Shown here: piece by piece, positions 1-64,000 of the stretch
How positions within the stretch are numbered: the first letter of the stretch is position 1
How the letters are laid out: each line of letters begins with the position of its first letter
Source of the DNA: Catenisphaera adipataccumulans
GTDB lineage: Bacteria; Bacillota_I; Bacilli_A; Erysipelotrichales; Erysipelotrichaceae
Length of the DNA: 64,000 nt
NCBI RefSeq assembly: GCF_014202755.1
Contig: NZ_JACHHK010000001.1
Coordinates: 62,001 to 126,000 of the forward strand
Direction of reading: 5' to 3'
Position numbers and translations under genes: made by a program
Notes under the pieces: model-generated
Database searches by the model: none
Seen by the model: the letters and a program-made list of their open reading frames with translations, nothing else
What the model was told of the DNA's origin: nothing

Positions 1-268
1 CCAGATTGATCAGTTTGTCATACTGTTCTCCTAGTTTATCGTCTTCGCCTTTGACCAGATACTCGTTCAGCCGCGCGTATTCGATGTTGTAAGGGGTGAA
101 GACCCAGCGGCTCATCGGGGACTCCAGATCTTTCTCAAAGTTTTCAAACTGTCCGTACTGCAGTTCATTCTGCAGCCGATTCAGCCGCATCCTGCGGAAC
201 GGAACTTTCAGCAGCGGATAGATACCAAAAAGAATGCAGATAACAGCCAATAGGATATAGATGTTCAT
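1..268 (-). CDS. Partial membrane-anchored protein of unknown function
   Basis: The 5' part of a minus-strand gene that runs off the left edge; about 89 residues are visible. It opens with one hydrophobic segment (residues 3-20, MNIYILLAVICILFGIYPLL) followed by a basic stretch and then a soluble, charged region rich in Glu, Asn and Tyr. This suggests a single N-terminal membrane anchor with a cytoplasmic or extracytoplasmic domain. No family is recognised from the visible part. It lies downstream of the rubrerythrin terminator and so is probably a separate transcript. The ribosome binding site is weak, which leaves the start uncertain. Confidence 0.55.
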   Translation of the reverse strand, partial: MNIYILLAVICILFGIYPLLKVPFRRMRLNRLQNELQYGQFENFEKDLESPMSRWVFTPYNIEYARLNEYLVKGEDDKLGEQYDKLINL

Positions 269-282
269 AGGTGTATACTACC

Positions 283-312
283 AAAAAAAAAGATCTGTCA
301 CAAGGACAGATC
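283..312 (-). terminator. Intrinsic terminator of the rubrerythrin gene
   Basis: On the minus strand an 8-bp stem (GATCTGTC/GACAGATC) is followed by a run of nine T. It lies just past the rubrerythrin stop codon. Confidence 0.85.
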
Positions 313-320
313 CTAAATTT

Positions 321-893
321 TTATTCACCAAAATAGCGTTTCAGCAAGCCGGCAAATGCTTTGCCATGACGAGCTTCATCACGAGCCATTTCATGAACGG
401 TATCATGGATGGCATCCAGGTTGGCAGCCTTAGCACGTTTTGCCAGATCTGTCTTTCCTGCCGTTGCGCCGTTTTCAGCTTCTACACGCATTTCCAAGTT
501 CTTCTTTGTGGAATCCGTGATCACTTCGCCCAATAATTCAGCGAATTTCGCAGCGTGCTCTGCTTCTTCATGCGCTGCTTTCTCGTAATATAAACCAACT
601 TCCGGATATCCTTCGCGGAACGCTACACGGCTCATTGCCAGATACATTCCGACTTCCGAGCACTCTCCGGTAAAGTTTGCACGTAAATCTTCTTTAATAT
701 CTTCCGGAACATCCGATGCGATTCCCACAACGTGTTCTGCTGCCCAGCTCAATTCTTCTTCGACCGGAACAAACTTCGACTTCGGCTGACCGCAAGTCGG
801 GCATTTCCAATCTTCTGGTAAATCTGCGAATTTAACTCCTTCTTTTTCTTCGTCATAAATATGACCGCATACTGTACATCTGTATTTCATCAT
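321..893 (-). CDS. Rubrerythrin with N-terminal rubredoxin domain (reverse type)
   Basis: A 190-residue peroxide-scavenging diiron protein. An N-terminal rubredoxin-like domain carries Cys6, Cys9, Cys31 and Cys34 (CTVC and CPTC), a mononuclear Fe(Cys)4 site. A ferritin-like four-helix domain follows, with ExxH-type diiron ligands ([10 protein letters not shown] near 105-113 and [11 protein letters not shown] near 170). The rubredoxin module precedes the diiron module, the reverse of classical rubrerythrin. It reduces hydrogen peroxide in the cytoplasm of anaerobes. AAAGGAG lies 5 nt before the chosen ATG; a second ATG follows immediately. It has its own promoter and terminator. Confidence 0.93.
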
Positions 894-929
894 TCAGTCT
901 CCTTTCTCTTATTGACTTTTGACATCTTC

Positions 930-958
930 ATTATTAACAAAACCATATGGAAAGTCAA
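930..958 (-). promoter_or_regulatory. Promoter of the rubrerythrin gene
   Basis: On the minus strand TTGACT and TAATAA are separated by 16 nt, about 35 nt upstream of the start codon. Confidence 0.65.
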
Positions 959-976
959 AAACGATGCTCAAGTTTT

Positions 977-1004
977 AAAAAAAATTGTCCGCACAAGTGC
1001 GGAC
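977..1004 (-). terminator. Intrinsic terminator after the macro-domain-like gene
   Basis: GTCCGCAC and GTGCGGAC form an 8-bp stem with a 2-nt loop, followed on the minus strand by a T-rich tract. Confidence 0.85.
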
Positions 1005-1015
1005 TCTGGATCGTG

Positions 1016-1471
1016 TCAATTCATCAAAATGTCAAATGTCTGTTTGGCAGCCGTATCAGGAAAGATCCAAATGATTTTCTCAAACGAACCCGGATGCTGC
1101 ATCAAAAAATCCTCTACTGCACCCTGTGCCACCAACGCTGCCATTTTATCCGGAAAGCCGCTGATCTTCGACGGAAGCCCGATGGTTCGGATCTCATTTT
1201 GCTTCGCCATCGCCAGGACATCCTGGTAGCAGCGATACAGCCGCAGTGCTTCATTTTGTTTTCCGCCGCTCCAGATCGGACCGGCAGCGAGGATCGTGTA
1301 CCGGCAAGGCACTACATTTGCCGGATCGCCGGGACCGTCGTATGTTTCCAAAGAGCAGGAATTCGTACGATCGGTATTTTCGTCTGTGGAAAATCGCACT
1401 ATAGCAGCTTTGTCAGCCCGCTTGATCAGCTCACTCAGCTGTGTCGTCATTACAGTCCCGTGCTTGTTCAT
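1016..1471 (-). CDS. Divergent macro-domain protein, possibly ADP-ribose binding
   Basis: 151 residues. Residues about 57-120 resemble the C-terminal half of macro domains: RYTILAAGPIWSGG matches the family's VIHTVGPIW..G strand, followed by a CYxDxLxxAKxxxIxxIxxP-like helix and strand and IWIFPD at the end. The N-terminal part does not show the NAAN strand or the glycine-rich GGGV loop that bind ADP-ribose and carry catalytic residues in MacroD-type hydrolases. It may be a degenerate or specialised member. The start follows GGGGGTG with 5-nt spacing. It is monocistronic. Confidence 0.6.
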   Translation of the reverse strand: MNKHGTVMTTQLSELIKRADKAAIVRFSTDENTDRTNSCSLETYDGPGDPANVVPCRYTILAAGPIWSGGKQNEALRLYRCYQDVLAMAKQNEIRTIGLPSKISGFPDKMAALVAQGAVEDFLMQHPGSFEKIIWIFPDTAAKQTFDILMN

Positions 1472-1519
1472 AACTACACCCCCCTGTAAATGAATCTTGA
1501 CACCATCCTTTCTGTTTTC

Positions 1520-1547
1520 ATTATAAACTGTGTGCTTTACATTTCAA
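1520..1547 (-). promoter_or_regulatory. Promoter of the macro-domain-like gene
   Basis: TTGAAA and a consensus TATAAT with a 16-nt spacer on the minus strand. Confidence 0.7.
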
Positions 1548-1567
1548 GTCAATTATTTTCAGAAAAT

Positions 1568-2401
1568 CTATGCTTTTTTCGTCATCTCGACCATATGATG
1601 AATGACCGAATGTGTCTCAAACGGACCGACGGTATAATTGGCGGCCGCGATCGCTGAGGGGCTCGCATTACTTGGGGCATACGAATGATCAAATGCCTTC
1701 AGCATCTCGATATCATTGCCGCCGTCGCCGTATACGGCCACCTCATCGCTGCGAAAATGCAGGCGGTGCGCCAGCCATTGGATCGCTGTCGCTTTATTGA
1801 CATCGGCCCGGGTCAGTTCGCAGAAATGCTTCGCATACGGCGCGTTGCAGATATCTGGATGCGCCGTCACAAAACGATCGATCTTTTCCTGCAGCGGATC
1901 ATTGCGCACGCTCCAGTTAATTTTGCATACATTGATCCCCTTCAGCTGATCGGGGGAATCCAAAAATTTCACGAACTGCCGTTTATACGTCAGAAACTTC
2001 TTCACCCAGTCCGGATCGCCTTCATAGGATTCGATCTGCCGGCGCTCATCTTGGGCATATTCTTCCCGCGTGCACAAACGATAAATGCCGCTGTCTGAGG
2101 CAAAATCTGCCTTTGCCTCCGGAAACGCCTGCACAAATTCGCGAACGGTCTGCTCCGACATCGGGCTCAGCTTTAATGTCTGATGATCCGGATCTAAGAT
2201 CTGGGCCCCGTTCATACAGATGACATACGCCTTGCGGTCGACCGGACCGAGATCGGCCAGCTGAGAATCCCGGCCGGTCGCAATGGCGAAAGACCGGTCA
2301 GCTTTCAGCAGCTGATCGATCCCGCGGACGATTTCTTCATCCCACTGATGCGATTGGTTGAGCAGCGTCCCGTCCAAATCACTGACAAACAATTGGATCA
2401 T
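1568..2401 (-). CDS. Cof-type HAD-superfamily phosphatase
   Basis: 277 residues. Motif I DLDGTLL (residues 8-14) supplies the nucleophile Asp and the acid/base Asp; the C-terminal GDGGNDIEML is the motif IV pair typical of Cof/YidA-type (class IIB) phosphatases. Such enzymes dephosphorylate sugar phosphates or cofactor intermediates in the cytosol; the substrate cannot be read from sequence. The ATG overlaps the stop of the upstream lipoprotein gene by one base (TAATG), so the two are translationally coupled. Confidence 0.92.
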   Translation of the reverse strand: MIQLFVSDLDGTLLNQSHQWDEEIVRGIDQLLKADRSFAIATGRDSQLADLGPVDRKAYVICMNGAQILDPDHQTLKLSPMSEQTVREFVQAFPEAKADFASDSGIYRLCTREEYAQDERRQIESYEGDPDWVKKFLTYKRQFVKFLDSPDQLKGINVCKINWSVRNDPLQEKIDRFVTAHPDICNAPYAKHFCELTRADVNKATAIQWLAHRLHFRSDEVAVYGDGGNDIEMLKAFDHSYAPSNASPSAIAAANYTVGPFETHSVIHHMVEMTKKA

Positions 2402-3525
2402 TAAACCACCTCATATTTCTGGATCACAAATACCCAGTTGTCATCGACCTTCTTCAACACACCGGTTGCTTTGACACTGCAGTTTTCGTCATTGATCGTT
2501 GCGCCGGAAACTGTGACTTCACCGGAACCGTCCGTTGTTTTCATTTTCTTATCGGATGCCGTCTTAATGCCGGACGGAAATTTGCCTTTGACCACGATCA
2601 GCTTGTTGGCATACTTGTCCGGATTGGAGAGCACATCCTTCAGTTCAAACTCTTCCTGTACCGTAACGGTAAATTCCTGGATGGACTCATGGCCCAGACT
2701 GTTGACCGCAACGACCATTGCTTTATAATTTCCGGTTTTATCGGTATTCAGATTCTTGGTCAGGATCGTATAGAACGGCTGGCCGCCCGCCTGCTCCAAT
2801 AACGATTTGTTTTCGGTCACGCGCGCTGCCGTATCGTAATCCGTCTGTACATTTTTATACGTCAGTGTGCCGTCGACCGGATCGACGACCGAGGAAACGT
2901 TACTGTTGAGATCGGCATCTTCCCCCTTGGCAACGGTCATGGAAGAACCATTGAGCGTGATGACCGGCCGGATGGCCGCATTGTCCTTGATCCGCACCCG
3001 GAACGTACGGGTCGTGACATTGCTGTTTTGATCTTCGGCCTTCACCGTAACGGTATAAGAGCCGACCTTCTTGGTGTTGACCTGGGAGGAATCGATCGTA
3101 TAGGTTCCTTTCTTCAATTCGTCGGCCTTGACCAGATCGCCGTCGACCGAATCGGTCACCGACTTTACATTCCCCTCAATATCAACATCCTCACCAACGG
3201 TACTTTCAATCAATGTCTTTTTGAATTTAATTTTTGGTTTCGCGGTATCAGTCACCTCGACCTTCAGCGTCCGCGTCACTTCCTGACCGAGTTTTTCAGC
3301 CGTATAATCGACCTTGTACGTGCCGACTTTCTGTGTGTTCAAATCGCTGGAATCGATGGTCAGATCGCCTTGTACAGACTTGACGAATTTTTTCAGATCT
3401 TTATCAGAAACCGAATGACCGTATTCCAGTTCATGGGATCCGGAAGTAAATTCGAGTGACGGCGAAATATATGCACAGCCACTGAGCAGGATCGCCCCGC
3501 AAATAATGAACTCTATGTATTTCAT
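2401..3525 (-). CDS. Lipoprotein with tandem Ig-like domains
   Basis: 374 residues. The signal peptide ends in a lipobox (LLSGC, lipidated Cys17). Three Ig-like repeats of the DUF5011/cadherin-like sort follow (about 24-92, 95-182 and 187-292), each with the pattern VGTYKVDYTA or KVGSYTVTVKA and VDGDL. The C-terminal 80 residues (ELKDVLSNPDKYANKLIVVKG) resemble a tRNA_anti-like OB fold seen in secreted proteins. It is probably anchored to the outer face of the membrane; its role is unknown. A TATAAT lies exactly 6 nt before the ATG and there is no clear ribosome site. Confidence 0.8.
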   Translation of the reverse strand: MKYIEFIICGAILLSGCAYISPSLEFTSGSHELEYGHSVSDKDLKKFVKSVQGDLTIDSSDLNTQKVGTYKVDYTAEKLGQEVTRTLKVEVTDTAKPKIKFKKTLIESTVGEDVDIEGNVKSVTDSVDGDLVKADELKKGTYTIDSSQVNTKKVGSYTVTVKAEDQNSNVTTRTFRVRIKDNAAIRPVITLNGSSMTVAKGEDADLNSNVSSVVDPVDGTLTYKNVQTDYDTAARVTENKSLLEQAGGQPFYTILTKNLNTDKTGNYKAMVVAVNSLGHESIQEFTVTVQEEFELKDVLSNPDKYANKLIVVKGKFPSGIKTASDKKMKTTDGSGEVTVSGATINDENCSVKATGVLKKVDDNWVFVIQKYEVV

Positions 3526-3531
3526 GTTCCC

Positions 3532-3537
3532 ATTATA
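3532..3537 (-). promoter_or_regulatory. Extended -10 promoter abutting the lipoprotein start codon
   Basis: TGGTATAAT on the minus strand is followed by six bases and then the ATG at 3525. Transcription would start at or next to the start codon, so the mRNA is probably leaderless. Confidence 0.6.
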
Positions 3538-3545
3538 CCATATCC

Positions 3546-3572
3546 AAAAAAAATGCTGCTTTTCAGCAGCAT
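3546..3572 (-). terminator. Terminator of the pyrG-dapF-dapL operon
   Basis: An 8-bp stem (ATGCTGCT/AGCAGCAT) and a T run on the minus strand directly after the dapL stop codon. Confidence 0.85.
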
Positions 3573-3573
3573 A

Positions 3574-4743
3574 TTACTTTTTCAATAAAGCGACCAGACG
3601 GCGTCCGGCTTCCTTGGTATCCTCCGGATCACCGAAGCACGATAACCGGAAATTGTGTTCACCGCAGGCACCAAAACCTTCGCCCGGTGTACCGATGATC
3701 TGCACTTCATTCAGCAGATAATCAAAGAACTCCCAGCCAGTCATGCCGTTCGGGCAGTCCAGCCAGATGTACGGCGCATTTTTGCCGCCGACATACGTGA
3801 TGCCCACCTCATCCAGGGCTGCCATCAAATACTTCGCATTCTGCTTGTAGACGGCGATGTTCGCCTGCCATTCTTTCTTGCCCTGTTCGGTAAAGATCGC
3901 CATGGCACCGCGCTGAATGATGTAGGAAACACCGTTGGTCCGGGTCGTCCGGTTGCGCACCCACATATCATGCAGGACCATATCTTCACGCACCAGCTCA
4001 TGCGGCACGATCGTATAACCTAAACGCGTACCGGTAAAACCGGCTGTCTTGGAAAAGGAACAAATTTCGATCGCGCATGTTTTCGCTCCTTCGATCTCAA
4101 AAATGCTTTTCGGCAGATCTTCTTCGATAAACGCCTTGTAAGCCGCATCGAAAATAATCACCGCATCGGTCGCATTCGCAAAATCGACCCATTCTTTCAA
4201 TACTTCGCGGGTCATGACGCTGCCGGTCGGATTGTTCGGTGAACAGATATAGATCAAATCCGGATGCAGGTCCGGATCCGGTTTCGGCAGAACGCCGCCG
4301 TCGTAATGAATGATCTTACGGCCGTCCATCACATTGGCATCCACATACGCCGGATATGCCGGTTCCATGATCATTACGACGGCATCGCGGTCAAACAGAT
4401 GCAGAATGTCACCGAGCTCATCGCTGGCGCCGGAAGAAACAAAGATATCATTGACATCCAGATCGATGCCTTGTGCGGCATATTCATTCTGGATGGCTTC
4501 CCGCAGCGGCTGATAGCCGACTTCCGGCAAATAACCATGGAACGTTTCCTGGTGCGCCTGATCGTCAACGCCCTGATGCAGAGCGGCAATGACACTTGGA
4601 GCCAACGGCAGAGATACATCTCCGATGCCCATGCGGTACATGTGCTGATCTGGATGTGCCTCCTGGTATACTTTTACTTTCTGAGCGATGTTCGCGAACA
4701 AATAGGAATCCTGTAATTCGCTGTAATGGTGATTGATTTTCAT
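3574..4743 (-). CDS. dapL: LL-diaminopimelate aminotransferase
   Basis: 389 residues, a PLP-dependent fold type I aminotransferase. It converts tetrahydrodipicolinate plus glutamate directly to LL-diaminopimelate, bypassing acylated intermediates in lysine and peptidoglycan synthesis. SPNNPTG is near 168-174, and the PLP lysine is Lys232 in CSFSKTAGFTGTR. The N-terminal YLFANIAQKV and MGIGDVSLPL are typical of DapL. It overlaps dapF by 4 nt (ATGA), and dapF supplies the next enzyme, which supports the assignment. Confidence 0.93.
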   Translation of the reverse strand: MKINHHYSELQDSYLFANIAQKVKVYQEAHPDQHMYRMGIGDVSLPLAPSVIAALHQGVDDQAHQETFHGYLPEVGYQPLREAIQNEYAAQGIDLDVNDIFVSSGASDELGDILHLFDRDAVVMIMEPAYPAYVDANVMDGRKIIHYDGGVLPKPDPDLHPDLIYICSPNNPTGSVMTREVLKEWVDFANATDAVIIFDAAYKAFIEEDLPKSIFEIEGAKTCAIEICSFSKTAGFTGTRLGYTIVPHELVREDMVLHDMWVRNRTTRTNGVSYIIQRGAMAIFTEQGKKEWQANIAVYKQNAKYLMAALDEVGITYVGGKNAPYIWLDCPNGMTGWEFFDYLLNEVQIIGTPGEGFGACGEHNFRLSCFGDPEDTKEAGRRLVALLKK

Positions 4744-5521
4744 TCGACTGTCTCTCCTTCATAAACGACAGCGGCCGGACCGGTCATTTCGACCGCACCG
4801 GAATCGGATACAGAAATGTATAAAGAACCGCCGTCCAGTTTTACCTCAATTCGTTCATTCATCGGAACCAAATGGTGCGCTGCTGCCGCTGCCACGCTGG
4901 CGCAGGCGCCCGTTCCGCAAGCCATGGTGATGCCGCTGCCGCGCTCCCAGACGCGCATGCGCAGCGTATGCTCGTCGACCACTTGTACAAATTCAATATT
5001 CGCACGGTCCGGAAACTGCGGCGCGCATTCCAGGACCGGCCCCAGCGTATCGACCGGTGCTGCTTCGGCATCTTCGGTAAAGAGCACAAAATGCGGATTG
5101 CCCATCGAAACATAGGTTCCCGTATGGCCTTCGGCTTCCAGTGCCGGATCAAGGATCTCACGCTCTCCCATGTCTACGGTCACCAGATCGACTTTATTTT
5201 GTGCATTCGTATGCAAAGAAAGATGCTTGATCCCGCTCTTGGTATCGATATCCAGCTCTTTCTTTTTCGTATATCCTTTGTCATAAACATATTTACCGAC
5301 ACAGCGGATGCCGTTGCCGCACATCATCGCTTCGCTGCCGTCCGCATTAAAGATACGCATTTCAAAATCCGCTTTCAGGCTCGGCATGATGTAGATCATC
5401 CCGTCAGAACCGGCACCGAAATGACGTTCTGAGAGCTTGATCGACCGTTCTTCCGGATCCACCGGAAAACCGTACACATACAAATAATCATTGCCCAACC
5501 CATGCATTTTGGTAAAGTGCA

Positions 5522-5522
<1 letters not shown>
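4740..5522 (-). CDS. dapF: Diaminopimelate epimerase
   Basis: 260 residues. It interconverts LL- and meso-diaminopimelate with two cysteines as acid and base: Cys68 in MCGNGIRC and Cys202 in ACGTGACAS. Length and the N-terminal FTKMHGLGND match the family. The start overlaps the pyrG stop (TAATG), and dapL follows with a 4-nt overlap, so CTP synthesis and diaminopimelate synthesis share one transcript. Confidence 0.96.
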
Positions 5523-7223
<1,701 letters not shown>

Positions 7224-7277
7224 TAGATGAAAACGGCTTTTGAAAGTTTCATAGTTTTCTTTCAAGGCGAAAACGAG

Positions 7278-7283
7278 TACACT
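7278..7283 (+). promoter_or_regulatory. -10 element abutting the HAD gene start codon
   Basis: TACACT lies exactly 6 nt upstream of the ATG at 7290, with no strong -35 or ribosome binding site. It is one of five genes in the window with this layout. Confidence 0.4.
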
Positions 7284-7289
7284 GAAGAC

Positions 7290-8003
7290 ATGAAATTATT
7301 TGCGAGCGACTTCGACGGCACGCTCTACCGTCATAACGAAATCACAGCGGCCGATCAGCAGGCCATCGCCGCTTTTCAGAAACATCACACCTTTGCGGTC
7401 AGTACCGGCCGATCCCTGACCGGTATCGATTTTGCGGTACAGGGCGTCATCCGTTTTGACTACTATATCTTAGCCAGCGGTGCCTTGATCCTGAATGCGG
7501 AAAAAGACCCCATCTTCATGCGCACCATCGACCGGCCGCTGATCAAACAAATCTATCAACGCTGGAACGATCTGCCGATGGTATTCCATGCCGAAGATAC
7601 TGTCTTTACGCTGGATGCCCCGCTGCCGATGCAGAAGCACGTCGACCATCTAAGCCAGCTGCCGGACCAGATCTATGGGCTCTCCATCGCTGCACCGAAT
7701 GAGGCAGCAGCCAAACAGATCGTTCACTTTATCAATGAACAATATGGCGAGGTCATGCATGCTTTTCAGAACCGTACCCACATTGATGCGGCCCCGGCCG
7801 GCTGCTCCAAAGGCAACGCCATCCGCATCCTGAAACAGGCCGGATTCTCTTCCTGCGAAGCCATCGGTGATTCCTATAATGATATCCCGATGTTAGCGGC
7901 AGCCGATGTCGCATATACATTTCCGTATGCGCCTGCCTTTGTACAGAAAAACGCAGACCGGATCGTTGAATCCGTGGCCTGCGCCCTTTCGTATTCATTA
8001 TAA
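7290..8003 (+). CDS. HAD-superfamily phosphatase (Cof-like)
   Basis: 237 residues. Motif I DFDGTLYR is at residues 7-14, STGRSLTG is motif II, and GDSYNDIPML near the C-terminus is motif III/IV, as in class IIB HAD phosphatases. A start at 7227 is possible in frame, but homology begins at MKLFASDFDG. No ribosome binding site is visible; a -10 element sits 6 nt upstream. It converges on the nitrogenase-like operon and its last codons overlap the end of that operon's final gene by 6 nt. Substrate unknown. Confidence 0.88.
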   Translation: MKLFASDFDGTLYRHNEITAADQQAIAAFQKHHTFAVSTGRSLTGIDFAVQGVIRFDYYILASGALILNAEKDPIFMRTIDRPLIKQIYQRWNDLPMVFHAEDTVFTLDAPLPMQKHVDHLSQLPDQIYGLSIAAPNEAAAKQIVHFINEQYGEVMHAFQNRTHIDAAPAGCSKGNAIRILKQAGFSSCEAIGDSYNDIPMLAAADVAYTFPYAPAFVQKNADRIVESVACALSYSL

Positions 8004-9098
8004 TTGATTGGCTTCCAGCCAGGCATCGCCGGCTTCTTCCACTAAATCCGGAATCTCGTTGAGATACATCCGGCCGGAGTAAGCCACCCGCGGCAGTGCA
8101 ATGAACCGTGCCTGTGGCGGACAGATCGGCCGGAGCAGCGGATCCGCGATCACGATCTCTGCATCAGCAGCAGCCTTCGCAATTTCTTCTTCAAACTCCG
8201 TCTGCACCATATTCCCGACGTGTTGTTCCGATGCACTGACGACACGGAACGAATCCCAGCCGCGCTGTTCCAACACCCATGCCAAAGTGTGCATCTGGAC
8301 CGGTTCCCCGATCAGCACGATACGATGCCCCGGTTTCCGCGAATGCAGGAAGCCTTTTTTGTGTTCGATCAGCTCGGACATAGCTTTGGACCCGGCAGTG
8401 CCGATCGGCACACCGACACAATATGGGATCCCGAACCTTTCTTCCATCTCTTCAGCTGCCGCCAGTCCGTCTGCGGAAACCACCACATTGACCGCCGCCT
8501 GGCCCGCATCGGTGATTTCCTGCCAGATACAACCCATCGACCAGCACGAAACCATTCCATGGGCTGCGCCGAAACGGCGCAGATGAACGGCGCTGCCGTA
8601 ATGATCCAGCGGCGTCACACCGAGCAGATTGATGCCGGTATGATGATCCGATGGTTTTACGAAACGTTTCACCAACATCTGATATGCCTGAGAAGCGCCA
8701 TGAATGTACGAGTTCATCCCGCTGGTCTTCAATCCGAAGGCTGGTATGCCGGTGATGGTTTCAATTTCCCGGGCGATCCCAATAAAATCTGTGCCCATGA
8801 CCGTAGCGATCGGCGATCCATATAAGGCAATAAAACGCGGCTCCAGTTCCTCTGCTGCTTCAACGACTTGATCGATCAGCTTTTGATCGTTGCCGAGGAT
8901 CGCATCGTATTCGGTCAAGGCAGAAATAAACATCAGGCTCGGGATCTGATCCCAGCGCGGTTCATCATGGGTCGCATACGTCGAGTTGCATCCGGAGGCA
9001 TCATGCACGATGACCAGACCGCCTAGTTCATATAAGGCGGAATTGGCGCCTGCCCAGTCGGCTGCCTCATTGACTGTTTTCTTGGTTGCCTTTTTCAT
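7998..9098 (-). CDS. Nitrogenase-like component 1 subunit, D-type, set 1
   Basis: 366 residues (oxidoreductase/nitrogenase component 1 family); last gene of the operon. The N-terminal VIVHDASGC matches the HGPxGC P-cluster cysteine region of NifD, giving Cys37. The position of NifD Cys154 reads LYGSPIATVMGTD, so Ser95 replaces that cysteine while the following GTD is kept. The family forms an alpha/beta heterodimer binding Fe-S clusters and receives electrons from a NifH-like ATPase. ATG overlaps the upstream stop (GGATGA). It is paralogous to the gene at 15618. Much shorter than NifD; not a nitrogen-fixing nitrogenase. Substrate unknown. Confidence 0.85.
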   Translation of the reverse strand: MKKATKKTVNEAADWAGANSALYELGGLVIVHDASGCNSTYATHDEPRWDQIPSLMFISALTEYDAILGNDQKLIDQVVEAAEELEPRFIALYGSPIATVMGTDFIGIAREIETITGIPAFGLKTSGMNSYIHGASQAYQMLVKRFVKPSDHHTGINLLGVTPLDHYGSAVHLRRFGAAHGMVSCWSMGCIWQEITDAGQAAVNVVVSADGLAAAEEMEERFGIPYCVGVPIGTAGSKAMSELIEHKKGFLHSRKPGHRIVLIGEPVQMHTLAWVLEQRGWDSFRVVSASEQHVGNMVQTEFEEEIAKAAADAEIVIADPLLRPICPPQARFIALPRVAYSGRMYLNEIPDLVEEAGDAWLEANQL

Positions 9099-10375
9099 CC
9101 GAAACATCCTTTCGCTTTGATTTCGATCATCGCCGGATCTTTTTCATAAAACAGCGCATCCTGCATCTGTTCGCACAATTTACGGATGCCAGTATAGCCG
9201 TATAAGCCGTCATTGGCGACCATGTTCACAAAATGCCGCGTGCCGGAATAATACGTCGCTTTCTGTCCGATTGCCAGACAATCCGGATCCAGATCGTGCC
9301 ATAAACGGCAGCGGTAATGCACCGCCGCCCGCAGTTCCATCTCCGGAGCCAGCACGCGTAAGCGCTGCAGGGCATCCTGTTCTCCTGGCAGAACGGCATC
9401 GCTGTAGACCGTGGTCACATTCATCCCATGTTCTAAAAGCAGACAGGCCAGTTCGAGCGGCCGCGGGGTCGCACTGTAATCGATCTGAACGGCCCGGCCG
9501 TGTAAAAGCCGTGCTGTTTTACGCAGGGCTTTTTCTGCCAGTTCTTTCTGACGGGAAAAATCTTTCCGCTGAATACCTAACGTATCCGCCAGCCGGTCCA
9601 GATCGGCTTCGATTTCCTTCATCGACCAGGTATAAGGTATATAGATCGGGATCTGGCCATTGCGTGCCTGCAGATCGCGGGCGGCTTCTTTGGCGACCGG
9701 CATATTATAGATGAGATATTTTGCGTGCGCCATTTCTTTGTATTCGGCATATGTTTCACACAGCGGCAGATCGTAAATTTTCTGATCGCTCAAAAGACTG
9801 TAGATCTCACTGTCCGGATCCAGCGCAAAGTAATTGCCGATGATATCCACTTGATCCGGGTCTTTTTCCACATTCCCTAACGGCGCATACCACTGGCGTG
9901 CCGTCACTTCTTCATAATGCAGCTTGGACTGCCGCATGGTGCAGTTCATATAGTTTTCGATCCAGTCCACCTGCGGATACCGTTTTCGCAGATGCGTCAT
10001 AACATACGGCAGATCGATCGCGGTAAAATGATGCACACAGGAGGTAAAGACCATGACACAGGGCGGCAGTGTTTCCATGGCATCCAGAATATCACAGACC
10101 CCTTCATAGAACAGCTTTTCCATATCGCCGTCCACCGCATCTTCTTCTTTGACCGTGACCATCGCAAACCGATCAAGCAGCCGGTCTTCCGCCGCTGATA
10201 AAACGACCCCGCGCAGGCAGCCTTCCGGGCAGACAAAGATTTCTAACAAGCCCGGTACAAGCATCGGCGTATGCGCAATGGTCCAGGTGCCGCGGGTCTG
10301 CGGGGTAAATTCCAGGCTGGATTCAAACGGAGCGTCGGATGTGACCCGACCGATCGGCAGTACAGGTTCAGTCAT
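9095..10375 (-). CDS. Nitrogenase-like component 1 subunit, K-type, set 1
   Basis: 426 residues, nitrogenase component 1 family. Cys49 and Cys53 lie in [12 protein letters not shown], and Cys113 lies in [14 protein letters not shown], which aligns with the CPxxxIGDD loop holding NifD Cys154. Cys53 and Cys113 are conserved in the set 2 paralogue (Cys67 and Cys125). With Cys37 of the D-type partner they could ligate an Fe-S cluster at the subunit interface, as in BchNB. The start at the second ATG of a close pair is favoured because GGAG lies 7 nt upstream. It overlaps the H gene by 8 nt and the D gene by 4 nt. Confidence 0.85.
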
Positions 10376-11123
10376 GGGCATTCTCCAATAACTCTTCAGC
10401 CAGCCGGCGGTACATGTTGGCCGCATAACTGTCCGGGAACGCTTCGATCACGGTCTGATGACGGTCATCGGCTTCCTGCACCGTTTTGGAGAAATCCAGG
10501 ATCCCGACGACCGAAGAATGAATATCTTTGCACAATTTGGCAATGCGTTCTTCTTCCTGATTGACCATACGCCGATTGACAATAACTCCGCCTAATGTCG
10601 CATAGCCGCGTTTCTGGAACATCTCCACCGCCAGGGCAATATTCATGGCTGCATGAATGGACATCGCCTCACCGGAAGTCAGGATATAGACCTGATCGGC
10701 ATAGCCTTCACGGATCGGCATCGCAAAACCGCCGCAGACAACATCGCCCAGCACATCAAACAACACCACATCCGGGTGATAGACTTCATAGGCTTTCTTA
10801 TCATCAAGAAACTCCATCGCCGCAATGATCCCGCGGCCGGCACAGCCAAGTCCCGGAGTCGGGCCGCCGGCTTCCACCAGCAGCACATCCCGATAGCCGC
10901 GTGTCACGACTTCCTCCAATGTAGTCTCTTGATTTTTTTCACGCAGCAGATCCAATACGGCTGCTTTTTCCGGTTCGCGCCGTAAATTGATCGTACTGTC
11001 TGCTTTGGGATCGCAGCCGATCTGCATGACCGTATAGCCTTTTTCTGCTAAAGCGGCGGAAACATTCGAAACCGTTGTCGATTTTCCGATGCCGCCTTTG
11101 CCATAAAATGCGAGCTTGATCAT
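10368..11123 (-). CDS. NifH-like iron protein (ATP-dependent reductase), set 1
   Basis: 251 residues of the NifH/BchL/CfbC family. The P-loop GKGGIGKST is at 8-16 and switch [11 protein letters not shown] at 35-44. The two cluster-ligating cysteines are Cys94 (GLGCAGRG) and Cys130 ([14 protein letters not shown]), the positions that bridge a [4Fe-4S] cluster in a homodimer. It should transfer electrons to the K/D pair encoded directly downstream, with ATP hydrolysis. ATG shares one base with the hypE stop (TGATG). Shorter than NifH (about 290 residues), lacking its C-terminal extension. Confidence 0.93.
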
Positions 11124-12124
11124 CAGCAGATCCTCGGAAGCAGTTCGCCGCCCGGACGCGGCAAAATGGTTTCACTGCCGATCGCTGTTTTCATCGTGAC
11201 CACACCTTTTCGATCGGTCACCGTACCGATGACGGCCGCATTCTGCGAATACGGACAATCATGCAGGATCTCGATGACTTGATCCGCCTGATCCTGCGGA
11301 ACAAACATCACCAGGCGGCCTTCACAAGCCAAATAGAGCGGCTCCAGCCCGAGCATGCCGCAGACGCCGCGGACCGCCGGATCGACCGGGATGGCTTCCT
11401 GATTCAAACGGATGCCGATACCAGATTGATGGGCGATCTCATACAACACCGTACCGACACCGCCGCGGGTGGCATCCCGGATCACATGTACATCCGGAAC
11501 CGCATTCAGGACCCGTTCCACCGTTTTTCCCAATGGTGCACAATCGCTGGTAACATCTGCCTGGATCTTGAAATCGTTGCGTGCCAGCAAGATCGTGCAG
11601 CCATGCCGGCCGACATCTCCAGTCACGATCACCGCATCGCCTGGTTTTGCGTTGGCGCCGGCGGGATGGACGCCCTCCAACAATTCACCGACGCCGGCCG
11701 TCGTAATGAAGACACCGTCCACCTGTCCTTTTCCGGCGACTTTTGTATCACCGGCGACAAAACGGACACCCGCTTCCTGGGCTGTTTTTCCCATGGCGGC
11801 CGCCAGCTGTTCCAACGTATCCATGGAAAAGCCTTCCTCGATCACAAAGGAACAAGTCAGATACAACGGGCGGGCACCCATACAGGCTAAATCATTGACC
11901 GTGCCGCAGACTGAAAGCTTGCCGATGTTGCCGCCGGGAAAAATGGCCGGCGAGACAATAAAACCATCGGTCGACATCGCTATTCTGCCGGCCGGCAGAT
12001 CCAATACCGCCGCATCATCGGCTGTCATATCCGGATTATCAAGATTTTTTTTAAAAATGCGGTCGATCAGATCCGCAGTCTGTGCACCGCCGGCGCCATG
12101 CGCCAGCGTGATCGTTTCACTCAT
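11123..12124 (-). CDS. hypE: Hydrogenase maturation protein HypE
   Basis: 333 residues, PurM-like ATPase fold. HypE accepts a carbamoyl group from HypF on its C-terminal cysteine and dehydrates it to a thiocyanate, giving cyanide ligands for iron. The protein ends in PRIC, the required terminus. AHGAGG (8-13), STDGF and VAGDTKV are the ATP and metal-binding motifs. It overlaps hypD by 4 nt and the set 1 H gene by 1 nt. All functional residues appear intact, so the pathway is probably active rather than a relic. Confidence 0.97.
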
Positions 12125-13164
12125 TCTTGCGCCTCCTTACCATATGTATAAAATGCGGAGCAAGCCCCTTCATTGGAGACCATGCAGGCTCCCACCGGAT
12201 GTTCCGGCGTGCATACGCGGTCAAACAGCGGACAGTCAAACGGCGTACAGTCGCCTTTCAGCACATCGCCGCATCTGCAGGCCGGGTTGGCATGGCCGCT
12301 GATATTTTCCAAATTATATTTTTTCCGCGCATCAAAATCGGCATATTCGGATCGCAGTGCGAGCCCGGATCTTGGGATCACGCCCAGTCCGCGCCATTCA
12401 CTGTCGATCGGTTCCATGATCTCATGGATCAGTTTCCGTCCCGGCCGCGATCCTTCATCGGTCACGACCCGCGGATACGCATTGACAAAAAACGGTTTTC
12501 CTTCGGCACATTTTTTTGTGATGACCGTCAAAGCCGTAATAATTTCCGGTCCGGTAAAGCCGGTGATCACGCCGCTGATGCCGTCGGCACACAACTGTCG
12601 ATAAATCGCTGTTCCCGTGATCGCGGATACATGTCCGGGATACAAAAAGGCATCGGCACTGTCCCGCAGCGCATAATATGCTTGATCCATGGTTTTATTG
12701 GCCGTTAAGATCGAAAAATTGCGGACCGCTTCGTTTTTTGCATTGCGTACGGCCATGCAGGAAGCCGGCGTCGTTGTTTCAAATCCCACTGATAAAAAGA
12801 CAACATCCTGATCCGGATTGGCCTTCGCAAATTCAAGCGCATCCAACGGGCTGTACACCATTTTGATCACAGCGCCTTCTTTCCGGGCATCGGCCAGCGA
12901 AGCTTCACTGCCCGGCACCCGGATCAAATCACCGAATGTGCAGATGACCACACCGCGCCGCGCCAAAGCGACCGCCTGATCGATATAACCGACCGGGGTC
13001 ACACAAACCGGACAGCCCGGTCCGGAGATCAGCCGGATCTTTTCCGGCAGCAGGCTGCGGATCCCCTGACGGAAGATTTCATGCGTATGCGTTCCGCACA
13101 CTTCCATGATCCGCAGCGGGCGTCCGTCATAGGCTTTCAGCTGTTCAACAATTTCCGGATTCAC
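12121..13164 (-). CDS. hypD: Hydrogenase maturation protein HypD
   Basis: 347 residues. Scaffold, with HypC, on which Fe(CN)2CO is assembled. Cys23 in the CGTHT motif and Cys51/Cys54 in GPGCPVC match the catalytic cysteines of the family. The C-terminal cysteine-rich region (CRCGDVLKG, CPLF, HPVGACMVS, EGAC) holds the [4Fe-4S] cluster. Start and stop overlap hypC and hypE by 4 nt each. Confidence 0.97.
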   Translation of the reverse strand: MNPEIVEQLKAYDGRPLRIMEVCGTHTHEIFRQGIRSLLPEKIRLISGPGCPVCVTPVGYIDQAVALARRGVVICTFGDLIRVPGSEASLADARKEGAVIKMVYSPLDALEFAKANPDQDVVFLSVGFETTTPASCMAVRNAKNEAVRNFSILTANKTMDQAYYALRDSADAFLYPGHVSAITGTAIYRQLCADGISGVITGFTGPEIITALTVITKKCAEGKPFFVNAYPRVVTDEGSRPGRKLIHEIMEPIDSEWRGLGVIPRSGLALRSEYADFDARKKYNLENISGHANPACRCGDVLKGDCTPFDCPLFDRVCTPEHPVGACMVSNEGACSAFYTYGKEAQE

Positions 13165-13370
13165 TGGTATTCCTCCAGGATGGATTCACTTTCTGCCTCA
13201 TCGGTACCGTTGATCTTCGCAATGGCTGCGCCGGCATGGACCATCACATAATCGCCGACTTCCAGATCCTCGACCAGTTCAGCCGAGACCTCACGCACGG
13301 CACCGGTCGCATCGACCAAAGCCTTGCCGTTTTTGATTTTCTTTACTTTTGCGGGTAATCCTACACACAT
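13161..13370 (-). CDS. hypC: Hydrogenase maturation chaperone HypC
   Basis: 69 residues. It begins MCVGLPAKV; after Met removal the N-terminal cysteine (Cys2) binds the Fe(CN)2CO unit and carries it to its target. A short beta-barrel follows (VREVSAELVEDLEVGDYVMVHAGAAI shows the family pattern). A longer in-frame start at 13436 is rejected because the invariant MCxGxP must be N-terminal and AAGGAG lies just upstream. The only HypC in the window; it must deliver to a partner other than an adjacent hydrogenase. Confidence 0.95.
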   Translation of the reverse strand: MCVGLPAKVKKIKNGKALVDATGAVREVSAELVEDLEVGDYVMVHAGAAIAKINGTDEAESESILEEYQ

Positions 13371-13371
13371 A

Positions 13372-15630
13372 TTATTCTCCTTTCTCCGGGTTTGCCGCCG
13401 CATAATATGCCTGCCCCAGCGCGATCCCGCCGTCATTGGCCGGAATCATCTGATGGGTGTAGACCGCAAATCCGTCTTTTGTCAATTGTTCTTTTAATTG
13501 ATGCAGAAGCACCTGATTCTGCGCACAGCCGCCGCTGATGCAGACCCGTTTCAATGCCGCCGCTTCACGTATCTGCCGGCACATGGCCGCAATGCCCTGT
13601 GCCAGCCAGTGATGAAAAGCCAGAGCCGTATCGGCAGCGGGCTCACCATCCAGATGACGGCGGACCAAAGCCTGAAGCATCTCTTTGACCATCAACTGAT
13701 GATCTTTGATCTTTACCGGCAGCGGATCAGATGGGTGTCCCTGCATGGCCGTGAACTCCAGGACCATGGAGGCTTCCCCTTCGCAGGTGTTGGTCAGACG
13801 CAGTCCTAAGATCGCACTGACCGCATCAAACAGCCGGCCGACGCTGGTCGTCGGGATCGTATGGATGTGCTGTTCGATCATCGTACAAAGCACATCCTGT
13901 GTGCCGGCATCGCATAGATGTAAAGCAGCCGCCTGATCCATAAGCCGGTGCTGATGCAGCAGAGCGACTGCCGGCCGGTAACATTCCACAGCGGCCCGGT
14001 CGCCGCCGGGCAGCACAAAGGGTTCAATGGATCCATAACGGGTATAATTATGTTCATCACACACGAAGAACTCCCCGCCCCAGATCGTTTGATCCGTTCC
14101 GTAGCCGGTGCCGTCCATCGCAATGCCGATCACCTCACCGGACAATTGGTTTTCTGCCATGCACGAAAGCACATGGGCATAGTGGTGCTGGATCTCCACG
14201 ACCGGCAGTCCGAGATCATGCGCCACAAGGCGTGAATTGTACTGCGGATGCAGATCGCAGGCCACGACATCGGGGCGGATCTCCAACAAATCTTCCATAC
14301 GCTGGATGGCCTGCCGTAAGGCTTCCACACTGCGGATATCGCTTAGATCCCCAATATATGGGGAAAGATAAAACAGATCCTTATTGGTGAGACAAAAGGT
14401 ATTCTTCAGTTCGCCGCCGATGCCTAGGATCTTCCGGTCCGTCTGCACCGGCACGGCGGCCGGCAGCGGCGCATAGCCCCGGGACCGGCGGATCATCATC
14501 GGCTTGTCATCAAACCAAGCCATCACGGAATCATCCGCCCGCAGCCGGATCCGGCGGTTGTTGGAAAGGACCAGATCGCAGATCGACATCAGGTTCTCTC
14601 GGACATCCTCGTCGGTCCGGCAGATCGGTGCGCCCTTGGGATTGGCACTGGTCATCACCAGACAATCCGGTGTCTGAAGATCGTCCGGATATTCAAATAA
14701 AAGCATCTGCACCGGTGCGTACGGCAGCATCACTCCGACATACGGATTATCCGGTGCAATGGCGCGGCATAGCTTTCCGTTTGGTTTTTTCTTCAGCAGC
14801 AGGATCGGTTTTTGTGCACCGGTCAGGATCTTTTCCTGCGCCGGACTGACTTCGCATTCTCGGCGGACCACATCCATATTTTTCATCATTACGGCCAGCG
14901 GTTTGAACGGCCGAGTCTTACGCCGGCGCAGCGTCATGACGGTTTCTTGGTTTGTCGCATCACAGCACAGATGGAAGCCGCCGATGCCTTTGACAGCGGC
15001 GATCCGGCCATCGCACAATGCCTGCCGGCAAGTCTTCAACGCCGCATCCCGCCGGATATCGGTGTCCATGATATAAAGCTCCGGACCGCATTCGTTGCAG
15101 CACACGGGCTGGGCATGATACCGCCGGGTTTCTTCATGCGTATATTCGTATTCACATGCCGGACACATTGGAAATTCTTTCATGCTGGTGCGTTCCCGGT
15201 CATACGGCATACCGTCTAAGATCGTCAGCCGCGGCCCGCAGGCCGTACAGTTGATGAACGGATGTAAATAACGACGGTTGGCCGGGCCATACAGTTCTTT
15301 CTGACAAGTCGGACAGATCGCAATATCCGGTGAAACGAAAATATCCCCCTTGACTTTCATACTGTGCAGGATCGTAAAGTCGGTTTCGTCAATGGGCTCG
15401 CACGGCTCGGTTTCAATTTTCAAGATCATCGACCGATCCGGTGCTTTGATTTTTAAATCATGAATGAATGCTTCGTTTTGTGCCGCAGTTCCCTGCACGA
15501 AAATTTCAACATACGGCCCTTTGTTTGTGACCGTCCCCGTGACGGCATTGGCATGGGCGATGCGGACCACGAAAGGCCGGAATCCGACACCCTGGACAAT
15601 GCCGAAGACCCGGATCCTTATTCGTTCCAT
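13372..15630 (-). CDS. hypF: Carbamoyltransferase HypF
   Basis: 752 residues, full length. Order: acylphosphatase domain (1-90, VQGVGFRPFV), paired zinc fingers (CPTC, CTAC, CPAC, CNEC at about 105-180), YrdC-like ATP-binding domain (about 195-380), Kae1/TobZ-like carbamoyl transfer domain (about 390-750, with HHYAH and MDGTGYG). It uses carbamoyl phosphate and ATP to carbamoylate HypE. It overlaps the set 2 D gene by 13 nt and ends 1 nt before hypC. Confidence 0.97.
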   Translation of the reverse strand: MERIRIRVFGIVQGVGFRPFVVRIAHANAVTGTVTNKGPYVEIFVQGTAAQNEAFIHDLKIKAPDRSMILKIETEPCEPIDETDFTILHSMKVKGDIFVSPDIAICPTCQKELYGPANRRYLHPFINCTACGPRLTILDGMPYDRERTSMKEFPMCPACEYEYTHEETRRYHAQPVCCNECGPELYIMDTDIRRDAALKTCRQALCDGRIAAVKGIGGFHLCCDATNQETVMTLRRRKTRPFKPLAVMMKNMDVVRRECEVSPAQEKILTGAQKPILLLKKKPNGKLCRAIAPDNPYVGVMLPYAPVQMLLFEYPDDLQTPDCLVMTSANPKGAPICRTDEDVRENLMSICDLVLSNNRRIRLRADDSVMAWFDDKPMMIRRSRGYAPLPAAVPVQTDRKILGIGGELKNTFCLTNKDLFYLSPYIGDLSDIRSVEALRQAIQRMEDLLEIRPDVVACDLHPQYNSRLVAHDLGLPVVEIQHHYAHVLSCMAENQLSGEVIGIAMDGTGYGTDQTIWGGEFFVCDEHNYTRYGSIEPFVLPGGDRAAVECYRPAVALLHQHRLMDQAAALHLCDAGTQDVLCTMIEQHIHTIPTTSVGRLFDAVSAILGLRLTNTCEGEASMVLEFTAMQGHPSDPLPVKIKDHQLMVKEMLQALVRRHLDGEPAADTALAFHHWLAQGIAAMCRQIREAAALKRVCISGGCAQNQVLLHQLKEQLTKDGFAVYTHQMIPANDGGIALGQAYYAAANPEKGE

Positions 15631-16613
15631 AGCGCCTTTCTCCAGGAAGCCTCGTAGGCTTCGGCTGAATCAGCTTGATGCATCTGTCCGGATACCGCAA
15701 ACTGCGGCAGCGGAATATAGGTGCCGGAAAAATCCGGGATCGCCTGCTGAAACATCGGATCGCCCATGATCACATCGTAGTCCCCGTTTTTGACCAGCTG
15801 GATCCATTCTGTTTCGCCGTCCAGCTGGATGTCGTTTGTTTGTTTATATTCGGCGTCCATCGTAAAGAAGGATGCAACATCACCGGTGCCGATGCAGTCG
15901 CGCACATAATCCGCATAAATTTGTTGATGAACGATCAGGATCCGGCGGTCTTCTTGATGCCGGCAGGTGCCGCGCAGACGGTCATAAGGGATCCCGAAAC
16001 GTTCTTTCAAATAGCGGGCCGTTTCCAGACCGGAAGGTGAAAGCACAAGATTTTGTTTCGTACCGCCGGCCATCGTCCAGTCTTCCCATTGATCAAAGCA
16101 CAAACCATCCCTTTGGCCGGGCAGATCCAGCGGCGTTGCGCCCCACTGGCCGATTTGATCGGTCGGTGCCGCCTGGATCATCGGACGCAGTGCCCGATAA
16201 GCTTTCTGCTGACCGATTTCATAGGTCTCCATGCCGGTCGTATCAATATAGATGCACGGCAGACCGAAGCGCTTTTCACCGATCCGGCACAAGGCCGCAT
16301 AATCCGTAGCGATCACAGAGGGCGCTGGTGTGCCGATCAGCGCAAGAAAATGCGGCTGAAACGAAGTCAGCGCTTTTTCGATTTTATCCAGTAAACGGTC
16401 ATCCCGTCCCAGGATCGCATCCAGATCCCGGAGGCCGGCAGAAAAGACCGCACTTTTTTGTGTATACCAACGCGGTTCATCAAAGCCGCACGTGTTGCCG
16501 GTGCAGCCGCCCGCATCACAGATGACGATCATGCCGCCTAACCCGAATAAAACGGAACAGGCGCCGGAGATATCCGGTGCAAACGGCGACAAATAACGAA
16601 ACAATCCTTTCAT
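15618..16613 (-). CDS. Nitrogenase-like component 1 subunit, D-type, set 2
   Basis: 331 residues, paralogue of the D-type gene at 7998. The shared signature is GGMIVICDAGGC with Cys37 at the same residue number as in set 1, then FDEPRW. Extra cysteines occur at 32 and 42. The position of NifD Cys154 is Thr95 (LIGTPAPSVIATD), where set 1 has Ser95, so loss of that ligand is a shared property. It overlaps the K-type stop by 4 nt and runs into hypF by 13 nt, which ties the nitrogenase-like genes physically to the hyp genes. Confidence 0.85.
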   Translation of the reverse strand: MKGLFRYLSPFAPDISGACSVLFGLGGMIVICDAGGCTGNTCGFDEPRWYTQKSAVFSAGLRDLDAILGRDDRLLDKIEKALTSFQPHFLALIGTPAPSVIATDYAALCRIGEKRFGLPCIYIDTTGMETYEIGQQKAYRALRPMIQAAPTDQIGQWGATPLDLPGQRDGLCFDQWEDWTMAGGTKQNLVLSPSGLETARYLKERFGIPYDRLRGTCRHQEDRRILIVHQQIYADYVRDCIGTGDVASFFTMDAEYKQTNDIQLDGETEWIQLVKNGDYDVIMGDPMFQQAIPDFSGTYIPLPQFAVSGQMHQADSAEAYEASWRKALWNE

Positions 16614-17866
16614 GCGGACACCTCCTTGATCCGGTCTGCCAGCTTGATGAAGCCATCATAACCAAAGGGCTGTTTTTCACTGTTCCATTCGACGCATGGT
16701 ACGTTTGGATACCATTGACCGGCATCCTTGCCGATCGTCAGATCCGGATGGGCATCCGCCTGAAAATTGATCATCGAAGGCGAGATACCCGTGTAAACCT
16801 TGGTTTCCGGACTCAGTTTCGCCAGCCGTTTGATGGTCGGAAGGTTCCGGGAGATGACATTGGAAAAGATCTCCGGAATGACATATCCTTGTTCCGCCAG
16901 GAAGGCTGCCAGTTCAAATGGATCAGCGTTGCACATTTCCCCGATCACGATGCGGCGGCCGCCCGGCAGCTCGGCTTGTTTCCGTTTGCCCTTCGCATAC
17001 CACTCATCATCATCGATCGTAATTCCGACCGCTTTGGCAAGCAGCTGATACACATGATGGATCCGATCCGGCGCATAGACCCGCGGTATTTCCAAATAGG
17101 GCATGCCCAGCCGCTGATAAAGCTGTTCGCCGGCATACGCTGCTTCCGGATCAAGGATCAGATTGAAATTGGCTTCGCCCATCTTCTGATAGGCATCCAA
17201 GGTCTTCATTTCGGCAGCCTGCCGGATCTTAGTCAGGCCGGCTTTCTGAAGCAGCGGAAAAAGATCGCTTTCCGGATCGATCGGGCTGAACCAGCCCAAT
17301 AGGTTGACCGCATGCGGGTCGACCGGCTTTCGTTTTAATAAAGAGAAAACCGTGTCATGGACCTGCACCATCGGCGGTTTGCGGCCTTCCCGTTCCAGCG
17401 CGTACATCGTGCTGGGCACAAGGATCAACCCGGTCTCCTGTGCTGTCTTTTCACAGATGCTTTCCAGATCGGTTGCGAGCAGAGCGTCGACACAGGTGAT
17501 GCATAAGATCACAACTTTCGGATGACAGAGTTCATCGATTTCCTTCACTGCCTGCGTGATCTTGCGCAGATGACGGCTTGTGACCAAGTCGGTTTCATTC
17601 ATCAATAAATAAAACATCCGATCCCGATAGTGTTCTTCAGCTGAGAGAATGGTCGAATTGCGGCCGCAGCTGGCCGGCGCGATCAGTAACATCACCGATT
17701 CGGGGATCGTCAAAGCAGCCCGTTTCACACCGAAGCCGATGGCGCCCGGTGAATTATAGGCCAGCGTTGCCGGCGAACTGTAGATCAAATGCGCGGACGG
17801 ATCGTATTCGGCCGGAATTTTTTTGCCGGCAGCCAAGTCGGCCGCAGTGGTATAAAAGGCGTTCAT
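16610..17866 (-). CDS. Nitrogenase-like component 1 subunit, K-type, set 2
   Basis: 418 residues, nitrogenase component 1 family. Cys67 ([10 protein letters not shown]) and Cys125 ([15 protein letters not shown]) correspond to Cys53 and Cys113 of the set 1 protein; the equivalent of set 1 Cys49 is absent. The C-terminal half has Rossmann-like strands ([20 protein letters not shown]). An ATG overlapping the H-gene stop (CGATGA) is chosen over one 15 nt upstream. It probably forms a heterodimer with the product of the next gene. Confidence 0.85.
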
Positions 17867-18615
17867 CGGTTGTCCTCCCACAAGGTATCCGCCAGATCGC
17901 AGAACGTTTTCGTCAGCGGATCCTCCGGCATCGCTTCCACGACAGTTTTACCCTGTTCCTCGCACACATTGATCGCATCGCTGCGGCCGATATCCGCCAC
18001 GATCGGTAAGCCGCGTTCTTTGGCAAAGGCGCGGACTTTTTCTTCTTCATTCGGTATGTTGCGGCGATTGAAAAGGATGCCGCGGACCGTCGCATAACTG
18101 CGGTTTTTGAAATTTTCCACGGCTTTCCAAATATTATTGGCCGCATAAAGTGCCATTTTCTCTCCGGAGGTGACGATCAGGATCTCATCGGCATAGCCTT
18201 CGCGGATCGGTGCCGCAAACCCGCCGCAGACCACATCACCCAATACGTCAAACAAGACCACATCCGGCTGTTCCCGTTCGAACAGCTCTAAGTCTTCCAG
18301 CAGCGCAAAGGTCGCCATGATGCCGCGGCCGGCACAGCCTAGGCCCGGCGTCGGTCCGCCGGTTTCCAGACAACGGATGCCGTTGTAGCCGATTTCCATG
18401 ATATCCTCCAATGTCGGATCCTCATCATGCGCGCGCAGATAATCCATGACCGGTGTAATGGCTTTGCCGCCTAATAAAGAAAATGTACTGTCGGCTTTGG
18501 GATCGCAGCCGATCTGAATCACTTTTTTGCCCTGCCGGCTGAATGCCGCGGCCAGGTGACTGGTCATAGTTGATTTACCGATGCCGCCTTTTCCATAAAT
18601 CGCAATCTTAAGCAT
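17863..18615 (-). CDS. NifH-like iron protein (ATP-dependent reductase), set 2
   Basis: 250 residues, NifH/BchL/CfbC family. P-loop GKGGIGKST at 8-16, [10 protein letters not shown] at 35-44, Cys94 and Cys130 in GLGCAGRG and [10 protein letters not shown]: the same numbering as set 1. The start at [11 protein letters not shown] is supported by GGAGG 4 nt upstream; an ATG at 18645 would lie inside the attenuator hairpin. It is the first gene after the terminator/antiterminator element, so its expression and that of the downstream genes may depend on antitermination. Confidence 0.93.
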
Positions 18616-18619
18616 AATT

Positions 18620-18681
18620 CCTCCAAAAAAAGACACTCCTTCCAAGTGAAAAGAGTGTCATTGCCAACTTCCTACTTGGAA
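18620..18681 (-). promoter_or_regulatory. Terminator/antiterminator element inside the metallocluster operon
   Basis: On the minus strand a 12-bp hairpin (arms at 18648-18659 and 18632-18643, tetraloop ACTT, two G-T pairs) is followed by seven T, a strong intrinsic terminator. Upstream, TTCCAAGT (18674-18681) is exactly complementary to ACTTGGAA (18640-18647), which includes the terminator loop and part of its 3' arm. The two structures exclude each other. It lies in the 78-nt gap between the radical SAM gene and the set 2 H gene. The ligand or protein that decides is not identifiable. Confidence 0.75.
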
Positions 18682-18693
18682 AATTCCTTGTCG

Positions 18694-19761
18694 TCAGATG
18701 TTCTTTTTGTCACCGCGGTCGGTGACGACTTGATAACCAATGGAAAGCATGCGCCGTTCCAGGCAGCCCCGGCACTGCGCACTTTCTTCCCCGGTACAAA
18801 TTTTATTATCATAAAGCTGATAGTCCTTCCGCACTTCGGTCGGTGATAAGTTCGGCATCACCACGTTGGCGCCGGACAGCACACCTTTTTCCCGTCCCTT
18901 CGGATCCATCGTTCCCAATGCCGTCGTAGCCGGCAGCAGGACATCCGGACAAATCAGCCGGATCAGCGCCAGCAGGTAACAGGTCAGATCGACCGAGCCG
19001 GCCGGAAAGTCTTTCAGCGGTGTCTGGCCATGCGGAATGAATGGGCCGATGCCGCACATCTCCGGTTGAAAGGTTTCAATAAATTTCAGATCTTCTGCCA
19101 GATGACGTGCTGTCTGATACGGTGCACCGATCATCATGCCGATACCGACCGCATATCCGATGTCCCGCAGCGTACGGATACAGTCCATTCGATGCGCAAA
19201 CGACATCGTTGAAGGATGCAGGAGCCGGTAATGATCCGCGTCGGCGGTTTCATGCCGCAGCAGATAGCGCTCCGCTCCAGCTTCATACAAGCGCCGATAG
19301 CTTTCGGCGCTGCGTTCGCCTACGGATAAAGTGATCGCACAATCCGGATAGCGCTCATGGATCTCTGATACAATGGCACACAGCCGGTCGTCCGTAAAAT
19401 ATGCATCTTCCCCGCCTTGCAGGACAAAAGTCCGAAAGCCCAGCGCATGACCGGTTTTGCAGGAGGAAAGGATCTCTTCCTGGCTCAAGCGGTAGCGGCG
19501 CACGTGCGGGTTGTCTTTACGGATGCCGCAGTAATAGCAGTTGTTGCGGCAGATGTTGGTAAACTCGATCAAGCCGCGCACATAAATGTCCCGTCCGTAT
19601 ATCGAACGGGTGATCTGAACGGCTTTATGCCGGATCCAGTCATCGGTCTCCGGGGTGCGGTTTTCGATCAAATATTCATAATCTTCAATGGCCAGCGCAT
19701 GTTCTTTTTCCAGTTTCTGGATGCGCTGGATGATTCCTTCTCTGCTTGTGATATTTTTCAC
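18694..19761 (-). CDS. hydE: HydE-type radical SAM protein
   Basis: 355 residues. The radical SAM motif is Cys71, Cys75 and Cys78 in FTNICRNNCYYCGIR, the HydE form. The C-terminal Cys322-x7-Cys330-x2-Cys333 matches the second cluster site of HydE in number and spacing. HydE acts on the iron-CO/CN-cysteine synthon made by HydG during [FeFe]-hydrogenase H-cluster assembly. No hydF, hydG or hydrogenase is in the window, and the gene leads a nitrogenase-like/hyp operon, so its substrate may differ. The start is GTG at 19761, with a -10 box 6 nt upstream. Confidence 0.88.
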   Translation of the reverse strand: MKNITSREGIIQRIQKLEKEHALAIEDYEYLIENRTPETDDWIRHKAVQITRSIYGRDIYVRGLIEFTNICRNNCYYCGIRKDNPHVRRYRLSQEEILSSCKTGHALGFRTFVLQGGEDAYFTDDRLCAIVSEIHERYPDCAITLSVGERSAESYRRLYEAGAERYLLRHETADADHYRLLHPSTMSFAHRMDCIRTLRDIGYAVGIGMMIGAPYQTARHLAEDLKFIETFQPEMCGIGPFIPHGQTPLKDFPAGSVDLTCYLLALIRLICPDVLLPATTALGTMDPKGREKGVLSGANVVMPNLSPTEVRKDYQLYDNKICTGEESAQCRGCLERRMLSIGYQVVTDRGDKKNI

Positions 19762-19767
19762 GACCTC

Positions 19768-19795
19768 ATTGTAACATAGGTCCTATGTTTTGCAA
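19768..19795 (-). promoter_or_regulatory. Operon promoter with a palindromic operator in the spacer
   Basis: On the minus strand TTGCAA, 16 nt, then TACAAT with a TG extension. The spacer is filled by a perfect 17-bp palindrome, AACATAGG-T-CCTATGTT (19773-19789). A dimeric regulator bound here would block or remodel the promoter. The -10 box ends 6 nt before the GTG start of the radical SAM gene. Confidence 0.65.
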
Positions 19796-19796
19796 A

Positions 19797-19817
19797 GGAA
19801 AACGGCTTTATAAGCCG
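19797..19817 (-). terminator. Probable terminator of the small hypothetical gene
   Basis: CGGCTT and AAGCCG with a 3-nt loop, then TTTT on the minus strand, overlapping the stop codon at 19808. Confidence 0.55.
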
Positions 19818-20113
19818 ATCAATGTCATTTCATCATATTGCTTATATACGTCTGCCGCCCAATCCTGCATTTCCGCAAACACTTCACTGCGGGCGGCCAA
19901 CTGTTTCCATTCATCCGCAACGACCGTCGTGATGCCGTATGAATCGAATTCCGGAATAATTTCTGTGATCAATTCTTTCAGTTCGAGATCATCAAAGATC
20001 TCTACATTTAAATATAAGGAGTCTTCGTTGCCGGTACGGCCGTCATACGGCCCCGGCATGAACTCAAAATAATCGCCGTCTTCGCATTCATCAATATGGT
20101 TCGCGTATTTCAT
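19808..20113 (-). CDS. Small acidic protein of unknown function
   Basis: 101 residues, strongly acidic, no signal peptide, membrane segment or cysteine pair. No family recognised. It contains an acidic N-terminus (NHIDECEDGDYFEF) and a predicted alpha/beta middle. It lies immediately upstream of the metallocluster operon on the same strand but has its own promoter-like element and a terminator-like hairpin, so co-function is not implied. TATGAT with a TG extension lies exactly 6 nt before the ATG. Confidence 0.7.
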   Translation of the reverse strand: MKYANHIDECEDGDYFEFMPGPYDGRTGNEDSLYLNVEIFDDLELKELITEIIPEFDSYGITTVVADEWKQLAARSEVFAEMQDWAADVYKQYDEMTLIGL

Positions 20114-20119
20114 GTCCTC

Positions 20120-20125
20120 ATCATA
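20120..20125 (-). promoter_or_regulatory. Extended -10 element 6 nt before the start codon
   Basis: TGTTATGAT followed by six bases and the ATG at 20113. The GAGG within these six bases is only 2 nt from the ATG, too close for normal ribosome binding, so a leaderless transcript is likely. Confidence 0.5.
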
Positions 20126-20219
20126 ACATACTTTTTCTTTTCTTGCGGCGCTTTTCGGAAGTATAGACTATAGGTTAAAACTTTGGTAGAATTAAGTATT
20201 ATCAGGAAGGTGATCTTTC

Positions 20220-21884
20220 ATGGAAGAGACGAATAGTAAAAATTTTATCGAACGGATCATTGATCAGGATCTGGCTGACGGCACCTACACCAAGGTCGTG
20301 ACCCGTTTTCCGCCGGAACCCAATGGTTATCTGCACATCGGTCATGCGAAATCGATCCTGCTGAACTACGGTACGGCGCAGAAATATCATGGTGATTTCC
20401 ATCTGCGTTTTGACGATACCAACCCGACAAAAGAAGATACGGAATACGTGGATTCGATCGTCAAAGATGTGGAATGGCTCGGCGCCAAGTATGTCGGCGG
20501 CGTCCGTTTTGCATCCAATTATTTTGATCAGATGTACGAAATTGCCGAAAAACTCATTCAAAAAGGAAAAGCTTATGTCGACGATCTGACGCCGGAGCAA
20601 ATGCGCAAATACCGCGGCACGCTGACCGAACCGGGCAAAGAGTCGCCTAACCGCAATCGCCCGATCGAAGAGAGCCTGGATTTATTCCGGCGGATGAAAG
20701 CCGGCGAGTTTGAAGACGGCGCTCTGGTGCTGCGGGCCAAGATCGATATGACCAGCCCGAACATGAACATGCGCGATCCGATCTTATATCGTGTTGCTCA
20801 CCAACATCACCAGAATACGGGGGATAAATGGTGTATTTATCCGATGTATGATTTTGCGCACCCGATCGAAGATGCGATCGAAGGTGTGACCCATTCTTTG
20901 TGTACGCTGGAATTCGAAGACCATCGGCCGCTGTACAACTGGGTCGTACGGGAAGCCGAATTCCCGAATCCGCCGAAACAGATCGAGTTTGCGAAAATGT
21001 ACGTGACCAACGTCATCACCGGCAAACGCTACATCAAACGCCTGGTGGAACAAGGCGTCGTGGACGGCTGGGACGATCCGCGGCTGGTGACCATCGCTGC
21101 CCTGCGCCGGCGCGGTTTCACACCGGAATCATTACATAAATTCATGGAGATCACAGGGGTTTCCAAAAGCAACTCCTCTGTGGATTATGCGCTGCTGGAA
21201 TACTGCATCCGTGATGATCTGAAACCAAAAGCACCGCGGATCATGGCTGTGCTCGATCCCATCAAGCTCATCATCGACAACTACCCGGAGGATCAGGTGG
21301 AATACATGGATGCCAAGGTCAATGTTGAAAATCCGGACCTGGGCATGAAAAAGATCCCGTTTGAACGAGAATTATATATTGAACGCAATGATTTTATGAT
21401 CGATCCGCCGAAAAAATACTACCGGATGTTCGTGGGCAATGAAGTTCGTTTGATGAATGCCTACTTCGTGCGCTGCACCGGCTATGAAACGGATGAAGAC
21501 GGCAATGTGACCGTCGTACACGGCACATACGATCCGGAAACGCGCAATGGCAGCGGCTTTAAAGGACGAAAAGTCAAAGGGACGATCCACTGGATCCCGG
21601 TCCATCACTGCATCGATGCGGAAGTTCGTTTATACGAAAATCTGGTTGATGAAGAAAAAGGCGTCTACAACGAAGACGGTTCTGTCAATCTGAATCCGCA
21701 TTCTTTAACGATCAAGGAACATTGCTTCGTCGAAGAGACCGTCCGCGCCAATAAGCCCGGCGATCAATTCCAGTTCGTGCGCAACGGATACTACAATATC
21801 GATCCAAAAGATACCACAGATGATCATCTGGTTTTCAACCGGATCTGCGAACTGAAAAGCTCCTTTAAATTACCGAAAAAATAA
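20220..21884 (+). CDS. glnS: Glutaminyl-tRNA synthetase
   Basis: 554 residues, class I aminoacyl-tRNA synthetase that charges tRNA-Gln directly. The HIGH motif is in [15 protein letters not shown] (about 30-45). The KMSKS-like region is unusual: [11 protein letters not shown] occupies the position of VMSKRKLNLLV in well-known GlnRS. The C-terminal beta-barrel anticodon-binding region is complete. AGGAAGGTG precedes the ATG. A terminator follows. The presence of GlnRS suggests the amidotransferase route is not the only source of Gln-tRNA. Confidence 0.96.
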
Positions 21885-21891
21885 AGATCGA

Positions 21892-21916
21892 CCTCTTCGT
21901 AAGAAGAGGTTTTTTT
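21892..21916 (+). terminator. Terminator of glnS
   Basis: CCTCTTC/GAAGAGG stem with a 4-nt loop and seven or more T. Confidence 0.9.
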
Positions 21917-21919
21917 CTA

Positions 21920-21973
21920 TTGTATTCATAGAAAGATGTATTATCATATAGTTAGATGATACTACATCTTTCT
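21920..21973 (+). promoter_or_regulatory. Promoter and long palindromic operator of the marR-ABC operon
   Basis: TTGTAT, a 16-nt spacer and TATCAT overlap an inverted repeat with 18-nt arms (21930-21947 and 21956-21973, one mismatch, 8-nt centre). Likely binding site for the MarR product of the next gene. Confidence 0.65.
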
Positions 21974-21987
21974 AAGGAGGAATTCCA

Positions 21988-22464
21988 ATGGACCATACCA
22001 TCCGTGACATCACAAAGATCGCCCGTGAGGTGTCCAAGTTTACTGCCCGGACCATGCGGGCGGAAGGCATCGGAACAGCAGAATTTGATTTTCTGCATGT
22101 TATCCGTAAAAATCCAGGCATCACCCAGGCAGAGATCCGGGCGATCCTCGGGCTGGATAAAGGCGCCTGCGCCCGACGGGCATCGAGCCTGAAAGCTAAG
22201 GGATATATCATAAGCAAACAAAATCCGGCAGACGGGCGCAGCCAACTGCTCTATGCGACCGAAAAAGCCGACCGACTGAAACTTTCCAAAGCAACTATCG
22301 AAGCCATTTATTACGACTGGCTCTACGAAGGTCTGTCCCCGGAGGACCGGCAGACGTTCTCCCGTCTGCTCCGCCAGCTTTATCTGCGCAATAAACAGGA
22401 ATCAAAAGGCGGATTTGAACATGTAACAGAACGAATCGAAAAAGAGGCGAAACTGCATGAATGA
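21988..22464 (+). CDS. MarR-family transcriptional regulator
   Basis: 158 residues. A winged-helix domain is visible (NPGITQAEIRAILGLDKGACARRASSLKAKGYI with the wing DGRSQLLYATEKA). It has an AAGGAGG ribosome site. It overlaps by 8 nt the first of two ABC exporter genes, and a long palindrome lies over its promoter, so autoregulated repression of a multidrug-type exporter is the likely role. The inducer is unknown. Confidence 0.9.
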   Translation: MDHTIRDITKIAREVSKFTARTMRAEGIGTAEFDFLHVIRKNPGITQAEIRAILGLDKGACARRASSLKAKGYIISKQNPADGRSQLLYATEKADRLKLSKATIEAIYYDWLYEGLSPEDRQTFSRLLRQLYLRNKQESKGGFEHVTERIEKEAKLHE

Positions 22465-24190
22465 ACCGATGAAACATCCGGATCAGATCGCATCCTATTT
22501 TAAAGCCGAGATCCCCCTGCTGATCGTCATTACCATCTCAGGACTGATCTATAACATCGGTATGGCTGCCGGGCCGTATTTTGAAGGCCAGCTGGTCCAG
22601 TGCCTGGCCGATATCCTGCAGCACAAACGATCCGCTGCAGCTATGGTTTCCATTGCCGGCTGGTATGTCGGCGTGATCCTGCTGGTACAAGGCATGCGGG
22701 CCGTCAAACGCTTCGGGGTCCGCCGCTTCGCAAACAACACCAGCCGCCGGATGCGCGGCATCCTTTATGATCACCTGATCTATACGCATGATGCAGCGGA
22801 AGACAGCGGTTCCTTGATGACCAAAGCCATTGCCGATGTGGATGCCTGCGCGGAAGGAATGCGGAAGTTTACGACCGAATTGTTTGATACCGGCGTGGTC
22901 ATGATCACCTACATTGTCATGCTCCTGCATTACGATGTCCGGCTGACGCTTTTGTGCTGCGCCTTCACGCCGCTGGCCTATTTGGCAGCAGACCGTTTGA
23001 AGGTGCGGGTCACCGCTGCCAATGAGGCATACAAACAAAGCCAGTCAAGTTTAAATGATGACACGATCGACCGCATCGAACATGCGCTGACATATCGCCT
23101 GTTCGGACAGGAACAAAACCGGAATGCGCATTATGAAAAAGCCCTGCAGGATTATGAAACCAAAAGTGCTGCAGCGAACCTATACGAAAGTGCATTAGCT
23201 CCTTTGTATGATGCGATCGCGATGATCGGTGCAGTGATGGTCATTTATTTTGGTGCCCGCAATGTCATCGGCACCGGATGGACCGCATGGAATCTGGCCG
23301 CCTTTACGACCTTTCTTTCCTGCTTCACGAAACTCGCCGTAAAGACCAGTCATGCCGCAAATTTGTTTAATGCGGTACAGAAAGCGGAAGTATCCTGGCA
23401 GCGGATCCGCCCGTTTATGGCCGAGCCGGCTGCCGATGATTTCGATCCGCAGCATGAACCGCTCCAGCCGGCCGTCCTGAGCTGGCAGGATGTTTCCTGC
23501 GGTTATCAGGCACCGGATCAGCTTTATCATGTTTCTTTTACCGCACGCCCCGGCCAGATCATCGGCATCACCGGCGCCGTGGCATCCGGCAAGACGCTGA
23601 TCGGCAAAGTACTGGTGGATGAAGCCGTCTATACCGGTTCGATCACCGTCAACGGACAGGAATTCCGCTCTTTGAGCGAAGCACAGAAGTGCTGCTTCTT
23701 TTCATACATGGGGCATGATCCGGAATTGTTGGACCGCAGTCTGACTGAAAATATCGCTTTAGGGCGGTCTGTCGATGTCCCGGAATATGTCCATCAGACC
23801 GCACTGGACGAAGATCTGAAGAGCATGCATAAAACAGCAGCCGATTCGATCGGTTCCCAGGGCAGCTTATTATCCGGCGGCCAGCAGGCCCGCGCCGCCC
23901 TGGCCCGTACATTGGCTCACAGCCGTTCGATCCTCGTGCTGGACGATCCTTTTGCCTCCGTTGATCAGCAGACTGAGACAAAGATCCTGACCACACTGCG
24001 GACCCGTTATCAAGATCGTACGATCTTGATCCTCTCCCACCGGCTGTATCATTTTCCTACGTTCGATCATGTCTTGTTTCTGCATGACGGCACCGCTTCT
24101 TTTGCGGACCATGAAACATTGATGCGTGAACAGCCAGCTTATCGGGCTTTATTTCAGAAACAATCGCAAAGGAGCGATGAACATGCATAG
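22457..24190 (+). CDS. ABC exporter half-transporter, degenerate Walker B subunit
   Basis: 577 residues: six membrane segments (about 18-310), then a nucleotide-binding domain. Walker A is GAVASGKT, the signature LLSGGQQAR is canonical, but Walker B ends LVLDDPFA, with Asp in place of the catalytic Glu. This is the pattern of the degenerate-site subunit of heterodimeric exporters such as TM287/288. The partner follows with an 8-nt overlap and has the complementary defects. Substrates are probably drugs or lipids. Confidence 0.92.
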   Translation: MNEPMKHPDQIASYFKAEIPLLIVITISGLIYNIGMAAGPYFEGQLVQCLADILQHKRSAAAMVSIAGWYVGVILLVQGMRAVKRFGVRRFANNTSRRMRGILYDHLIYTHDAAEDSGSLMTKAIADVDACAEGMRKFTTELFDTGVVMITYIVMLLHYDVRLTLLCCAFTPLAYLAADRLKVRVTAANEAYKQSQSSLNDDTIDRIEHALTYRLFGQEQNRNAHYEKALQDYETKSAAANLYESALAPLYDAIAMIGAVMVIYFGARNVIGTGWTAWNLAAFTTFLSCFTKLAVKTSHAANLFNAVQKAEVSWQRIRPFMAEPAADDFDPQHEPLQPAVLSWQDVSCGYQAPDQLYHVSFTARPGQIIGITGAVASGKTLIGKVLVDEAVYTGSITVNGQEFRSLSEAQKCCFFSYMGHDPELLDRSLTENIALGRSVDVPEYVHQTALDEDLKSMHKTAADSIGSQGSLLSGGQQARAALARTLAHSRSILVLDDPFASVDQQTETKILTTLRTRYQDRTILILSHRLYHFPTFDHVLFLHDGTASFADHETLMREQPAYRALFQKQSQRSDEHA

Positions 24191-25823
24191 CGAACACTGG
24201 ATCCGTCGTTCTGCCGGTCAGGTCATCCGCCGGCATAAAAAGCGCACTATCTTGCTTGGTGCTGTGATCATCGGCGCTGCCGGCACATCGCTTCTGCCGC
24301 CGCTGGTCCTGGAACAAATCGTCAATCGATTGAGCCAGCATCAGGCGATTTCCTTTTCACTGGCTGCCTTCTATCTGTTATTGATCGTGCTGGCCGATGG
24401 CTTGACGGCCATCCAAAATGCCTGGATCACGATATTTGGACAGAAGCTTACCCATGAGATCCGTTCGGCATTATGCGCGAAGCTGGATCGGCTGCCGGCA
24501 GATTATTACCATCATCATCCGGCCGGCAAGATCACCTCGCTCTTCATCAATGACGGGGATGCGATCGATGTTTTGTACAGCGACGGCGTCATCAGTATGT
24601 TTGCGGACAGCCTGCGCGTGATCGCCATTCTTTGGGTGATCTTCACGCGTTCAACGGGTCTGGGTCTTTTGATCCTCGCGGTCCTGCCGGTGCTGTACGT
24701 GTTTACACGCATCTGCAGAAAGCGGATCCGCCAAGCCCAGCTGGACAACCGGCGTGCTATTGCCAAAGTCAACAACCATGTTCCTGAGACACTGCGCTGT
24801 ATGCGGATGATCCGTACGCTGCATGTGCAGCGCTATATGGAACGCTCCTACGATGAAGCGATCCGGGAAAGCTACCAGGCCATGGATCGTTCCAACTTCA
24901 TCGACAGCATCTATTCGCCGGTCATCTTGTTTGTACAGGCTTGTTTGTGTGCCCTGATGATGGTGCTCGCGGTCCGCAGTCCTGCCTGGCGTGCCTGGTT
25001 CGGCATCTCGGTCGGTTCGGCCGTGGCGATGATGGCCTATATCAGTCAGATTTTTTCCCCGTTGGAAAACATTGGTATGGAGATCCAGAACATCCAGGCA
25101 GCCGCCGCCGCGATCCGGCACATGGAAGAATTCTTCAACGAACCCAACTGGCAGCCTAGATGCACCGATCCTATCCCGAAATCCGGGATCCTTCTGGATC
25201 ATGTGACCTTTGGTTATGATCCGGCCCGTCCTGTGATCCGAGATCTGTCCTTTACGGTCCGCCCCAATGAGATCGTCACCTTGACAGGCCGGACCGGCGC
25301 GGGAAAATCAACAATATTCCGGCTGCTGACCGGGCTCTATCAGCCGCAGCACGGTTCGATCTATCTGGCCGGCCAATGTCCATGCGCGATCCCCGAACAC
25401 GAAAAGCGGAAGATCTACGGCTGCGTGGAACAAGATTTTCCAACGGTGCCTGGTACGGTACGTGATCAAATCACGCTTTATGACGGCACATTGAGCGATA
25501 AAGATGTCCTTCAGGCCTTAAAACTGGCCGGCTTGAAAGATACGGTCGATCAGCTGCCGCAGGGACTGGATACCCCGATGCATGAAGAACTATTTTCCCA
25601 AGGGCAGATGCAGATGTTGGCGATCGCCCGCGCGGTTGTCGCCGATCCGCAGGTCCTGCTTCTGGATGAGATCACGGCCAATCTCGATGCCCAGACAGAA
25701 GCACAGATCATACAGGCGCTGAAGGAGGCATCCGCCAATCGGACCGTGTTATCTGTTTCTCACCGGATCAGCTCAGCCATCGGTGCTGACCGGACCATCG
25801 AGATCCCTACTTTGGATCCATAA
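24183..25823 (+). CDS. ABC exporter half-transporter, catalytic Walker B subunit
   Basis: 546 residues: membrane domain (about 25-310) and nucleotide-binding domain. Walker A is GRTGAGKST and Walker B LLLDEITAN keeps the catalytic Glu, but the signature is LFSQGQMQM instead of LSGGQ. Combined with the upstream subunit this gives one consensus and one degenerate ATP site. The start at the third nearby ATG is chosen because AAAGGAG lies 8 nt upstream; an earlier in-frame start at 24126 would lie deep in the upstream gene. Confidence 0.92.
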   Translation: MHSEHWIRRSAGQVIRRHKKRTILLGAVIIGAAGTSLLPPLVLEQIVNRLSQHQAISFSLAAFYLLLIVLADGLTAIQNAWITIFGQKLTHEIRSALCAKLDRLPADYYHHHPAGKITSLFINDGDAIDVLYSDGVISMFADSLRVIAILWVIFTRSTGLGLLILAVLPVLYVFTRICRKRIRQAQLDNRRAIAKVNNHVPETLRCMRMIRTLHVQRYMERSYDEAIRESYQAMDRSNFIDSIYSPVILFVQACLCALMMVLAVRSPAWRAWFGISVGSAVAMMAYISQIFSPLENIGMEIQNIQAAAAAIRHMEEFFNEPNWQPRCTDPIPKSGILLDHVTFGYDPARPVIRDLSFTVRPNEIVTLTGRTGAGKSTIFRLLTGLYQPQHGSIYLAGQCPCAIPEHEKRKIYGCVEQDFPTVPGTVRDQITLYDGTLSDKDVLQALKLAGLKDTVDQLPQGLDTPMHEELFSQGQMQMLAIARAVVADPQVLLLDEITANLDAQTEAQIIQALKEASANRTVLSVSHRISSAIGADRTIEIPTLDP

Positions 25824-25850
25824 AAAAATCCCGCTTCGATGCGGGATTTT
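25822..25850. terminator. Bidirectional terminator between the ABC operon and gltX
   Basis: ATCCCGC/GCGGGAT stem with a T tract on one side and an A tract on the other, placed between two convergent stop codons. Confidence 0.85.
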
Positions 25851-25852
25851 AC

Positions 25853-27319
25853 CTATTCTGGATCGTTCAGATCTGCTTCCAGGCGGTCGATGCCCAGCTG
25901 CAGACGGCGCAGACTTTCTTCTTTGCCTAACATGTATGCCAGTTCGATCGCACCGCCCGGCGTTACGCGTTTGCCGGACAGCGCCGTGCGGATCGGCCAG
26001 AGCACGACGCCGTTCTTGACGCCGAGCTGCGTCGGCAGCGCCATCATCGTTTCCTGAAGAGTTTCTTCGTTCCAGTCGGTCAGCGGCTGCAGCGCGTCGA
26101 CTGCGGCTTTCAGTGATACGACTGATTTCTCCTTGGTGGATTTCTGCCGTTTGTGGCGGTACATTTCCAAGTCATAGTTCTCATCGAAGTGATCGAGGAA
26201 ATCCACGGGTTCGGAAATGTCATCCTGGTTCAGACGCTCAATGCGCGGCTGGATCAATTTGGCAATATAGCGCAGATCATATTCTTTTTCGACTGCTTTT
26301 TCCAAGTACGGACGGACCGCTTCATAGAATGTTTCATCATCCATGTTTCTTAAATATACACCGTTCATCCATGTCAGTTTTTCAATATCGAAGATCGCCG
26401 GACGCTTGGAAATACGGTGAATATCAAAGATCTTGACCAGCTCATCCAGCGAATAGATTTCTTCATCGGTTTCCGGGGACCAGCCCAGCAGCGCAATATA
26501 GTTGATGATTGCTTCCGGCAGATAGCCTTTGGCTACCAGATCCTGGAAGCTGGCATCGCCGTTGCGCTTGGACAGTTTGTGTTTTTCATCTTTCATGACC
26601 GGCGGCACATGGACGTAGGTCGGGCGCTCCCATCCGTAGGCATCATAAAGCATATTATATTTCGGCGTACTGGATAAATATTCGTTGCCGCGGACCACAT
26701 GAGAAATTTCCATCTGGTGGTCATCGATGACATTCGCAAAATTATAGGTCGGATAGCCGTCTGATTTCAGCAGCACTTGTTCGTCTAAATCATCCGCATC
26801 CACATCGATCGTTCCATATACTTGATCTTCGTAGGAGGTCATCACATGTTCCGGAATGGTCTGACGGATGACATAGGGTTCGCCGGCATCCAGTTTGGCC
26901 TGGATCTCATCCTGGTATAAATATTTACAAGGATCATCGAATTTAAAGGAATCCCCCTGCTCTGCTCGTTGTTTTTCGAGATCTTCCTCTTTGCAGAAGC
27001 AATAATGTGCACCGCCCAGTTCGATCAGCTTTTCGGCATAGCCTTTGTACATCGGCAGCCGTTCGCTCTGGATATACGGTCCGAAGTCACCGCCGATGTC
27101 CGGTCCTTCATCCCAATTCAGGCCGCAGGTTTTCAAGGTATCATAAATGATCTCAACAGCTCCTTCAACCTGACGTTCCTGGTCGGTATCTTCAATGCGC
27201 AATAAAAAATCGCCATCATCATGTTTGGCAATTAAATATTCAAATAACGCGGTCCGTAAATTTCCGATATGCATATATCCCGTCGGACTCGGGGCAAATC
27301 GCGTACGTGTTTTTTTCAT
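25853..27319 (-). CDS. gltX: Glutamyl-tRNA synthetase
   Basis: 488 residues, class I synthetase charging tRNA-Glu. The N-terminal FAPSPTGYMHIGNLRTA is the HIGH region and KLSKRNGDAS the KMSKS loop. The start at MKKTRTRFAP is supported by AGAGGAAG upstream and family homology; an in-frame ATG at 27505 is rejected. Divergent from the patatin gene. Confidence 0.97.
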   Translation of the reverse strand: MKKTRTRFAPSPTGYMHIGNLRTALFEYLIAKHDDGDFLLRIEDTDQERQVEGAVEIIYDTLKTCGLNWDEGPDIGGDFGPYIQSERLPMYKGYAEKLIELGGAHYCFCKEEDLEKQRAEQGDSFKFDDPCKYLYQDEIQAKLDAGEPYVIRQTIPEHVMTSYEDQVYGTIDVDADDLDEQVLLKSDGYPTYNFANVIDDHQMEISHVVRGNEYLSSTPKYNMLYDAYGWERPTYVHVPPVMKDEKHKLSKRNGDASFQDLVAKGYLPEAIINYIALLGWSPETDEEIYSLDELVKIFDIHRISKRPAIFDIEKLTWMNGVYLRNMDDETFYEAVRPYLEKAVEKEYDLRYIAKLIQPRIERLNQDDISEPVDFLDHFDENYDLEMYRHKRQKSTKEKSVVSLKAAVDALQPLTDWNEETLQETMMALPTQLGVKNGVVLWPIRTALSGKRVTPGGAIELAYMLGKEESLRRLQLGIDRLEADLNDPE

Positions 27320-27347
27320 GATCGTTCTTCCTCTCATCAACACGCTC

Positions 27348-27376
27348 ATTATAATGGAGTTCGGAAAAAAATACAA
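27348..27376 (-). promoter_or_regulatory. gltX promoter
   Basis: TTGTAT, 17-nt spacer, TATAAT on the minus strand, 29 nt before the ATG. Confidence 0.8.
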
Positions 27377-27400
27377 TGACGGAAACACAAGGCTGCGTGC

Positions 27401-27406
27401 TACAAT
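27401..27406 (+). promoter_or_regulatory. Extended -10 promoter abutting the patatin start codon
   Basis: TGCTACAAT is followed by six bases (GTAAGT) and ATG. No ribosome binding site is present, which fits a leaderless mRNA. Confidence 0.6.
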
Positions 27407-27412
27407 GTAAGT

Positions 27413-28561
27413 ATGAATGAAAACGATTATGGACTGGTTTTTGCGGGCGGCGGCACCAAAGGTGCCTATCAGGTCGGTGCCTGCCGGGCCTTTGATGAGC
27501 TGCATCTGCCGATCCGCACCGTGCTCGGTGTTTCGATCGGTGCTTTGAATGCAGCGCTGTATGCCCAGGGGGATCTGGATCTATTAGAAGAACTGTACCG
27601 AAACGTTGAGATCGATGATATTATCGGACTGCCGTCTTCCGTCGATATCGATCCGGAAAAGAACCTGCTTTCGCCGGGCAATGCGGTCGAACTGGCACAT
27701 GCCAAACTGCGCAATGAGATCCCGAACAATGAACCGCTGCGCCGCCTGCTGGAAAAATACGTGGATGAAGAAAAGATCCGGAAATCGCCCATCGAAATGG
27801 GTCTGATCACTTACAATACGGAAAAGAAAGCCGGTGACGAATTATTTATCGATGATATACCGGAAGGCATGCTGATCGACTACCTGCTTGCCTCGGCTTG
27901 TTTTCCGATCTTCGCGCCGCAGGAAATCGATGGTGTGGCTTACCGGGACGGCGGCTACTACGATAATATGCCGGTCAATACCTTGGTCAAACGGCACTTC
28001 AAGAAGATCATTCTGGTGGATATTGCGGGCGTCGGCCGGATGAAAAAAACAGAGGATCCCCACGTGAAAGTCAAAACGATCCGGCCGAAGGAAGACCTGG
28101 GCGGTACCTTTGATTTTGATCGTTCAAATATTGATAAAAACATCCAGCTGGGGTATTTTGATACGCTGAAAGCTTTTCATGATCTGACGGGCCGGTACTA
28201 TTATTTTCCGGTTGCCGAATATGAAAATTTATTGGAACGTTTTTCCCTGGATGAAATTGATGGGTTGGAAGAAGCCGGCGCGATGTATGACATTGAACGG
28301 TTTAAAAAGTGGAAGGCCGATGATTTTCTGAAACAAGTCATGGCGGCCTATCAGCAGGAAGAGGCTTTGTATCAGGCAGATAAAAAAGATCTGCATCTTG
28401 CTTCGGTGCGCAACTACATCCGCAAAGGAACCGGTATTGCGGTCACGGTGGATCTGCTGCGCCATTACCCGGCTTTGATCAAGGATCTTTGGATCCAGAA
28501 AGCGGTGGAGAATTACCTGAAAGCCGCGGCTGGGATCATTGCCTGCCAAAACGAACAATAG
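27413..28561 (+). CDS. Patatin-like phospholipase
   Basis: 382 residues. Oxyanion-hole motif GGGTKGAY (12-19), nucleophile Ser41 in GVSIG, and the catalytic Asp in RDGGYYDNMP give the Ser-Asp dyad of bacterial patatin-like esterases. It probably hydrolyses acyl chains of membrane lipids in the cytoplasm. The C-terminal 150 residues are helical and lysine/glutamate rich without recognised domain. No ribosome binding site; see the -10 element 6 nt upstream. Confidence 0.93.
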   Translation: MNENDYGLVFAGGGTKGAYQVGACRAFDELHLPIRTVLGVSIGALNAALYAQGDLDLLEELYRNVEIDDIIGLPSSVDIDPEKNLLSPGNAVELAHAKLRNEIPNNEPLRRLLEKYVDEEKIRKSPIEMGLITYNTEKKAGDELFIDDIPEGMLIDYLLASACFPIFAPQEIDGVAYRDGGYYDNMPVNTLVKRHFKKIILVDIAGVGRMKKTEDPHVKVKTIRPKEDLGGTFDFDRSNIDKNIQLGYFDTLKAFHDLTGRYYYFPVAEYENLLERFSLDEIDGLEEAGAMYDIERFKKWKADDFLKQVMAAYQQEEALYQADKKDLHLASVRNYIRKGTGIAVTVDLLRHYPALIKDLWIQKAVENYLKAAAGIIACQNEQ

Positions 28562-28585
28562 CTGCCTTACGGCAGCTATTTTTTT
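28560..28585 (+). terminator. Terminator of the patatin gene
   Basis: AGCTGCC/GGCAGCT stem with a 4-nt loop followed by a T tract, overlapping the stop codon. Confidence 0.85.
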
Positions 28586-28633
28586 CACTTCAGAAATGGA
28601 TCATCATGTGTATAAATATCGATCATTGCACGT

Positions 28634-29353
28634 CTAGATCATAAAATATAACATGGCCGTCATGTGACAAAGCGAAGCAGCAATGATCAGCAAGTGCCAG
28701 ATAAAATGGAAATAGCGCTTTTCCGGAAAACTGTAGAAAGCGGCACCGATAGAATACAGCAGGCCGCCGGCGATCAGCAGACCGATAAAAAGCCATGAAG
28801 TTTCCCGCAGCAGCACCGGGATCAGGAAAATTGCCATCCAGCCCATGACCATATAAATCGTCATCGACAATTTTGGATGCGATTGGGAGGATCTCACTTT
28901 CAGCAGGATGCCGAATAAGACCATGCTCCATTCCACGATCAGAACGATTTTCTGGATCGGTCCGGAAAGCATCGTTAGGCAGACTGGCGTATATGATCCG
29001 GCAATCGCAAATAGGATCATAATATGGTCCAATTTTCGGAAAACCAGTTTATAACGTGTACCGTACGGCGCCAGATGATAAAGGCAGGAAGTCATGAACA
29101 TGAGCCACAGCGACAGCAAGAAGATCGAACTGCCCAGTGCATAAGGGACACCACCGATCAAATAGCTGCGGACCGCAAAATATGGCAGTGCCAGCAGCAG
29201 TAAAAACGCCATGACACCATGGCTGACAGAGTTGGCGACTTCTTCGCCGAAGGTCAGCTGGAATGGATGCGCCATATCGGGATGGTCTTTGCTTGCCTGA
29301 CGGCGGCGCAGGCGTTCCTCTTTTGTTTCATATTTTAAATCCATCATATTCAT
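28634..29353 (-). CDS. Hemolysin III / PAQR-family membrane protein
   Basis: 239 residues, seven membrane segments. Conserved PAQR features: EEVANSVSHG near the first segment, SCLYHLAP with the first His, and WHLLIIAASLCH with the C-terminal His pair; LDHIMILFAIAGSYTP is the central motif. The family binds zinc and probably has ceramidase-like or lipid hydrolase activity. The ATG with GAAGGTGG 5 nt upstream is preferred over a GTG three codons earlier. It is divergent from a cation efflux gene, with a palindrome between them. Confidence 0.9.
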   Translation of the reverse strand: MNMMDLKYETKEERLRRRQASKDHPDMAHPFQLTFGEEVANSVSHGVMAFLLLLALPYFAVRSYLIGGVPYALGSSIFLLSLWLMFMTSCLYHLAPYGTRYKLVFRKLDHIMILFAIAGSYTPVCLTMLSGPIQKIVLIVEWSMVLFGILLKVRSSQSHPKLSMTIYMVMGWMAIFLIPVLLRETSWLFIGLLIAGGLLYSIGAAFYSFPEKRYFHFIWHLLIIAASLCHMTAMLYFMI

Positions 29354-29376
29354 ATGAACCACCTTCTTTTATTCGT

Positions 29377-29405
29377 ATTCTAGTTGACTGAGTTCTAATT
29401 GTCAA
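29377..29405 (-). promoter_or_regulatory. Promoter of the hemolysin III-like gene
   Basis: TTGACA, 17-nt spacer, TAGAAT on the minus strand. Confidence 0.8.
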
Positions 29406-29407
29406 TA

Positions 29408-29430
29408 CATCTAGTTTTAAAAACTAGATG
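29408..29430. promoter_or_regulatory. Perfect 23-bp palindrome in a divergent intergenic region
   Basis: CATCTAGTTTT and its exact complement AAAACTAGATG flank one central base. It abuts the -35 of the leftward gene and lies 19 nt upstream of the -35 of the rightward gene, as expected for an operator controlling both. Confidence 0.6.
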
Positions 29431-29449
29431 ATTTCGTAAATTATTCTTT

Positions 29450-29478
29450 TTGTATCTTGTAGTCATTCCTTTTATAAT
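29450..29478 (+). promoter_or_regulatory. Promoter of the cation efflux gene
   Basis: TTGTAT, 17-nt spacer, TATAAT, with CGGAGG before the ATG. Confidence 0.75.
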
Positions 29479-29496
29479 AGTGAACGGAGGCCCACT

Positions 29497-30633
29497 ATGA
29501 ATCAAACTCAAAATCGGGATGCCCTGATCGTGCGGACAAGCGTTGTCGGCATCCTTACAAATTTATTCCTCGCTGCATTCAAGGCAGCCATCGGCATTTT
29601 ATCGAATTCCATCGCGGTGACACTGGATGCGGTCAATAACTTGTCCGACGCGGGCAGTTCGATCATTACGATCGTCGGCACCAAGCTGGCGGCCAAGCCG
29701 GCCGACCGTCAGCATCCTTTTGGCTACGGCCGTATCGAATATCTCACTGCCGCCATCATTGCGGTGATCGTGCTGTATGCGGGGATCACGTCCTTATCCG
29801 AATCGATCCAGAAGATCATCCACCCGGAGACACCTTCCTATTCCATGTTGGCGCTGACGATCATCACGGTCGGTGTACTGGTCAAGTATGGTTTAGGTAA
29901 GTATGTGAAAAAGAACGGACAGATGGTTCATTCTGATTCCTTGATCAATTCCGGACAGGATGCCCTGCTGGATGCGGTCATTTCTGCTTCTACCTTGGCA
30001 GCTGCCGTAATTTTTATCTTATTCCATGTTTCATTGGAAGCTTATCTCGGTGCCGTGATCTCCGTTTTCATCATCAAATCGGGTCTGGAGATGCTTCGGG
30101 ATACGCTTTCGCAGATCCTCGGCCAGCGTGCGGATCCATCATTGATCGTGAAGATCAAAAAGATCACGGACAGCTTCCCTGAGGTACACGGCACGTACGA
30201 TGTCGTGCTGCAGGATTACGGTCCGGACTATTATACCGGTTCGCTGCACATCGAAGTAGATGATACATTGACTGCCTGTGATATCGACCGGCTGAATAAA
30301 CAAATCACGTATCGTGTGTACGAGGAACTGAATATCATACTGACAGCCATCAGTGTGTACGCCGTCAATACCCAGGATGAAACCATCATCACGATGCGCA
30401 AGACCATTGCGGATATTGCCTTCCGCCATGAAAATATCCTGCAGATGCATGGATTTTATGTCGACCAAAGTGAAAAAGTCATTCGCTTCGATCTGGTCAT
30501 CAGTTTTGACGAACCGGACCGCATGGCCTTGTGTCAGACGATACGGTCAGAGGTTCAAAAAGCTTATCCGGACTACAAGATATATATCGTGGTCGACAAT
30601 GACATCAGTGAATTGATCCAGAAGGATGCGTAG
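29497..30633 (+). CDS. CDF-family cation efflux protein
   Basis: 378 residues, larger than the usual 300. The membrane domain has six segments; the TM2 metal site is Asn47-xxx-Asp51 (VNNLSD) and TM5 reads DALLD, giving N-D/D-D where zinc-type CDFs have D-D/H-D. N/D-rich sites occur in manganese-type exporters, so manganese or iron is a reasonable guess. Two cytoplasmic domains follow (about 210-290 and 295-378), of which the second appears to be an additional ferredoxin-like fold. A shared palindrome suggests coregulation with the hemolysin III gene. Confidence 0.88.
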   Translation: MNQTQNRDALIVRTSVVGILTNLFLAAFKAAIGILSNSIAVTLDAVNNLSDAGSSIITIVGTKLAAKPADRQHPFGYGRIEYLTAAIIAVIVLYAGITSLSESIQKIIHPETPSYSMLALTIITVGVLVKYGLGKYVKKNGQMVHSDSLINSGQDALLDAVISASTLAAAVIFILFHVSLEAYLGAVISVFIIKSGLEMLRDTLSQILGQRADPSLIVKIKKITDSFPEVHGTYDVVLQDYGPDYYTGSLHIEVDDTLTACDIDRLNKQITYRVYEELNIILTAISVYAVNTQDETIITMRKTIADIAFRHENILQMHGFYVDQSEKVIRFDLVISFDEPDRMALCQTIRSEVQKAYPDYKIYIVVDNDISELIQKDA

Positions 30634-30647
30634 TGCATCCTTTTTTT
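30624..30647 (+). terminator. Terminator of the cation efflux gene
   Basis: GGATGC/GCATCC stem with a 5-nt loop including the stop codon, then seven T. Confidence 0.85.
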
Positions 30648-30654
30648 ATAAAAA

Positions 30655-30683
30655 CACCTTCGGCCGGCTGCCGGCCGAAGGTG
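30655..30683 (-). terminator. Strong terminator of the small membrane protein gene
   Basis: Perfect 14-nt complementary arms around one central base (CACCTTCGGCCGGC and its complement), with a T-rich tract on the minus strand. Confidence 0.85.
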
Positions 30684-30695
30684 ATCTGCTCGTCA

Positions 30696-31307
30696 TTATT
30701 TTTCCTTAAAATAATAAACTTCCAACGGTTCGTTCTTGTCTCTCATCTTACGCTTCCAGTCGAAGTATTCATAGACGGCCAGAGCGATCAATCCAAGAAT
30801 GGCAACGACGATGCGGGCCGTCGTGCTCGTGCTGGCCGTATAGACTTCGTTGACCGCCGTACTGCTCGACGGCAGTACATACCAGCTGATAAACAACATA
30901 CATACGGACAGCAGGATATTATAGGCAAAATTCTTGCCGAATCCGCCCGGCGTCAGGGTCGCAAATGCGATCGACGAAGCGACCAGGACCGGCAGATGGA
31001 AATAGTTGATCAGAAAATTTGTGATGATCGGTACAAAGATCAGCTGCAGCACAATGAAAATAATATTGTGGTGCGGATTTTTTAATACGCCGATGTAGGC
31101 TGAGATCTTGCTTGAAACAATGATGACGATCATGGCCAGACCGACCCAGTGGATCAATGTCCACGTTTGGGTCAAATAAATGGTCGGATCGATGGCCAGG
31201 ATGATGATGGCTACAGCGATCGTCAAAAAGATGGTGATTTTATTGATATATTTACAAACGGTTTGAGCCGTTGTCATTTTGGATGCGGCTTGTTCAATGT
31301 TATCCAT
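30696..31307 (-). CDS. Multi-pass membrane protein of unknown function
   Basis: 203 residues with about five hydrophobic segments, beginning with a short polar N-terminus and ending in a basic, charged tail (EYFDWKRKMRDKNE). The tail and size resemble small integral membrane proteins without assigned role. No family is recognised. The start at MDNIEQAASK is supported by GAGGAGG six bases upstream; a start at 31403 is rejected because it lies upstream of the promoter. Confidence 0.75.
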   Translation of the reverse strand: MDNIEQAASKMTTAQTVCKYINKITIFLTIAVAIIILAIDPTIYLTQTWTLIHWVGLAMIVIIVSSKISAYIGVLKNPHHNIIFIVLQLIFVPIITNFLINYFHLPVLVASSIAFATLTPGGFGKNFAYNILLSVCMLFISWYVLPSSSTAVNEVYTASTSTTARIVVAILGLIALAVYEYFDWKRKMRDKNEPLEVYYFKEK

Positions 31308-31331
31308 GTGAAACCTCCTCGTTGTTAATGG

Positions 31332-31360
31332 ATGATAGTCCCCTTTTCCAAGAAAGTCAA
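31332..31360 (-). promoter_or_regulatory. Promoter of the small membrane protein gene
   Basis: TTGACT, 17-nt spacer, TATCAT on the minus strand, 25 nt before the ATG. Confidence 0.8.
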
Positions 31361-31381
31361 CGGCCAAATTGATGAATGCCT

Positions 31382-31927
31382 TTACATCGAATTTCGTGCC
31401 CAAAGCCAGGCAAGAATGTGAATAGCTTGTTCAAAATGGCCTTCTTGGGTCATGTTCTGCAGCTGTTCATCGGTACACGTCGATACTTGCAGGAATTCTG
31501 TGTCATCGAGGTGCTGCCGGCTGACTTTTCGGCAGTTTTCCGCTTTAAAAATATAGGCATAGTTATCAGCTATTGTCGCATACGACGGTACCGCCAACAA
31601 GTATTGCCAGGAATCCGATTCATACCCGGTTTCTTCTTTTAGTTCCCGGCGGGCTGCCTGTTCCAGCGTTTCGCCGGATTCGATGCCGCCGGCTGGAAAT
31701 TCTGTCGTCACCTTGCCCAATCCATGGCGGTACTGATGCACACATAGGTACCGGCCGTTTTCATCCGATGCGACGATCACGACATAGTTCTGCCGGCTGA
31801 TATTATAGAAAGGTCTGCCGATGGTGCCGTCGGGAAAACGGTAAGCCGTCTCACGCAGGTCGATCCATTGATTTTTGATAATTTGTTTTTCTTCGATCCG
31901 TTTCCATTCCAAGTCTTTCTTGTTCAT
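31382..31927 (-). CDS. NUDIX hydrolase, ADP-ribose pyrophosphatase-like
   Basis: 181 residues. The Nudix box runs from GGIESGE to RRELKEETG (about 87-109), preceded by the YRHGLGKVTTEFPAG strand typical of ADP-sugar pyrophosphatases (NudF-like). It cleaves nucleoside diphosphate sugars such as ADP-ribose. It lies downstream of a tRNA-Arg and its terminator, so it may use read-through or an undetected promoter. Confidence 0.9.
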   Translation of the reverse strand: MNKKDLEWKRIEEKQIIKNQWIDLRETAYRFPDGTIGRPFYNISRQNYVVIVASDENGRYLCVHQYRHGLGKVTTEFPAGGIESGETLEQAARRELKEETGYESDSWQYLLAVPSYATIADNYAYIFKAENCRKVSRQHLDDTEFLQVSTCTDEQLQNMTQEGHFEQAIHILAWLWARNSM

Positions 31928-31940
31928 AAAATCTCCTTTA

Positions 31941-31963
31941 AAAAAAATCGGGACAGTCCCGAT
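31941..31963 (-). terminator. Terminator after tRNA-Arg(CCT)
   Basis: ATCGGGAC/GTCCCGAT hairpin with an immediate T tract on the minus strand, between the tRNA and the NUDIX gene. Confidence 0.75.
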
Positions 31964-31973
31964 TTTGTTTACA

Positions 31974-32050
31974 TGGCGTCCCCGAGAGGATTCGAACCTC
32001 CGACCTACCGCTTAGGAGGCGGTTGCTCTATCCAACTGAGCTACGAAGAC
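31974..32050 (-). tRNA. tRNA-Arg, anticodon CCT
   Basis: A 77-nt cloverleaf on the minus strand with encoded CCA. The acceptor GTCTTCG pairs with CGGGGAC (two G-T pairs), the D arm is GCTC/GAGC, the anticodon loop is CTCCTAA within CCGCC/GGCGG-type pairing, and the T arm contains GGTTCGAATCC. It reads AGG codons. Confidence 0.95.
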
Positions 32051-32054
32051 AAGC

Positions 32055-32681
32055 CTAGATCACTTGTGTGAAGTCATTGATCGTCTCCACGTTCAAAGCT
32101 TCCATTTCTGATTTATTATCTTCATTTACGATCCCGATACACTGAATCCCTAGCTGCCGGGCTGTATCGATCGCGTAGGCAGAATCCTCAAACATCAGTG
32201 TCTCCTGCGGTTCGGTCTGAAAATAATTGAGTGCCATTTGATAAATTTCCGGTTCCCGCTTCGTCAGGCGCAGATCCTGAGCAGAGAAAATGCGGGCAAT
32301 ATCTTTCTGCAGATCAAAACGATTCAATACGGTCTCTGTGAGTGCTGTTGAGTTTGACGTCACGACTGCCATGTCCATATCCTGGGCAAACTGTGTCTGA
32401 ATGAATTCTTTTACGCCTGGTTTGAGCGGCACATGATACCGGTACTCGCTGTCGATATAATCGGCAGCTTCATGGATCATTTCTTTCATCGAAATCTGCG
32501 GCATGAACTTTTTTTGGATGTTCTGCAGCACTTCCGGATAGGTCATCTGAAAATAATGGGGTTTGTCCGCTTCAAAGTCCGATGGAATATGATACAAATC
32601 ATATAAGTGACGAATCGAATTTTCCCACACGTACATGGAATCAATAAGGGTTCCGTCTAAATCAAAAAGAATCGTATTCAT
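32055..32681 (-). CDS. HAD-superfamily phosphatase, beta-phosphoglucomutase-like subgroup
   Basis: 208 residues. Motif I FDLDGTLIDS (6-15), TSNSTAL as motif II, and a terminal MFEDSAYAIDTARQLG as motif IV; a helical cap is inserted after motif I. Typical small-molecule phosphatase (sugar phosphates or phosphoglycolate). The start at MNTILFDLDG follows AGAGGAAAAAAT; an upstream in-frame start would run through the neighbouring tRNA. It lies between two tRNA-Arg genes. Confidence 0.9.
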   Translation of the reverse strand: MNTILFDLDGTLIDSMYVWENSIRHLYDLYHIPSDFEADKPHYFQMTYPEVLQNIQKKFMPQISMKEMIHEAADYIDSEYRYHVPLKPGVKEFIQTQFAQDMDMAVVTSNSTALTETVLNRFDLQKDIARIFSAQDLRLTKREPEIYQMALNYFQTEPQETLMFEDSAYAIDTARQLGIQCIGIVNEDNKSEMEALNVETINDFTQVI

Positions 32682-32703
32682 ATTTTTTCCTCTAACTAAA
32701 AAA

Positions 32704-32780
32704 TGGTGCGCCTGACAGGGGTCGAACCTGCAACCGCCAGAATCGGAATCTGATACTCTATCCAGTTGAGCTACAGGCGC
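32704..32780 (-). tRNA. tRNA-Arg, anticodon CCG
   Basis: A 77-nt cloverleaf on the minus strand with encoded CCA. Acceptor GCGCCTG/CAGGCGC, D stem GCTC/GAGT, anticodon stem TCAGA/TCTGG around TTCCGAT, T arm GCAGG-TTCGACC-CCTGT. It reads CGG codons. Confidence 0.95.
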
Positions 32781-32792
32781 ATCACTTATTGC

Positions 32793-32821
32793 ATTATACA
32801 AAGTTTCTTTGGATTTTGCAA
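32793..32821 (-). promoter_or_regulatory. Promoter of the tRNA-Arg(CCG) unit
   Basis: TTGCAA, 17-nt spacer, TATAAT on the minus strand, ending 12 nt before the mature tRNA. Confidence 0.8.
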
Positions 32822-32860
32822 AAAATATGTTATAAATGAAAAGGTTTAGGAGGAGAAAAA

Positions 32861-34114
32861 ATGGCTAAAAGAATTATTCAAGTGGATGAGAAGGTCCCTT
32901 TGAAACAGAGCATTCCGCTGAGCATCCAGCATATGTTTGCGATGTTCGGTGCCAGTGTCCTGGTTCCGTTCCTGTTCGGCATCAATCCGGCCATCGTGTT
33001 ATTGATGAACGGAATCGGCACCTTGTTGTTTATATTCATCACGAAAGGCAAGGCACCGGCCTATCTGGGCAGCAGCTTTGCCTTTATTGCGCCGGCCAAT
33101 ATCGTTATCGCTAAATTTGGATATCCGTATGCGCTGGGCGGTTTTGTGGTCACCGGTTTCTGCGGCTGTCTGCTGGCCTTGCTGATCAAGAAAATCGGTA
33201 CAAAATGGATCGATATTGTGCTGCCGTCCGCTGCTATGGGCCCGGTCGTTGCATTGATCGGCTTGGAATTGTCCAGTTCGGCTGCCAGCACGGCAGGCTT
33301 GCTGGATAAGACCGTGGATCCGCGCAATGCCTTGGTGTTCTTCGTCACCTTAGGAGTTGCCGTGATCGGCAGTGTTTGTTTCCGGAAGTTTCTCAGCGTC
33401 ATTCCGATCTTGATCGCGATCATCTGCGGCTATGTGACCGCATTGTGTGTCGGCATCGTCGATTTAAGTCCAGTGATGCAGGCATCCTTCTTTTCGCTGC
33501 CGCATTTCCAGGCACCGAAATTTGATTTCAATGCGGTCATGATGATCCTGCCCGTATTATTGGTCATCACTTCAGAACACATCGGACATCAGATCGTGAC
33601 CAGCGAAGTAATCGGCCGGGATTTACTGAAGGATCCAGGTCTGCATCGCTCGATCTTTGCGGATAACTTTTCGAGCATGCTTTCGGGTTTGGTCGGATCG
33701 GTCCCAACGACCACATACGGCGAAAATATCGGTGTCATGGCAATCACCGGCGTCTACAGCGTACAGGTCATTGCCGGTGCGGCGATCTTATCGATCATTT
33801 GTTCGTTCATCGGTCCGCTGTCAGCTTTGATCCAGTCTATCCCAGGACCTGTCATCGGCGGTATCAGTTTCTTATTATACGGTATGATCGGTACCAGCGG
33901 TCTGCGCATCCTGGTCGATAATCATGTAGATTATGCCAAGTCATCCAATCTGGTGCTGACTTCGGTGGTCTTTGTGACCGGGCTGAGCGGGGCTTCGATC
34001 TCGATTGGTGCGACCGTCTTAAGCGGTATGGTGCTGGCCTGCATCGTGGGCATGCTGCTGAGCTTGTTGTTCTATCTGCTGGACCGCGCTCATTTACTGA
34101 ATCCGGATGCGTAA
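32861..34114 (+). CDS. uraA: Uracil/xanthine permease (NCS2 family, UraA-like)
   Basis: 417 residues with about 14 membrane segments. IQHMFAMFGASVLVPFLFG near the N-terminus, GSSFAFIAP in the discontinuous TM3, and SEHIGHQIVTSEVIGRDL in the TM8 region match UraA; PTTTYGENIGVMAITGVYS is the TM10 substrate site. It imports uracil with protons. GGAGGAGAAAAA precedes the ATG. It is monocistronic. Confidence 0.93.
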   Translation: MAKRIIQVDEKVPLKQSIPLSIQHMFAMFGASVLVPFLFGINPAIVLLMNGIGTLLFIFITKGKAPAYLGSSFAFIAPANIVIAKFGYPYALGGFVVTGFCGCLLALLIKKIGTKWIDIVLPSAAMGPVVALIGLELSSSAASTAGLLDKTVDPRNALVFFVTLGVAVIGSVCFRKFLSVIPILIAIICGYVTALCVGIVDLSPVMQASFFSLPHFQAPKFDFNAVMMILPVLLVITSEHIGHQIVTSEVIGRDLLKDPGLHRSIFADNFSSMLSGLVGSVPTTTYGENIGVMAITGVYSVQVIAGAAILSIICSFIGPLSALIQSIPGPVIGGISFLLYGMIGTSGLRILVDNHVDYAKSSNLVLTSVVFVTGLSGASISIGATVLSGMVLACIVGMLLSLLFYLLDRAHLLNPDA

Positions 34115-34124
34115 GCGATCAAAA

Positions 34125-34153
34125 GGACTCGATTTCAAATCGAGTCCTTTTTT
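34125..34153 (+). terminator. Terminator of uraA
   Basis: An 11-bp stem GGACTCGATTT/AAATCGAGTCC with a T tract. Confidence 0.9.
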
Positions 34154-34181
34154 ATGTGTCTTAGTTGATTTGCAGCATTGT

Positions 34182-34207
34182 AAAAAAAAAGATACCTTGC
34201 GGTATCT
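34182..34207 (-). terminator. Terminator of the membrane-anchored protein gene
   Basis: AGATACC/GGTATCT with a GCAA loop and nine T on the minus strand. Confidence 0.85.
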
Positions 34208-34923
34208 TAATGATTGAATTGATCGGCCTGATCTTCCGGGATCGCGAATTCATCGGTTACTTCCTGGTCAGCATACTTGGTCTTGCTCATCATTTGTTTG
34301 ACAAGATTATCCACATGCAGACGGTTGGTTTTATCCGCTGACTCTGGTGCCAGTAAATACGCCGTAACCATGTAATAGTTATTGTTGTCGGCATCAAAAA
34401 TGCAGTACGATGTCTGATATTGGAAGGAACTGGTATCTTCCGGAATGGAACGGATCACTTCGCAGTAGTTGTTCTCATCCCCGCGGAACGTATAATACGC
34501 CGCCGCATACTGTGAATCCGCCTGCTGGGTCTGAGAGGCCATTTCGCTTTTGGTCAAGATCGGCATTTGATCGAAATTGCCGCCGTTGGAACTTTCCATC
34601 TTCGTGATCGAAATAGCAACTGTTTCATTTGTGTACAGTTTTGTCTGTCCGTAACTATAAGTGATCGAACCTAGTTCGTCGTTCTTTTGCTGATCCTGGA
34701 TCTCCATGCCTTCCGGCAGCAATACTGTCTGGCCGACACCTTCCAGTTCAACTGTGTTGTCTGGATCTACATAACTGTTCGTGGTTTTTGTTTGTGTAGA
34801 TTCGGTTTGTGTTTGTTCCGTAGAGGAATCTTGAAATATATTGGATGCCATTCCGAGCGCCATGCCTCCGACGATCACAACAGCAATGATCCGGATCACC
34901 CAGATCCTGAATTTCTTTCCCAT
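34207..34923 (-). CDS. Membrane-anchored extracytoplasmic protein of unknown function
   Basis: 238 residues. A basic N-terminus and one hydrophobic segment (about 8-26) form an uncleaved anchor or signal peptide without a lipobox. A Thr/Gln-rich linker (about 32-50) leads to a soluble domain (about 55-230) with two isolated cysteines, resembling secreted lipoprotein-like domains of Firmicutes. No catalytic motif is recognised. It begins 28 nt after the tRNA-Leu gene and may share its transcript. Confidence 0.75.
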   Translation of the reverse strand: MGKKFRIWVIRIIAVVIVGGMALGMASNIFQDSSTEQTQTESTQTKTTNSYVDPDNTVELEGVGQTVLLPEGMEIQDQQKNDELGSITYSYGQTKLYTNETVAISITKMESSNGGNFDQMPILTKSEMASQTQQADSQYAAAYYTFRGDENNYCEVIRSIPEDTSSFQYQTSYCIFDADNNNYYMVTAYLLAPESADKTNRLHVDNLVKQMMSKTKYADQEVTDEFAIPEDQADQFNH

Positions 34924-34951
34924 TGTATGCCTTCTCTCTTAAATAAAAAAA

Positions 34952-35037
34952 TGGTGAGGCCGATGCGACTTGAACGCACACGAGATAACCTCACAGCCCC
35001 CTCAAAGCTGCGTGTCTACCGATTCCACCACGGCCTC
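34952..35037 (-). tRNA. tRNA-Leu, anticodon GAG
   Basis: An 86-nt class II tRNA on the minus strand with a long variable arm and encoded CCA. Acceptor GAGGCCG/CGGCCTC, D loop with GGTAGACAC, anticodon stem CAGCT/GGCTG around TTGAGGG, T arm GTTCAAGTC. It reads CUC and CUU codons. Confidence 0.93.
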
Positions 35038-35105
35038 ATAATTCCCTTGCTTATTTTATCCTATTTCCGCAAAATACTCAATAAAAAAAGAGAGCCTGTG
35101 CTCTC

Positions 35106-36134
35106 TTATGCTTGTGCGTGTTCCAATGCGTCCGCTGGTTCCGTTTCTTTCCGACGATCCAGCCAAGCAAAGAATCCTGCCAGGATCGTTCCGGAAATCG
35201 AGTGCCATACACAAGATACAGCGGCGATGATGGCTGCATCCGGCATCGCGGCAAACTGCGCAGTGGTCGTTGCCAAGTTCGTCGCCATTCCGGCATTCTG
35301 CATTCCGACCTCGATCGAAATCGTACGGCGTTTGGCGACATTCATCCGTGTCAGGATACCGACACCATAACCGATCAAGTAACCCAGCGCATTGTGCAAG
35401 AAAACCGCTAAGAAGATGATGACGCCCGATTCAAAGAAGCTGGCTCCCTGCGAATTGATGACACCGCCGACGACAAAGGCCAGGCCCAATACCGCAACGC
35501 CCGGCATCAGTTGTTGGAAATCACGGAACCCGGCATACTTTGACAACGTTGCATTCAATGTAAATCCAACAGCGACTGGTAAGATGACGGTCTCGATGAT
35601 CGAAACAAACATCGGAAAAGCCTGAATGTGGACCGTAGCACCGCTGGCCAGCATCGAAACCAGCAACGGCGTCATGATCGGTGACAACAAGGTCGATGCG
35701 GTCGTCATGCCGACAGAGAATGCGACATCTCCATGGCAAAGATACGACATAACATTACTGGAAACGCCGCCCGGGCAGCATCCGACCAGGATCAGTCCCA
35801 ATGCCAGCGCATCCGGCAATTGAAGCAGATGAACCAAAGTGTAAGCAAGAAACGGCATGACCAAATATTGTGCGGCTGCACCGATAAAGATATCCAACGG
35901 CCGCTGCGCCAGGATCTTAAAATCCTCCGTTGTCATGCTCATGCCCATGCTCATCATGATGATACCGATGATCAATGTCTGACTGGTAAAACGGTTAGAG
36001 GCAAAATCCGTAAACCATGCATGATTGACCCAAGCCATCCAGGCCGGAACGATAAATGTGATGACCGCAAATCCGATCACGACTGCCGAAGTGTGATCGG
36101 ACATCCATTTTGCGGCTGCTTGTAATGTTTTCAT
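35106..36134 (-). CDS. BASS-family transporter under T-box control
   Basis: 342 residues with nine to ten membrane segments (bile acid:sodium symporter family, PF01758-like). The family signatures are GCCPGGVSSNVMSYLCHGD (an unwound-helix crossing motif) and EVGMQNAGMATNLA. Members import bile acids, pantoate, or organic and keto acids with sodium. The T-box leader, with a probable isoleucine specifier, points to a branched-chain amino acid precursor such as a 2-keto acid rather than bile acid. Start at MKTLQAAAKW after GGGGAGGAG. Confidence 0.9.
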   Translation of the reverse strand: MKTLQAAAKWMSDHTSAVVIGFAVITFIVPAWMAWVNHAWFTDFASNRFTSQTLIIGIIMMSMGMSMTTEDFKILAQRPLDIFIGAAAQYLVMPFLAYTLVHLLQLPDALALGLILVGCCPGGVSSNVMSYLCHGDVAFSVGMTTASTLLSPIMTPLLVSMLASGATVHIQAFPMFVSIIETVILPVAVGFTLNATLSKYAGFRDFQQLMPGVAVLGLAFVVGGVINSQGASFFESGVIIFLAVFLHNALGYLIGYGVGILTRMNVAKRRTISIEVGMQNAGMATNLATTTAQFAAMPDAAIIAAVSCVWHSISGTILAGFFAWLDRRKETEPADALEHAQA

Positions 36135-36148
36135 ATCTGACTCCTCCC

Positions 36149-36425
36149 CACAAAAAAATCCCTCTGACTCTTTCAATCAAAGGGACGAAAAATATTCCGC
36201 GTTACCACCCTAATTCCGCAGGCATGCCTGCGACTCTTTACGTACCAACATACGCTTCCTGATGACGGAGGATTCCGGCGATGCTTACTATTTTCAGCAC
36301 GCTTCTTAGAGAGGATATCGACAAACTGCGAACGATCTGTTTTCACCAGCCACAGACTCTCTGCACGTTCCTGCATCTTTGCGACGTGTTCTCATCAACG
36401 AATTTGAGGGATTCAATTGTTTACG
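36149..36425 (-). promoter_or_regulatory. T-box riboswitch leader
   Basis: The minus strand contains the T-box core AGGGTGGTAACGCGG (36197-36211) followed by a terminator hairpin and seven T. Stem I is present, with a distal GGCTGGTGAAA segment. Its specifier loop is bounded by the CAAA/TTTG and GAGA/TCTC helices; the 3' strand reads TCGATATCC, and alignment by position with the B. subtilis glyQS loop puts the codon at ATC (Ile). Uncharged tRNA-Ile would then stabilise the antiterminator. The codon assignment is less certain than the T-box itself. Confidence 0.92.
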
Positions 36426-36431
36426 GTTGAA

Positions 36432-36459
36432 ATTATATCACTGTGCTTACATTTGTCAA
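36432..36459 (-). promoter_or_regulatory. Promoter of the T-box transcript
   Basis: TTGACA, 16-nt spacer, TATAAT on the minus strand just upstream of the T-box leader. Confidence 0.8.
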
Positions 36460-36498
36460 ATGAAAATTTTCATTTCATGCTTTACATTCGTTACATTC

Positions 36499-36526
36499 AA
36501 AAAAAACGGGCAGGAATTCCTGCCGT
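36499..36526 (-). terminator. Terminator of the first CnaB surface protein gene
   Basis: A GGCAGGAATTCCTGCC palindrome and a T tract on the minus strand. Confidence 0.8.
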
Positions 36527-36532
36527 CTTCAA

Positions 36533-39184
36533 TTACTTCGAGATACGTTTTCTTCGGATCATGATGACCGCAAGTACCGCTGCCATCATCAGTACCAAAT
36601 CTGCCAGGATCGGCATAGCCACACCGGTCTTCGGTACCGCTGCTTTTTTTTTCTTTGCCTTTGGCTTGTTCGTTTTTTTCGTATCCGTTTTCTGTTCCGG
36701 GTCTGCCGGGCTTGTATTCGTGATCGTAAAGCCGTCGTTCATATTGCCGTCATAGGACGCGTTGTATTCATCGCCGTTTTCTTCGGTAACCTTATACTTC
36801 ATTTCTTTGCCGTCTTCACTGTATTTATTGGCTTTAAACGATGCCTTCCAAGCCCTGGTTTCGGTTTCATCGGTCTTACCATCCAATGTGATCGTCTTGC
36901 CCGTATCGGCCCATTCTTTGCCGTCTGTGCTTGACAGCAGCTTGACCGTCACGGCTGCGCGGGATTTACCGCCTTTCCATTTCTTCACAACTGGAATCGT
37001 TACCTGCTTCGTGCTCGGCGCATTCGTGATGGTGAATCCGTCTTCAACTGAACCCGTGATTTCAGAATCATATTCTTCATTTTCTTCTGCCACGGTATAT
37101 TCGTATTCATCGCCGTTTTCATCGTATTTTTTCAAGCCTTTGAAGGATGCTGTCCAATCATTGTCCGCATTCAGAGTCAATTGGTCACCGGTCTTTTCAC
37201 CGTTTCGAAGCAGATCCACAGTAACCGAATCACCGGATGCACCGTCTGTCCAGATCTTGTTGACAGATATTGTAAGTCCAGTGTTGGTAATCGTAAAGCC
37301 TTCCTCTGCCGAGCCTGTAACGGTTGACTCATACCCGGTGTTTTTTTCTTCCACGGTATACTTGTATTCATTGCCGGTTTCATCATACTTTTTCAGGCCT
37401 TCAAACGATGCTTCCCAGTTATTATCCTCATTCAAAGTTACTTGGTCACCGGTCTTTTCACCGTTTCGAAGCAGATCCACAGTAACCGAATCACCGGATG
37501 CACCATCTGCCCACTGTTTATTAACCTTTACTTCGACAGCTTTGTTCGTAATCGTAAAGCCTTCCTCTGCCGAACCTGTAACGGTTGACTCATATCCGGT
37601 GTTTCTTTCTTCCACGGTATACTCATATTCAATGCCATAGGAATCATATTTTACCAAATCAGTAAATGAATCCGTCCAACCATTATCCGCAGTCAGAGTC
37701 AAACTATTTATTTTCGTACCATTTCTAAGCAAATCTACAGTAACTGAATCGCCGGATGCACCATTTTCCCAAACTTTATTAACATTGATATTTATTTTTT
37801 CATAGTTGGTTACAGTAAAATTGTAACCGTTGCCCTCATCAATTTTAACTATATATTGATCTGAATTCCTTTCTTTTACACTATATGTAATTTTCTTTCC
37901 ATCATTATCATTTCCCGGCCATGAACCAAAATCAGCAATCCAGCCATTGTCTGGACTTAGAGTTACAGAACTTCCGGTATATTCTCCATTTTGATAAAGA
38001 TCTATGGTGACAGAATCAGCTGGTGTACCATACCAAACTTTCTGTACAGAAATTTCCTTAGTAGAAACATTTTTTAGCCTATACCCTTGTACACCATTAA
38101 TGATTGCCTTTTGATATGTCGGCTGATAACCGATCTTTTCAGCACCGACTTCACGGACCGTATACTGAATTTCATTGCCGTCCGCATCATATTTGGGTAG
38201 ATTATCCCATTGATAAATACCACCGTTGTTCATGACTTCCTGCAGCGTCACCGCTGAAGTATCTGCCTTTTTTGCGGCTTTGCGCAGTCGTGAATTCTTC
38301 GTGCTCTGCAGCTGGCTGATCGGCTTTTCGTTGCCGGATGTATCAATATAGAACAGCTGCATCGTTACATTTTCCGCATTCATCGATTTCTTAGCGCGCC
38401 GCACAGAAGTTCGCGAACTGGATGAAAGAAATACTTTATTGACTGAGATACTGGTCGTTTGATTCAGTTTTGCGGCACTGCGTTTTGGTTTGGCAGATGC
38501 CTGATAATGGAACACAATTGTTTCGTTTTCAGTTAACTGCGCACGAACCGTACCGGAATCATCCACAGCTTCATAGTAGGTCTTATCATTTTTATCTTTC
38601 TTTCGCACCACATCAGTGACTGCCGTTCCATCTTCCAGTGTAATGTCCGAAAGTGTATAACCATCGACCTTTTCCGCATTGTTCGATAACGATTGTTTAT
38701 CTTTATCCTTAAATAACAAGATAAACGTACCCGTGTCTGAAACTTTTCCGTCTTCACTGACATAAGATGCTTTCAACGTGATTTGATCCGACGTCGTCAG
38801 GACCGTTGTCTGAGTTGTCTTTGAATCAGCTGTCGCCGCCGAATCGGACGTTGCTTGTTTTGACGTCGATTCAGAACTGTCTGCTGAAGGATCTTCTGTT
38901 GCCTGCGTCTCTTCATTGGATCCAGACGTTGCCTGTGTTTCATCACTAGATTCAGTTGTCTGCGTCTCTTCATTGGACCCAGAATCGGAAGACGTCTGTG
39001 TTTCATCATTCGTTTCAGAAGATGTCTGTGTTTCAGTCACTTCTGTTGTGCTTTCTGATGGATCTGCAGTCGATTCTGCAGATGTTACGGACTGCACCGT
39101 AGGAACACATAAACTCAGTGCTAAGATCCATGCCATCAATACGCGCAGAAACCAAGATACACTTCTGCTGCGTCGTTTCTTCAT
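36533..39184 (-). CDS. CnaB-repeat cell-wall-anchored surface protein (copy A)
   Basis: 883 residues. Signal peptide (1-37), a Thr/Ser/Glu/Gln-rich stalk (about 38-125), a beta-rich domain, then about six CnaB-type domains. Each domain has VNKxW (isopeptide Lys), YTVEE (catalytic Glu) and FTITN (isopeptide Asn). A sortase-type signal VPKTG at 850, a hydrophobic segment and RRKR end the protein. Intramolecular Lys-Asn bonds should make a stiff adhesin stalk. It is a tandem paralogue of the next gene upstream, with almost identical 3' sequence. No sortase gene is in the window. Confidence 0.92.
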   Translation of the reverse strand: MKKRRSRSVSWFLRVLMAWILALSLCVPTVQSVTSAESTADPSESTTEVTETQTSSETNDETQTSSDSGSNEETQTTESSDETQATSGSNEETQATEDPSADSSESTSKQATSDSAATADSKTTQTTVLTTSDQITLKASYVSEDGKVSDTGTFILLFKDKDKQSLSNNAEKVDGYTLSDITLEDGTAVTDVVRKKDKNDKTYYEAVDDSGTVRAQLTENETIVFHYQASAKPKRSAAKLNQTTSISVNKVFLSSSSRTSVRRAKKSMNAENVTMQLFYIDTSGNEKPISQLQSTKNSRLRKAAKKADTSAVTLQEVMNNGGIYQWDNLPKYDADGNEIQYTVREVGAEKIGYQPTYQKAIINGVQGYRLKNVSTKEISVQKVWYGTPADSVTIDLYQNGEYTGSSVTLSPDNGWIADFGSWPGNDNDGKKITYSVKERNSDQYIVKIDEGNGYNFTVTNYEKININVNKVWENGASGDSVTVDLLRNGTKINSLTLTADNGWTDSFTDLVKYDSYGIEYEYTVEERNTGYESTVTGSAEEGFTITNKAVEVKVNKQWADGASGDSVTVDLLRNGEKTGDQVTLNEDNNWEASFEGLKKYDETGNEYKYTVEEKNTGYESTVTGSAEEGFTITNTGLTISVNKIWTDGASGDSVTVDLLRNGEKTGDQLTLNADNDWTASFKGLKKYDENGDEYEYTVAEENEEYDSEITGSVEDGFTITNAPSTKQVTIPVVKKWKGGKSRAAVTVKLLSSTDGKEWADTGKTITLDGKTDETETRAWKASFKANKYSEDGKEMKYKVTEENGDEYNASYDGNMNDGFTITNTSPADPEQKTDTKKTNKPKAKKKKAAVPKTGVAMPILADLVLMMAAVLAVIMIRRKRISK

Positions 39185-39217
39185 ACTACCACCCTCTACT
39201 TCCTAATGGTTCTAAGT

Positions 39218-39247
39218 ATTATAGAATCTTTTATCTGTTTTGTACAA
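39218..39247 (-). promoter_or_regulatory. Promoter of CnaB copy A
   Basis: TTGTAC, 18-nt spacer, TATAAT, with GAGGGTGG before the ATG. Confidence 0.7.
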
Positions 39248-39451
39248 TATATAATTACTATGCCTTATATCATTTTTGAAGAGCATGAAATATTTTAGCT
39301 GCTCTTTTATATTTAATATCAACAATGGACCATAAATTTGCTCATTATTCGTCTTTTTGTACTGCATCCTGACAGGACAAAGTCAGTATACATCTTTTAT
39401 CGAATACGATTGTGGAAGTTCAAGAAGATCATTATTTACATTTATCGCATT

Positions 39452-39478
39452 AAAAAACGGACAGGATTTCCTGTCCGT
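39452..39478 (-). terminator. Terminator of the second CnaB surface protein gene
   Basis: ACGGACAGGA/TCCTGTCCGT hairpin with TTTTTT on the minus strand. Confidence 0.85.
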
Positions 39479-39484
39479 CTTCAA

Positions 39485-42448
39485 TTACTTCGAGATACGT
39501 TTTCTTCGGATCGTGATGACCGCAAGTACCGCTGCCATCATCAGTACCAAATCTGCCAGGATCGGCATAGCCACACCGGTCTTCGGTACCGCTGCTTTGT
39601 TTTTCTTTGCCTTTGGCTTGTTCGTTTTTTTCGTATCCGTTTTCTGTTCCGGGTCTGCCGGGCTTGTATTCGTGATCGTAAAGCCGTCGTTCATGTTGCC
39701 GTCATAGGACGCGTTGTATTCATCGCCGTTTTCTTCGGTAACCTTATACTTCATTTCTTTGCCGTCTTCACTGTATTTATTGGCTTTAAACGATGCCTTC
39801 CAAGCCTTGGTTTCGGTTTCATCGGTCTTACCATCCAATGTGATCGTCTTGCCCGTATCGGCCCATTCTTTGCCGTCTGTGCTTGACAGCAGCTTGATCG
39901 TCACGGCTGCGCGGGATTTACCGCCTTTCCATTTCTTCACAACTGGAATCGTTACCTGCTTCGTGCTCGGCGCATTCGTGATGGTGAATCCGTCTTCAAC
40001 TGAACCCGTGATTTCAGAATCATATTCTTCATTTTCTTCTGCCACGGTATATTCGTATTCATCGCCGTTTTTATCATACTTTTTCAGGCCTTTGAAGGAT
40101 GCTTCCCAGTTATTATCCTCATTCAGAGTCAGCTTGTCTATTTTCTTACCGTTTTGAAGCAGATCCACGGTAACCGAATCACCGGTTGCACCGTCTGCCC
40201 AGATCTTATTGACTGATATTGTAAGTCCAGTGTTGGTAATCGTAAAGCCTTCCTCTGTTGATCCGGTGATCGTTGTGTCATAACCAGTGGTTTCTTCAGA
40301 AACTTTATATTTCAGCTCTTTACCATCTTTACCATATTTATTCGCCTTAAACACTGCTTTCCAAGCTTCGGTCTCTGTTTCATCGGTCTTGCCGTCCAGT
40401 GTGATCGTTTTGCCTGTATCGGTCCACTCTTCACCATCCGTGCTCGACAGCAGTTTGATCGTCACGGCTGAACCTACGTTGTCATTTTCCCATTTTTTTG
40501 TGATAGGAATCGTGACTTGCTCCGTACTTGGTGAGTTACTGATGATGAAACCGTCTTTAACTGAGCCTGTGATTTCCGTATCGTATTCTTCATTTTTTTC
40601 TGCCACGGTATATTTGTATTCATCACCGTTTTCATCATACTTTTTCAGGCCTTCAAATGTTGCTTCCCAGTTGTTATTCTCATTCAAAGTTACTTGGTCG
40701 CCGGTCTTTTTACCGTTTTGAAGCAGATCCACGGTAACAAAATCGCCGGATGCGCCGCCTGCCCACTGCTTATTGACCTTGACTTCGACAGCTGTGTTGG
40801 TAATCGTAAAGCCTTCCTCTGTTGATCCGGTGATCGTTGTGTCGTAACCAGTGTTTTCTTCAGAAACTTTATATTTCAGCTCTTTACCATCTTTACCATA
40901 TTTATTCGCCTTAAACGATGCTTTCCAAGCTTCGGCTTCTGTTTCATCGGTCTTGCCGTCCAGTGTGATCATTTTGCCCGTATCGGTCCACTCTTTACCG
41001 TCCGTGCTCGACAGCAGTTTGATCGTCACGTCTGAGCCTACGTTGTTGTTTTCCCATTTTTTTGTGATAGGAATCGTGACCTGCTCCGTACTTGGTGAAT
41101 TACTGATGGTAAAACCCCTTTCTGCTGAACCCGTGACTGTCGTCTCATAATGTCCATCGGTCTTTTCTTCTATAGTATATTCATAGGTTTCACCAGTATC
41201 TATATCGTAAGGCATCTGATATCCAAATGACCCTGTCCAGCCATTATCTGCACTCAGAGTCAAACTTTTTATATTCGTACCATTTCTGAGCAAATCTACA
41301 GTAACTGAACGGCCGGATGCACCGTTTGCCCAGTTTTTACCAACTGTAATATTAAGCATCGGCGTATTTGTGATCTTAGATCCCCATACACCATTAATCA
41401 TTGCTTTTTGATACGTCGGCTGATAGCCGATCTTTTCGGCACCGACTTCACGGGCCGTATACTGAATTTCGTTACCGTCCGCATCGTATTTTGGAAGATC
41501 ATCCCACTGATAGGTGCCGCCGTTGCTCATGACTTCCTTCAGCGTCACTGCCGAAGTATCTGCTTTTTTCGCTGCTTTTCGCAGTCGTGAATTCTTCGTG
41601 CTCTGCAGCTGGCTCACCGATTTCTCATTGCCCGATGCATCAATATAATACAGCTGCATCGTCACATTTTCCGCATTCATCGATTTCTTGGCACGCCGAA
41701 TAGAAGCTCGTGTGCTGTATGAATCAATAGTTTTAGTGATTGAGTAACTCGTTGTTTGGTTCAATTTTGCGGCACTGCGTTTTGGTTTGGCAGATGCCTG
41801 ATAATGAAATACAATTGTTTCGTTTTCAGTCAACTGTGCACGAACCGTACCGGAATCATCCACCGCTTCATAATATGCTTTATCATTTTTATCTTTCTTT
41901 CGTACGACATCAGTAACGGCTGTTCCATCTTCCAGAGTGATATCCGAAAGTGTATAACCATCGACCTTTTCCGCACTGTTCGATAAAGGCTGTTTGTTTT
42001 TATCCTTGAATAACAAGATAAATGTACCCGTGTCAGAAACTTTTCCGTCTTCACTGACATAAGATGCCTTCAGTGTGATTTGATCCGATGTCGTCAGGAC
42101 TGTTGTCTGAACTTCCTTTGAATCAGCTGCCGCCGTTGAATCAGATGTTGATTGTGTTGGATCCGATTCAGAACTGTCCGCTGAAGGATCTTCCGTTGTC
42201 TTCGTTTCATTGTTGGATTCGGACGTCGTCTGTGTTTCATCACTGGATCCAGACGTCGTCTCTGTTTCGTCATTTGTTTCCGATGTTGTTTGTGTTTCAG
42301 TCACTTCCGTCGTGCTTTCTGATGGATCTGACGACGATTCTGCAGATGCCGCAGACTGCATCGTCGGAACACATAAACTCAGTGCCAGGATCCATGCCAT
42401 CAATACGCGAAGGACCCAAGACATACCCTTGTTGTGATGCTTTTTCAT
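39485..42448 (-). CDS. CnaB-repeat cell-wall-anchored surface protein (copy B)
   Basis: 987 residues, same plan as copy A: signal peptide (WVLRVLMAWILALSLC region), Ser/Thr/Glu stalk, then about seven CnaB-type domains ending FTITN or FxISN, and VPKTG at 954 with membrane segment and RRKR tail. Two domain types alternate (VNKxW..ASGDSV and ITKKWEN..VGS), a pattern absent from copy A, so the repeat array has been reshuffled. The last domain and anchor are nearly identical to copy A at the DNA level. Likely adhesin or pilus-like stalk. Confidence 0.92.
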   Translation of the reverse strand: MKKHHNKGMSWVLRVLMAWILALSLCVPTMQSAASAESSSDPSESTTEVTETQTTSETNDETETTSGSSDETQTTSESNNETKTTEDPSADSSESDPTQSTSDSTAAADSKEVQTTVLTTSDQITLKASYVSEDGKVSDTGTFILLFKDKNKQPLSNSAEKVDGYTLSDITLEDGTAVTDVVRKKDKNDKAYYEAVDDSGTVRAQLTENETIVFHYQASAKPKRSAAKLNQTTSYSITKTIDSYSTRASIRRAKKSMNAENVTMQLYYIDASGNEKSVSQLQSTKNSRLRKAAKKADTSAVTLKEVMSNGGTYQWDDLPKYDADGNEIQYTAREVGAEKIGYQPTYQKAMINGVWGSKITNTPMLNITVGKNWANGASGRSVTVDLLRNGTNIKSLTLSADNGWTGSFGYQMPYDIDTGETYEYTIEEKTDGHYETTVTGSAERGFTISNSPSTEQVTIPITKKWENNNVGSDVTIKLLSSTDGKEWTDTGKMITLDGKTDETEAEAWKASFKANKYGKDGKELKYKVSEENTGYDTTITGSTEEGFTITNTAVEVKVNKQWAGGASGDFVTVDLLQNGKKTGDQVTLNENNNWEATFEGLKKYDENGDEYKYTVAEKNEEYDTEITGSVKDGFIISNSPSTEQVTIPITKKWENDNVGSAVTIKLLSSTDGEEWTDTGKTITLDGKTDETETEAWKAVFKANKYGKDGKELKYKVSEETTGYDTTITGSTEEGFTITNTGLTISVNKIWADGATGDSVTVDLLQNGKKIDKLTLNEDNNWEASFKGLKKYDKNGDEYEYTVAEENEEYDSEITGSVEDGFTITNAPSTKQVTIPVVKKWKGGKSRAAVTIKLLSSTDGKEWADTGKTITLDGKTDETETKAWKASFKANKYSEDGKEMKYKVTEENGDEYNASYDGNMNDGFTITNTSPADPEQKTDTKKTNKPKAKKNKAAVPKTGVAMPILADLVLMMAAVLAVITIRRKRISK

Positions 42449-42476
42449 AAACTACCTCTCTATCCAAATTGTTCTT

Positions 42477-42505
42477 ATTATATAGTATCATTTAATATAT
42501 TACAA
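42477..42505 (-). promoter_or_regulatory. Promoter of CnaB copy B
   Basis: TTGTAA, 17-nt spacer, TATAAT on the minus strand. Confidence 0.75.
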
Positions 42506-42531
42506 TAGACATTACATTATAATATGCCAAT

Positions 42532-42554
42532 AAAAAAACCCGCTTCCGCGGGTT
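42532..42554 (-). terminator. Terminator of the isomerase operon
   Basis: AACCCGC/GCGGGTT with a 4-nt loop and a T tract, after the last gene of the operon. Confidence 0.85.
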
Positions 42555-42561
42555 TAGACAT

Positions 42562-44295
42562 TTATTCAGCTTTCGGGCTCCGGACATACGCCCGGATCAC
42601 ACCGATACGATCCTTTGTATCATTTACGATCTTATAACCATGGCATTGTGCCGGAACAATAAATGTCTCCGCATAATGCACAGTAAACGGCGCAAACGAA
42701 CCATCCGTACTTTCGATCATACAGTGATCTCCTTCGATCAAATTCAGCATATTCACATTGTTCCGGTTATCGATCTGGACTTGATCCTCGATCCAGTACC
42801 GACGTGATTCCAAAAATTCGAGTTCATGCAGACCAGTATGTTCCTCCGTATAATGTTCGTTGGATTCAATGGTCTGGAACGCATCTACCAGGTTATCCAT
42901 GACCCAAGGGGTCGTGCGGTCCCACTGAATAACTTTTTCTCCATGGTCAATGTGCACCGGACGCGGCAGACCGTCCAATCCGACCCGGGCCCAGTCCCAG
43001 AGCTTGAACGTAAAATTATACGGCGTCGCACTGATTTCCAGCACCATCGCGTTCTTTCCGGAACAATGGATCGTACCGGCCGGAATCAAGAAATGGTCAT
43101 GTTTTTTGGCCGGTATCTTATTGACATACTTCTCCGCATCAAAGAGACATTCCCCGCGGTTGGCGCGGCGCAGTTCTTCCAACATCTCTTCGCGGTCGAC
43201 ATTTTCTTTCAAACCCAGATAAACACAGGCATCCTCACCGGCATCCAACATATAATAGCTTTCATCCTGGGTATAGGCCATTCCGAACTGGCGGTGGATA
43301 TATTCTGTCACAGGGTGCACCTGCAGCGACAGGTTCTGTCCGCCCATGGTATCCAGGAAATCAAAACGAATCGGGAATTCCGCACCAAAACGTGCATACA
43401 CCTGCGGACCGAGCAGTTCCTTCGGATGACGTAAGACCAGATCCATACACGGAATTTCCATCACCGCATTGCCAAAATCCAGATGCAAGGCATTCTCTTC
43501 CGGCACGCCGTCAAATGACCATGCATAATTATCCGCTTCCGGATCCAAATTGCATACCTTTTTCATCCATTGACCGCCCCAGACACCGGGATCAAAATAC
43601 GGCACGGTACGGAATGGCTGGTTTGCCACTTGACACAGACCTTCCCGCAGCGCTTTGCCGCTGACCATCTTCGGATGATCCGTATCGTTGGTGTCGATGA
43701 AATAATCGACGCGGTCAAAGATCGTCATCTTATGCTTATCGGCAACGCGCCATTCCACATAGTAACCGCGCTTGATCTTCTTCAAACTGTCTTCTTTATA
43801 ATTGGTACATTGATAATTCGGCATGCCGTCACGATAGCGCAGGGTGATTTCCCAACGTGCCATATCCAAATAACATAGTACATCGCCCGGATGGACCAGC
43901 GCTGCGCCAAATCCATATACGACAACACTGCCTTCTGCTTCCTGCACCGTTTTTTTAGCCTTGGCCAGGCGCTGCTCATCAATGAAATCCATCAATTCGC
44001 CATAATACATATGCGCAAAGACACGGTCGTCTGTCAAATAATATTTCAGCTGTTCATACAGCGTTTCTTCCTCTTTCCAGACATCATGCATATCAATCAG
44101 CACATCTGGATCCAGCTGCTGACGGATCTGTTCCAACAGTACGCTGTCATCCACACCTGGATACGCATCCATGCACAGTACCTTGGCCGTCTGCATTTCT
44201 TCTTTCAGCTTACAGAAAATGTCCGTATACCCGGTGACGGCAGCATTTTCATAGCCGACCACCTTGGTTTTCGGAAAACGATCGTAGTTGCTCAT
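42562..44295 (-). CDS. Class I mannose-6-phosphate isomerase-like protein with N-terminal extension
   Basis: 577 residues, far longer than usual ManA (about 310-400). Residues about 215-577 carry the isomerase cupin features: FGAEFPIRFDFLDTMGGQNLSLQVHP (zinc-binding QxH), and FLIPAGTIHCSGKNAMVLEIS with the second His. The first 200 residues show a P-loop-free alpha/beta pattern (KVLCMDAYPGVDDSVLL...VVVYGFGAALVHPGDVLCYLDMARWE) of unknown role. It probably interconverts a sugar phosphate; the neighbouring cupin phosphoglucose isomerase supports this. 1 nt separates it from the gene upstream. Confidence 0.82.
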   Translation of the reverse strand: MSNYDRFPKTKVVGYENAAVTGYTDIFCKLKEEMQTAKVLCMDAYPGVDDSVLLEQIRQQLDPDVLIDMHDVWKEEETLYEQLKYYLTDDRVFAHMYYGELMDFIDEQRLAKAKKTVQEAEGSVVVYGFGAALVHPGDVLCYLDMARWEITLRYRDGMPNYQCTNYKEDSLKKIKRGYYVEWRVADKHKMTIFDRVDYFIDTNDTDHPKMVSGKALREGLCQVANQPFRTVPYFDPGVWGGQWMKKVCNLDPEADNYAWSFDGVPEENALHLDFGNAVMEIPCMDLVLRHPKELLGPQVYARFGAEFPIRFDFLDTMGGQNLSLQVHPVTEYIHRQFGMAYTQDESYYMLDAGEDACVYLGLKENVDREEMLEELRRANRGECLFDAEKYVNKIPAKKHDHFLIPAGTIHCSGKNAMVLEISATPYNFTFKLWDWARVGLDGLPRPVHIDHGEKVIQWDRTTPWVMDNLVDAFQTIESNEHYTEEHTGLHELEFLESRRYWIEDQVQIDNRNNVNMLNLIEGDHCMIESTDGSFAPFTVHYAETFIVPAQCHGYKIVNDTKDRIGVIRAYVRSPKAE

Positions 44296-44296
44296 A

Positions 44297-44884
44297 TTAT
44301 GCCTCCTTAAACTCTATTGTATATTCATCTAAATCAAATCCGTTGGAAAAATAACCACGTAAGATCTTTTTCGCATTGCTTCGGGCATTCTTATACAAGC
44401 CGTTGGCAATGGCATCTTTCTGCGCATTTTTCTTCATTTCTTTCAGCGCTTTATTGTTTTGGCTGATCTTGATCGGTGTAAAAACGCTCTCTGATTCTTC
44501 ATAGACCTTCAGTGAATCGGTATCGATTTCCGTGCTGAGGATCTTCACTTTCGGCAAATGCACCGTAATTTTCTTTTGATTTTCATCCACCGACCAAGTG
44601 ATCTTGCTGAAATCATAACCGGCCTTGATCTTTACATCATAACTGTATATATATGTACTTTGCGTGAACGGGACACTGACACCAAACAGCGTTTGTTCAT
44701 CTTTGGTCACATTGATTTCCGTTGCATCCGCTTCCTGTGTCGCCAGTTCCCCAATATCTTCAAAGCCGAGCTTCGTCGTCTTCTGCGAACTCTGCGGATC
44801 CTGCACATGTCCGATCGCCAGCACCAGGGCAACGGCCAGAACCATGATCGCGATCACACGATTTAAGATCTTCACATTTTTCAT
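44297..44884 (-). CDS. DUF4230-family membrane-anchored protein
   Basis: 195 residues. One N-terminal membrane segment (about 9-27) and a soluble domain with ELATQEA and VHLPKVKILSTEID, matching the DUF4230 pattern. Function unknown. It lies between two sugar-phosphate isomerase genes, overlapping the upstream one by 4 nt, so it is cotranscribed with them although a direct role is not evident. Confidence 0.8.
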   Translation of the reverse strand: MKNVKILNRVIAIMVLAVALVLAIGHVQDPQSSQKTTKLGFEDIGELATQEADATEINVTKDEQTLFGVSVPFTQSTYIYSYDVKIKAGYDFSKITWSVDENQKKITVHLPKVKILSTEIDTDSLKVYEESESVFTPIKISQNNKALKEMKKNAQKDAIANGLYKNARSNAKKILRGYFSNGFDLDEYTIEFKEA

Positions 44885-45441
44885 TGAACACCTCCTGTTA
44901 CTGATTTGAACGAGATTATATCATGTTCTTTGAAAACACGCACCGGGAAAGGATGTTTTTTTACACGATCATAATCATGTCCGCTGTCCGACGGCCAATA
45001 GGCTTCAAAGCGAAGCGGCTCACTGCCCGTATTGATGACCCGATGCGCCCAATGTCCATCAATATGATGAAGCGATCCACTTTGCATCCGTTCACACCAA
45101 CACGTTCCTTTTTCATCCATGAGCATCAGCAGTCCCTGCCCGGACTGGCAGCGATAATATTCTTCACAGTTTAGATCCTGATGAAAATGGCCGCGTGTCA
45201 TGTTGCATTCACCAGCTACCAACAGCGGATATAATATCGTGATGCCGCAGTTTAAATGACCAGATCCCGGCTTTGCCGGCACCATATAGACCTCATACAT
45301 ACACGTCTGATCAACAATCGTACGATCTTCATTCAAATAAAAATCCTTAGCCTGCGCATAAGTCTTCACGCTCTTGATCACATGGGCACCCTTTGGCACA
45401 GACAGCCAGTCAAAAGTCAGTTCCGAATTTTTTACTTCCAT
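44881..45441 (-). CDS. Cupin-type phosphoglucose isomerase
   Basis: 186 residues, the archaeal-type glucose-6-phosphate isomerase (cPGI, GPI family) of the cupin fold. Metal ligands lie in TRGHFHQDLNCEEYY (His, His, Glu) and the later HRVINTG (His). It interconverts glucose 6-phosphate and fructose 6-phosphate and is unrelated to the usual bacterial Pgi. It leads a three-gene operon with DUF4230 and a mannose-6-phosphate isomerase-like protein, behind a structured leader with a terminator. Confidence 0.9.
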   Translation of the reverse strand: MEVKNSELTFDWLSVPKGAHVIKSVKTYAQAKDFYLNEDRTIVDQTCMYEVYMVPAKPGSGHLNCGITILYPLLVAGECNMTRGHFHQDLNCEEYYRCQSGQGLLMLMDEKGTCWCERMQSGSLHHIDGHWAHRVINTGSEPLRFEAYWPSDSGHDYDRVKKHPFPVRVFKEHDIISFKSVTGGVQ

Positions 45442-45456
45442 ATTGTCTCCTTTTAC

Positions 45457-45485
45457 GAAAAAAACAGGACCGAGATCCTGTTTTT
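45457..45485 (-). terminator. Leader terminator upstream of the phosphoglucose isomerase gene
   Basis: On the minus strand ACAGGA/TCCTGT pair around a short loop followed by seven T, only 16 nt before the ATG. Its place in the 5' leader suggests transcription attenuation. Confidence 0.8.
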
Positions 45486-45610
45486 CACGAGTCCGTCCCT
45501 AATGTCGAGTGCATCGGAGGATGTGAAACAGATTGATTGTACTACTACCTGACTCGACGAGGCGCGAATTCGATTATGGCAACAGCTCAAAGTGCGAACT
45601 GTTTCCTTCA
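45486..45610 (-). ncRNA. Candidate switching leader RNA (unassigned class)
   Basis: About 125 nt between a TATATT -10 box (45623-45628, with TG extension) and the leader terminator. GAAACAG near the 5' end pairs with a later CTGTTTC. GTCGAGTC (45551-45558) can pair with ACTCGAC (45504-45510) or with GACTCG (45488-45493), two exclusive helices, the second adjoining the terminator. No T-box core, TPP, FMN or other consensus I know is present. Confidence 0.5.
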
Positions 45611-45692
45611 TTGATTACTTACAATATAACACGTTTTGGCCTTTTTATCTCCTTATTTTCATGTTTATTTCGATATTTTTCCGATTTATACC

Positions 45693-47021
45693 TTATTCTT
45701 TATGTTTTAGATGCAAATCATAACCCAAACATAAACAAATCCCGAACATTGTTGCCAGCGGTGCCGCCATACCAATATGCATCAGATCCGCGTGCGGACG
45801 GATGCTTTGCATATACGCAAACGGCAGCCGCACGAGAAATGTCTGCAGAATGCCTGAAACCATCACAAACAAGCTTTTATCCCTGCCGTTATAATACCCG
45901 TTATAACTGAACATGACCGCGGTCACAATAGCTTCCGGTGAAAATCCTTTTAAATAGGACCAACTGTTGGCAATGACCGTCTGATCGGTCGTAAAGAGCG
46001 CCGATACGATATCCCCCTTCAGCCAGATCAATGCGACGATCACGATACCGATCGACATGCCCAGACCGATGCCAAAATGCATGGCCTGCCGGGCCCGGTC
46101 CTGCCGGCCGGCACTGATGTTCTGCGAAACAAAGGAAGACATCGACTGCATCAGCGAGGTCGGCACCAACATGATGAAACTGACGATCTTGCAGGCGACA
46201 CCGTACCCGGATGAAGCTTCCAGTCCCAAACGATTCACAAAAGCACACAAAGCCAGAAACGAAATCTGCGTCAGCAGTTCCTGCAGGGCCAACGGAAAGC
46301 CGATTTGTAAGATCCGGCGTGTTTCAGCATTGAACCGGATCATTTTTTTCTGAAAAGTAAACGGCAGGTTTTTATGTTTCATCATGATAATGCCGATCAC
46401 CACGCTGATAGCCTGCGCTGTCACGGTTGCGATCGCCGCACCGGCGACATTCATATGCAGACCGGCAACAAGAAACAAATCCCCGAACACATTGACCAGG
46501 CAGGCGACGAAGACAAACTTCATCGGCGTCTGGCTGTCTCCGAATCCCCGGAAGATGGCCGCGATCACATTGTAAGCTACAATAAAATATATACCGGCAC
46601 CGCAGATCCGGATGTACTGCACCGTCAGATCCAGTGCTTCCGCCGGCGCCTGCATGAGCTGCGCGATCGGTCTGGCAAACCCGACCATGATCACACACAG
46701 TACGACCGCGATGACCGCAAACAACGCAATGGTTGCGCCCAGCAGTCCGCTGATCTTCTCCGGATGCCGCTCACCGAGAAAGTGGCCGATCGATACCGTG
46801 ACTCCCATCGCTAATCCAGTAATCACGAACGTGACCAAGTTCAGGATGCTTGAACCGGTGGAGACCGCCGATAATCCAGCCGTTGAGCCAAAACGACCGA
46901 CGACCAACAGATCGACAGCGCCGTACATCGCCTGCAGCACCAAAGCCCCCAGCACCGGCATCATAAATCGGATCATCTTTTTCGGAATGCTTCCGACGGT
47001 AAAATCCGTTGTATCATTCAT
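45693..47021 (-). CDS. MATE-family multidrug efflux protein
   Basis: 442 residues with twelve membrane segments in two six-helix halves (about 10-205 and 235-430). VDLLVVGRFGSTAGLSAVSTG near the N-terminus is the typical MATE TM1-2 region. It exports cationic or other drugs with sodium or protons. It overlaps by 8 nt the MarR regulator gene upstream, which probably controls it. Confidence 0.93.
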   Translation of the reverse strand: MNDTTDFTVGSIPKKMIRFMMPVLGALVLQAMYGAVDLLVVGRFGSTAGLSAVSTGSSILNLVTFVITGLAMGVTVSIGHFLGERHPEKISGLLGATIALFAVIAVVLCVIMVGFARPIAQLMQAPAEALDLTVQYIRICGAGIYFIVAYNVIAAIFRGFGDSQTPMKFVFVACLVNVFGDLFLVAGLHMNVAGAAIATVTAQAISVVIGIIMMKHKNLPFTFQKKMIRFNAETRRILQIGFPLALQELLTQISFLALCAFVNRLGLEASSGYGVACKIVSFIMLVPTSLMQSMSSFVSQNISAGRQDRARQAMHFGIGLGMSIGIVIVALIWLKGDIVSALFTTDQTVIANSWSYLKGFSPEAIVTAVMFSYNGYYNGRDKSLFVMVSGILQTFLVRLPFAYMQSIRPHADLMHIGMAAPLATMFGICLCLGYDLHLKHKE

Positions 47022-47460
47022 TGTATCGATCCCCTTTCATTGCTTGATATAACACCTGGATCACTTGAACAGCCGTTTGAGCGTCCTTCTCGTCAATTGA
47101 ATGCAGGACCTGTGATAAGTGGACATAATAATCTGTCACATAATACTGCAGCCAGTTTTTTCCTTGTTCCGTCAGATAAAAACAAATTCCCCGTTGATCT
47201 TTTTGACTGGCCGCTTTACGAACAGCACCGGCTTTTTCCATCTCTTTGATCGTGCGGGCCACCGCCGGCGGTGACAAATGCAGCAGGCGGCTGAGATCCC
47301 GTCCGCGCACTTCTTCCTGCTGCTTGGATAAATCATCGATTGCTTCCAACATCCGGATCGACAAGGGCGTCATTCCCGGCGGCAAGGCCGGCTGCAGCCG
47401 GGTGATCTCCCGGGCCAGCTGACAGGCCTGCATTAAGTCTTTTGCGGTTTTCGTGTTCAT
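47014..47460 (-). CDS. MarR-family regulator of the MATE operon
   Basis: 148 residues. The winged helix (about 45-105) includes RDLSRLLHLSPPAVARTIKEMEKAG as recognition region and a DQRGICFYLT wing. It is the first gene of a two-gene operon with the MATE exporter. A 13-bp palindrome TTAACATTGTTAA lies between its promoter and ribosome binding site (GGAGG), consistent with autorepression. Confidence 0.9.
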   Translation of the reverse strand: MNTKTAKDLMQACQLAREITRLQPALPPGMTPLSIRMLEAIDDLSKQQEEVRGRDLSRLLHLSPPAVARTIKEMEKAGAVRKAASQKDQRGICFYLTEQGKNWLQYYVTDYYVHLSQVLHSIDEKDAQTAVQVIQVLYQAMKGDRYNE

Positions 47461-47475
47461 GCTTCCTCCATTTTA

Positions 47476-47488
47476 TTAACATTGTTAA
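47476..47488. promoter_or_regulatory. Palindromic operator upstream of marR-MATE
   Basis: TTAACA-T-TGTTAA, a perfect 13-bp palindrome just downstream of the -10 box of the leftward promoter. Confidence 0.55.
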
Positions 47489-47495
47489 CGTTTTT

Positions 47496-47524
47496 ATGAT
47501 AGTCACTTTAACACAATTGTTCAA
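47496..47524 (-). promoter_or_regulatory. Promoter of the marR-MATE operon
   Basis: TTGAAC, 17-nt spacer, TATCAT on the minus strand. Confidence 0.75.
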
Positions 47525-47561
47525 GTTTTTTTCATTATTCATAATTTGTATAAAAAAATCT

Positions 47562-47609
47562 TTGACATTCATGCGTTATATTTCTATAATTTTGTTGACC
47601 GGACAACAA
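47562..47609 (+). promoter_or_regulatory. Promoter and operator of the rightward marR gene
   Basis: TTGACA (47562-47567), 17-nt spacer, TATAAT (47585-47590), then TTGTTGACCGGACAACAA (47592-47609), a palindrome with one mismatched pair located over the transcription start. Confidence 0.7.
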
Positions 47610-47611
47610 GT

Positions 47612-48070
47612 ATGAACATACGCTATGAGCATTTCACGACAGACATTACTCGGGTATATGTCCTGATGAATAAAATCAAGACGGCAGGGGTGGAACAATA
47701 TCATCTGTCTGCCCGTCATGTCCATTGTATTTATGTTCTGGCGCAGCATCCGGAAGGCATCACGGTCAGTGAATTAGCACGGATCTGCGGCGAAGACAAA
47801 GCCGCCATTTCAAGAACAGTGAATTCGCTGATCAAAAAAGAAATGGCATTTCGCGATTGTCCGGACGGACATTGTTACAAAGCACCGATCAAACTGACGG
47901 AGCAAGGCAAGACCGTTGCTGAAAGAATCGCTTCCAAGATCAACTGGGTCTTCGATCATGTCGGCAAAGGGATATCCGAGGAGCAGCGTGAAAATTTTTA
48001 TGAAACGCTTTCTTATATTGCCGATGAATTAGAAGCCTTGATCGATCATATTGAACAAACAAATCAGTAA
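47612..48070 (+). CDS. MarR-family transcriptional regulator
   Basis: 152 residues. Winged-helix region PEGITVSELARICGEDKAAISRTVNSLIKKEM with wing KAPIKLTEQGKT. Homology starts at MNIRYEHFTTD; a start at 47546 would lie upstream of the promoter and is rejected. Two cysteines near the recognition region (CGEDKA and RDCPDGHCYK) could sense oxidants. It is divergent from the marR-MATE operon; its own target gene is not obvious because only a structured intergenic segment follows. No clear ribosome binding site precedes the ATG. Confidence 0.85.
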   Translation: MNIRYEHFTTDITRVYVLMNKIKTAGVEQYHLSARHVHCIYVLAQHPEGITVSELARICGEDKAAISRTVNSLIKKEMAFRDCPDGHCYKAPIKLTEQGKTVAERIASKINWVFDHVGKGISEEQRENFYETLSYIADELEALIDHIEQTNQ

Positions 48071-48288
48071 ACCCACTTGCGTCATTTTCTATAGGATCAC
48101 ACCGGACGATGGCGCAGGGTTTCCGGCTCATTGATGATTAACCTCCCTTATTTTTTTAAGGGGCCAACCCTCTCTATCCAATTCGGATTCTGCCGCCAAC
48201 GGAATCCAAAAATGTATCATGAATCTATGAGTCGGAGAAAGCGGATCGAAAGATCTGCTTTTTTTGTTACGCAATAAAAAAGCCGGGA
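48071..48288. other. Structured intergenic segment, possible 3' UTR or small RNA
   Basis: About 170 nt between the marR stop and a terminator contain three local hairpins on the plus strand: CCGGA/TCCGG near 48100, CCCTTA/TAAGGG near 48146-48163, and GGATTC/GAATCC near 48185-48206. A terminator follows at 48240-48265. No family recognised. Confidence 0.35.
48240..48265 (+). terminator. Terminator downstream of the rightward marR gene
   Basis: AGCGGATC/GATCTGCT stem (one G-T pair) with a GAAA loop and seven T. Confidence 0.8.
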
Positions 48289-48299
48289 CTATGCCCGGC
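48276..48299 (-). terminator. Terminator of the thiamine operon
   Basis: GCCGGG/CCCGGC hairpin with TTTTTT on the minus strand, overlapping the last stop codon of the operon. Confidence 0.85.
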
Positions 48300-49455
48300 G
48301 CTTTTCATGCCTGCCCGCAAAATAAGCCAATGCACCCGTGATCAATAAATCCGGTAAGGTATTGCCGCACGGAATATCGATCCGCATCAGGCAGCGGTAA
48401 AGAATAAAACCGATGATCCACACGATGATCGCACGTTGATTAAGTGATTCTTTTTCATGATCTTGATGTAACAAAAAGTAATCGACGATCAAAACCGCCG
48501 TCATCGGCGCAAAGACGGAACCAATGAAATAAAGGAAGTTCGTGATGTCATCCATGTTGAAAAGAATGGCACCGACCGTTCCGATGATCGTAGCCGCCAC
48601 AGCCATCTGTTTTCCAGTAAAACGGCGGATCACCGACTCCCCGGAAATTCCTGCCGACAAGGCATCCAAAAAAGTCGTCGTCACCGTGGAAAAAACAATG
48701 ATCAAAAGACCGGCGATTCCCAATCCGGCCTTGACCATGATCGTCGCTATATCGGACGAACCGGTATAGATCGATGCACCCATGCCGATCACGAACATCC
48801 AGATACTGACCAGACTATAGACGATCGTGCTGGCCCACGTTGCTTTCACGGGGTCTTCTGCCTCCCGTGTATAGTCACCGATGACCGGCAGCCAGCTTAA
48901 CGGCATGGACACAGCCAATTCCACCGCAGCTCCGAATGAGATCGCCTCGCCGGCATCCTGCGGCTGCAGACCGGAAAAGAAAATGATCCGGCATAAAACC
49001 AATGTCAGCACAAACAATAAAATCATGGCTGCCGTGTTGACTTTTCCCAGATTGGTGATGCCGATCAGGATCCACACCAAAATCAAGCCGCCGATGACCA
49101 GACACCAGATCCACTTACCGCCGGATATCGCCGCCGCCGCCGACAAGGAACCATCATAAATCATGATGGCCGTCCAGCCAACCAGCTGAATGATGTTCAT
49201 CAACGCAAAGAATTTACCGCCCAGCACACCAAAACTGCGCTTGACCGTTTCCATCGCACTTTTGCGGACCTTGCCGGCAATCAATCCCGTCAGAAAAAAC
49301 GGTACAGCACCAATCAGGTGACCGATCAAAATGGCCAGTAAGCCTTTCTCAAATCCCAGACCCGCAAAATAGGTACCTGTCAGAATTTCCGCGATCGAAA
49401 CACCGGCACCGAACCAAATCAACCCGTTTTCAACGGTACTGGTCCGCCGGCTCAC
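48289..49455 (-). CDS. cytX: NCS1-family hydroxymethylpyrimidine transporter, CytX-like
   Basis: 388 residues with about twelve membrane segments. The N-terminal NGLIWFGAGVSIAEILTGTYFA is typical of CytX-type NCS1 carriers, which import the thiamine precursor hydroxymethylpyrimidine. Location at the end of a TPP-riboswitch operon supports this over cytosine transport. A GTG start is chosen because GGAGG lies 6 nt upstream and the GTG overlaps the thiD stop (GTGA); an earlier in-frame GTG at 49473 is less likely. Confidence 0.88.
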   Translation of the reverse strand: MSRRTSTVENGLIWFGAGVSIAEILTGTYFAGLGFEKGLLAILIGHLIGAVPFFLTGLIAGKVRKSAMETVKRSFGVLGGKFFALMNIIQLVGWTAIMIYDGSLSAAAAISGGKWIWCLVIGGLILVWILIGITNLGKVNTAAMILLFVLTLVLCRIIFFSGLQPQDAGEAISFGAAVELAVSMPLSWLPVIGDYTREAEDPVKATWASTIVYSLVSIWMFVIGMGASIYTGSSDIATIMVKAGLGIAGLLIIVFSTVTTTFLDALSAGISGESVIRRFTGKQMAVAATIIGTVGAILFNMDDITNFLYFIGSVFAPMTAVLIVDYFLLHQDHEKESLNQRAIIVWIIGFILYRCLMRIDIPCGNTLPDLLITGALAYFAGRHEKRRA

Positions 49456-50300
49456 TGATTGCCTCCGGCGCACCGGAATTCCGGCGATGCCTTGCCGTCG
49501 CTGTTGTATACAAATTCCCCATTTAAATCAAACGCATGATTCATCGGACCGCTGCCCTGTCCTAGATCCAACATGGCCTGCAGCGCACCGGAAATGTACG
49601 CTTTGGCTCGCTGCACGGAGTCTGTCAAACTGAAACCCTTAGCTAAATTCGCCGCAATTGCCGAAGACAATGTGCACCCTGTGCCATGCGTATTCGGATT
49701 GTCGATACGGCGGCCTTTGAACCATTGCACAGAATCTTTCTGCACAAGCAGATCATCCGCATCATTGACATGATGACCGCCTTTGCATAAAACGGCACAC
49801 GGATAGTCCGACGCGATCTTTTTCGCTGCCGTCATCATATCATCAGCCGTCTTGATCGGCATGCCGCTCAAGATCTCCGCCTCCGGAATATTCGGCGTGA
49901 TGATCTCGGCAATCGGCAGTAATTCCTCTTTTAATGTCTCGATTGCTTCATCATTGATCAGCTTTGCGCCGCTGGTGGCTACCATGACCGGATCGACCAC
50001 GATATGTTCGGCATGATAAAACTGCAGCCTTTCACTGATCACACGAATCAAAGCCGATGAAGAAACCATGCCGATCTTCACCGCATCCGGGCGAATATCG
50101 GTAAAGATCGCATCAATTTCCTTGGTCAGAAATTCCGGCGATGCCTCCATAATATCAAATACGCCGGTGGTATTCTGCGCCGTCAATGCGGTGATCGCAC
50201 TGGTCGCAAATACACCATTCAGGGTCATGGTCTTTAAATCAGCCTGAATTCCGGCGCCTCCGCCGGAATCTGAACCGGCGATTGAACATGCACTGTACAT
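49452..50300 (-). CDS. thiD: Hydroxymethylpyrimidine/phosphomethylpyrimidine kinase
   Basis: 282 residues, ribokinase-like fold. It phosphorylates HMP to HMP-P and HMP-PP. GSDSGGGAGIQADLKT (9-24) is the substrate and ATP-binding N-terminus; NTHGTGCTLSSAIAA near the C-terminus holds the catalytic base region. It follows a 70-nt gap after the HAD gene and is coupled to cytX by overlap. Confidence 0.96.
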   Translation of the reverse strand: MYSACSIAGSDSGGGAGIQADLKTMTLNGVFATSAITALTAQNTTGVFDIMEASPEFLTKEIDAIFTDIRPDAVKIGMVSSSALIRVISERLQFYHAEHIVVDPVMVATSGAKLINDEAIETLKEELLPIAEIITPNIPEAEILSGMPIKTADDMMTAAKKIASDYPCAVLCKGGHHVNDADDLLVQKDSVQWFKGRRIDNPNTHGTGCTLSSAIAANLAKGFSLTDSVQRAKAYISGALQAMLDLGQGSGPMNHAFDLNGEFVYNSDGKASPEFRCAGGNQ

Positions 50301-50370
50301 TTCTTTTCCTCCTTATGCATATTTTTTTCTTAAGCGATCGAAAGTGGTGCCCCCGACCGACCGCATAAAA

Positions 50371-51036
50371 TCATTCTTTAAATGTTTGAAACCAATAATC
50401 TGCTTCATTTTTCATGCGCGGCATATCTTGTTCACTGGCCGCATCATAGATCGCAGCCGTCACAAAACCCGCAGACCCGGCCGCATGGATGGCTTGGTAT
50501 ATATCTTCGACGACCAGCACATGACGCGGTGCCAGATTCATGGCATCGGCCGCAATTTGATAGATCTTGCTTTCGCGCTTGGTCGTATGATACGTTTCAC
50601 AGACAAACATCTGTGAAAAGTATTGATCGATCCCCAGCCGATGCAGTGCCGCCTTTTCCAACGAAGGATCACCGATGGTCGCCAGCACCAGCATGATACC
50701 TGCCTGGTACATCTCTTTGACCACCTCAGCGGCTCCCGGTTTCAGCTGCACTTCCTGTCGGTAAAACTGCTCCATCTGCGCATTTAATCCGTCACGGATC
50801 GAATCCTCTGACTGGGATAAGGCATAATGACTTTTTAAATACCGTACGCCCTCAGCCACGGTCATCGGAAACAGGACCTGACCTAATTCAGGTTCCGGTT
50901 CGATGTGCAGCGAACGTAAATACCGAGCGCCCAGTTCATCCCAGATCGGCATCGAATCAATCAAGGTGCCGTCAATGTCGAAGATCGCGCCGCGGATCGA
51001 ATGATCCCGGCACATCTGCATCCAGCGCGAATTCAC
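50371..51036 (-). CDS. HAD phosphatase of the thiamine operon
   Basis: 221 residues, beta-phosphoglucomutase-like HAD. Motif I FDIDGTLIDS (19-28), LATIGDPSLEK as motif II, and VVEDIYQAIHAAG as motif IV. GTG overlaps the thiE stop (GTGA), so it is translated with thiE. Position suggests a phosphatase acting on a thiamine pathway intermediate (thiamine phosphate or HMP phosphate), which is an inference; general sugar-phosphate housekeeping is the alternative. An ATG five codons downstream is another possible start. Confidence 0.85.
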   Translation of the reverse strand: MNSRWMQMCRDHSIRGAIFDIDGTLIDSMPIWDELGARYLRSLHIEPEPELGQVLFPMTVAEGVRYLKSHYALSQSEDSIRDGLNAQMEQFYRQEVQLKPGAAEVVKEMYQAGIMLVLATIGDPSLEKAALHRLGIDQYFSQMFVCETYHTTKRESKIYQIAADAMNLAPRHVLVVEDIYQAIHAAGSAGFVTAAIYDAASEQDMPRMKNEADYWFQTFKE

Positions 51037-51668
51037 AAGTTTAATGCCTTTCGGGTCTGTGTTTTTAAATCCGCCGCTGCGGCGCGGATGTCGTCCTTGG
51101 CAAAGATCGCACTGATGACCGCAATACCGACGATCCCTGAATCCTTCAACTCAGTCACATTGTCGCGGGTAATGCCGCCGATCGCGATGACCGGGATCGA
51201 TACCGCATCACAAATGGCTGCCAGCGTTTTGGCGCTGACATCATCGGCATCCTCTTTGGATCCGGTCGGGAAAACCGCACCGACGCCTAAATAATCGGCC
51301 CCGGCAGCTTCGGCTTTCAGTGCTTCCTCAACAGTTTGGGCCGATACACCGAGGATCGCATCCGGACCAATTTTTCCCCGCACTTGGCCCGCTTCCATAT
51401 CGTGCTGACCGACATGTACCCCGTCAGCCTTGACTTCAACGGCCAGATCCACATCATCGTTGATCACAAAGGGGATCTTGGCCTGTCGGCACAATTTCTG
51501 AATGTCCAATGCTTCTGCCTTGAATGCTTCATGATCCAGGTTCTTTTCACGCAGCTGAATGAAGGTCGCACCGCCCTCGATAGCTTCCTGGACCGCCTGC
51601 GCCAGTGTCCGGCCGTTCAGCCAATGCCGGTCGGTCACCGCATAAAGCAATAAATCTTCTGTTTTCAT
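51033..51668 (-). CDS. thiE: Thiamine-phosphate synthase
   Basis: 211 residues, TIM barrel. It joins HMP-PP and thiazole phosphate to thiamine phosphate. FIQLREKNLD near 36-45, DDVDLAVEVKADGVHVGQHD and ADYLGVGAVFPTGSK are family motifs. It starts 9 nt after thiM and overlaps the HAD gene by 4 nt. Confidence 0.96.
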   Translation of the reverse strand: MKTEDLLLYAVTDRHWLNGRTLAQAVQEAIEGGATFIQLREKNLDHEAFKAEALDIQKLCRQAKIPFVINDDVDLAVEVKADGVHVGQHDMEAGQVRGKIGPDAILGVSAQTVEEALKAEAAGADYLGVGAVFPTGSKEDADDVSAKTLAAICDAVSIPVIAIGGITRDNVTELKDSGIVGIAVISAIFAKDDIRAAAADLKTQTRKALNL

Positions 51669-51677
51669 TTTGATCTC

Positions 51678-52499
51678 CTAGTATTTTTCGCATTTCGCAA
51701 ACTTTTTCAACGTTTCACCATCCATGTGGTATACCGCATCAATGATGCGATTGCGGTATGTTGAATTGCCGTCGGTTTCATTCATATTCATCCAGCCAAT
51801 TTCTCCGGCGACACCCATGGTCACCACAGCCGCAGCCGCAGCCGCCAACGGCTGATCCGGATTTGCGGCCAAGAACGCAGTCATCAAACCAGATAACTGA
51901 CAGCCTGTGCCGGTAATGCGGCCCATCTCCGGCCGGCCGTTGCGGATCACGTAACATGCCTTGGCATCAGCAACCAAATCAATGGCACCGGTGATCGCAA
52001 CAATTGCGCCGGTTTTTTCCGCATAACGTTTCGTAAATGCGATCATCTCCGATAAATTCTGATCCGTGACCGCATCGGCAGCATCGGCATCAACGCCCTG
52101 AGTGGTCGCACTGCCCATCGCCAAAGCCTTCAATTCGCTCACATTGCCGCGGATGGCCGTAAAACGATAGTTGTCGATCAATTCAGCAGCCGTTGAAGTC
52201 CTCAGTTTCGAAGCCCCGGCGCCGACCGGATCCAGCAGCAGGACATGATGCAGTTCCTGTGCCTTGGCAGCTGCCCGATGCATCCCCTGGATCGAGCGCT
52301 GGTTCAGTGTACCGATATTGATATTCAAGCCGGCACAAATGGAGGTAATATCCTCTACATCTTCCGGTTCATCCGACATGATCGGACTGGCTCCGATGGC
52401 TAAGATCACATTGGCCACATCATTGACCGTGACATAATTCGTGATGTTATGGACGAGCGGCGCTTGACTGCGCACTTTTTCCAAACATTCTGCTAACAT
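51678..52499 (-). CDS. thiM: Hydroxyethylthiazole kinase
   Basis: 273 residues, ribokinase-like. It phosphorylates thiazole alcohol for salvage. PLVHNITNYVTVNDVANVIL near the N-terminus and the catalytic ITGTGCQLSG (near 205-215) match ThiM. The start at MLAECLEKVR is supported by AAAGGAG; an upstream in-frame start at 52589 would lie inside the riboswitch and is rejected. First gene of the thiamine salvage operon. Confidence 0.96.
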   Translation of the reverse strand: MLAECLEKVRSQAPLVHNITNYVTVNDVANVILAIGASPIMSDEPEDVEDITSICAGLNINIGTLNQRSIQGMHRAAAKAQELHHVLLLDPVGAGASKLRTSTAAELIDNYRFTAIRGNVSELKALAMGSATTQGVDADAADAVTDQNLSEMIAFTKRYAEKTGAIVAITGAIDLVADAKACYVIRNGRPEMGRITGTGCQLSGLMTAFLAANPDQPLAAAAAAVVTMGVAGEIGWMNMNETDGNSTYRNRIIDAVYHMDGETLKKFAKCEKY

Positions 52500-52512
52500 A
52501 TTGTCTCCTTTC

Positions 52513-52655
52513 CCGTCCGTAAAAAAGGACGCCCCTGATCCGGAAGCGTCCTCGTATGTGCATATGATCCCTACGTTGGCATTATCCAAATCAGGTTGCG
52601 GGTCGAAACCATGTCAGTTTCCTCTCAGCTCGCTATGGCGGGCTCCCCGTTTGTA
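52513..52655 (-). promoter_or_regulatory. TPP riboswitch with terminator
   Basis: The minus strand carries CGGGGAGCCCG, CTGAGAGG, AACCTGATTTGGATAATG and CAACGTAGGGA, the conserved thi-box elements in order. A GGACGC/GCGTCC terminator with six T follows at 52523-52552. TPP binding should stop transcription before thiM. Confidence 0.96.
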
Positions 52656-52662
52656 TATAAGT

Positions 52663-52691
52663 ATAGTATGACGATTACTGTGGTTTGTCAA
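52663..52691 (-). promoter_or_regulatory. Promoter of the thiamine operon
   Basis: TTGACA, 17-nt spacer, TACTAT on the minus strand, overlapping the 3' end of the upstream DUF434 gene. Confidence 0.75.
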
Positions 52692-53367
52692 ATACACGCA
52701 GAGGCGGACATTTGCACAAAGATGCCGTCACATTGATCCAGCTGCGGCACCGATCCAGGATCACCGAATCCGATGAGACGACATTTTCTCTTGTGCCGAG
52801 CACCCGGTCCACATCCCGCACGATCTGGATATCGGTCTTAACGTGCATGGCTTCAGCCACTTCCGCGATCCGCGTTTTCAGCCGTCCGGAATTGGAAACC
52901 GGCTCATCCAGCAGGATACAGATTTTTTCCGCTCGATGCAGCACCGTAAATAAATCTTCGATTGCATCCTGGGTTTCGTCGATCAGCCGGTACGTTCCAT
53001 GCAGCGAGGCCAGATCCCGGATACAGCCGTCCTGCCCCTCAAACAATACGGAGCCGCAGTGCAGCACTTCCAAAGTGATGATTTCATTGAACCCATCGAC
53101 CCATACTGTCTTGCCCGTCAGCTGCGCCGGCTCGATTTCTTTGGCTTTCCGGTTTTCGGCCTGTGCTTTCGTGCACAGACTGCGCTGGATGGCCAGGCGC
53201 TGGCGTTTGGATAAGAGAAAATGGTTGCCCACAAACGTCACGGCCGCTTTCAAGTCATATCCTTCCTCAAGCAAATAGCTGATATGACGGCTGGCCTGCC
53301 GCAGGATCTTCAAAGCATCCGATGAAAATTCTTCGGTGTCTGCCGGTGCCGATCCGCGCCGGTTCAT
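52675..53367 (-). CDS. DUF434-family protein
   Basis: 230 residues. The N-terminus RRGSAPADTEEFS, the YLLEEGYDLKAAVTFVGNHFLL segment and QRLAIQRS match DUF434 (COG2454). The second half has an alpha/beta pattern with acidic motifs (VWVDGFNEII, ILLDEPVSNSGR) reminiscent of nucleotide or metal-binding PIN/TOPRIM-like folds; activity is not known. It overlaps the HD-domain gene by 4 nt. Confidence 0.85.
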   Translation of the reverse strand: MNRRGSAPADTEEFSSDALKILRQASRHISYLLEEGYDLKAAVTFVGNHFLLSKRQRLAIQRSLCTKAQAENRKAKEIEPAQLTGKTVWVDGFNEIITLEVLHCGSVLFEGQDGCIRDLASLHGTYRLIDETQDAIEDLFTVLHRAEKICILLDEPVSNSGRLKTRIAEVAEAMHVKTDIQIVRDVDRVLGTRENVVSSDSVILDRCRSWINVTASLCKCPPLRVFDKPQ

Positions 53368-53825
53368 AAACCGAACTCTTGGCGCAGATGCTCATAGCGG
53401 GCTCGTTCCTTTTCTTTGATTGGTTTGTCCAGATCGTTCATCGTATGATGCATGACATCTGCATCTTTCAGCACTTCATCAAACGGTGCATCCGTGACCA
53501 ATTTATCATCATGATGATAGATCGCGGAACAAATTTTATCTGTTTCTGCCGGCGTCGTCAGCTGCAGCTGTTCCAGGATCGTCCGGGCCAGCGCGGCTCC
53601 TTTGTGGGCATGATCTGTATAGGAACCGCTTTGATACGCATACAGATCATGAAGCATCGCGGCCATACAGGCAAGTTCGGTATCTTCGCCGCGTTTCTGC
53701 GAGATCAACGTTGCGGCTAAAGAGACACCATACAAATGGACAAAGGCTCCGTTACGTTTTGATTCATTCTCTATTTGATCCAGCTGGGCATCCACATATG
53801 TCCGCAGTTCTTTTAAACGTCCCAT
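53364..53825 (-). CDS. HD-domain phosphohydrolase
   Basis: 153 residues. HLYGVSLAATLI, AAMLHDLYAYQSG (the HD dyad) and AIYHHDDK, then DADVMHH, supply the H..HD..D metal ligands of the HD superfamily. Substrate unknown, probably a nucleotide or phosphate ester. It lies in an operon with a flavin-binding split barrel protein upstream and DUF434 downstream. Confidence 0.9.
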   Translation of the reverse strand: MGRLKELRTYVDAQLDQIENESKRNGAFVHLYGVSLAATLISQKRGEDTELACMAAMLHDLYAYQSGSYTDHAHKGAALARTILEQLQLTTPAETDKICSAIYHHDDKLVTDAPFDEVLKDADVMHHTMNDLDKPIKEKERARYEHLRQEFGL

Positions 53826-53836
53826 TTTTCCTCCTA

Positions 53837-54310
53837 TTACGATTCATTGACCAATTTGCCGGTCATATGTTCAATTTCAATTTGAGTGATGCAGACAGTC
53901 GGTAAATATTTCTGAACTTCTTTATCAATATATTCCGGCTCTTCCGGAAAATATTTCAGTCCTAACTTGCGAAGTTTATCTTCCCGTACTGCATGGTCAT
54001 GTACAACACTATAGCGGCCGAAGACCATTACGCTGCGCACATTCAATCCGCGTTTTTCCGGATCTGGCCGGCCTGGTTCGATGACCGTAAAGCACACTTT
54101 ATCGTTTTTTGCGGCACTGTCCGCTTTCTGCCCCTGCGCGGCCCCATGAAAATAAATTTTGCCGTCATCGTATAAAAAATTGATCGGCACACCATACGGA
54201 TAGCCGTTCTCCCCCACGAAGCAGAGCGTTCCGCGCCCTTGTTCCCGCAGCAGTTCTTCACATTCCGCATGGGAGATTTCTTGTTTAAATCTTCTCATTT
54301 TTCGAAACAT
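53837..54310 (-). CDS. Pyridoxamine 5'-phosphate oxidase-like flavin-binding protein
   Basis: 157 residues, FMN-binding split beta-barrel of the NimA/PNPOx-like type. RGTLCFVGENGYPYGVPINFLYD and KVCFTVIEP are typical strands. Such proteins are FMN reductases or nitroimidazole-resistance-like enzymes. The third-codon ATG is chosen as start, with AGGAG 8 nt upstream. A promoter with TGCTATAGT lies about 25 nt upstream. Confidence 0.88.
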   Translation of the reverse strand: MFRKMRRFKQEISHAECEELLREQGRGTLCFVGENGYPYGVPINFLYDDGKIYFHGAAQGQKADSAAKNDKVCFTVIEPGRPDPEKRGLNVRSVMVFGRYSVVHDHAVREDKLRKLGLKYFPEEPEYIDKEVQKYLPTVCITQIEIEHMTGKLVNES

Positions 54311-54520
54311 ATACATTTCTCCTGTTCAAAAATACTATAGCACACTTCCTGGGCATCTGAATTCCCTCCGCATTTCAAGTATGATACAGTAAACGTAACA
54401 AGGATGTCATAAATCCACTTACCATACTTTTAATATTTTTTCCGGGTTCATTTTCAGAATCACAATATCACGATCCGGATAAAAATATAATCATAAATAA
54501 GCAATAAAGGAGGAAAAAAA

Positions 54521-56434
54521 GTGCTATTTAAACCAACAGAAGCGCACGAACAACTACGTGCCGAGATCCGGGAATTTGCGGAAACGAACATTAAACCGTA
54601 CGCATTCCAATGGGATCGCGAAAACTACTTCCCGCGCAAGGAAGTTGTCGAAGGCTTGGCAGCCCGCGGCTGGATGGGCATTCCGTATCCGAAAGAATAC
54701 GGCGGCGCCGGTCTGGACGTTGTGAGCTATGCCATTGCGGTCGAAGAACTTTCCCGCGTAGACGGCGGTTCCGGCGTTATCCTTTCTGCCCACGTCTCAC
54801 TGGGCAGCTGGCCGATCTTTGCGTTCGGTACCGAAGAACAGAAACAAAAATATCTCGTGCCATTGGCAAAAGGCGAAAAAATCGGCGCCTTTGGATTGAC
54901 TGAACCCAATGCCGGATCCGATGCCGGCGGTACGGAAACCACTGCGGTCTTAGAAGGCGATCATTATGTATTGAACGGTGAGAAAATTTTCATCACCAAC
55001 GGCGGCGAAGCCGATACTTATGTGATCTTCGCAGTGACAACACCGGGCATCGGCACCAAAGGAATCAGCGCATTCATCGTTGAGAAAGGCTGGGAAGGCT
55101 TTACCATCGGGGATCATTATGACAAGCTGGGCATCCGTTCTTCCGCAACGGCACAGCTGCTGTTTGATGATGTCATCGTACCGAAAGAAAACTTATTGGG
55201 GCAGGAAGGCCAGGGCTTCAAGATTGCCATGGCGACCTTGGACGGCGGCCGCATCGGCATCGCTTCCCAGGCGTTAGGCATCGCTCAGGGGGCCTATGAA
55301 AGCTGCAAAGAATATGCATTAGATCGTATTCAGTTCCATAAGCCGATTGCTTTCCAGCAGTCCATCAGTTTCAAGATCGCCGATATGGCGGCCCAGATCC
55401 GGGCGGCACGCATGCTTGTATACAGCGCGGCAGAAATGAAAGAAGCACATGAAAAATACGGCATGGAAGCAGCCATGGCCAAACAATTTGCCTCCGATAC
55501 GGCCGTGAAGGTGACCGAAGAAGCCATCCAGATTTACGGCGGCAACGGCTATCTGAAAGGTATGGATGTTGAGCGGATGTACCGTGATGCGAAGATCACG
55601 CAGATTTATGAAGGAACCAATGAAATCATGCGCGTGGTCATTTCATCCTACTTACTGGGAAAACCGCCGAAACAGGAAAATACCAATTTATTAGCGGCAT
55701 CCGGTCCGACCAATATCACCGGTCCGCGCAAGAAATTGATTTATAAAAAAGGCAGCGCTCAGGAAAAAGTTGATCAAGTCGTTGCCAACCTGAAAGCAGA
55801 CGGCTATGACTTTACGGTCGGCATCCCGGCCGATACACCGATCACGCAGGCAGAGCGTGTGGTTTCTGCCGGCAAAGGCATCGGCCCGAAAGAAAATATG
55901 AAGCTCATCGAAGATCTGGCTGCTGCTGCCGGTGCCGCCATCGGTTCTTCGCGTCCAGTCGCTGAAACGCTCCAATATGTCACGATCGACCGTTATGTCG
56001 GCATGTCCGGACAGAAGTTCCGCGGCAACTTATACATTGCCTGCGGCATCTCCGGTGCCGTTCAGCACTTGAAAGGCATCATCGATGCCTCGACCATCGT
56101 GGCGATCAATAAGAACGCCAATGCGCCGATCTTCAAGAACTGCGATTATGGTATTGTCGGGGATGTGAACGAGATCCTGCCGTTATTGACAGCGGCTTTG
56201 GATACGGGTGAAAAGAAACCGGCACCGCCGATGGTCAAGATCAAGCGGCCGACGCCGAAAAAAGAAAAACCGCCGTATAAGATCATGGTCTGCGACGGCT
56301 GCGGTTATGAATACGATCCAACGATCGGTGATCCGATGAATGATATCGCACCGGGTACACCGTTTGATAAATTACCTGAAGACTGGACGTGCCCGATGTG
56401 CGCCGAGCCGAAAGATCATTTTACGGAATCATAA
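54521..56434 (+). CDS. Acyl-CoA dehydrogenase / EtfA C-terminal / rubredoxin fusion
   Basis: 637 residues, three modules. 1-385: acyl-CoA dehydrogenase (butyryl-CoA type), with the catalytic Glu in [10 protein letters not shown] and FAD-site [13 protein letters not shown]. About 410-565: the FAD-binding C-terminal domain of electron-transfer flavoprotein alpha ([30 protein letters not shown]). 585-637: rubredoxin with Cys591, Cys594, Cys624 and Cys627. Electrons from acyl-CoA could flow internally from flavin to flavin to rubredoxin. GTG start after AAAGGAGG. A flavodiiron protein gene follows 14 nt downstream, a plausible acceptor. Confidence 0.92.
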
Positions 56435-56448
56435 AAAAGGAGTAAATT

Positions 56449-57663
56449 ATGCATATTGTCAGAAAAGTAACCGATGATTTATATTGGATCGGTGCCAACG
56501 ACCACCGACTCACATTGTTTGAAAATATCCATCCGATCCCCGAAGGCGTCAGCTACAATGCTTACGTCCTGCTGGATGAACAGACGGTCCTGTTCGATAC
56601 GGTGGACTGGGATGCCTGCCGTCAGATGATGGAAAATCTCGAATACGTACTGGACGGCCGGGACTTGGATGTCGTAGTCGTCAATCACTGGGAACCGGAT
56701 CATGCCGCTTCTTTACAAGCTGTTCTGGCGCGCTATCCGAACGCGAAGATCGTGAGCACAGAAAAAGGCTTCATGATCTGCCGCCAATTCGGCTTCCGCA
56801 CCGAAGGGCACGAAACTGTTGAAGTCAAAGAAGGCGACACGATGAGTTTCGGAACGCATACTGTTACGTTCCTGGAAGCGCCGATGGTCCATTGGCCGGA
56901 ACCGATGGTGACCTTGGATCTGACCAACGGTGCCTTGTTCTCCGCGGATGCGTTTGGTTCCTTCAAGGCGCTGGACGGCAAATTGTTTAACGATGAGGTT
57001 AATTATGAAGAAGGCTGGATCGATTCCAACCGCCGGTATTTGGTCAACATCGTCGGAAAATACGGTCCGCATATCATGAAACTGCTCGGCAAAGCAGCAC
57101 CGGTATTGGATCAGGTGAAGTTCATCTGTCCGCTGCATGGCTTGGTATGGCGAAACAATTTTGATTATCTGTTGGACAAATACCAGCACTGGGCAACCTA
57201 TGAACCGGAAGAAAAAGGTGTTTTGATCGTCTATGCGTCCATGTACGGCAACACGGAACAAGTCGCACAGGCACTGGCTCTGGAACTGGTCGAGAAAGGC
57301 ATGACCAATGTCCAGGTCCGTGATGTATCGAATACCCATGTTTCTTATTTGATCGCGGATGTCTTCCGCTATTCACATATTGTCTTTGCCTCCTGCACGT
57401 ATAATCTGGGAATCTTCCCGCCGATGCACAACTTCCTGCTGGATATGAAAGCACTGAATGTACAGAACCGTACCTGTGCGATCGTAGAAAGCGGTTCCTG
57501 GGCAATCCGCTCCGGTGATCTGATTCATGATATTCTGGACAAAGAAATGAAACAGATGACGATCTTGAATGAGCGGCTCTCTGTGGCTTCGCATTTGCAT
57601 GAAAGCGAAACCGAAGACCTGAGCATCCTGGCCGACAGTATCCTGGATTCCATGCGTGAATAA
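56449..57663 (+). CDS. Flavodiiron protein (FprA family)
   Basis: 404 residues. Metallo-beta-lactamase-like diiron domain (1-250) with His80, Glu82, Asp84 and His85 in NHWEPDHA, the later His in MVHWPEP, Asp in FSADAFGSF and His in PLHGLVW. Flavodoxin domain (about 258-400) with the FMN loop ASMYGNTEQ. It reduces oxygen to water or NO to nitrous oxide using rubredoxin. It has no fused rubredoxin, but the upstream gene encodes one, so the pair is probably functional. AAAGGAG precedes the ATG. Confidence 0.94.
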   Translation: MHIVRKVTDDLYWIGANDHRLTLFENIHPIPEGVSYNAYVLLDEQTVLFDTVDWDACRQMMENLEYVLDGRDLDVVVVNHWEPDHAASLQAVLARYPNAKIVSTEKGFMICRQFGFRTEGHETVEVKEGDTMSFGTHTVTFLEAPMVHWPEPMVTLDLTNGALFSADAFGSFKALDGKLFNDEVNYEEGWIDSNRRYLVNIVGKYGPHIMKLLGKAAPVLDQVKFICPLHGLVWRNNFDYLLDKYQHWATYEPEEKGVLIVYASMYGNTEQVAQALALELVEKGMTNVQVRDVSNTHVSYLIADVFRYSHIVFASCTYNLGIFPPMHNFLLDMKALNVQNRTCAIVESGSWAIRSGDLIHDILDKEMKQMTILNERLSVASHLHESETEDLSILADSILDSMRE

Positions 57664-57666
57664 TAC

Positions 57667-57693
57667 AAAACGGGCTTGCGCCCGTTTTTTTTT
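57667..57693. terminator. Bidirectional terminator
   Basis: ACGGGC/GCCCGT with a 4-nt loop and T or A tracts on both sides, between convergent genes. Confidence 0.85.
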
Positions 57694-58831
57694 AGATCAT
57701 TTTTTCGATTTCCGCCTCAGTGTACCCAAGCGATCTCAATATTTTTTCTGTCTGTGTACCAGCCGGATACCCCGCATGACGATAAGCCGGCGGGCATTTT
57801 GATAAACGGATCGGGCAGCCCATCTGCCGGATCGTTTTGCCCGTTTCCGGGATCGGAACATTCGGCCACATGCCGCGGGCATTGGTCTGTTCATCCTGAC
57901 TGGCTTCCCGCAGATCCAGCACCGGCTCCACGCAGGCATCCGCATCGCGGAAAATTTCGATCCATTCCGCCTGTGTCTTCTTTAGAAATTCTGTCTTCAG
58001 TCCAGCTTTGACGTTCTGGCGGTCCCATTCTGGATGGCCCATGGTCTCACACAATCGTTTGAAAAACTTCGGTTCCAGTGAACCGACGCTCATATAGCGT
58101 CCGTCCTTGGTTTCGTAAAAATCATAGAACGTGCCGCCGTTTAATGTCTGTGCTTCCCGTTCCGGTTGTGCGGCACCGGCCAGATAGCAGGCCCCGTCCA
58201 TCGAGTTGAACGGGATCAAACCATCTGTCATCGATACATCCACTGCCTGCCCTTGCCCCGTGCGGTCGCGATAATGCACCGCGCTTAACAGACTGACCGC
58301 CAGATTCATGGCTCCCGATGCGACATCGCCGATCTGGAAATTATACAATGCTGGTCCGGAGGATTTGCGGCCGGAAGCGGAAGCGATGCCGGAGCGCGCC
58401 AAATAATTGATATCATGACCGGCACGATGTGCCAGCGGCCCTGTCTGCCCATAACCGGTCAAGGAACAATAAATTAATTTAGGATTGATTTTTTTTAGGT
58501 CCTCATAACCTAGATGCAGGCGGTCCATTACGCCCGGACGGAACTGTTCGACGACAATATCATATTCCTGAACCAGTTTTTCAACCGCTTCAACTGCTTT
58601 GGGTTCCTTTAAATTCAGCCACATCGTCTCTTTGTTTCGATTCAGCCATGCCCAGGTGGCAGTTGTTTTTGTACCTTCGATCTGCGGCGGCCAGTCTTCC
58701 ACCAGATCTTTGCGGGTCCGCGAAGTAATTTTTAAGACCTGTGCACCCATATCCGCTAACATCAATGTGGCATACGGCCCTGGCAGGAGGGTCGTAAAGT
58801 CCAATATCTTCAAATCATCCAATGCGCCCAT
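57692..58831 (-). CDS. CaiB/BaiF (family III) CoA-transferase or acyl-CoA racemase
   Basis: 379 residues. The motif RAGHDINYLARSG (Asp140) matches the alpha-methylacyl-CoA racemase active site region, and GYGQTGPLAHRAGHD is shared with formyl-CoA and carnitine CoA-transferases. Either CoA transfer between acids or 2-methylacyl-CoA epimerisation is possible. AAGGAGG precedes the ATG; an in-frame start at 58858 is rejected. It is cotranscribed with a small HTH regulator. Confidence 0.88.
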   Translation of the reverse strand: MGALDDLKILDFTTLLPGPYATLMLADMGAQVLKITSRTRKDLVEDWPPQIEGTKTTATWAWLNRNKETMWLNLKEPKAVEAVEKLVQEYDIVVEQFRPGVMDRLHLGYEDLKKINPKLIYCSLTGYGQTGPLAHRAGHDINYLARSGIASASGRKSSGPALYNFQIGDVASGAMNLAVSLLSAVHYRDRTGQGQAVDVSMTDGLIPFNSMDGACYLAGAAQPEREAQTLNGGTFYDFYETKDGRYMSVGSLEPKFFKRLCETMGHPEWDRQNVKAGLKTEFLKKTQAEWIEIFRDADACVEPVLDLREASQDEQTNARGMWPNVPIPETGKTIRQMGCPIRLSKCPPAYRHAGYPAGTQTEKILRSLGYTEAEIEKMI

Positions 58832-58842
58832 ATTGTTCCTCC

Positions 58843-59040
58843 TTATTTCTCGGTCCAAAATAAATCATCCAGCGTGCGGTCCAGCGCTTTGCATATGGCG
58901 ATGCAAAGCTTGATGGTCGGATTGTAATCGCCTTTTTCAATGGCATTGATCGTCTGGCGGGAAACCCCGACACGGGCAGCCAGCTCCTGCTGCGACCAGT
59001 CTTTCTCCGCCCGGGCAGCTTTCATTTTCAAATTTTTCAC
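58843..59040 (-). CDS. Small XRE-type DNA-binding protein
   Basis: 65 residues, nearly all helix-turn-helix: WSQQELAARVGVSRQTINAIE, then GDYNPTIKLCIAICKALD and the typical ending LDDLFW. This subclass of minimal Cro/CI-like repressors is often encoded next to a membrane protein gene, as here (4-nt overlap upstream). It probably controls its own operon through the inverted repeats at 59611-59655. Confidence 0.92.
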   Translation of the reverse strand: MKNLKMKAARAEKDWSQQELAARVGVSRQTINAIEKGDYNPTIKLCIAICKALDRTLDDLFWTEK

Positions 59041-59564
59041 GCTTCTTCATCCTCGCGTTTTTGACTCAGCCATGCAGTGATCAAAACCGTGACGAACGGG
59101 ATCAAAACGATGCCATTGGCCGTAGCGATAAAGGACAGCTGACCTTTGTAGAAGAAATCGCCGGTGCGGAAATGATCCATAAAGATCACCAAGTTAACCA
59201 ATCCTATAATACCGATAAACCACATAAATCTTTTTGGATGGCCGTGCAGATGAAAATAGCTGCCGTGCAGGATCCGGTATCCGACCGAAACGGCAACGCC
59301 GATCATCGCTGTCAAAAATACCATCACTGCAGGCTGGATCGGTACGCTTATACATTCTACGATGATATCGATGAAGCACAACCATAACATCACACGAAAA
59401 GCTAAATGTTCCGCAGTCAAAGTGATCTGATCCTGTCGTTCGTCATAATCGTGGACCGGGATCCCTTGCCGACGACATCCTCGTTGTATCCAGGCATGAA
59501 TCAGCAGACCGGCTACAATGCCGATGAGCATTCCTGTCAAGACACCCATCATTTCGTCATTCAT
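59037..59564 (-). CDS. Small membrane protein paired with an XRE regulator
   Basis: 175 residues, with about five hydrophobic segments. A DERQDQITLTAEHLAF motif after the first segment resembles the DExxxxI motif of DUF2178-like membrane proteins that accompany small XRE repressors. Function unknown. The start at MNDEMMGVL is supported by AAGGAGG 8 nt upstream; an ATG at 59585 is less likely. Confidence 0.8.
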   Translation of the reverse strand: MNDEMMGVLTGMLIGIVAGLLIHAWIQRGCRRQGIPVHDYDERQDQITLTAEHLAFRVMLWLCFIDIIVECISVPIQPAVMVFLTAMIGVAVSVGYRILHGSYFHLHGHPKRFMWFIGIIGLVNLVIFMDHFRTGDFFYKGQLSFIATANGIVLIPFVTVLITAWLSQKREDEEA

Positions 59565-59610
59565 CTTACTGTCCTCCTTCTTCACTTTCTTTATATCATG
59601 ATCCTTCCTT

Positions 59611-59655
59611 AAATATCAATTATATTTTACATTTTGACTATTTATTTTGATATTT
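59611..59655. promoter_or_regulatory. Inverted repeats flanking the XRE operon promoter
   Basis: AAATATCAA (59611-59619) and its exact complement TTGATATTT (59647-59655) flank a TATAAT -10 box (59619-59624, minus strand). They may be half-sites of the XRE repressor. Confidence 0.4.
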
Positions 59656-59662
59656 TCGCAAG

Positions 59663-59686
59663 AAAAAAGAGCAGGTTTCCCTGCTC
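59663..59686 (-). terminator. Terminator of the codB-codA operon
   Basis: GAGCAGG/CCTGCTC stem with a 4-nt loop and six T on the minus strand. Confidence 0.85.
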
Positions 59687-60185
59687 ATTGATGCCTCTGA
59701 CGCCAATGTTCCGCAAATGGACACGTTGCAGTCCATTGACTGCCCTGTTCCTTAATATAGGCATCAGCCAGTTCGACCAGACGGGTGCCGATGCCGCGGC
59801 CTTTCAGCGATGCATCCGCAAACGTATGATCGATCACATACGTGCCGTCCGGCTGCTGAAAGAACGTGATTTCTGCCACGCACGTCCCATCGACCTCGGC
59901 ATAGATGCGGTGCGGTTCAGTTTGAAAGTGAAGCGGTCTGCACAAGCCGACTGCTTCCGCGTCCAGTGTCACTGTACCGTCTTCCCGGATAAAGGCCGGA
60001 ATGCCGATCTTTCCCGTACCGCGGATCTCGTCAAAGGCTGGGTCCTGATCGCGCAGATCGATAAATGCATGCATATAGCGGACATCTTCACCGATATCGA
60101 TCATCTGATAACGGTCGCTGCCGCTGATCTGATGCAGAATGTCGGCACAGTCCGGGCAGCTTTTCATCCCATAAATTTTGATCAT
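59685..60185 (-). CDS. Glutaredoxin-like / GNAT acetyltransferase fusion
   Basis: 165 residues. The N-terminus (1-80) is a glutaredoxin-like thioredoxin fold with Cys10-Pro-Asp-Cys13. The C-terminus (about 85-165) resembles a compact GNAT domain of the COG2388 type (YVIDHTFADASLKGRGIGTRLVE contains the acetyl-CoA loop RGIGT). Both active motifs look intact. Substrates are unknown. It starts 16 nt after the cytosine deaminase stop and is likely cotranscribed with it. Confidence 0.85.
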   Translation of the reverse strand: MIKIYGMKSCPDCADILHQISGSDRYQMIDIGEDVRYMHAFIDLRDQDPAFDEIRGTGKIGIPAFIREDGTVTLDAEAVGLCRPLHFQTEPHRIYAEVDGTCVAEITFFQQPDGTYVIDHTFADASLKGRGIGTRLVELADAYIKEQGSQWTATCPFAEHWRQRHQ

Positions 60186-60201
60186 CCGTTCCTCCTGACA
60201 A

Positions 60202-61428
60202 TCAATACAACGTGGTCTCGGCCGGCTTGGTTGATGCGATGGTCCTGCCGTTTCGTACGGAAAGCAGTACGGCTGCATCATTTTTCAATGCTTCATAGTA
60301 ATTCGGCGCATCCATGATCACAAAGCTGGCCGGATTACCTGCCTTGATGCCGTAATCGGACAAATGCAGCGTCCTGGCAGCATTTGTGGTCACAAATTGA
60401 TAGCCGTTCATCAAATCCGAATAACCCATCAAACCGCCGGCCAGCAGTCCTTCATAGACAACATCGCGCATGCTGCCGTTGCCTAGCGGATACCATGGAT
60501 CAAATATATCGTCCTGACCGAAGGAGACATTGCATCCGGCTTCGCGCAGTTCCTTGACCCGGGTCAGACTGCGGCGCTTCGGATAAGTATCGGTCCGTCC
60601 GCCTAGATGAACATTGACCAGGGGATTGGCGACAAAGTTGATCTGTGACAGTTTTAACAGACGCATCAGGCGCAGTACATACGCGTTGTTATAGGAGTGC
60701 ATCGCCGTCGTATGCGATGCCGTGACCTTGTCAGTCAGCCCCAGTTCATAAGCCCGGGCCGCTAATGTTTCCAAGCCGCGGCTGGCTTCATCATCGATCT
60801 CGTCACAATGTACATCGATCAGCAGATCGTGTTCCTTGGCCAAATGGCAGACAAAATTCAGTGATTCGACGCTGTATTCACGGGTAAATTCATAATGCGG
60901 GATGGCCCCGAGCGCATCGACGCCCATATCAGCGGCTTGACGCATTAATTCTTTGCCGTTGGGATAGGAGAGAATCCCTTCCTGCGGAAAAGCCACGATC
61001 TGGATCGTCATTTTATCTTTCAGCTCTTCGCGCAGTTCGATCATCGTCTTCAATGCGACCAGCGACGGATCCGTGATATCCACATGGGTACGAATGTACT
61101 GCACACCATGCGATGCGTACAGATCCACAGCCTTGCGCACACGCTGCCGGATATCCTCCGGGCTTAGTTTTTCTTTTCGTTTTGCCCAGCATTCGATGCC
61201 TTCAAACAAAGTGCCGCTTTCGTTCCAGACCGGATCACCAGCTGTCAGACAGGTATCCAGGTGTACATGGGATTCGATAAACGGCGGAAGCATCAGATGC
61301 CCGTTCGCATCGATGATTTCTTCGCCGGCTTTTAGCTCCAGGTGTTCTTCGATTGCCTGAAATTTTCCCGCTTCGATCCGTACATCAAAAGGGCCTTGAT
61401 TTTCGATTACCGCATTTTGAATGAGCAT
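60202..61428 (-). CDS. codA: Cytosine deaminase-like amidohydrolase
   Basis: 408 residues, amidohydrolase superfamily. HVHLD (61-65, metal ligands), THVDITDP, DVHCDEIDDEAS (His and Glu) and the FGQDDIFDPWYPLGNG segment with the metal Asp are those of CodA. It deaminates cytosine or isocytosine-type bases or related compounds. It directly follows a codB-like permease (3-nt gap), which supports cytosine salvage. Confidence 0.92.
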   Translation of the reverse strand: MLIQNAVIENQGPFDVRIEAGKFQAIEEHLELKAGEEIIDANGHLMLPPFIESHVHLDTCLTAGDPVWNESGTLFEGIECWAKRKEKLSPEDIRQRVRKAVDLYASHGVQYIRTHVDITDPSLVALKTMIELREELKDKMTIQIVAFPQEGILSYPNGKELMRQAADMGVDALGAIPHYEFTREYSVESLNFVCHLAKEHDLLIDVHCDEIDDEASRGLETLAARAYELGLTDKVTASHTTAMHSYNNAYVLRLMRLLKLSQINFVANPLVNVHLGGRTDTYPKRRSLTRVKELREAGCNVSFGQDDIFDPWYPLGNGSMRDVVYEGLLAGGLMGYSDLMNGYQFVTTNAARTLHLSDYGIKAGNPASFVIMDAPNYYEALKNDAAVLLSVRNGRTIASTKPAETTLY

Positions 61429-61431
61429 ACA

Positions 61432-62679
61432 TTACCTCCGATTGAAAATGAAATAAAATACGATGGCTGTAAGCATCGCATTGATGCTTGCGATACCGAA
61501 CGGTACAAAGTTGCCGACCAGCGCGCCAGCCAGAATGCCAAGCACCGCACCAAGATTCACCGTTTTCAAACCGCTTTCTTCCGCATAGCGATCCCGGTGC
61601 ATAAAGTAATCCAAGATCAGGATGGCACCGATCGGCGGCAAGGTTGCGTTCAAAAAGCTCAGCCAGGATACGAAATTATTATACAGCCAAATGGCCGAAA
61701 CCGTACCGATGGCACCGGCCACCAGGACCAGCGGACGTTTACGGATCTTGGTCAAATTGGACAGACCCAAGGCACCGGTATACAATGCGTTGTCGTTGGT
61801 CGTCCAGATGTTGGCACCCAGCACGATCAAAGCCGGCACGGTCAGTCCCTGTGCGATCATGACATAGAAGATATCATCTTTACCGGAGAATGCGCCGCCT
61901 ACTGCACCGAAGGAAAACATCAACGTGTTGCCGATGAAAAATGCGATCACCGTGGTCACGACGGCAATTTTTTTGGTTTTCGCAAAGCGGCTGAAATTCG
62001 GCGTGGCCGTACCGCCGGAAATAAAGGAACCGATGACCAGTGAAACACCAGTCAATAAGTTCATCGAACCGGCAGATTTTGCAAAGATCGCGGTCAGACC
62101 GCCGCCCTGCGTCGTCGACAGGACCATCGAATAGATTCCCAGGACCGCGATCAGCGGCACAGAAATATACGAAATGATTTCCATGCCCTTGATGCCGAAA
62201 TACGCGCTGGCCGTCATGCAGACGCCGGCGATCGCCACCAGGATCCAAGGAGAAATACCCAGCAGTTCCGCAGCCGGGATCGCAAACATCGCCGCACCGA
62301 CACCGAACCAGCCGATCTGGGTCAAACCGATGAACAGCGACGGCAAATAGGACCCTTTCGTTCCAAAGGCATGCCGGCACAATAAATCAAAGCTCAGACC
62401 GGAATCCGCGCCGATGTAGCTGAGCAGACCGGTATAAACAGCTAAAAAGATACCGCCCAATACGACCGCCCAAATAAAGTCGGTCAAATTCAAACCGTTG
62501 CCTAATTTAGCACCTACCGACATCGAAGCGGAAAAGAATGTAAAACCAAGCATGATGAAGAACATCGCGAAGAAACCTTTTTTTGCCTTGGACGGAACTT
62601 TTTCAAACGTGTAGTCCGTATCCTCATGCGCAGGCTGCTTCACATCTTGTTCTGGATCATCCACACAAATCGTCGTCAT
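61432..62679 (-). CDS. codB: Cytosine/purine permease, NCS1 family
   Basis: 415 residues with twelve membrane segments after a polar N-terminus of about 50 residues. Typical CodB regions: GAKLGNGLNLTDFIWAVVLGG in TM1 and SYIGADSGLSFDLLCRHAFGTKGSYLPS in TM2-3. It imports cytosine for the deaminase downstream. The start at MTTICVDD follows GGAGAG; an earlier in-frame ATG at 62808 is upstream of the promoter. A leader terminator precedes it. Confidence 0.92.
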   Translation of the reverse strand: MTTICVDDPEQDVKQPAHEDTDYTFEKVPSKAKKGFFAMFFIMLGFTFFSASMSVGAKLGNGLNLTDFIWAVVLGGIFLAVYTGLLSYIGADSGLSFDLLCRHAFGTKGSYLPSLFIGLTQIGWFGVGAAMFAIPAAELLGISPWILVAIAGVCMTASAYFGIKGMEIISYISVPLIAVLGIYSMVLSTTQGGGLTAIFAKSAGSMNLLTGVSLVIGSFISGGTATPNFSRFAKTKKIAVVTTVIAFFIGNTLMFSFGAVGGAFSGKDDIFYVMIAQGLTVPALIVLGANIWTTNDNALYTGALGLSNLTKIRKRPLVLVAGAIGTVSAIWLYNNFVSWLSFLNATLPPIGAILILDYFMHRDRYAEESGLKTVNLGAVLGILAGALVGNFVPFGIASINAMLTAIVFYFIFNRR

Positions 62680-62707
62680 TGTATCTCTCCTTCCGTGCAG
62701 GAATCCT

Positions 62708-62760
62708 GAAAAAAAGACGCTCTGTTCCCTGAACAGGCGTCTGACTTCATTGCCTAACAC
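62708..62760 (-). promoter_or_regulatory. codB leader with terminator and shared pyrG-like motif
   Basis: In the short 5' leader AGACGC-CTGTTC pairs with GAACAG-A-GCGTCT, followed by seven T: a strong terminator before codB. The 5' part, GTGTTAGGCAATGAAGTC (62737-62760 on the plus strand), resembles GTGTCGGCAATCAGAC in the pyrG leader. Conditional termination is likely. Confidence 0.6.
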
Positions 62761-62767
62761 CAGAAAA

Positions 62768-62796
62768 AGAATAATCGAATAAGCTTTGCCTGTCAA
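62768..62796 (-). promoter_or_regulatory. Promoter of the codB-codA operon
   Basis: TTGACA, 17-nt spacer, TATTCT on the minus strand. Confidence 0.8.
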
Positions 62797-63812
62797 GACA
62801 TCAGACAAGAAATATTGTCTAAGTCCGCTTGCTTCAAAAACCGCCGTTCGTACGGTTCCATGGCCGAAGGCAAGGCCGCCGATGAATCCAGGTGCAGCTG
62901 CCAGATCAATTTTCTATATGCCATCAGTTCAGCCGGATCATGAAACAGCAGACGGACCATATCGGTGCCTTCAGATTTGGTGCAAGGTTCAGTTTCCTGT
63001 CCTGATATATATTGCGCCGGCACGATCACGTATGATTTCTTTTTCATGATCCGTATTTTGATGGGACGATAGCCGCTGATGATTTCGACATAATTGGATT
63101 TGGTCCGATACAGGCGGATCTTTTCCGGCGGGCAGCCGTGATCTAACAGAATTTGAACAATAACTGAGGCCGCAGCCGTTTCTTTCCGCGAATATTGCCG
63201 CTGTGTCAGATCGATGCGCCGTTGTTCGATATTTTCCTGATTCAAGGAAAGTAAGCGATCCAGGGTCCGGCCGCACGTTTCAGCATCCGCCGCCGCCCGG
63301 TGCGCCTGTGGATTGACGATCTGAAAATATTGAGCCAACGCTCCCTGACTGTAGCTGTATAAACCTTTGACCGTTCGGCGTGAGAGCTTCAATGTGTCAA
63401 TATACTGCAGACAGCCGCTGTAATCGTACCGACTTAATGCCCGGCTTAAAAATCCCATATCAAAATTCGCATTGTGGGCACAAAGCAGAGTCCCGCCAGC
63501 CAAAGCATCGCCAAAAAAATCGATCAGCTGCTGGTAGGCTGCGGCAGGGGCCGTGCCGTATTTTCTAAGCATCTGCGTGGAAATATGATTCACTTGGTAA
63601 GCGCCGTACGGCACCGGTACGCCTTCATCGATCAAAGTTGTAAACGTATCTGTGACGCTGCCGTTTTCAAACTTCACGGCACCGACTTCAATGATCACAT
63701 CGTTCTCCGGCGACAGTCCGGTCGTCTCGGTATCAAACGCAATGAAAGACTTCTGCAGACGTTCATACGTTTCGATGTTCAAAAAACGTTCATCGGTCAA
63801 GATCTCATTCAT
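62793..63812 (-). CDS. DEDDh exonuclease (DNA polymerase III epsilon-like)
   Basis: 339 residues. Exonuclease domain (about 20-195): FDTETTGLSPENDVIIEVGAV is ExoI, CAHNANFDMGFL ExoII, and HRAAADAETCGR ExoIII with the His of the DEDDh class. The C-terminal 140 residues have no recognised domain. It degrades single-stranded DNA or RNA ends in repair or turnover. The ATG overlapping the upstream stop (CTATGA) is chosen over one six codons earlier. Confidence 0.9.
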   Translation of the reverse strand: MNEILTDERFLNIETYERLQKSFIAFDTETTGLSPENDVIIEVGAVKFENGSVTDTFTTLIDEGVPVPYGAYQVNHISTQMLRKYGTAPAAAYQQLIDFFGDALAGGTLLCAHNANFDMGFLSRALSRYDYSGCLQYIDTLKLSRRTVKGLYSYSQGALAQYFQIVNPQAHRAAADAETCGRTLDRLLSLNQENIEQRRIDLTQRQYSRKETAAASVIVQILLDHGCPPEKIRLYRTKSNYVEIISGYRPIKIRIMKKKSYVIVPAQYISGQETEPCTKSEGTDMVRLLFHDPAELMAYRKLIWQLHLDSSAALPSAMEPYERRFLKQADLDNISCLMS

Positions 63813-64000
63813 AGATTGGCTTCGCCCCATTCTTTTAATTCCATCAAGATCGGCACCATGCTTTCGGCTTTCGGGGTCAATGAATATTCGACCCTTACCG
63901 GCATTTCATCGTATTGTTTCCGCTGTACCAAACCGTCTTTGTTCATTTCTTTCAAGGATTGTGCCAGCATCGTATTGGTGATGCCGACAATGGTTTTCCG
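63809..64000 (-). CDS. Partial HxlR-family transcriptional regulator
   Basis: 63 C-terminal residues of a minus-strand gene entering from the right edge. TNTMLAQSLKEMNKDGLVQRKQYDEMPVRVEYSLT is the recognition helix and wing of the HxlR winged-helix family, and the terminal LMELKEWGE is also typical. HxlR proteins sense redox or small molecules. The stop overlaps the exonuclease start by 4 nt. Confidence 0.9.
   Translation of the reverse strand, partial: RKTIVGITNTMLAQSLKEMNKDGLVQRKQYDEMPVRVEYSLTPKAESMVPILMELKEWGEANL

Follow-up and report, generated by a model that had tools for sequence, protein, structure and literature searches.

To our knowledge, the CO and CN ligands of the H-cluster derive from tyrosine via HydG in every described [FeFe]-hydrogenase. 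Tyrosine has been reported as the origin of all five CO and CN ligands (PMC3105041), and the Fe(CN)(CO)2 synthon made by HydG is taken by HydE (PMC12752695). Five of eight acetogenic clostridia have no identifiable hydG, for which no explanation was given (PMC9431212). Apart from this report of hydG absence, no description turned up in a literature search for maturation without HydG that involves Hyp or nitrogenase-like proteins.

The window analyzed here, a 64,000-nucleotide stretch of the Catenisphaera adipataccumulans genome, contains two complete nitrogenase-like H-K-D sets located on either side of hypFCDE and adjoining a true hydE. The locus can be compared with several described systems. 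Like canonical HydEFG, it is accompanied by HydE and HydF equivalogs, a TM1266-type regulator nearby, and HydA; unlike it, the 27 locus-bearing genomes tested have no HydG and possess hypFCDE and two nitrogenase-like complexes instead. HypF, HypC, HypD, and HypE with intact catalytic cysteines are shared with HypABCDEF maturation of [NiFe]-hydrogenases, whereas HypA and the [NiFe] large subunit are missing from the window genome and the HypD lineage is distinct. The likeness to NifEN/NifDK with NifH lies in the fold of K1 and K2, the NifH-type reductase, the pairing of paralogous complexes, and the apparent sharing of a single reductase in some lineages; the differences are an identity of about 15%, the lack of a conserved FeMo-co ligand pair, fewer cluster cysteines, and linkage to hydrogenase rather than nif genes. 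CfbCD, DPOR (BchLNB), methylthio-alkane reductase (MarHDK), and other nitrogenase-like reductases have the same H-K-D architecture, and the reductases of the locus are closest to the NifH/CfbC models; however, no tetrapyrrole or sulfur-salvage neighbors are conserved, and the equivalog scores of CfbCD/DPOR/COR (CfbC 307 bits vs. 402, BchL 215 vs. 345, BchX 178 vs. 331) and of nifD/K/E/N/H (nifE no more than 52 bits vs. 505, nifH 318 vs. 394) are not reached. A tetrapyrrole (F430/chlorophyll-like) or sulfur-salvage role was rejected on these grounds. The correlative gene content described below makes it likely that the locus provides an alternative maturation route, independent of HydG, by which [FeFe]-hydrogenases obtain their [2Fe] subcluster, with HydA as the protein matured.

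Organization and phylogeny of the two sets

All the features of the locus are on the minus strand. The radical SAM gene hydE (18694..19761) scores 563 bits with the NCBIfam HydE equivalog model TIGR03956 (cut-off 255). A terminator-like hairpin with U7 behind it (18632..18659; 12-bp stem, −16.9 kcal/mol, z −5.2) separates it from set 2, and hydE may therefore be transcribed separately or through an attenuator. Set 2 consists of the NifH-like ATP-dependent reductase H2 (17863..18615, with the ATG start at 18615; TIGR01287 299 bits and NF033200 306 bits, both below the equivalog cut-off) and two component-1-like subunits, K2 (16610..17881; PF00148, 100 bits) and D2 (15618..16613; PF00148, 47 bits). 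Between the sets lie hypF (13372..15630; TIGR00143, 782 bits vs. cut-off 466), encoding the carbamoyltransferase of the first cyanide-synthesis step; hypC (13161..13376; PF01455, 77 bits), encoding a chaperone with a Met-Cys start motif; hypD (12121..13164; TIGR00075, 400 bits vs. 193), encoding the Fe(CN)2CO assembly scaffold; and hypE (11123..12124; TIGR02124, 420 bits vs. 252), whose product forms the protein-bound thiocyanate on its C-terminal cysteine (PRIC). Set 1 includes the NifH-like ATP-dependent reductase H1 (10368..11123; TIGR01287 318 bits, below the equivalog cut-off) and the component-1-like subunits K1 (9095..10381; its ORF opens at 10426, but translation probably starts near 10381) and D1 (7998..9107; PF00148, 101 bits). 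No Rfam RNA was found in the region. The first-pass annotation had located both sets correctly, with hypF beside set 2 and set 1 at the end; the single transcript that it assumed for the sets holds from H2 to D1, where the genes overlap or abut.

H1 and H2 are NifH/CfbC-type reductases (about 300–320 bits, with the nifH, CfbC, BchL, and BchX equivalog cut-offs not reached). Their P-loop lysines and cluster cysteines Cys94 and Cys130 are kept and are invariant in 51 H1 and 77 H2 sequences; the identical numbering in the two reductases holds, as C104 and C140 of the over-long H2 ORF become C94 and C130 when counted from the ATG. D1, D2, and K2 match the Pfam family Oxidored_nitro. K1 matches no Pfam family; nevertheless, its predicted structure adopts the nitrogenase component-1 fold (pLDDT 91.6), the top PDB match being NifEN (E 2e-15, TM 0.6–0.66). 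The K2 model (pLDDT 87.4) displays the nitrogenase/NifEN/DPOR fold. In combining a component-1 fold with a NifH-type reductase, the locus resembles nitrogenase/NifEN. The invariant cysteines are Cys70 and Cys130 in K1 (counting from 10426, where the ORF starts), Cys40 in D1 (53/53), Cys72, Cys127, and Cys130 in K2 (77/77), and Cys37 and Cys42 in D2 (61/61). Mapped through weak sequence alignments, they are fewer than the six P-cluster cysteines of nitrogenase, and a conserved pair resembling the FeMo-co ligands (Cys275/His442-like) is absent from both sets.

On the phylogenetic trees, K, D, and H each split into set-1 and set-2 clades with a support of 99–100 (99 for the H1 clade and 100 for the H2 clade); by this separation, the sets are old and true paralogues rather than a chance assortment. 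Set 1 adjoins set 2 in 38 of the 39 fully visible loci and is also present in all ten set-2 genomes of a 341-genome Clostridia sample. The phylogeny of each subunit, which the first-pass annotation had called for, thus indicates sets that are separately conserved and travel together; one set alone with hypCDEF and hydE, looked for as a common state, was not found in that capacity. The partners of the sets differ, set 2 being associated with hypFCDE and set 1 with hydE/hydF. This conserved linkage, TM1266 included on the side of set 1, spans Bacillota as well as MAGs with labels such as Lentisphaerae and Spirochaetota. H1 is missing beside K1 in 14 of 63 loci, corresponding to about five changes on the K1 tree, while H2 always adjoins K2. 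This can be explained if one reductase serves both sets, just as NifH serves both NifDK and NifEN.

Hydrogenase maturation genes in locus-bearing genomes

HydA and HydF are encoded in all 27 locus-bearing genomes tested, and HydG in none of them. Among the HydA-positive genomes of the 341 Clostridia, HydG was detected in 0/13 genomes with set 1 vs. 204/302 without it (p 8e-7, kinship ignored); among HydA-positive genomes that have no HydG, HydF is present in 13/13 genomes with set 1 vs. 11/49 without it. The HydG model scores full-length HydG at 670–960 bits, whereas its best match in the window genome is HydE itself, with 71 bits vs. the cut-off of 312. The window genome has HydF (G000:C2, 562 bits) and one HydA (P0001; PF02906, 244 bits) with all the H-cluster motifs (TSCCPAW, GPCAAKK, and EGMACPGGC). 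The HydE CxxxCxxC motif is found in 37/37 locus homologues. Conserved neighbors in 80 loci include the TM1266-family [FeFe]-hydrogenase system regulator (58/80) and HydF (24/80). A dedicated HydE/HydF lineage of the locus is not supported, as the trees mix locus sequences with those of HydG genomes, from which few HydEs were sampled. The genomic correlate of the locus is an [FeFe]-hydrogenase without HydG, so that both sets look like HydA assembly factors. Neither set is present in seven genomes that have HydF but not HydG (G489, G366, G540, G464, G305, G515, and G486; L125, L126, and L129–L133); to account for these, one must invoke incomplete assemblies, a divergent HydG, or a different route.

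HypF, HypC, HypD, and HypE of the window all exceed their cut-offs, and the catalytic residues of HypC, HypD, and HypE are kept. Among the locus homologues, the HypC Met-Cys start motif occurs in 61/62, the HypD GPGCPVC motif in 71/71, with all key cysteines kept, and the HypE C-terminal PRIC in 66/66. In the 20 set-2 genomes tested, HypD occurs exactly once per genome. The level of HypD identity is 62–70% to other locus-type HypDs of the family and 40–44% to those of the [NiFe] type; the locus HypD is a lineage apart. Neither the [NiFe]-hydrogenase large subunit (PF00374) nor HypA (TIGR00100) had a match in the window genome, and both are likewise missing from Absicoccus (G053), whereas nearly all HypD-bearing relatives without the sets have them. 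Maturation of a [NiFe]-hydrogenase was rejected as the role of the locus, since the window genome has neither a client nor HypA.

Possible functions of the locus

Cofactor assembly is the probable role of both sets; which set performs which chemical step is speculative. Along the proposed HydG-independent route, cyanide would be produced from carbamoyl phosphate by HypF and HypE, and iron with CN and CO ligands would be carried by HypC/HypD, as in [NiFe]-hydrogenase maturation, though no [NiFe]-hydrogenase here receives it. Speculatively, set 2 (H2K2D2), tied to hypFCDE, could modify the Hyp product or supply CO by ATP-driven low-potential reduction, and set 1 (H1K1D1), tied to hydE/hydF, could carry the product or reduce it to a form acceptable to HydE, equivalent to the Fe(CN)(CO)2-cysteine synthon of HydG. 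The HydE, HydF, and HydA steps would then proceed as usual. Given that the normal product of the Hyp proteins is Fe(CN)2CO, whereas HydE takes Fe(CN)(CO)2, a ligand exchange of conjectural nature would be needed. If the locus does replace HydG, the [2Fe] subcluster would be made by two biological routes, the second of them assembled from the [NiFe] cyanide machinery and nitrogenase-like complexes. This would also give a function to two families of uncharacterised nitrogenase-like enzymes, account for the [FeFe]-hydrogenases of major HydG-less gut and rumen bacteria (Ruminococcus albus, R. bicirculans, Coprococcus comes, and Mogibacterium), and mean that active hydrogenases are obtainable without tyrosine or HydG.

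The first-pass annotation had suggested a NifEN/NifDK-like split, in which the set nearest hydE and the Hyp genes serves as the scaffold on which a new iron-CO/CN cofactor is built, and the other, an enzyme, uses this cofactor for a metabolic reduction. The division of labor fits the separate clades and different partners of the sets, and the co-occurrence of two ancient paralogous sets in 38/39 loci, the organometallic iron made by Hyp and HydE, and the nitrogenase precedent all speak for such a scheme. However, a metabolic enzyme does not fit the correlate, HydA without HydG, and leaves the 27/27 and 0/27 counts unexplained; in addition, no metabolic gene is conserved beside the locus, the Cys/His pair expected for a FeMo-co-like cofactor was not found in either set, and set 1 standing alone still adjoins hydE (L112 and L114) and hydF/TM1266 (L114). 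We consider this explanation unlikely.

Set 1 alone is a state rarer than the paired sets. It occurs in three genomes (L112–L114), in which HypD is missing and an ABC importer (Peripla_BP_2/FecCD/ATPase) is found at the locus instead. Set 1 is consequently able to function in the absence of set 2, and cyanide must come from elsewhere in these genomes. They might import an iron-cyanide-carbonyl compound, or its equivalent, via the adjacent transporter, if elsewhere HypFCDE and set 2 make this compound and set 1 passes it to HydE. Such cross-feeding with an organometallic hydrogenase precursor seems quite doubtful.

More distant H-K-D sets with the same type of importer and without hydE are found in HydG-bearing genomes (L116–L118). 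They would be compatible with the two sets being independent reductases of different substrates (e.g., tetrapyrroles or imported metal chelates) that lie beside hydrogenase genes by chance; this is very improbable in view of the way in which set 2 stays linked to hypFCDE, and set 1 to hydE/hydF/TM1266, in Bacillota and the other-labelled MAGs alike, and of the exclusion of HydG. Some sampled genomes are fragmented MAGs, so that HydG might be absent from the assemblies or missed by annotation, with hypFCDE serving a [NiFe]-hydrogenase and HydE/HydF serving HydA as usual, but the finished genomes of R. bicirculans 80/3 and Mogibacterium pumilum also have no HydG, the window genome and Absicoccus contain neither the [NiFe] large subunit nor HypA, and the locus HypD is a separate lineage, all of which renders this explanation extremely unlikely.

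The locus is common in gut and rumen bacteria; a scan of viral_contigs for viral copies revealed no relative.

Gene layout and conservation of the two sets

All genes of the locus lie on the minus strand. The score of the radical SAM protein encoded at 18694-19761 with the HydE model (563 bits versus a cut-off of 255) clearly identifies it as HydE. It is followed by set 2 (H2-K2-D2, 15618-18615), hypF, hypC, hypD and hypE (11123-15630), and set 1 (H1-K1-D1, 7998-11123). From H2 to D1, adjacent genes abut or overlap in an operon-like manner, in agreement with the first-pass annotation, which had placed both sets in one transcript. The 78 bases that separate hydE from the start codon of H2 contain a strong terminator-like hairpin with a U7 tail (18632-18659; -16.9 kcal/mol, z -5.2); hydE may therefore have its own transcript or be read through an attenuator. 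Attenuation of the ten-gene operon by this hairpin is conceivable.

HypF, HypE, HypD and HypC all exceed the NCBIfam cut-offs in the profile search. The reductases H1 and H2 are NifH/CfbC-like, yet fall under every NCBIfam equivalog cut-off. Pfam family PF00148 is matched by D1, D2 and K2, and no Pfam family by K1. AlphaFold models were compared with known structures for K1 (pLDDT 91.6) and K2 (pLDDT 87.4); their matches are nitrogenase component 1, NifEN, DPOR and methylthio-alkane reductase.

When 84,980 species genomes were scanned, 523 stretches were found to encode K2 relatives; the best 80 of the 523, a non-random sample on which the locus counts rest, were used together with loci in relatives. 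In the K, D and H trees, set-1 and set-2 proteins form one clade each without exception (support 99-100), and the sets, earlier described as paralogous, are indeed real paralogues. Their co-occurrence, a check named beforehand, was scored in the 39 loci where 9 kb or more of visible sequence flanks K2 on both sides: 38 of them contain K1, and all 39 contain H2, hypF, hypC and hypD. In E. pyruvativorans (L027), the neighbourhood of set 2 contains no set 1. Set 2 lies directly before hypF; set 1 is located after hypE in the window and Absicoccus, before set 2 in Ruminococcus, and divergently in Mogibacterium. Within the neighbourhood of K1, H1 is not adjacent in 14 of the 63 scorable loci (five changes on the K1 tree), and K1D1 may thus use H2 there. 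The H1-K1 partnership is supported by their fusion in a single open frame of 698 aa in a Clostridia genome (G416, L120:12709-14805).

Hydrogenase genes and the absence of HydG

A clue to the function of the sets is given by their conserved neighbours: 58 of the best 80 loci adjoin a gene of the TM1266 family, to which NCBI gives a putative regulatory role in iron-only hydrogenase systems, and 24 adjoin the gene for HydF. HydG converts tyrosine to CO and CN and then delivers Fe(CN)(CO)2-cysteine to HydE (PMC12752695; PMC3105041); since it is known to feed HydE, it was tested for. The profile search found no HydG in the 15 locus genomes tested first, all of which encode HydA. They include the window genome (97.5% complete) and the finished genomes of Ruminococcus bicirculans and Mogibacterium pumilum; absences in draft MAGs weigh less than in finished genomes. 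The window genome's HydA keeps the H-cluster motifs, and its HydF is encoded on another contig. The locus carriers observed overall span Erysipelotrichaceae, Lachnospiraceae, and Ruminococcus and Mogibacterium relatives.

In 341 evenly drawn Clostridia genomes (HydG over cut-off; K2 E below 1e-150; K1 E below 1e-130), HydG was detected in 215, HydA in 315, K2 in 10 and K1 in 13, including all 10 with K2. All 13 K1 genomes encode HydA and none encodes HydG, versus 204 with HydG among the 302 other HydA genomes (p 8e-7, indicative only, the genomes being related). The best HydG-model match is at the HydE level in 10 K1 genomes and at the ThiH level, below cut-off, in three (G348, G416, G524). 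Among HydG-less HydA genomes, HydF is present in 13/13 with K1 versus 11 of the 49 tested without it; of these 11, four are at contig ends, and one of the four shows a partial HydG-like radical SAM gene. The usual HydG-less genome is thus also without HydF, whereas locus genomes retain HydE and HydF but not HydG. This is what a replacement of HydG by the locus would predict.

Of the 49 tested HydA-encoding genomes without HydG and set 1, 38 are also without HydF; maturation of their HydA-like proteins may therefore take another path, or these proteins may lack a [2Fe] site. Seven genomes (L125, L126, L129, L130, L131, L132, L133) have HydA and HydF without K1/set 1 or HydG over cut-off, often with HydE and TM1266 too; they may have yet another way of doing without HydG, or their assemblies may have gaps.

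Hyp genes and a proposed route to the HydE substrate

The hyp genes of the locus are without another client. The genome profile search found no [NiFe] large subunit in the window genome or the related genomes G053 and G058, and no HypA in the window genome or G053, whereas nearly all ordinary HypD-bearing genomes of the window's family have both. The window HypD shares 62-70% identity with HypDs of other two-set loci versus 40-44% with ordinary HypDs, and exactly one HypD was found in each of the 20 K2 genomes tested. The C-terminal PRIC of HypE is present in 66/66 loci, the GPGCPVC motif of HypD in 71/71 and the Met-Cys start of HypC in 61/62; judging by these residues, their cyanide chemistry should be functional.

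From genomic evidence (gene content, exclusions, clades and residues), we infer that the locus would supply HydE with an iron-CO-CN substrate instead of HydG. The likely order is Hyp, set 2, set 1, HydE, HydF and HydA. HypF and HypE would first make cyanide, and HypC and HypD would provide Fe carrying CN and CO; set 2 would use ATP to drive a reduction of the Hyp product, or one needed for it, e.g., to form the second CO or to eliminate one CN; set 1 would be a carrier or reductase passing the product to HydE, and HydE, HydF and HydA would complete the last steps. In [NiFe] maturation, Hyp proteins carry Fe(CN)2CO. A reductive ligand exchange from Fe(CN)2CO on Hyp to Fe(CN)(CO)2 at HydE is plausible, albeit a guess; this mismatch in ligand arithmetic may be the best reason we see for a nitrogenase-like enzyme here.

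The invariant cysteines of set 1 (K1 C70 and C130; D1 C40) and set 2 (K2 C72, C127 and C130; D2 C37 and C42) are compatible with a single Fe-S cluster in each heterodimer, located between the subunits. The alignments show no conserved ligand pair of the FeMo-co type in either set. The locus is partly similar in mode to HydEFG and partly similar to HypCDEF and to NifH with NifEN; however, HydG, a [NiFe] client and nitrogenase cofactor ligands, respectively, were tested for and not found, and therefore it belongs to none of them. No prior account of such a system was found in the literature searched, most subscription journals and preprints being outside it; clostridial acetogens without identifiable hydG have been reported, and the matter was left open (PMC9431212).

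Set 1 without set 2

Three genomes, G275 (L112), G348 (L113) and G434 (L114), have set 1 without set 2, and in each of them a Peripla_BP_2/FecCD/ATPase-type importer is encoded at the set-1 locus. The hydE gene adjoins set 1 in G275 and G434 and was not seen within the fetched stretches of G348; TM1266 lies beside set 1 in G348 and G434, and hydF in G434, HydF being encoded elsewhere in the other two. All three encode HydA and HydF and lack HydG, and the genome search found no HypD in them; set 1 is therefore associated with HydE/HydF, and set 2 with Hyp.

H-K-D sets that are more distantly related, with a similar importer after them and without hydE, were observed in L115 (G347), L116 (G278), L117 (G354) and L118 (G385). 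Most of these genomes encode HydG, and the sets appear to represent an uncharacterised nitrogenase-like and importer system.

Follow-up and report, generated by a model that had tools for sequence, protein, structure and literature searches.

A putative intra-operon transcription attenuator between hydE and a cluster of nitrogenase-like and hyp genes in Catenisphaera adipataccumulans

The window, which is the whole 64,000-nt stretch of Catenisphaera adipataccumulans DNA that was analyzed, carries on its minus strand a gene cluster that opens with hydE, coding for the radical SAM maturase of [FeFe]-hydrogenase (Table 1). The TGA stop codon of hydE (18696-18694, minus strand) is followed by a gap of 78 nt (18693-18616, minus strand) that leads to nflH1, a nitrogenase-reductase-like gene; Nfl is a name coined in this analysis for the nitrogenase-like genes. 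An earlier note on this DNA had placed ten genes downstream of the gap, and ten are indeed found, in the order nflH1-D1-K1, hypF-C-D-E, and nflH2-D2-K2, with the two nitrogenase-like sets on either side of the hyp genes. Upstream of hydE, a candidate promoter is recognized by its pattern, and the palindrome AACATAGGACCTATGTT located in the spacer of this promoter looks like a repressor site, for which no second copy occurs in the window at up to three mismatches.

Table 1. Position of the features of the hydE-nflH1 locus in the window.
Feature	Position	Strand	Basis or remarks
Candidate hydE promoter, extended -10 (TG before TACAAT)	19768..19796	-	pattern match only
Palindrome AACATAGGACCTATGTT in the hydE promoter spacer, between -35 and -10	19773-19789	-	
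hydE, opening gene of the cluster ([FeFe]-hydrogenase maturase of the radical SAM type)	18694..19761	-	TIGR03956, 562.8 bits (cut-off 254.6)
Conserved leader core ATCTGACGACAAGGAATTTTCCAAGTAGGAAGT	18667..18699	-	27/33 identical, ungapped, to the L047 nflH1 leader
60-nt stretch alignable to the L047 leader without gaps	18640..18699	-	43/60 identical
Antiterminator 5' strand TTCCAAGT-A-GGAAG	18668..18681	-	predicted pairing
Antiterminator 3' strand CTTTT-C-ACTTGGAA	18640..18653	-	predicted; shares bases with the 5' arm, the loop and the first part of the 3' arm of the terminator
Terminator hairpin GACACTCTTTTC-ACTT-GGAAGGAGTGTC	18632..18659	-	12 pairs, 5 G-C, 2 G.U, -15.7 kcal/mol
U tract, seven T	18625..18631	-	sequence
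Shine-Dalgarno GGAGG of nflH1, adjoining the U tract	18620..18624	-	sequence
nflH1, nitrogenase-reductase-like, directly 3' of the leader	17863..18615	-	ATG 18615-18613; below the cut-offs of the nifH and CfbC models (299-306 bits)
nflD1, nflK1, hypF, hypC, hypD, hypE, nflH2, nflD2, nflK2	7998..17881	-	remaining cluster

Within the gap, a stable hairpin with G-C pairs is followed directly by a U tract, which is the arrangement of an intrinsic terminator, and the two together make a convincing one. Every base of the 12-bp hairpin and of the seven T that had been described inside the gap is present. Terminator-like sites number 34 in the scanned 19-kb region versus 18.5 ± 5.1 in shuffles. The position is also that of an attenuator, co-transcription with hydE being presumed; the Shine-Dalgarno adjoins the U tract directly on its 3' side, which leaves no room for a promoter between the terminator and nflH1. 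A scan of the minus strand from 18610 to the hydE promoter gave no promoter candidate of at least 9/12 and, if the scan missed none, this means that transcription of the ten downstream genes relies on read-through of the terminator. An open reading frame of 17 codons (18608-18661, minus strand, ATG at 18661-18659) passes through the terminator and ends just beyond the nflH1 start codon, and an SD-like AGGAAG precedes its ATG by six bases.

The segment TTCCAAGT (18681-18674) is exactly complementary to ACTTGGAA (18647-18640), which takes up the loop of the terminator and four bases at the start of its 3' arm, as had been stated earlier. Folding of the RNA at growing lengths predicts an antiterminator in which UUCCAAGU-A-GGAAG is paired with CUUUU-C-ACUUGGAA. 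In this staged folding, which consists of equilibrium folds of partial transcripts and not of kinetics, the antiterminator has a probability of 0.97-1.00 with 20-24 of the 28 hairpin bases emerged, while the terminator reaches 0.83-0.90 at 26 hairpin bases and at least 0.99 at 28. The forced antiterminator gave -17.9 versus -20.3 kcal/mol, and the energy gap between the two states ranged from 2.4 to 6.3 kcal/mol, varying with the stretch that was folded. These predictions agree with the two-state switch proposed in the earlier note, in that the antiterminator is predicted to form first and to be displaced last; the predicted antiterminator is larger than had been stated, 13 bp and not 8 bp.

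The complementarity by itself is only modestly unusual and not exceptional among terminators. Comparison of the duplex with shuffles gave p values of 0.069 and 0.045 in two tests, and 14 of the 184 terminator-like sites in 437 kb (7.6%, with 5% expected) reach p<=0.05. The energy gap between the two states gave p values of 0.022, 0.142, 0.106, and 0.166 with 35, 50, 70, and 100 nt of upstream sequence, respectively, and the terminator of the gap ranks 23rd of 69 strong terminators by gap/energy. A T-box leader (36178-36407, minus strand) and a TPP riboswitch (52550-52659, minus strand) are also found in the window, and downstream of each of them come a terminator and the start of a gene. When used as yardsticks in the same energy-gap test, the terminator of the TPP riboswitch gave p values of 0.808, 0.024, 0.052, and 0.106, and that of the T-box gave 0.804, 0.190, 0.176, and 0.494. 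Given that these controls are not reliably outstanding, the energy-gap test is of low sensitivity and decides neither for nor against a switch.

The conservation of the leader was evaluated against L047, the locus of genome G301 from another family of the order, whose nflH1 leader is the only one that aligns well; the genus itself is represented by one genome. The conserved core starts in the last hydE codon and includes the hydE stop codon, and its alignment score is 18, while 1000 dinucleotide shuffles gave 7.7 on average and never more than 13.5. The last 27 columns of the 60-nt alignment hold 16 identities versus 7.6 in shuffles (p 0.0008), and the conservation of the 60 nt is, by these comparisons, far beyond chance. 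The most conserved part is ATCTGACGACAAGG...TCCAAG.AGGAAGT (18699-18667). This conserved core lies upstream of GTTGGCAATGACAC, the segment that had been suggested to bind a ligand or a protein; GTTGGCAATGACAC is the least conserved part and is, therefore, a poor candidate for a ligand site. In an nhmmer search with the 33-nt core in 830 kb of sequence, only the sites of the window and of L047 were found below E 1, and the pattern CAAGGN{2,7}TCCRAG gave no excess in nine genomes (62 matches versus 55 for the reversed control). No copy of the gap above noise was found within its own genome except the gap itself, and no related loci were found in viral contigs.

The covariation that had been proposed as a check was not obtained for the eight outer pairs of the antiterminator, of which four are broken and none is compensated in L047, the one alignable relative. 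All five inner pairs (GGAAG/CUUUU) are preserved there, one of them via a one-sided change. Together with the alternative pairing predicted for L047 (below), this may mean that the switch logic is conserved without the exact pairs, or that something else, for instance the binding of a protein, keeps the core conserved. Further upstream, a 5' stem GUCGUCA/UGACGAC (18729-18723 with 18696-18690) has a counterpart GUUAGAUU/AAUCUAAC in L047 in which, as judged by eye, both bases of one pair differ; given that the best fold of the window prefers a different hairpin there, this stem is given little weight.

The nflH1 leaders of L042 (genome G262) and L047 are longer, and each has a hairpin directly before the Shine-Dalgarno or the ATG. 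In L042, the hairpin stands directly before the Shine-Dalgarno and ATG, with an upstream strand that competes with it; this leader matches the core weakly (p 0.027), and without gaps its best alignment with the window does not reach significance (p 0.22). For L047, the first pairing predicted is between the conserved strand (GCAGGA, AACGGC) and the hairpin directly before the ATG, as GCAGGA/UCCUGC and AACGGC/GCCGUU. The U run of L047 is short and, therefore, its leader may act on translation. Translation-coupled control of the window leader, in which the hairpin mainly governs the access of the ribosome or the 17-codon frame is translated through the hairpin, would agree with the GGAGG of L047 being inside the hairpin stem, and with the AGGAAG in front of a frame that spans the terminator. 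In the window, however, the Shine-Dalgarno lies outside the hairpin, and no comparable open reading frame was noticed by eye in the leaders of L047 or L042, which makes such a control very improbable.

In the other related clusters the situation is different. At L035 and L041 there are at most a few nucleotides 5' of nflH1 and the leader is absent, while at L043-L046 a terminator after the [FeFe]-hydrogenase gene is followed by a sequence that, as judged by eye, resembles a promoter and has a short 5' end, and no obvious attenuator was seen by eye before nflH1. These six clusters count against the attenuator reading. Counted over part of the gene starts of the clusters, an attenuator-like leader is found in four of nine, before nflH1 (window, L042, and L047) or before hydE (L041). 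The latter leader (L041:4840-4945, plus strand, genome G162) contains a terminator hairpin of its own, with which an upstream strand competes strongly (p 0.01), and is unrelated in sequence to that of the window. At L035:4169-4193 (plus strand), a terminator-like hairpin with strong upstream complementarity (p 0.02) precedes a short open reading frame located 5' of the D2-type gene.

Simple intra-operonic partial terminators consist of a hairpin and a U tract and lower the expression of downstream genes. The gap shares these two elements, and it could be such an unregulated terminator, stopping a fixed fraction of transcription after hydE and yielding a constant ratio of hydE to the rest and a stable 3' end of the hydE mRNA, with no switch. 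The antiterminator being only modestly stronger than in shuffles, and the eight outer pairs being without covariation, point in this direction. Nonetheless, this explanation is considered rather unlikely, since the 60-nt leader is conserved across families also 5' of the hairpin, which is more than a bare terminator needs, and since leader hairpins occur at the same place in several relatives. The conserved leader core and the predicted competing fold are what distinguish the gap from a partial terminator.

The homologous leader of L047 follows, as judged by eye, a promoter-like sequence and not hydE. By analogy, nflH1 could be driven by a promoter that lies within hydE near its 3' end, so that the gap would be the leader of that transcript and hydE a separate unit. 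A -10-like TATGAT does exist inside hydE (18813-18808), although it falls within the codons for YDNKI, a stretch that is also present in the HydE of L041, so that protein coding may explain it. Together with the absence of a minus-strand candidate in the promoter scan, this makes an internal promoter improbable.

The reading that is preferred here is that the 78-nt gap is an intra-operon transcription attenuator between hydE and nflH1, to which a probability of roughly 0.58 is assigned. The terminator and the conserved leader are real, attenuation is likely, and the switch logic is plausible; the hairpin, the U tract, their position, and the conserved core can all be read from the DNA itself. 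Transcripts begun upstream of hydE would meet the intrinsic terminator immediately 5' of nflH1. During emergence of the leader, UUCCAAGUAGGAAG would pair first with CUUUUCACUUGGAA to give the antiterminator, the two folds and their order being predicted, and once the last bases of the hairpin are out, the terminator, favored by 2.4-6.3 kcal/mol, would take over. Given that the terminator is favored when the hairpin is complete, the default state would be OFF. The polymerase would enter the ten downstream genes if the antiterminator were held, either by a signal that acts on the conserved core (18699-18667) or by fast transcription. We infer that read-through is partial, that such a signal exists, and that it would report the need for the Nfl/Hyp cofactor pathway. 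With this arrangement it is possible that hydE is expressed without the other ten genes.

No Rfam 15 family reaches the gathering threshold in the gap or in the eight related loci, which agrees with the earlier statement that no known aptamer is seen. With lenient thresholds, the gap of the window and the leaders of L042, L047, and L041 gave sub-threshold matches only; the matches above threshold in the window are the T-box, the TPP riboswitch, and tRNAs, all of them outside the gap. A PyrR-type attenuator was considered and rejected, with the best match to the PyrR covariance model at 21.7 bits versus a gathering score of 54. In the PyrR-type intercistronic attenuators of Bacillus pyr operons, an intrinsic terminator lies between genes of one operon and is overlapped by an antiterminator. 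The layout proposed here is similar, although this cluster has no pyrimidine genes. The platforms of the TPP riboswitch (RF00059) and of the T-box (RF00230) likewise have a strand common to antiterminator and terminator and a hairpin just before the Shine-Dalgarno and start codon, whereas the gap contains no Rfam aptamer and its sensing part would overlap the end of hydE. A literature search among published, mostly open-access papers found no description of such a leader or of clusters combining nitrogenase-like, Hyp, and Hyd genes. The mechanism would, then, be ordinary attenuation of a familiar kind, and it is the sequence that appears new and looks unusual.

The value of the attenuator lies in the genes that it would control, and the cluster is a larger surprise than the RNA device. 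A search with NflD1 found 8 carriers in 315 genomes of the order, own genome included, and no new carrier in samples of the class and phylum (395 and 392 genomes, respectively). A ninth cluster, L035, was found by contig search, which gives a total of nine (window, L035, and L041-L047), and only in the window is hydE directly before nflH1. HydG makes the CO and CN ligands. None of the nine carrier genomes has HydG (TIGR03955) above the cut-off; as a positive control, the model gave one match above the cut-off among the control genomes, in Thermotoga maritima. Within the order, 19 of 315 genomes have HydG and the eight carriers are not among these, although HydG is rare there (about 0.5 overlaps are expected) and the zero overlap is, therefore, not significant in itself. 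An [FeFe]-hydrogenase catalytic subunit above the TIGR02512 cut-off is found in eight of nine carriers, and own genome has a shorter homologue of 506 aa, with 161 bits to TIGR02512 and 241.6 bits to PF02906. The model of the NiFe large subunit matched in one of nine, and only partially. By direct comparison, HydE is present in seven of nine genomes (G000, G162, G262, G290, G301, G303, and G785) and HydF also in seven (G162, G262, G290, G301, G302, G303, and G785), often within the same locus. HydF was not found in the window and the loci of its own genome that were examined; given that several of the genomes are incomplete, single absences weigh little.

HypCDEF normally make the Fe(CN)2CO group for NiFe enzymes (PMC9431212). 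The distribution described above suggests that the Nfl and HypFCDE set, together with HydE, could replace HydG, so that the H-cluster would be reached by a HydG-free route. Should the ligands come from this gene cluster, H-cluster assembly would have an alternative route, and the attenuator would offer a way into the timing of its expression. Tentatively, the conserved 60-nt leader could be a cis-regulatory RNA, so far undescribed, for sensing a metabolite, the state of a metal cluster, or a protein of this HydG-independent pathway, a proposal that we regard as doubtful; the pathway would then consist of NflHDK and HypFCDE with HydE and HydF, and would be switched on only when needed.

Four further loci from one genus of the family (L048, L049, L051, and L052) contain a set of the H2-D2-K2 type together with hydE, without D1-K1-Hyp in the stretch that was read. 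In L051, the distance from hydE to the nifH-like gene that follows it is about 11 nt or less.
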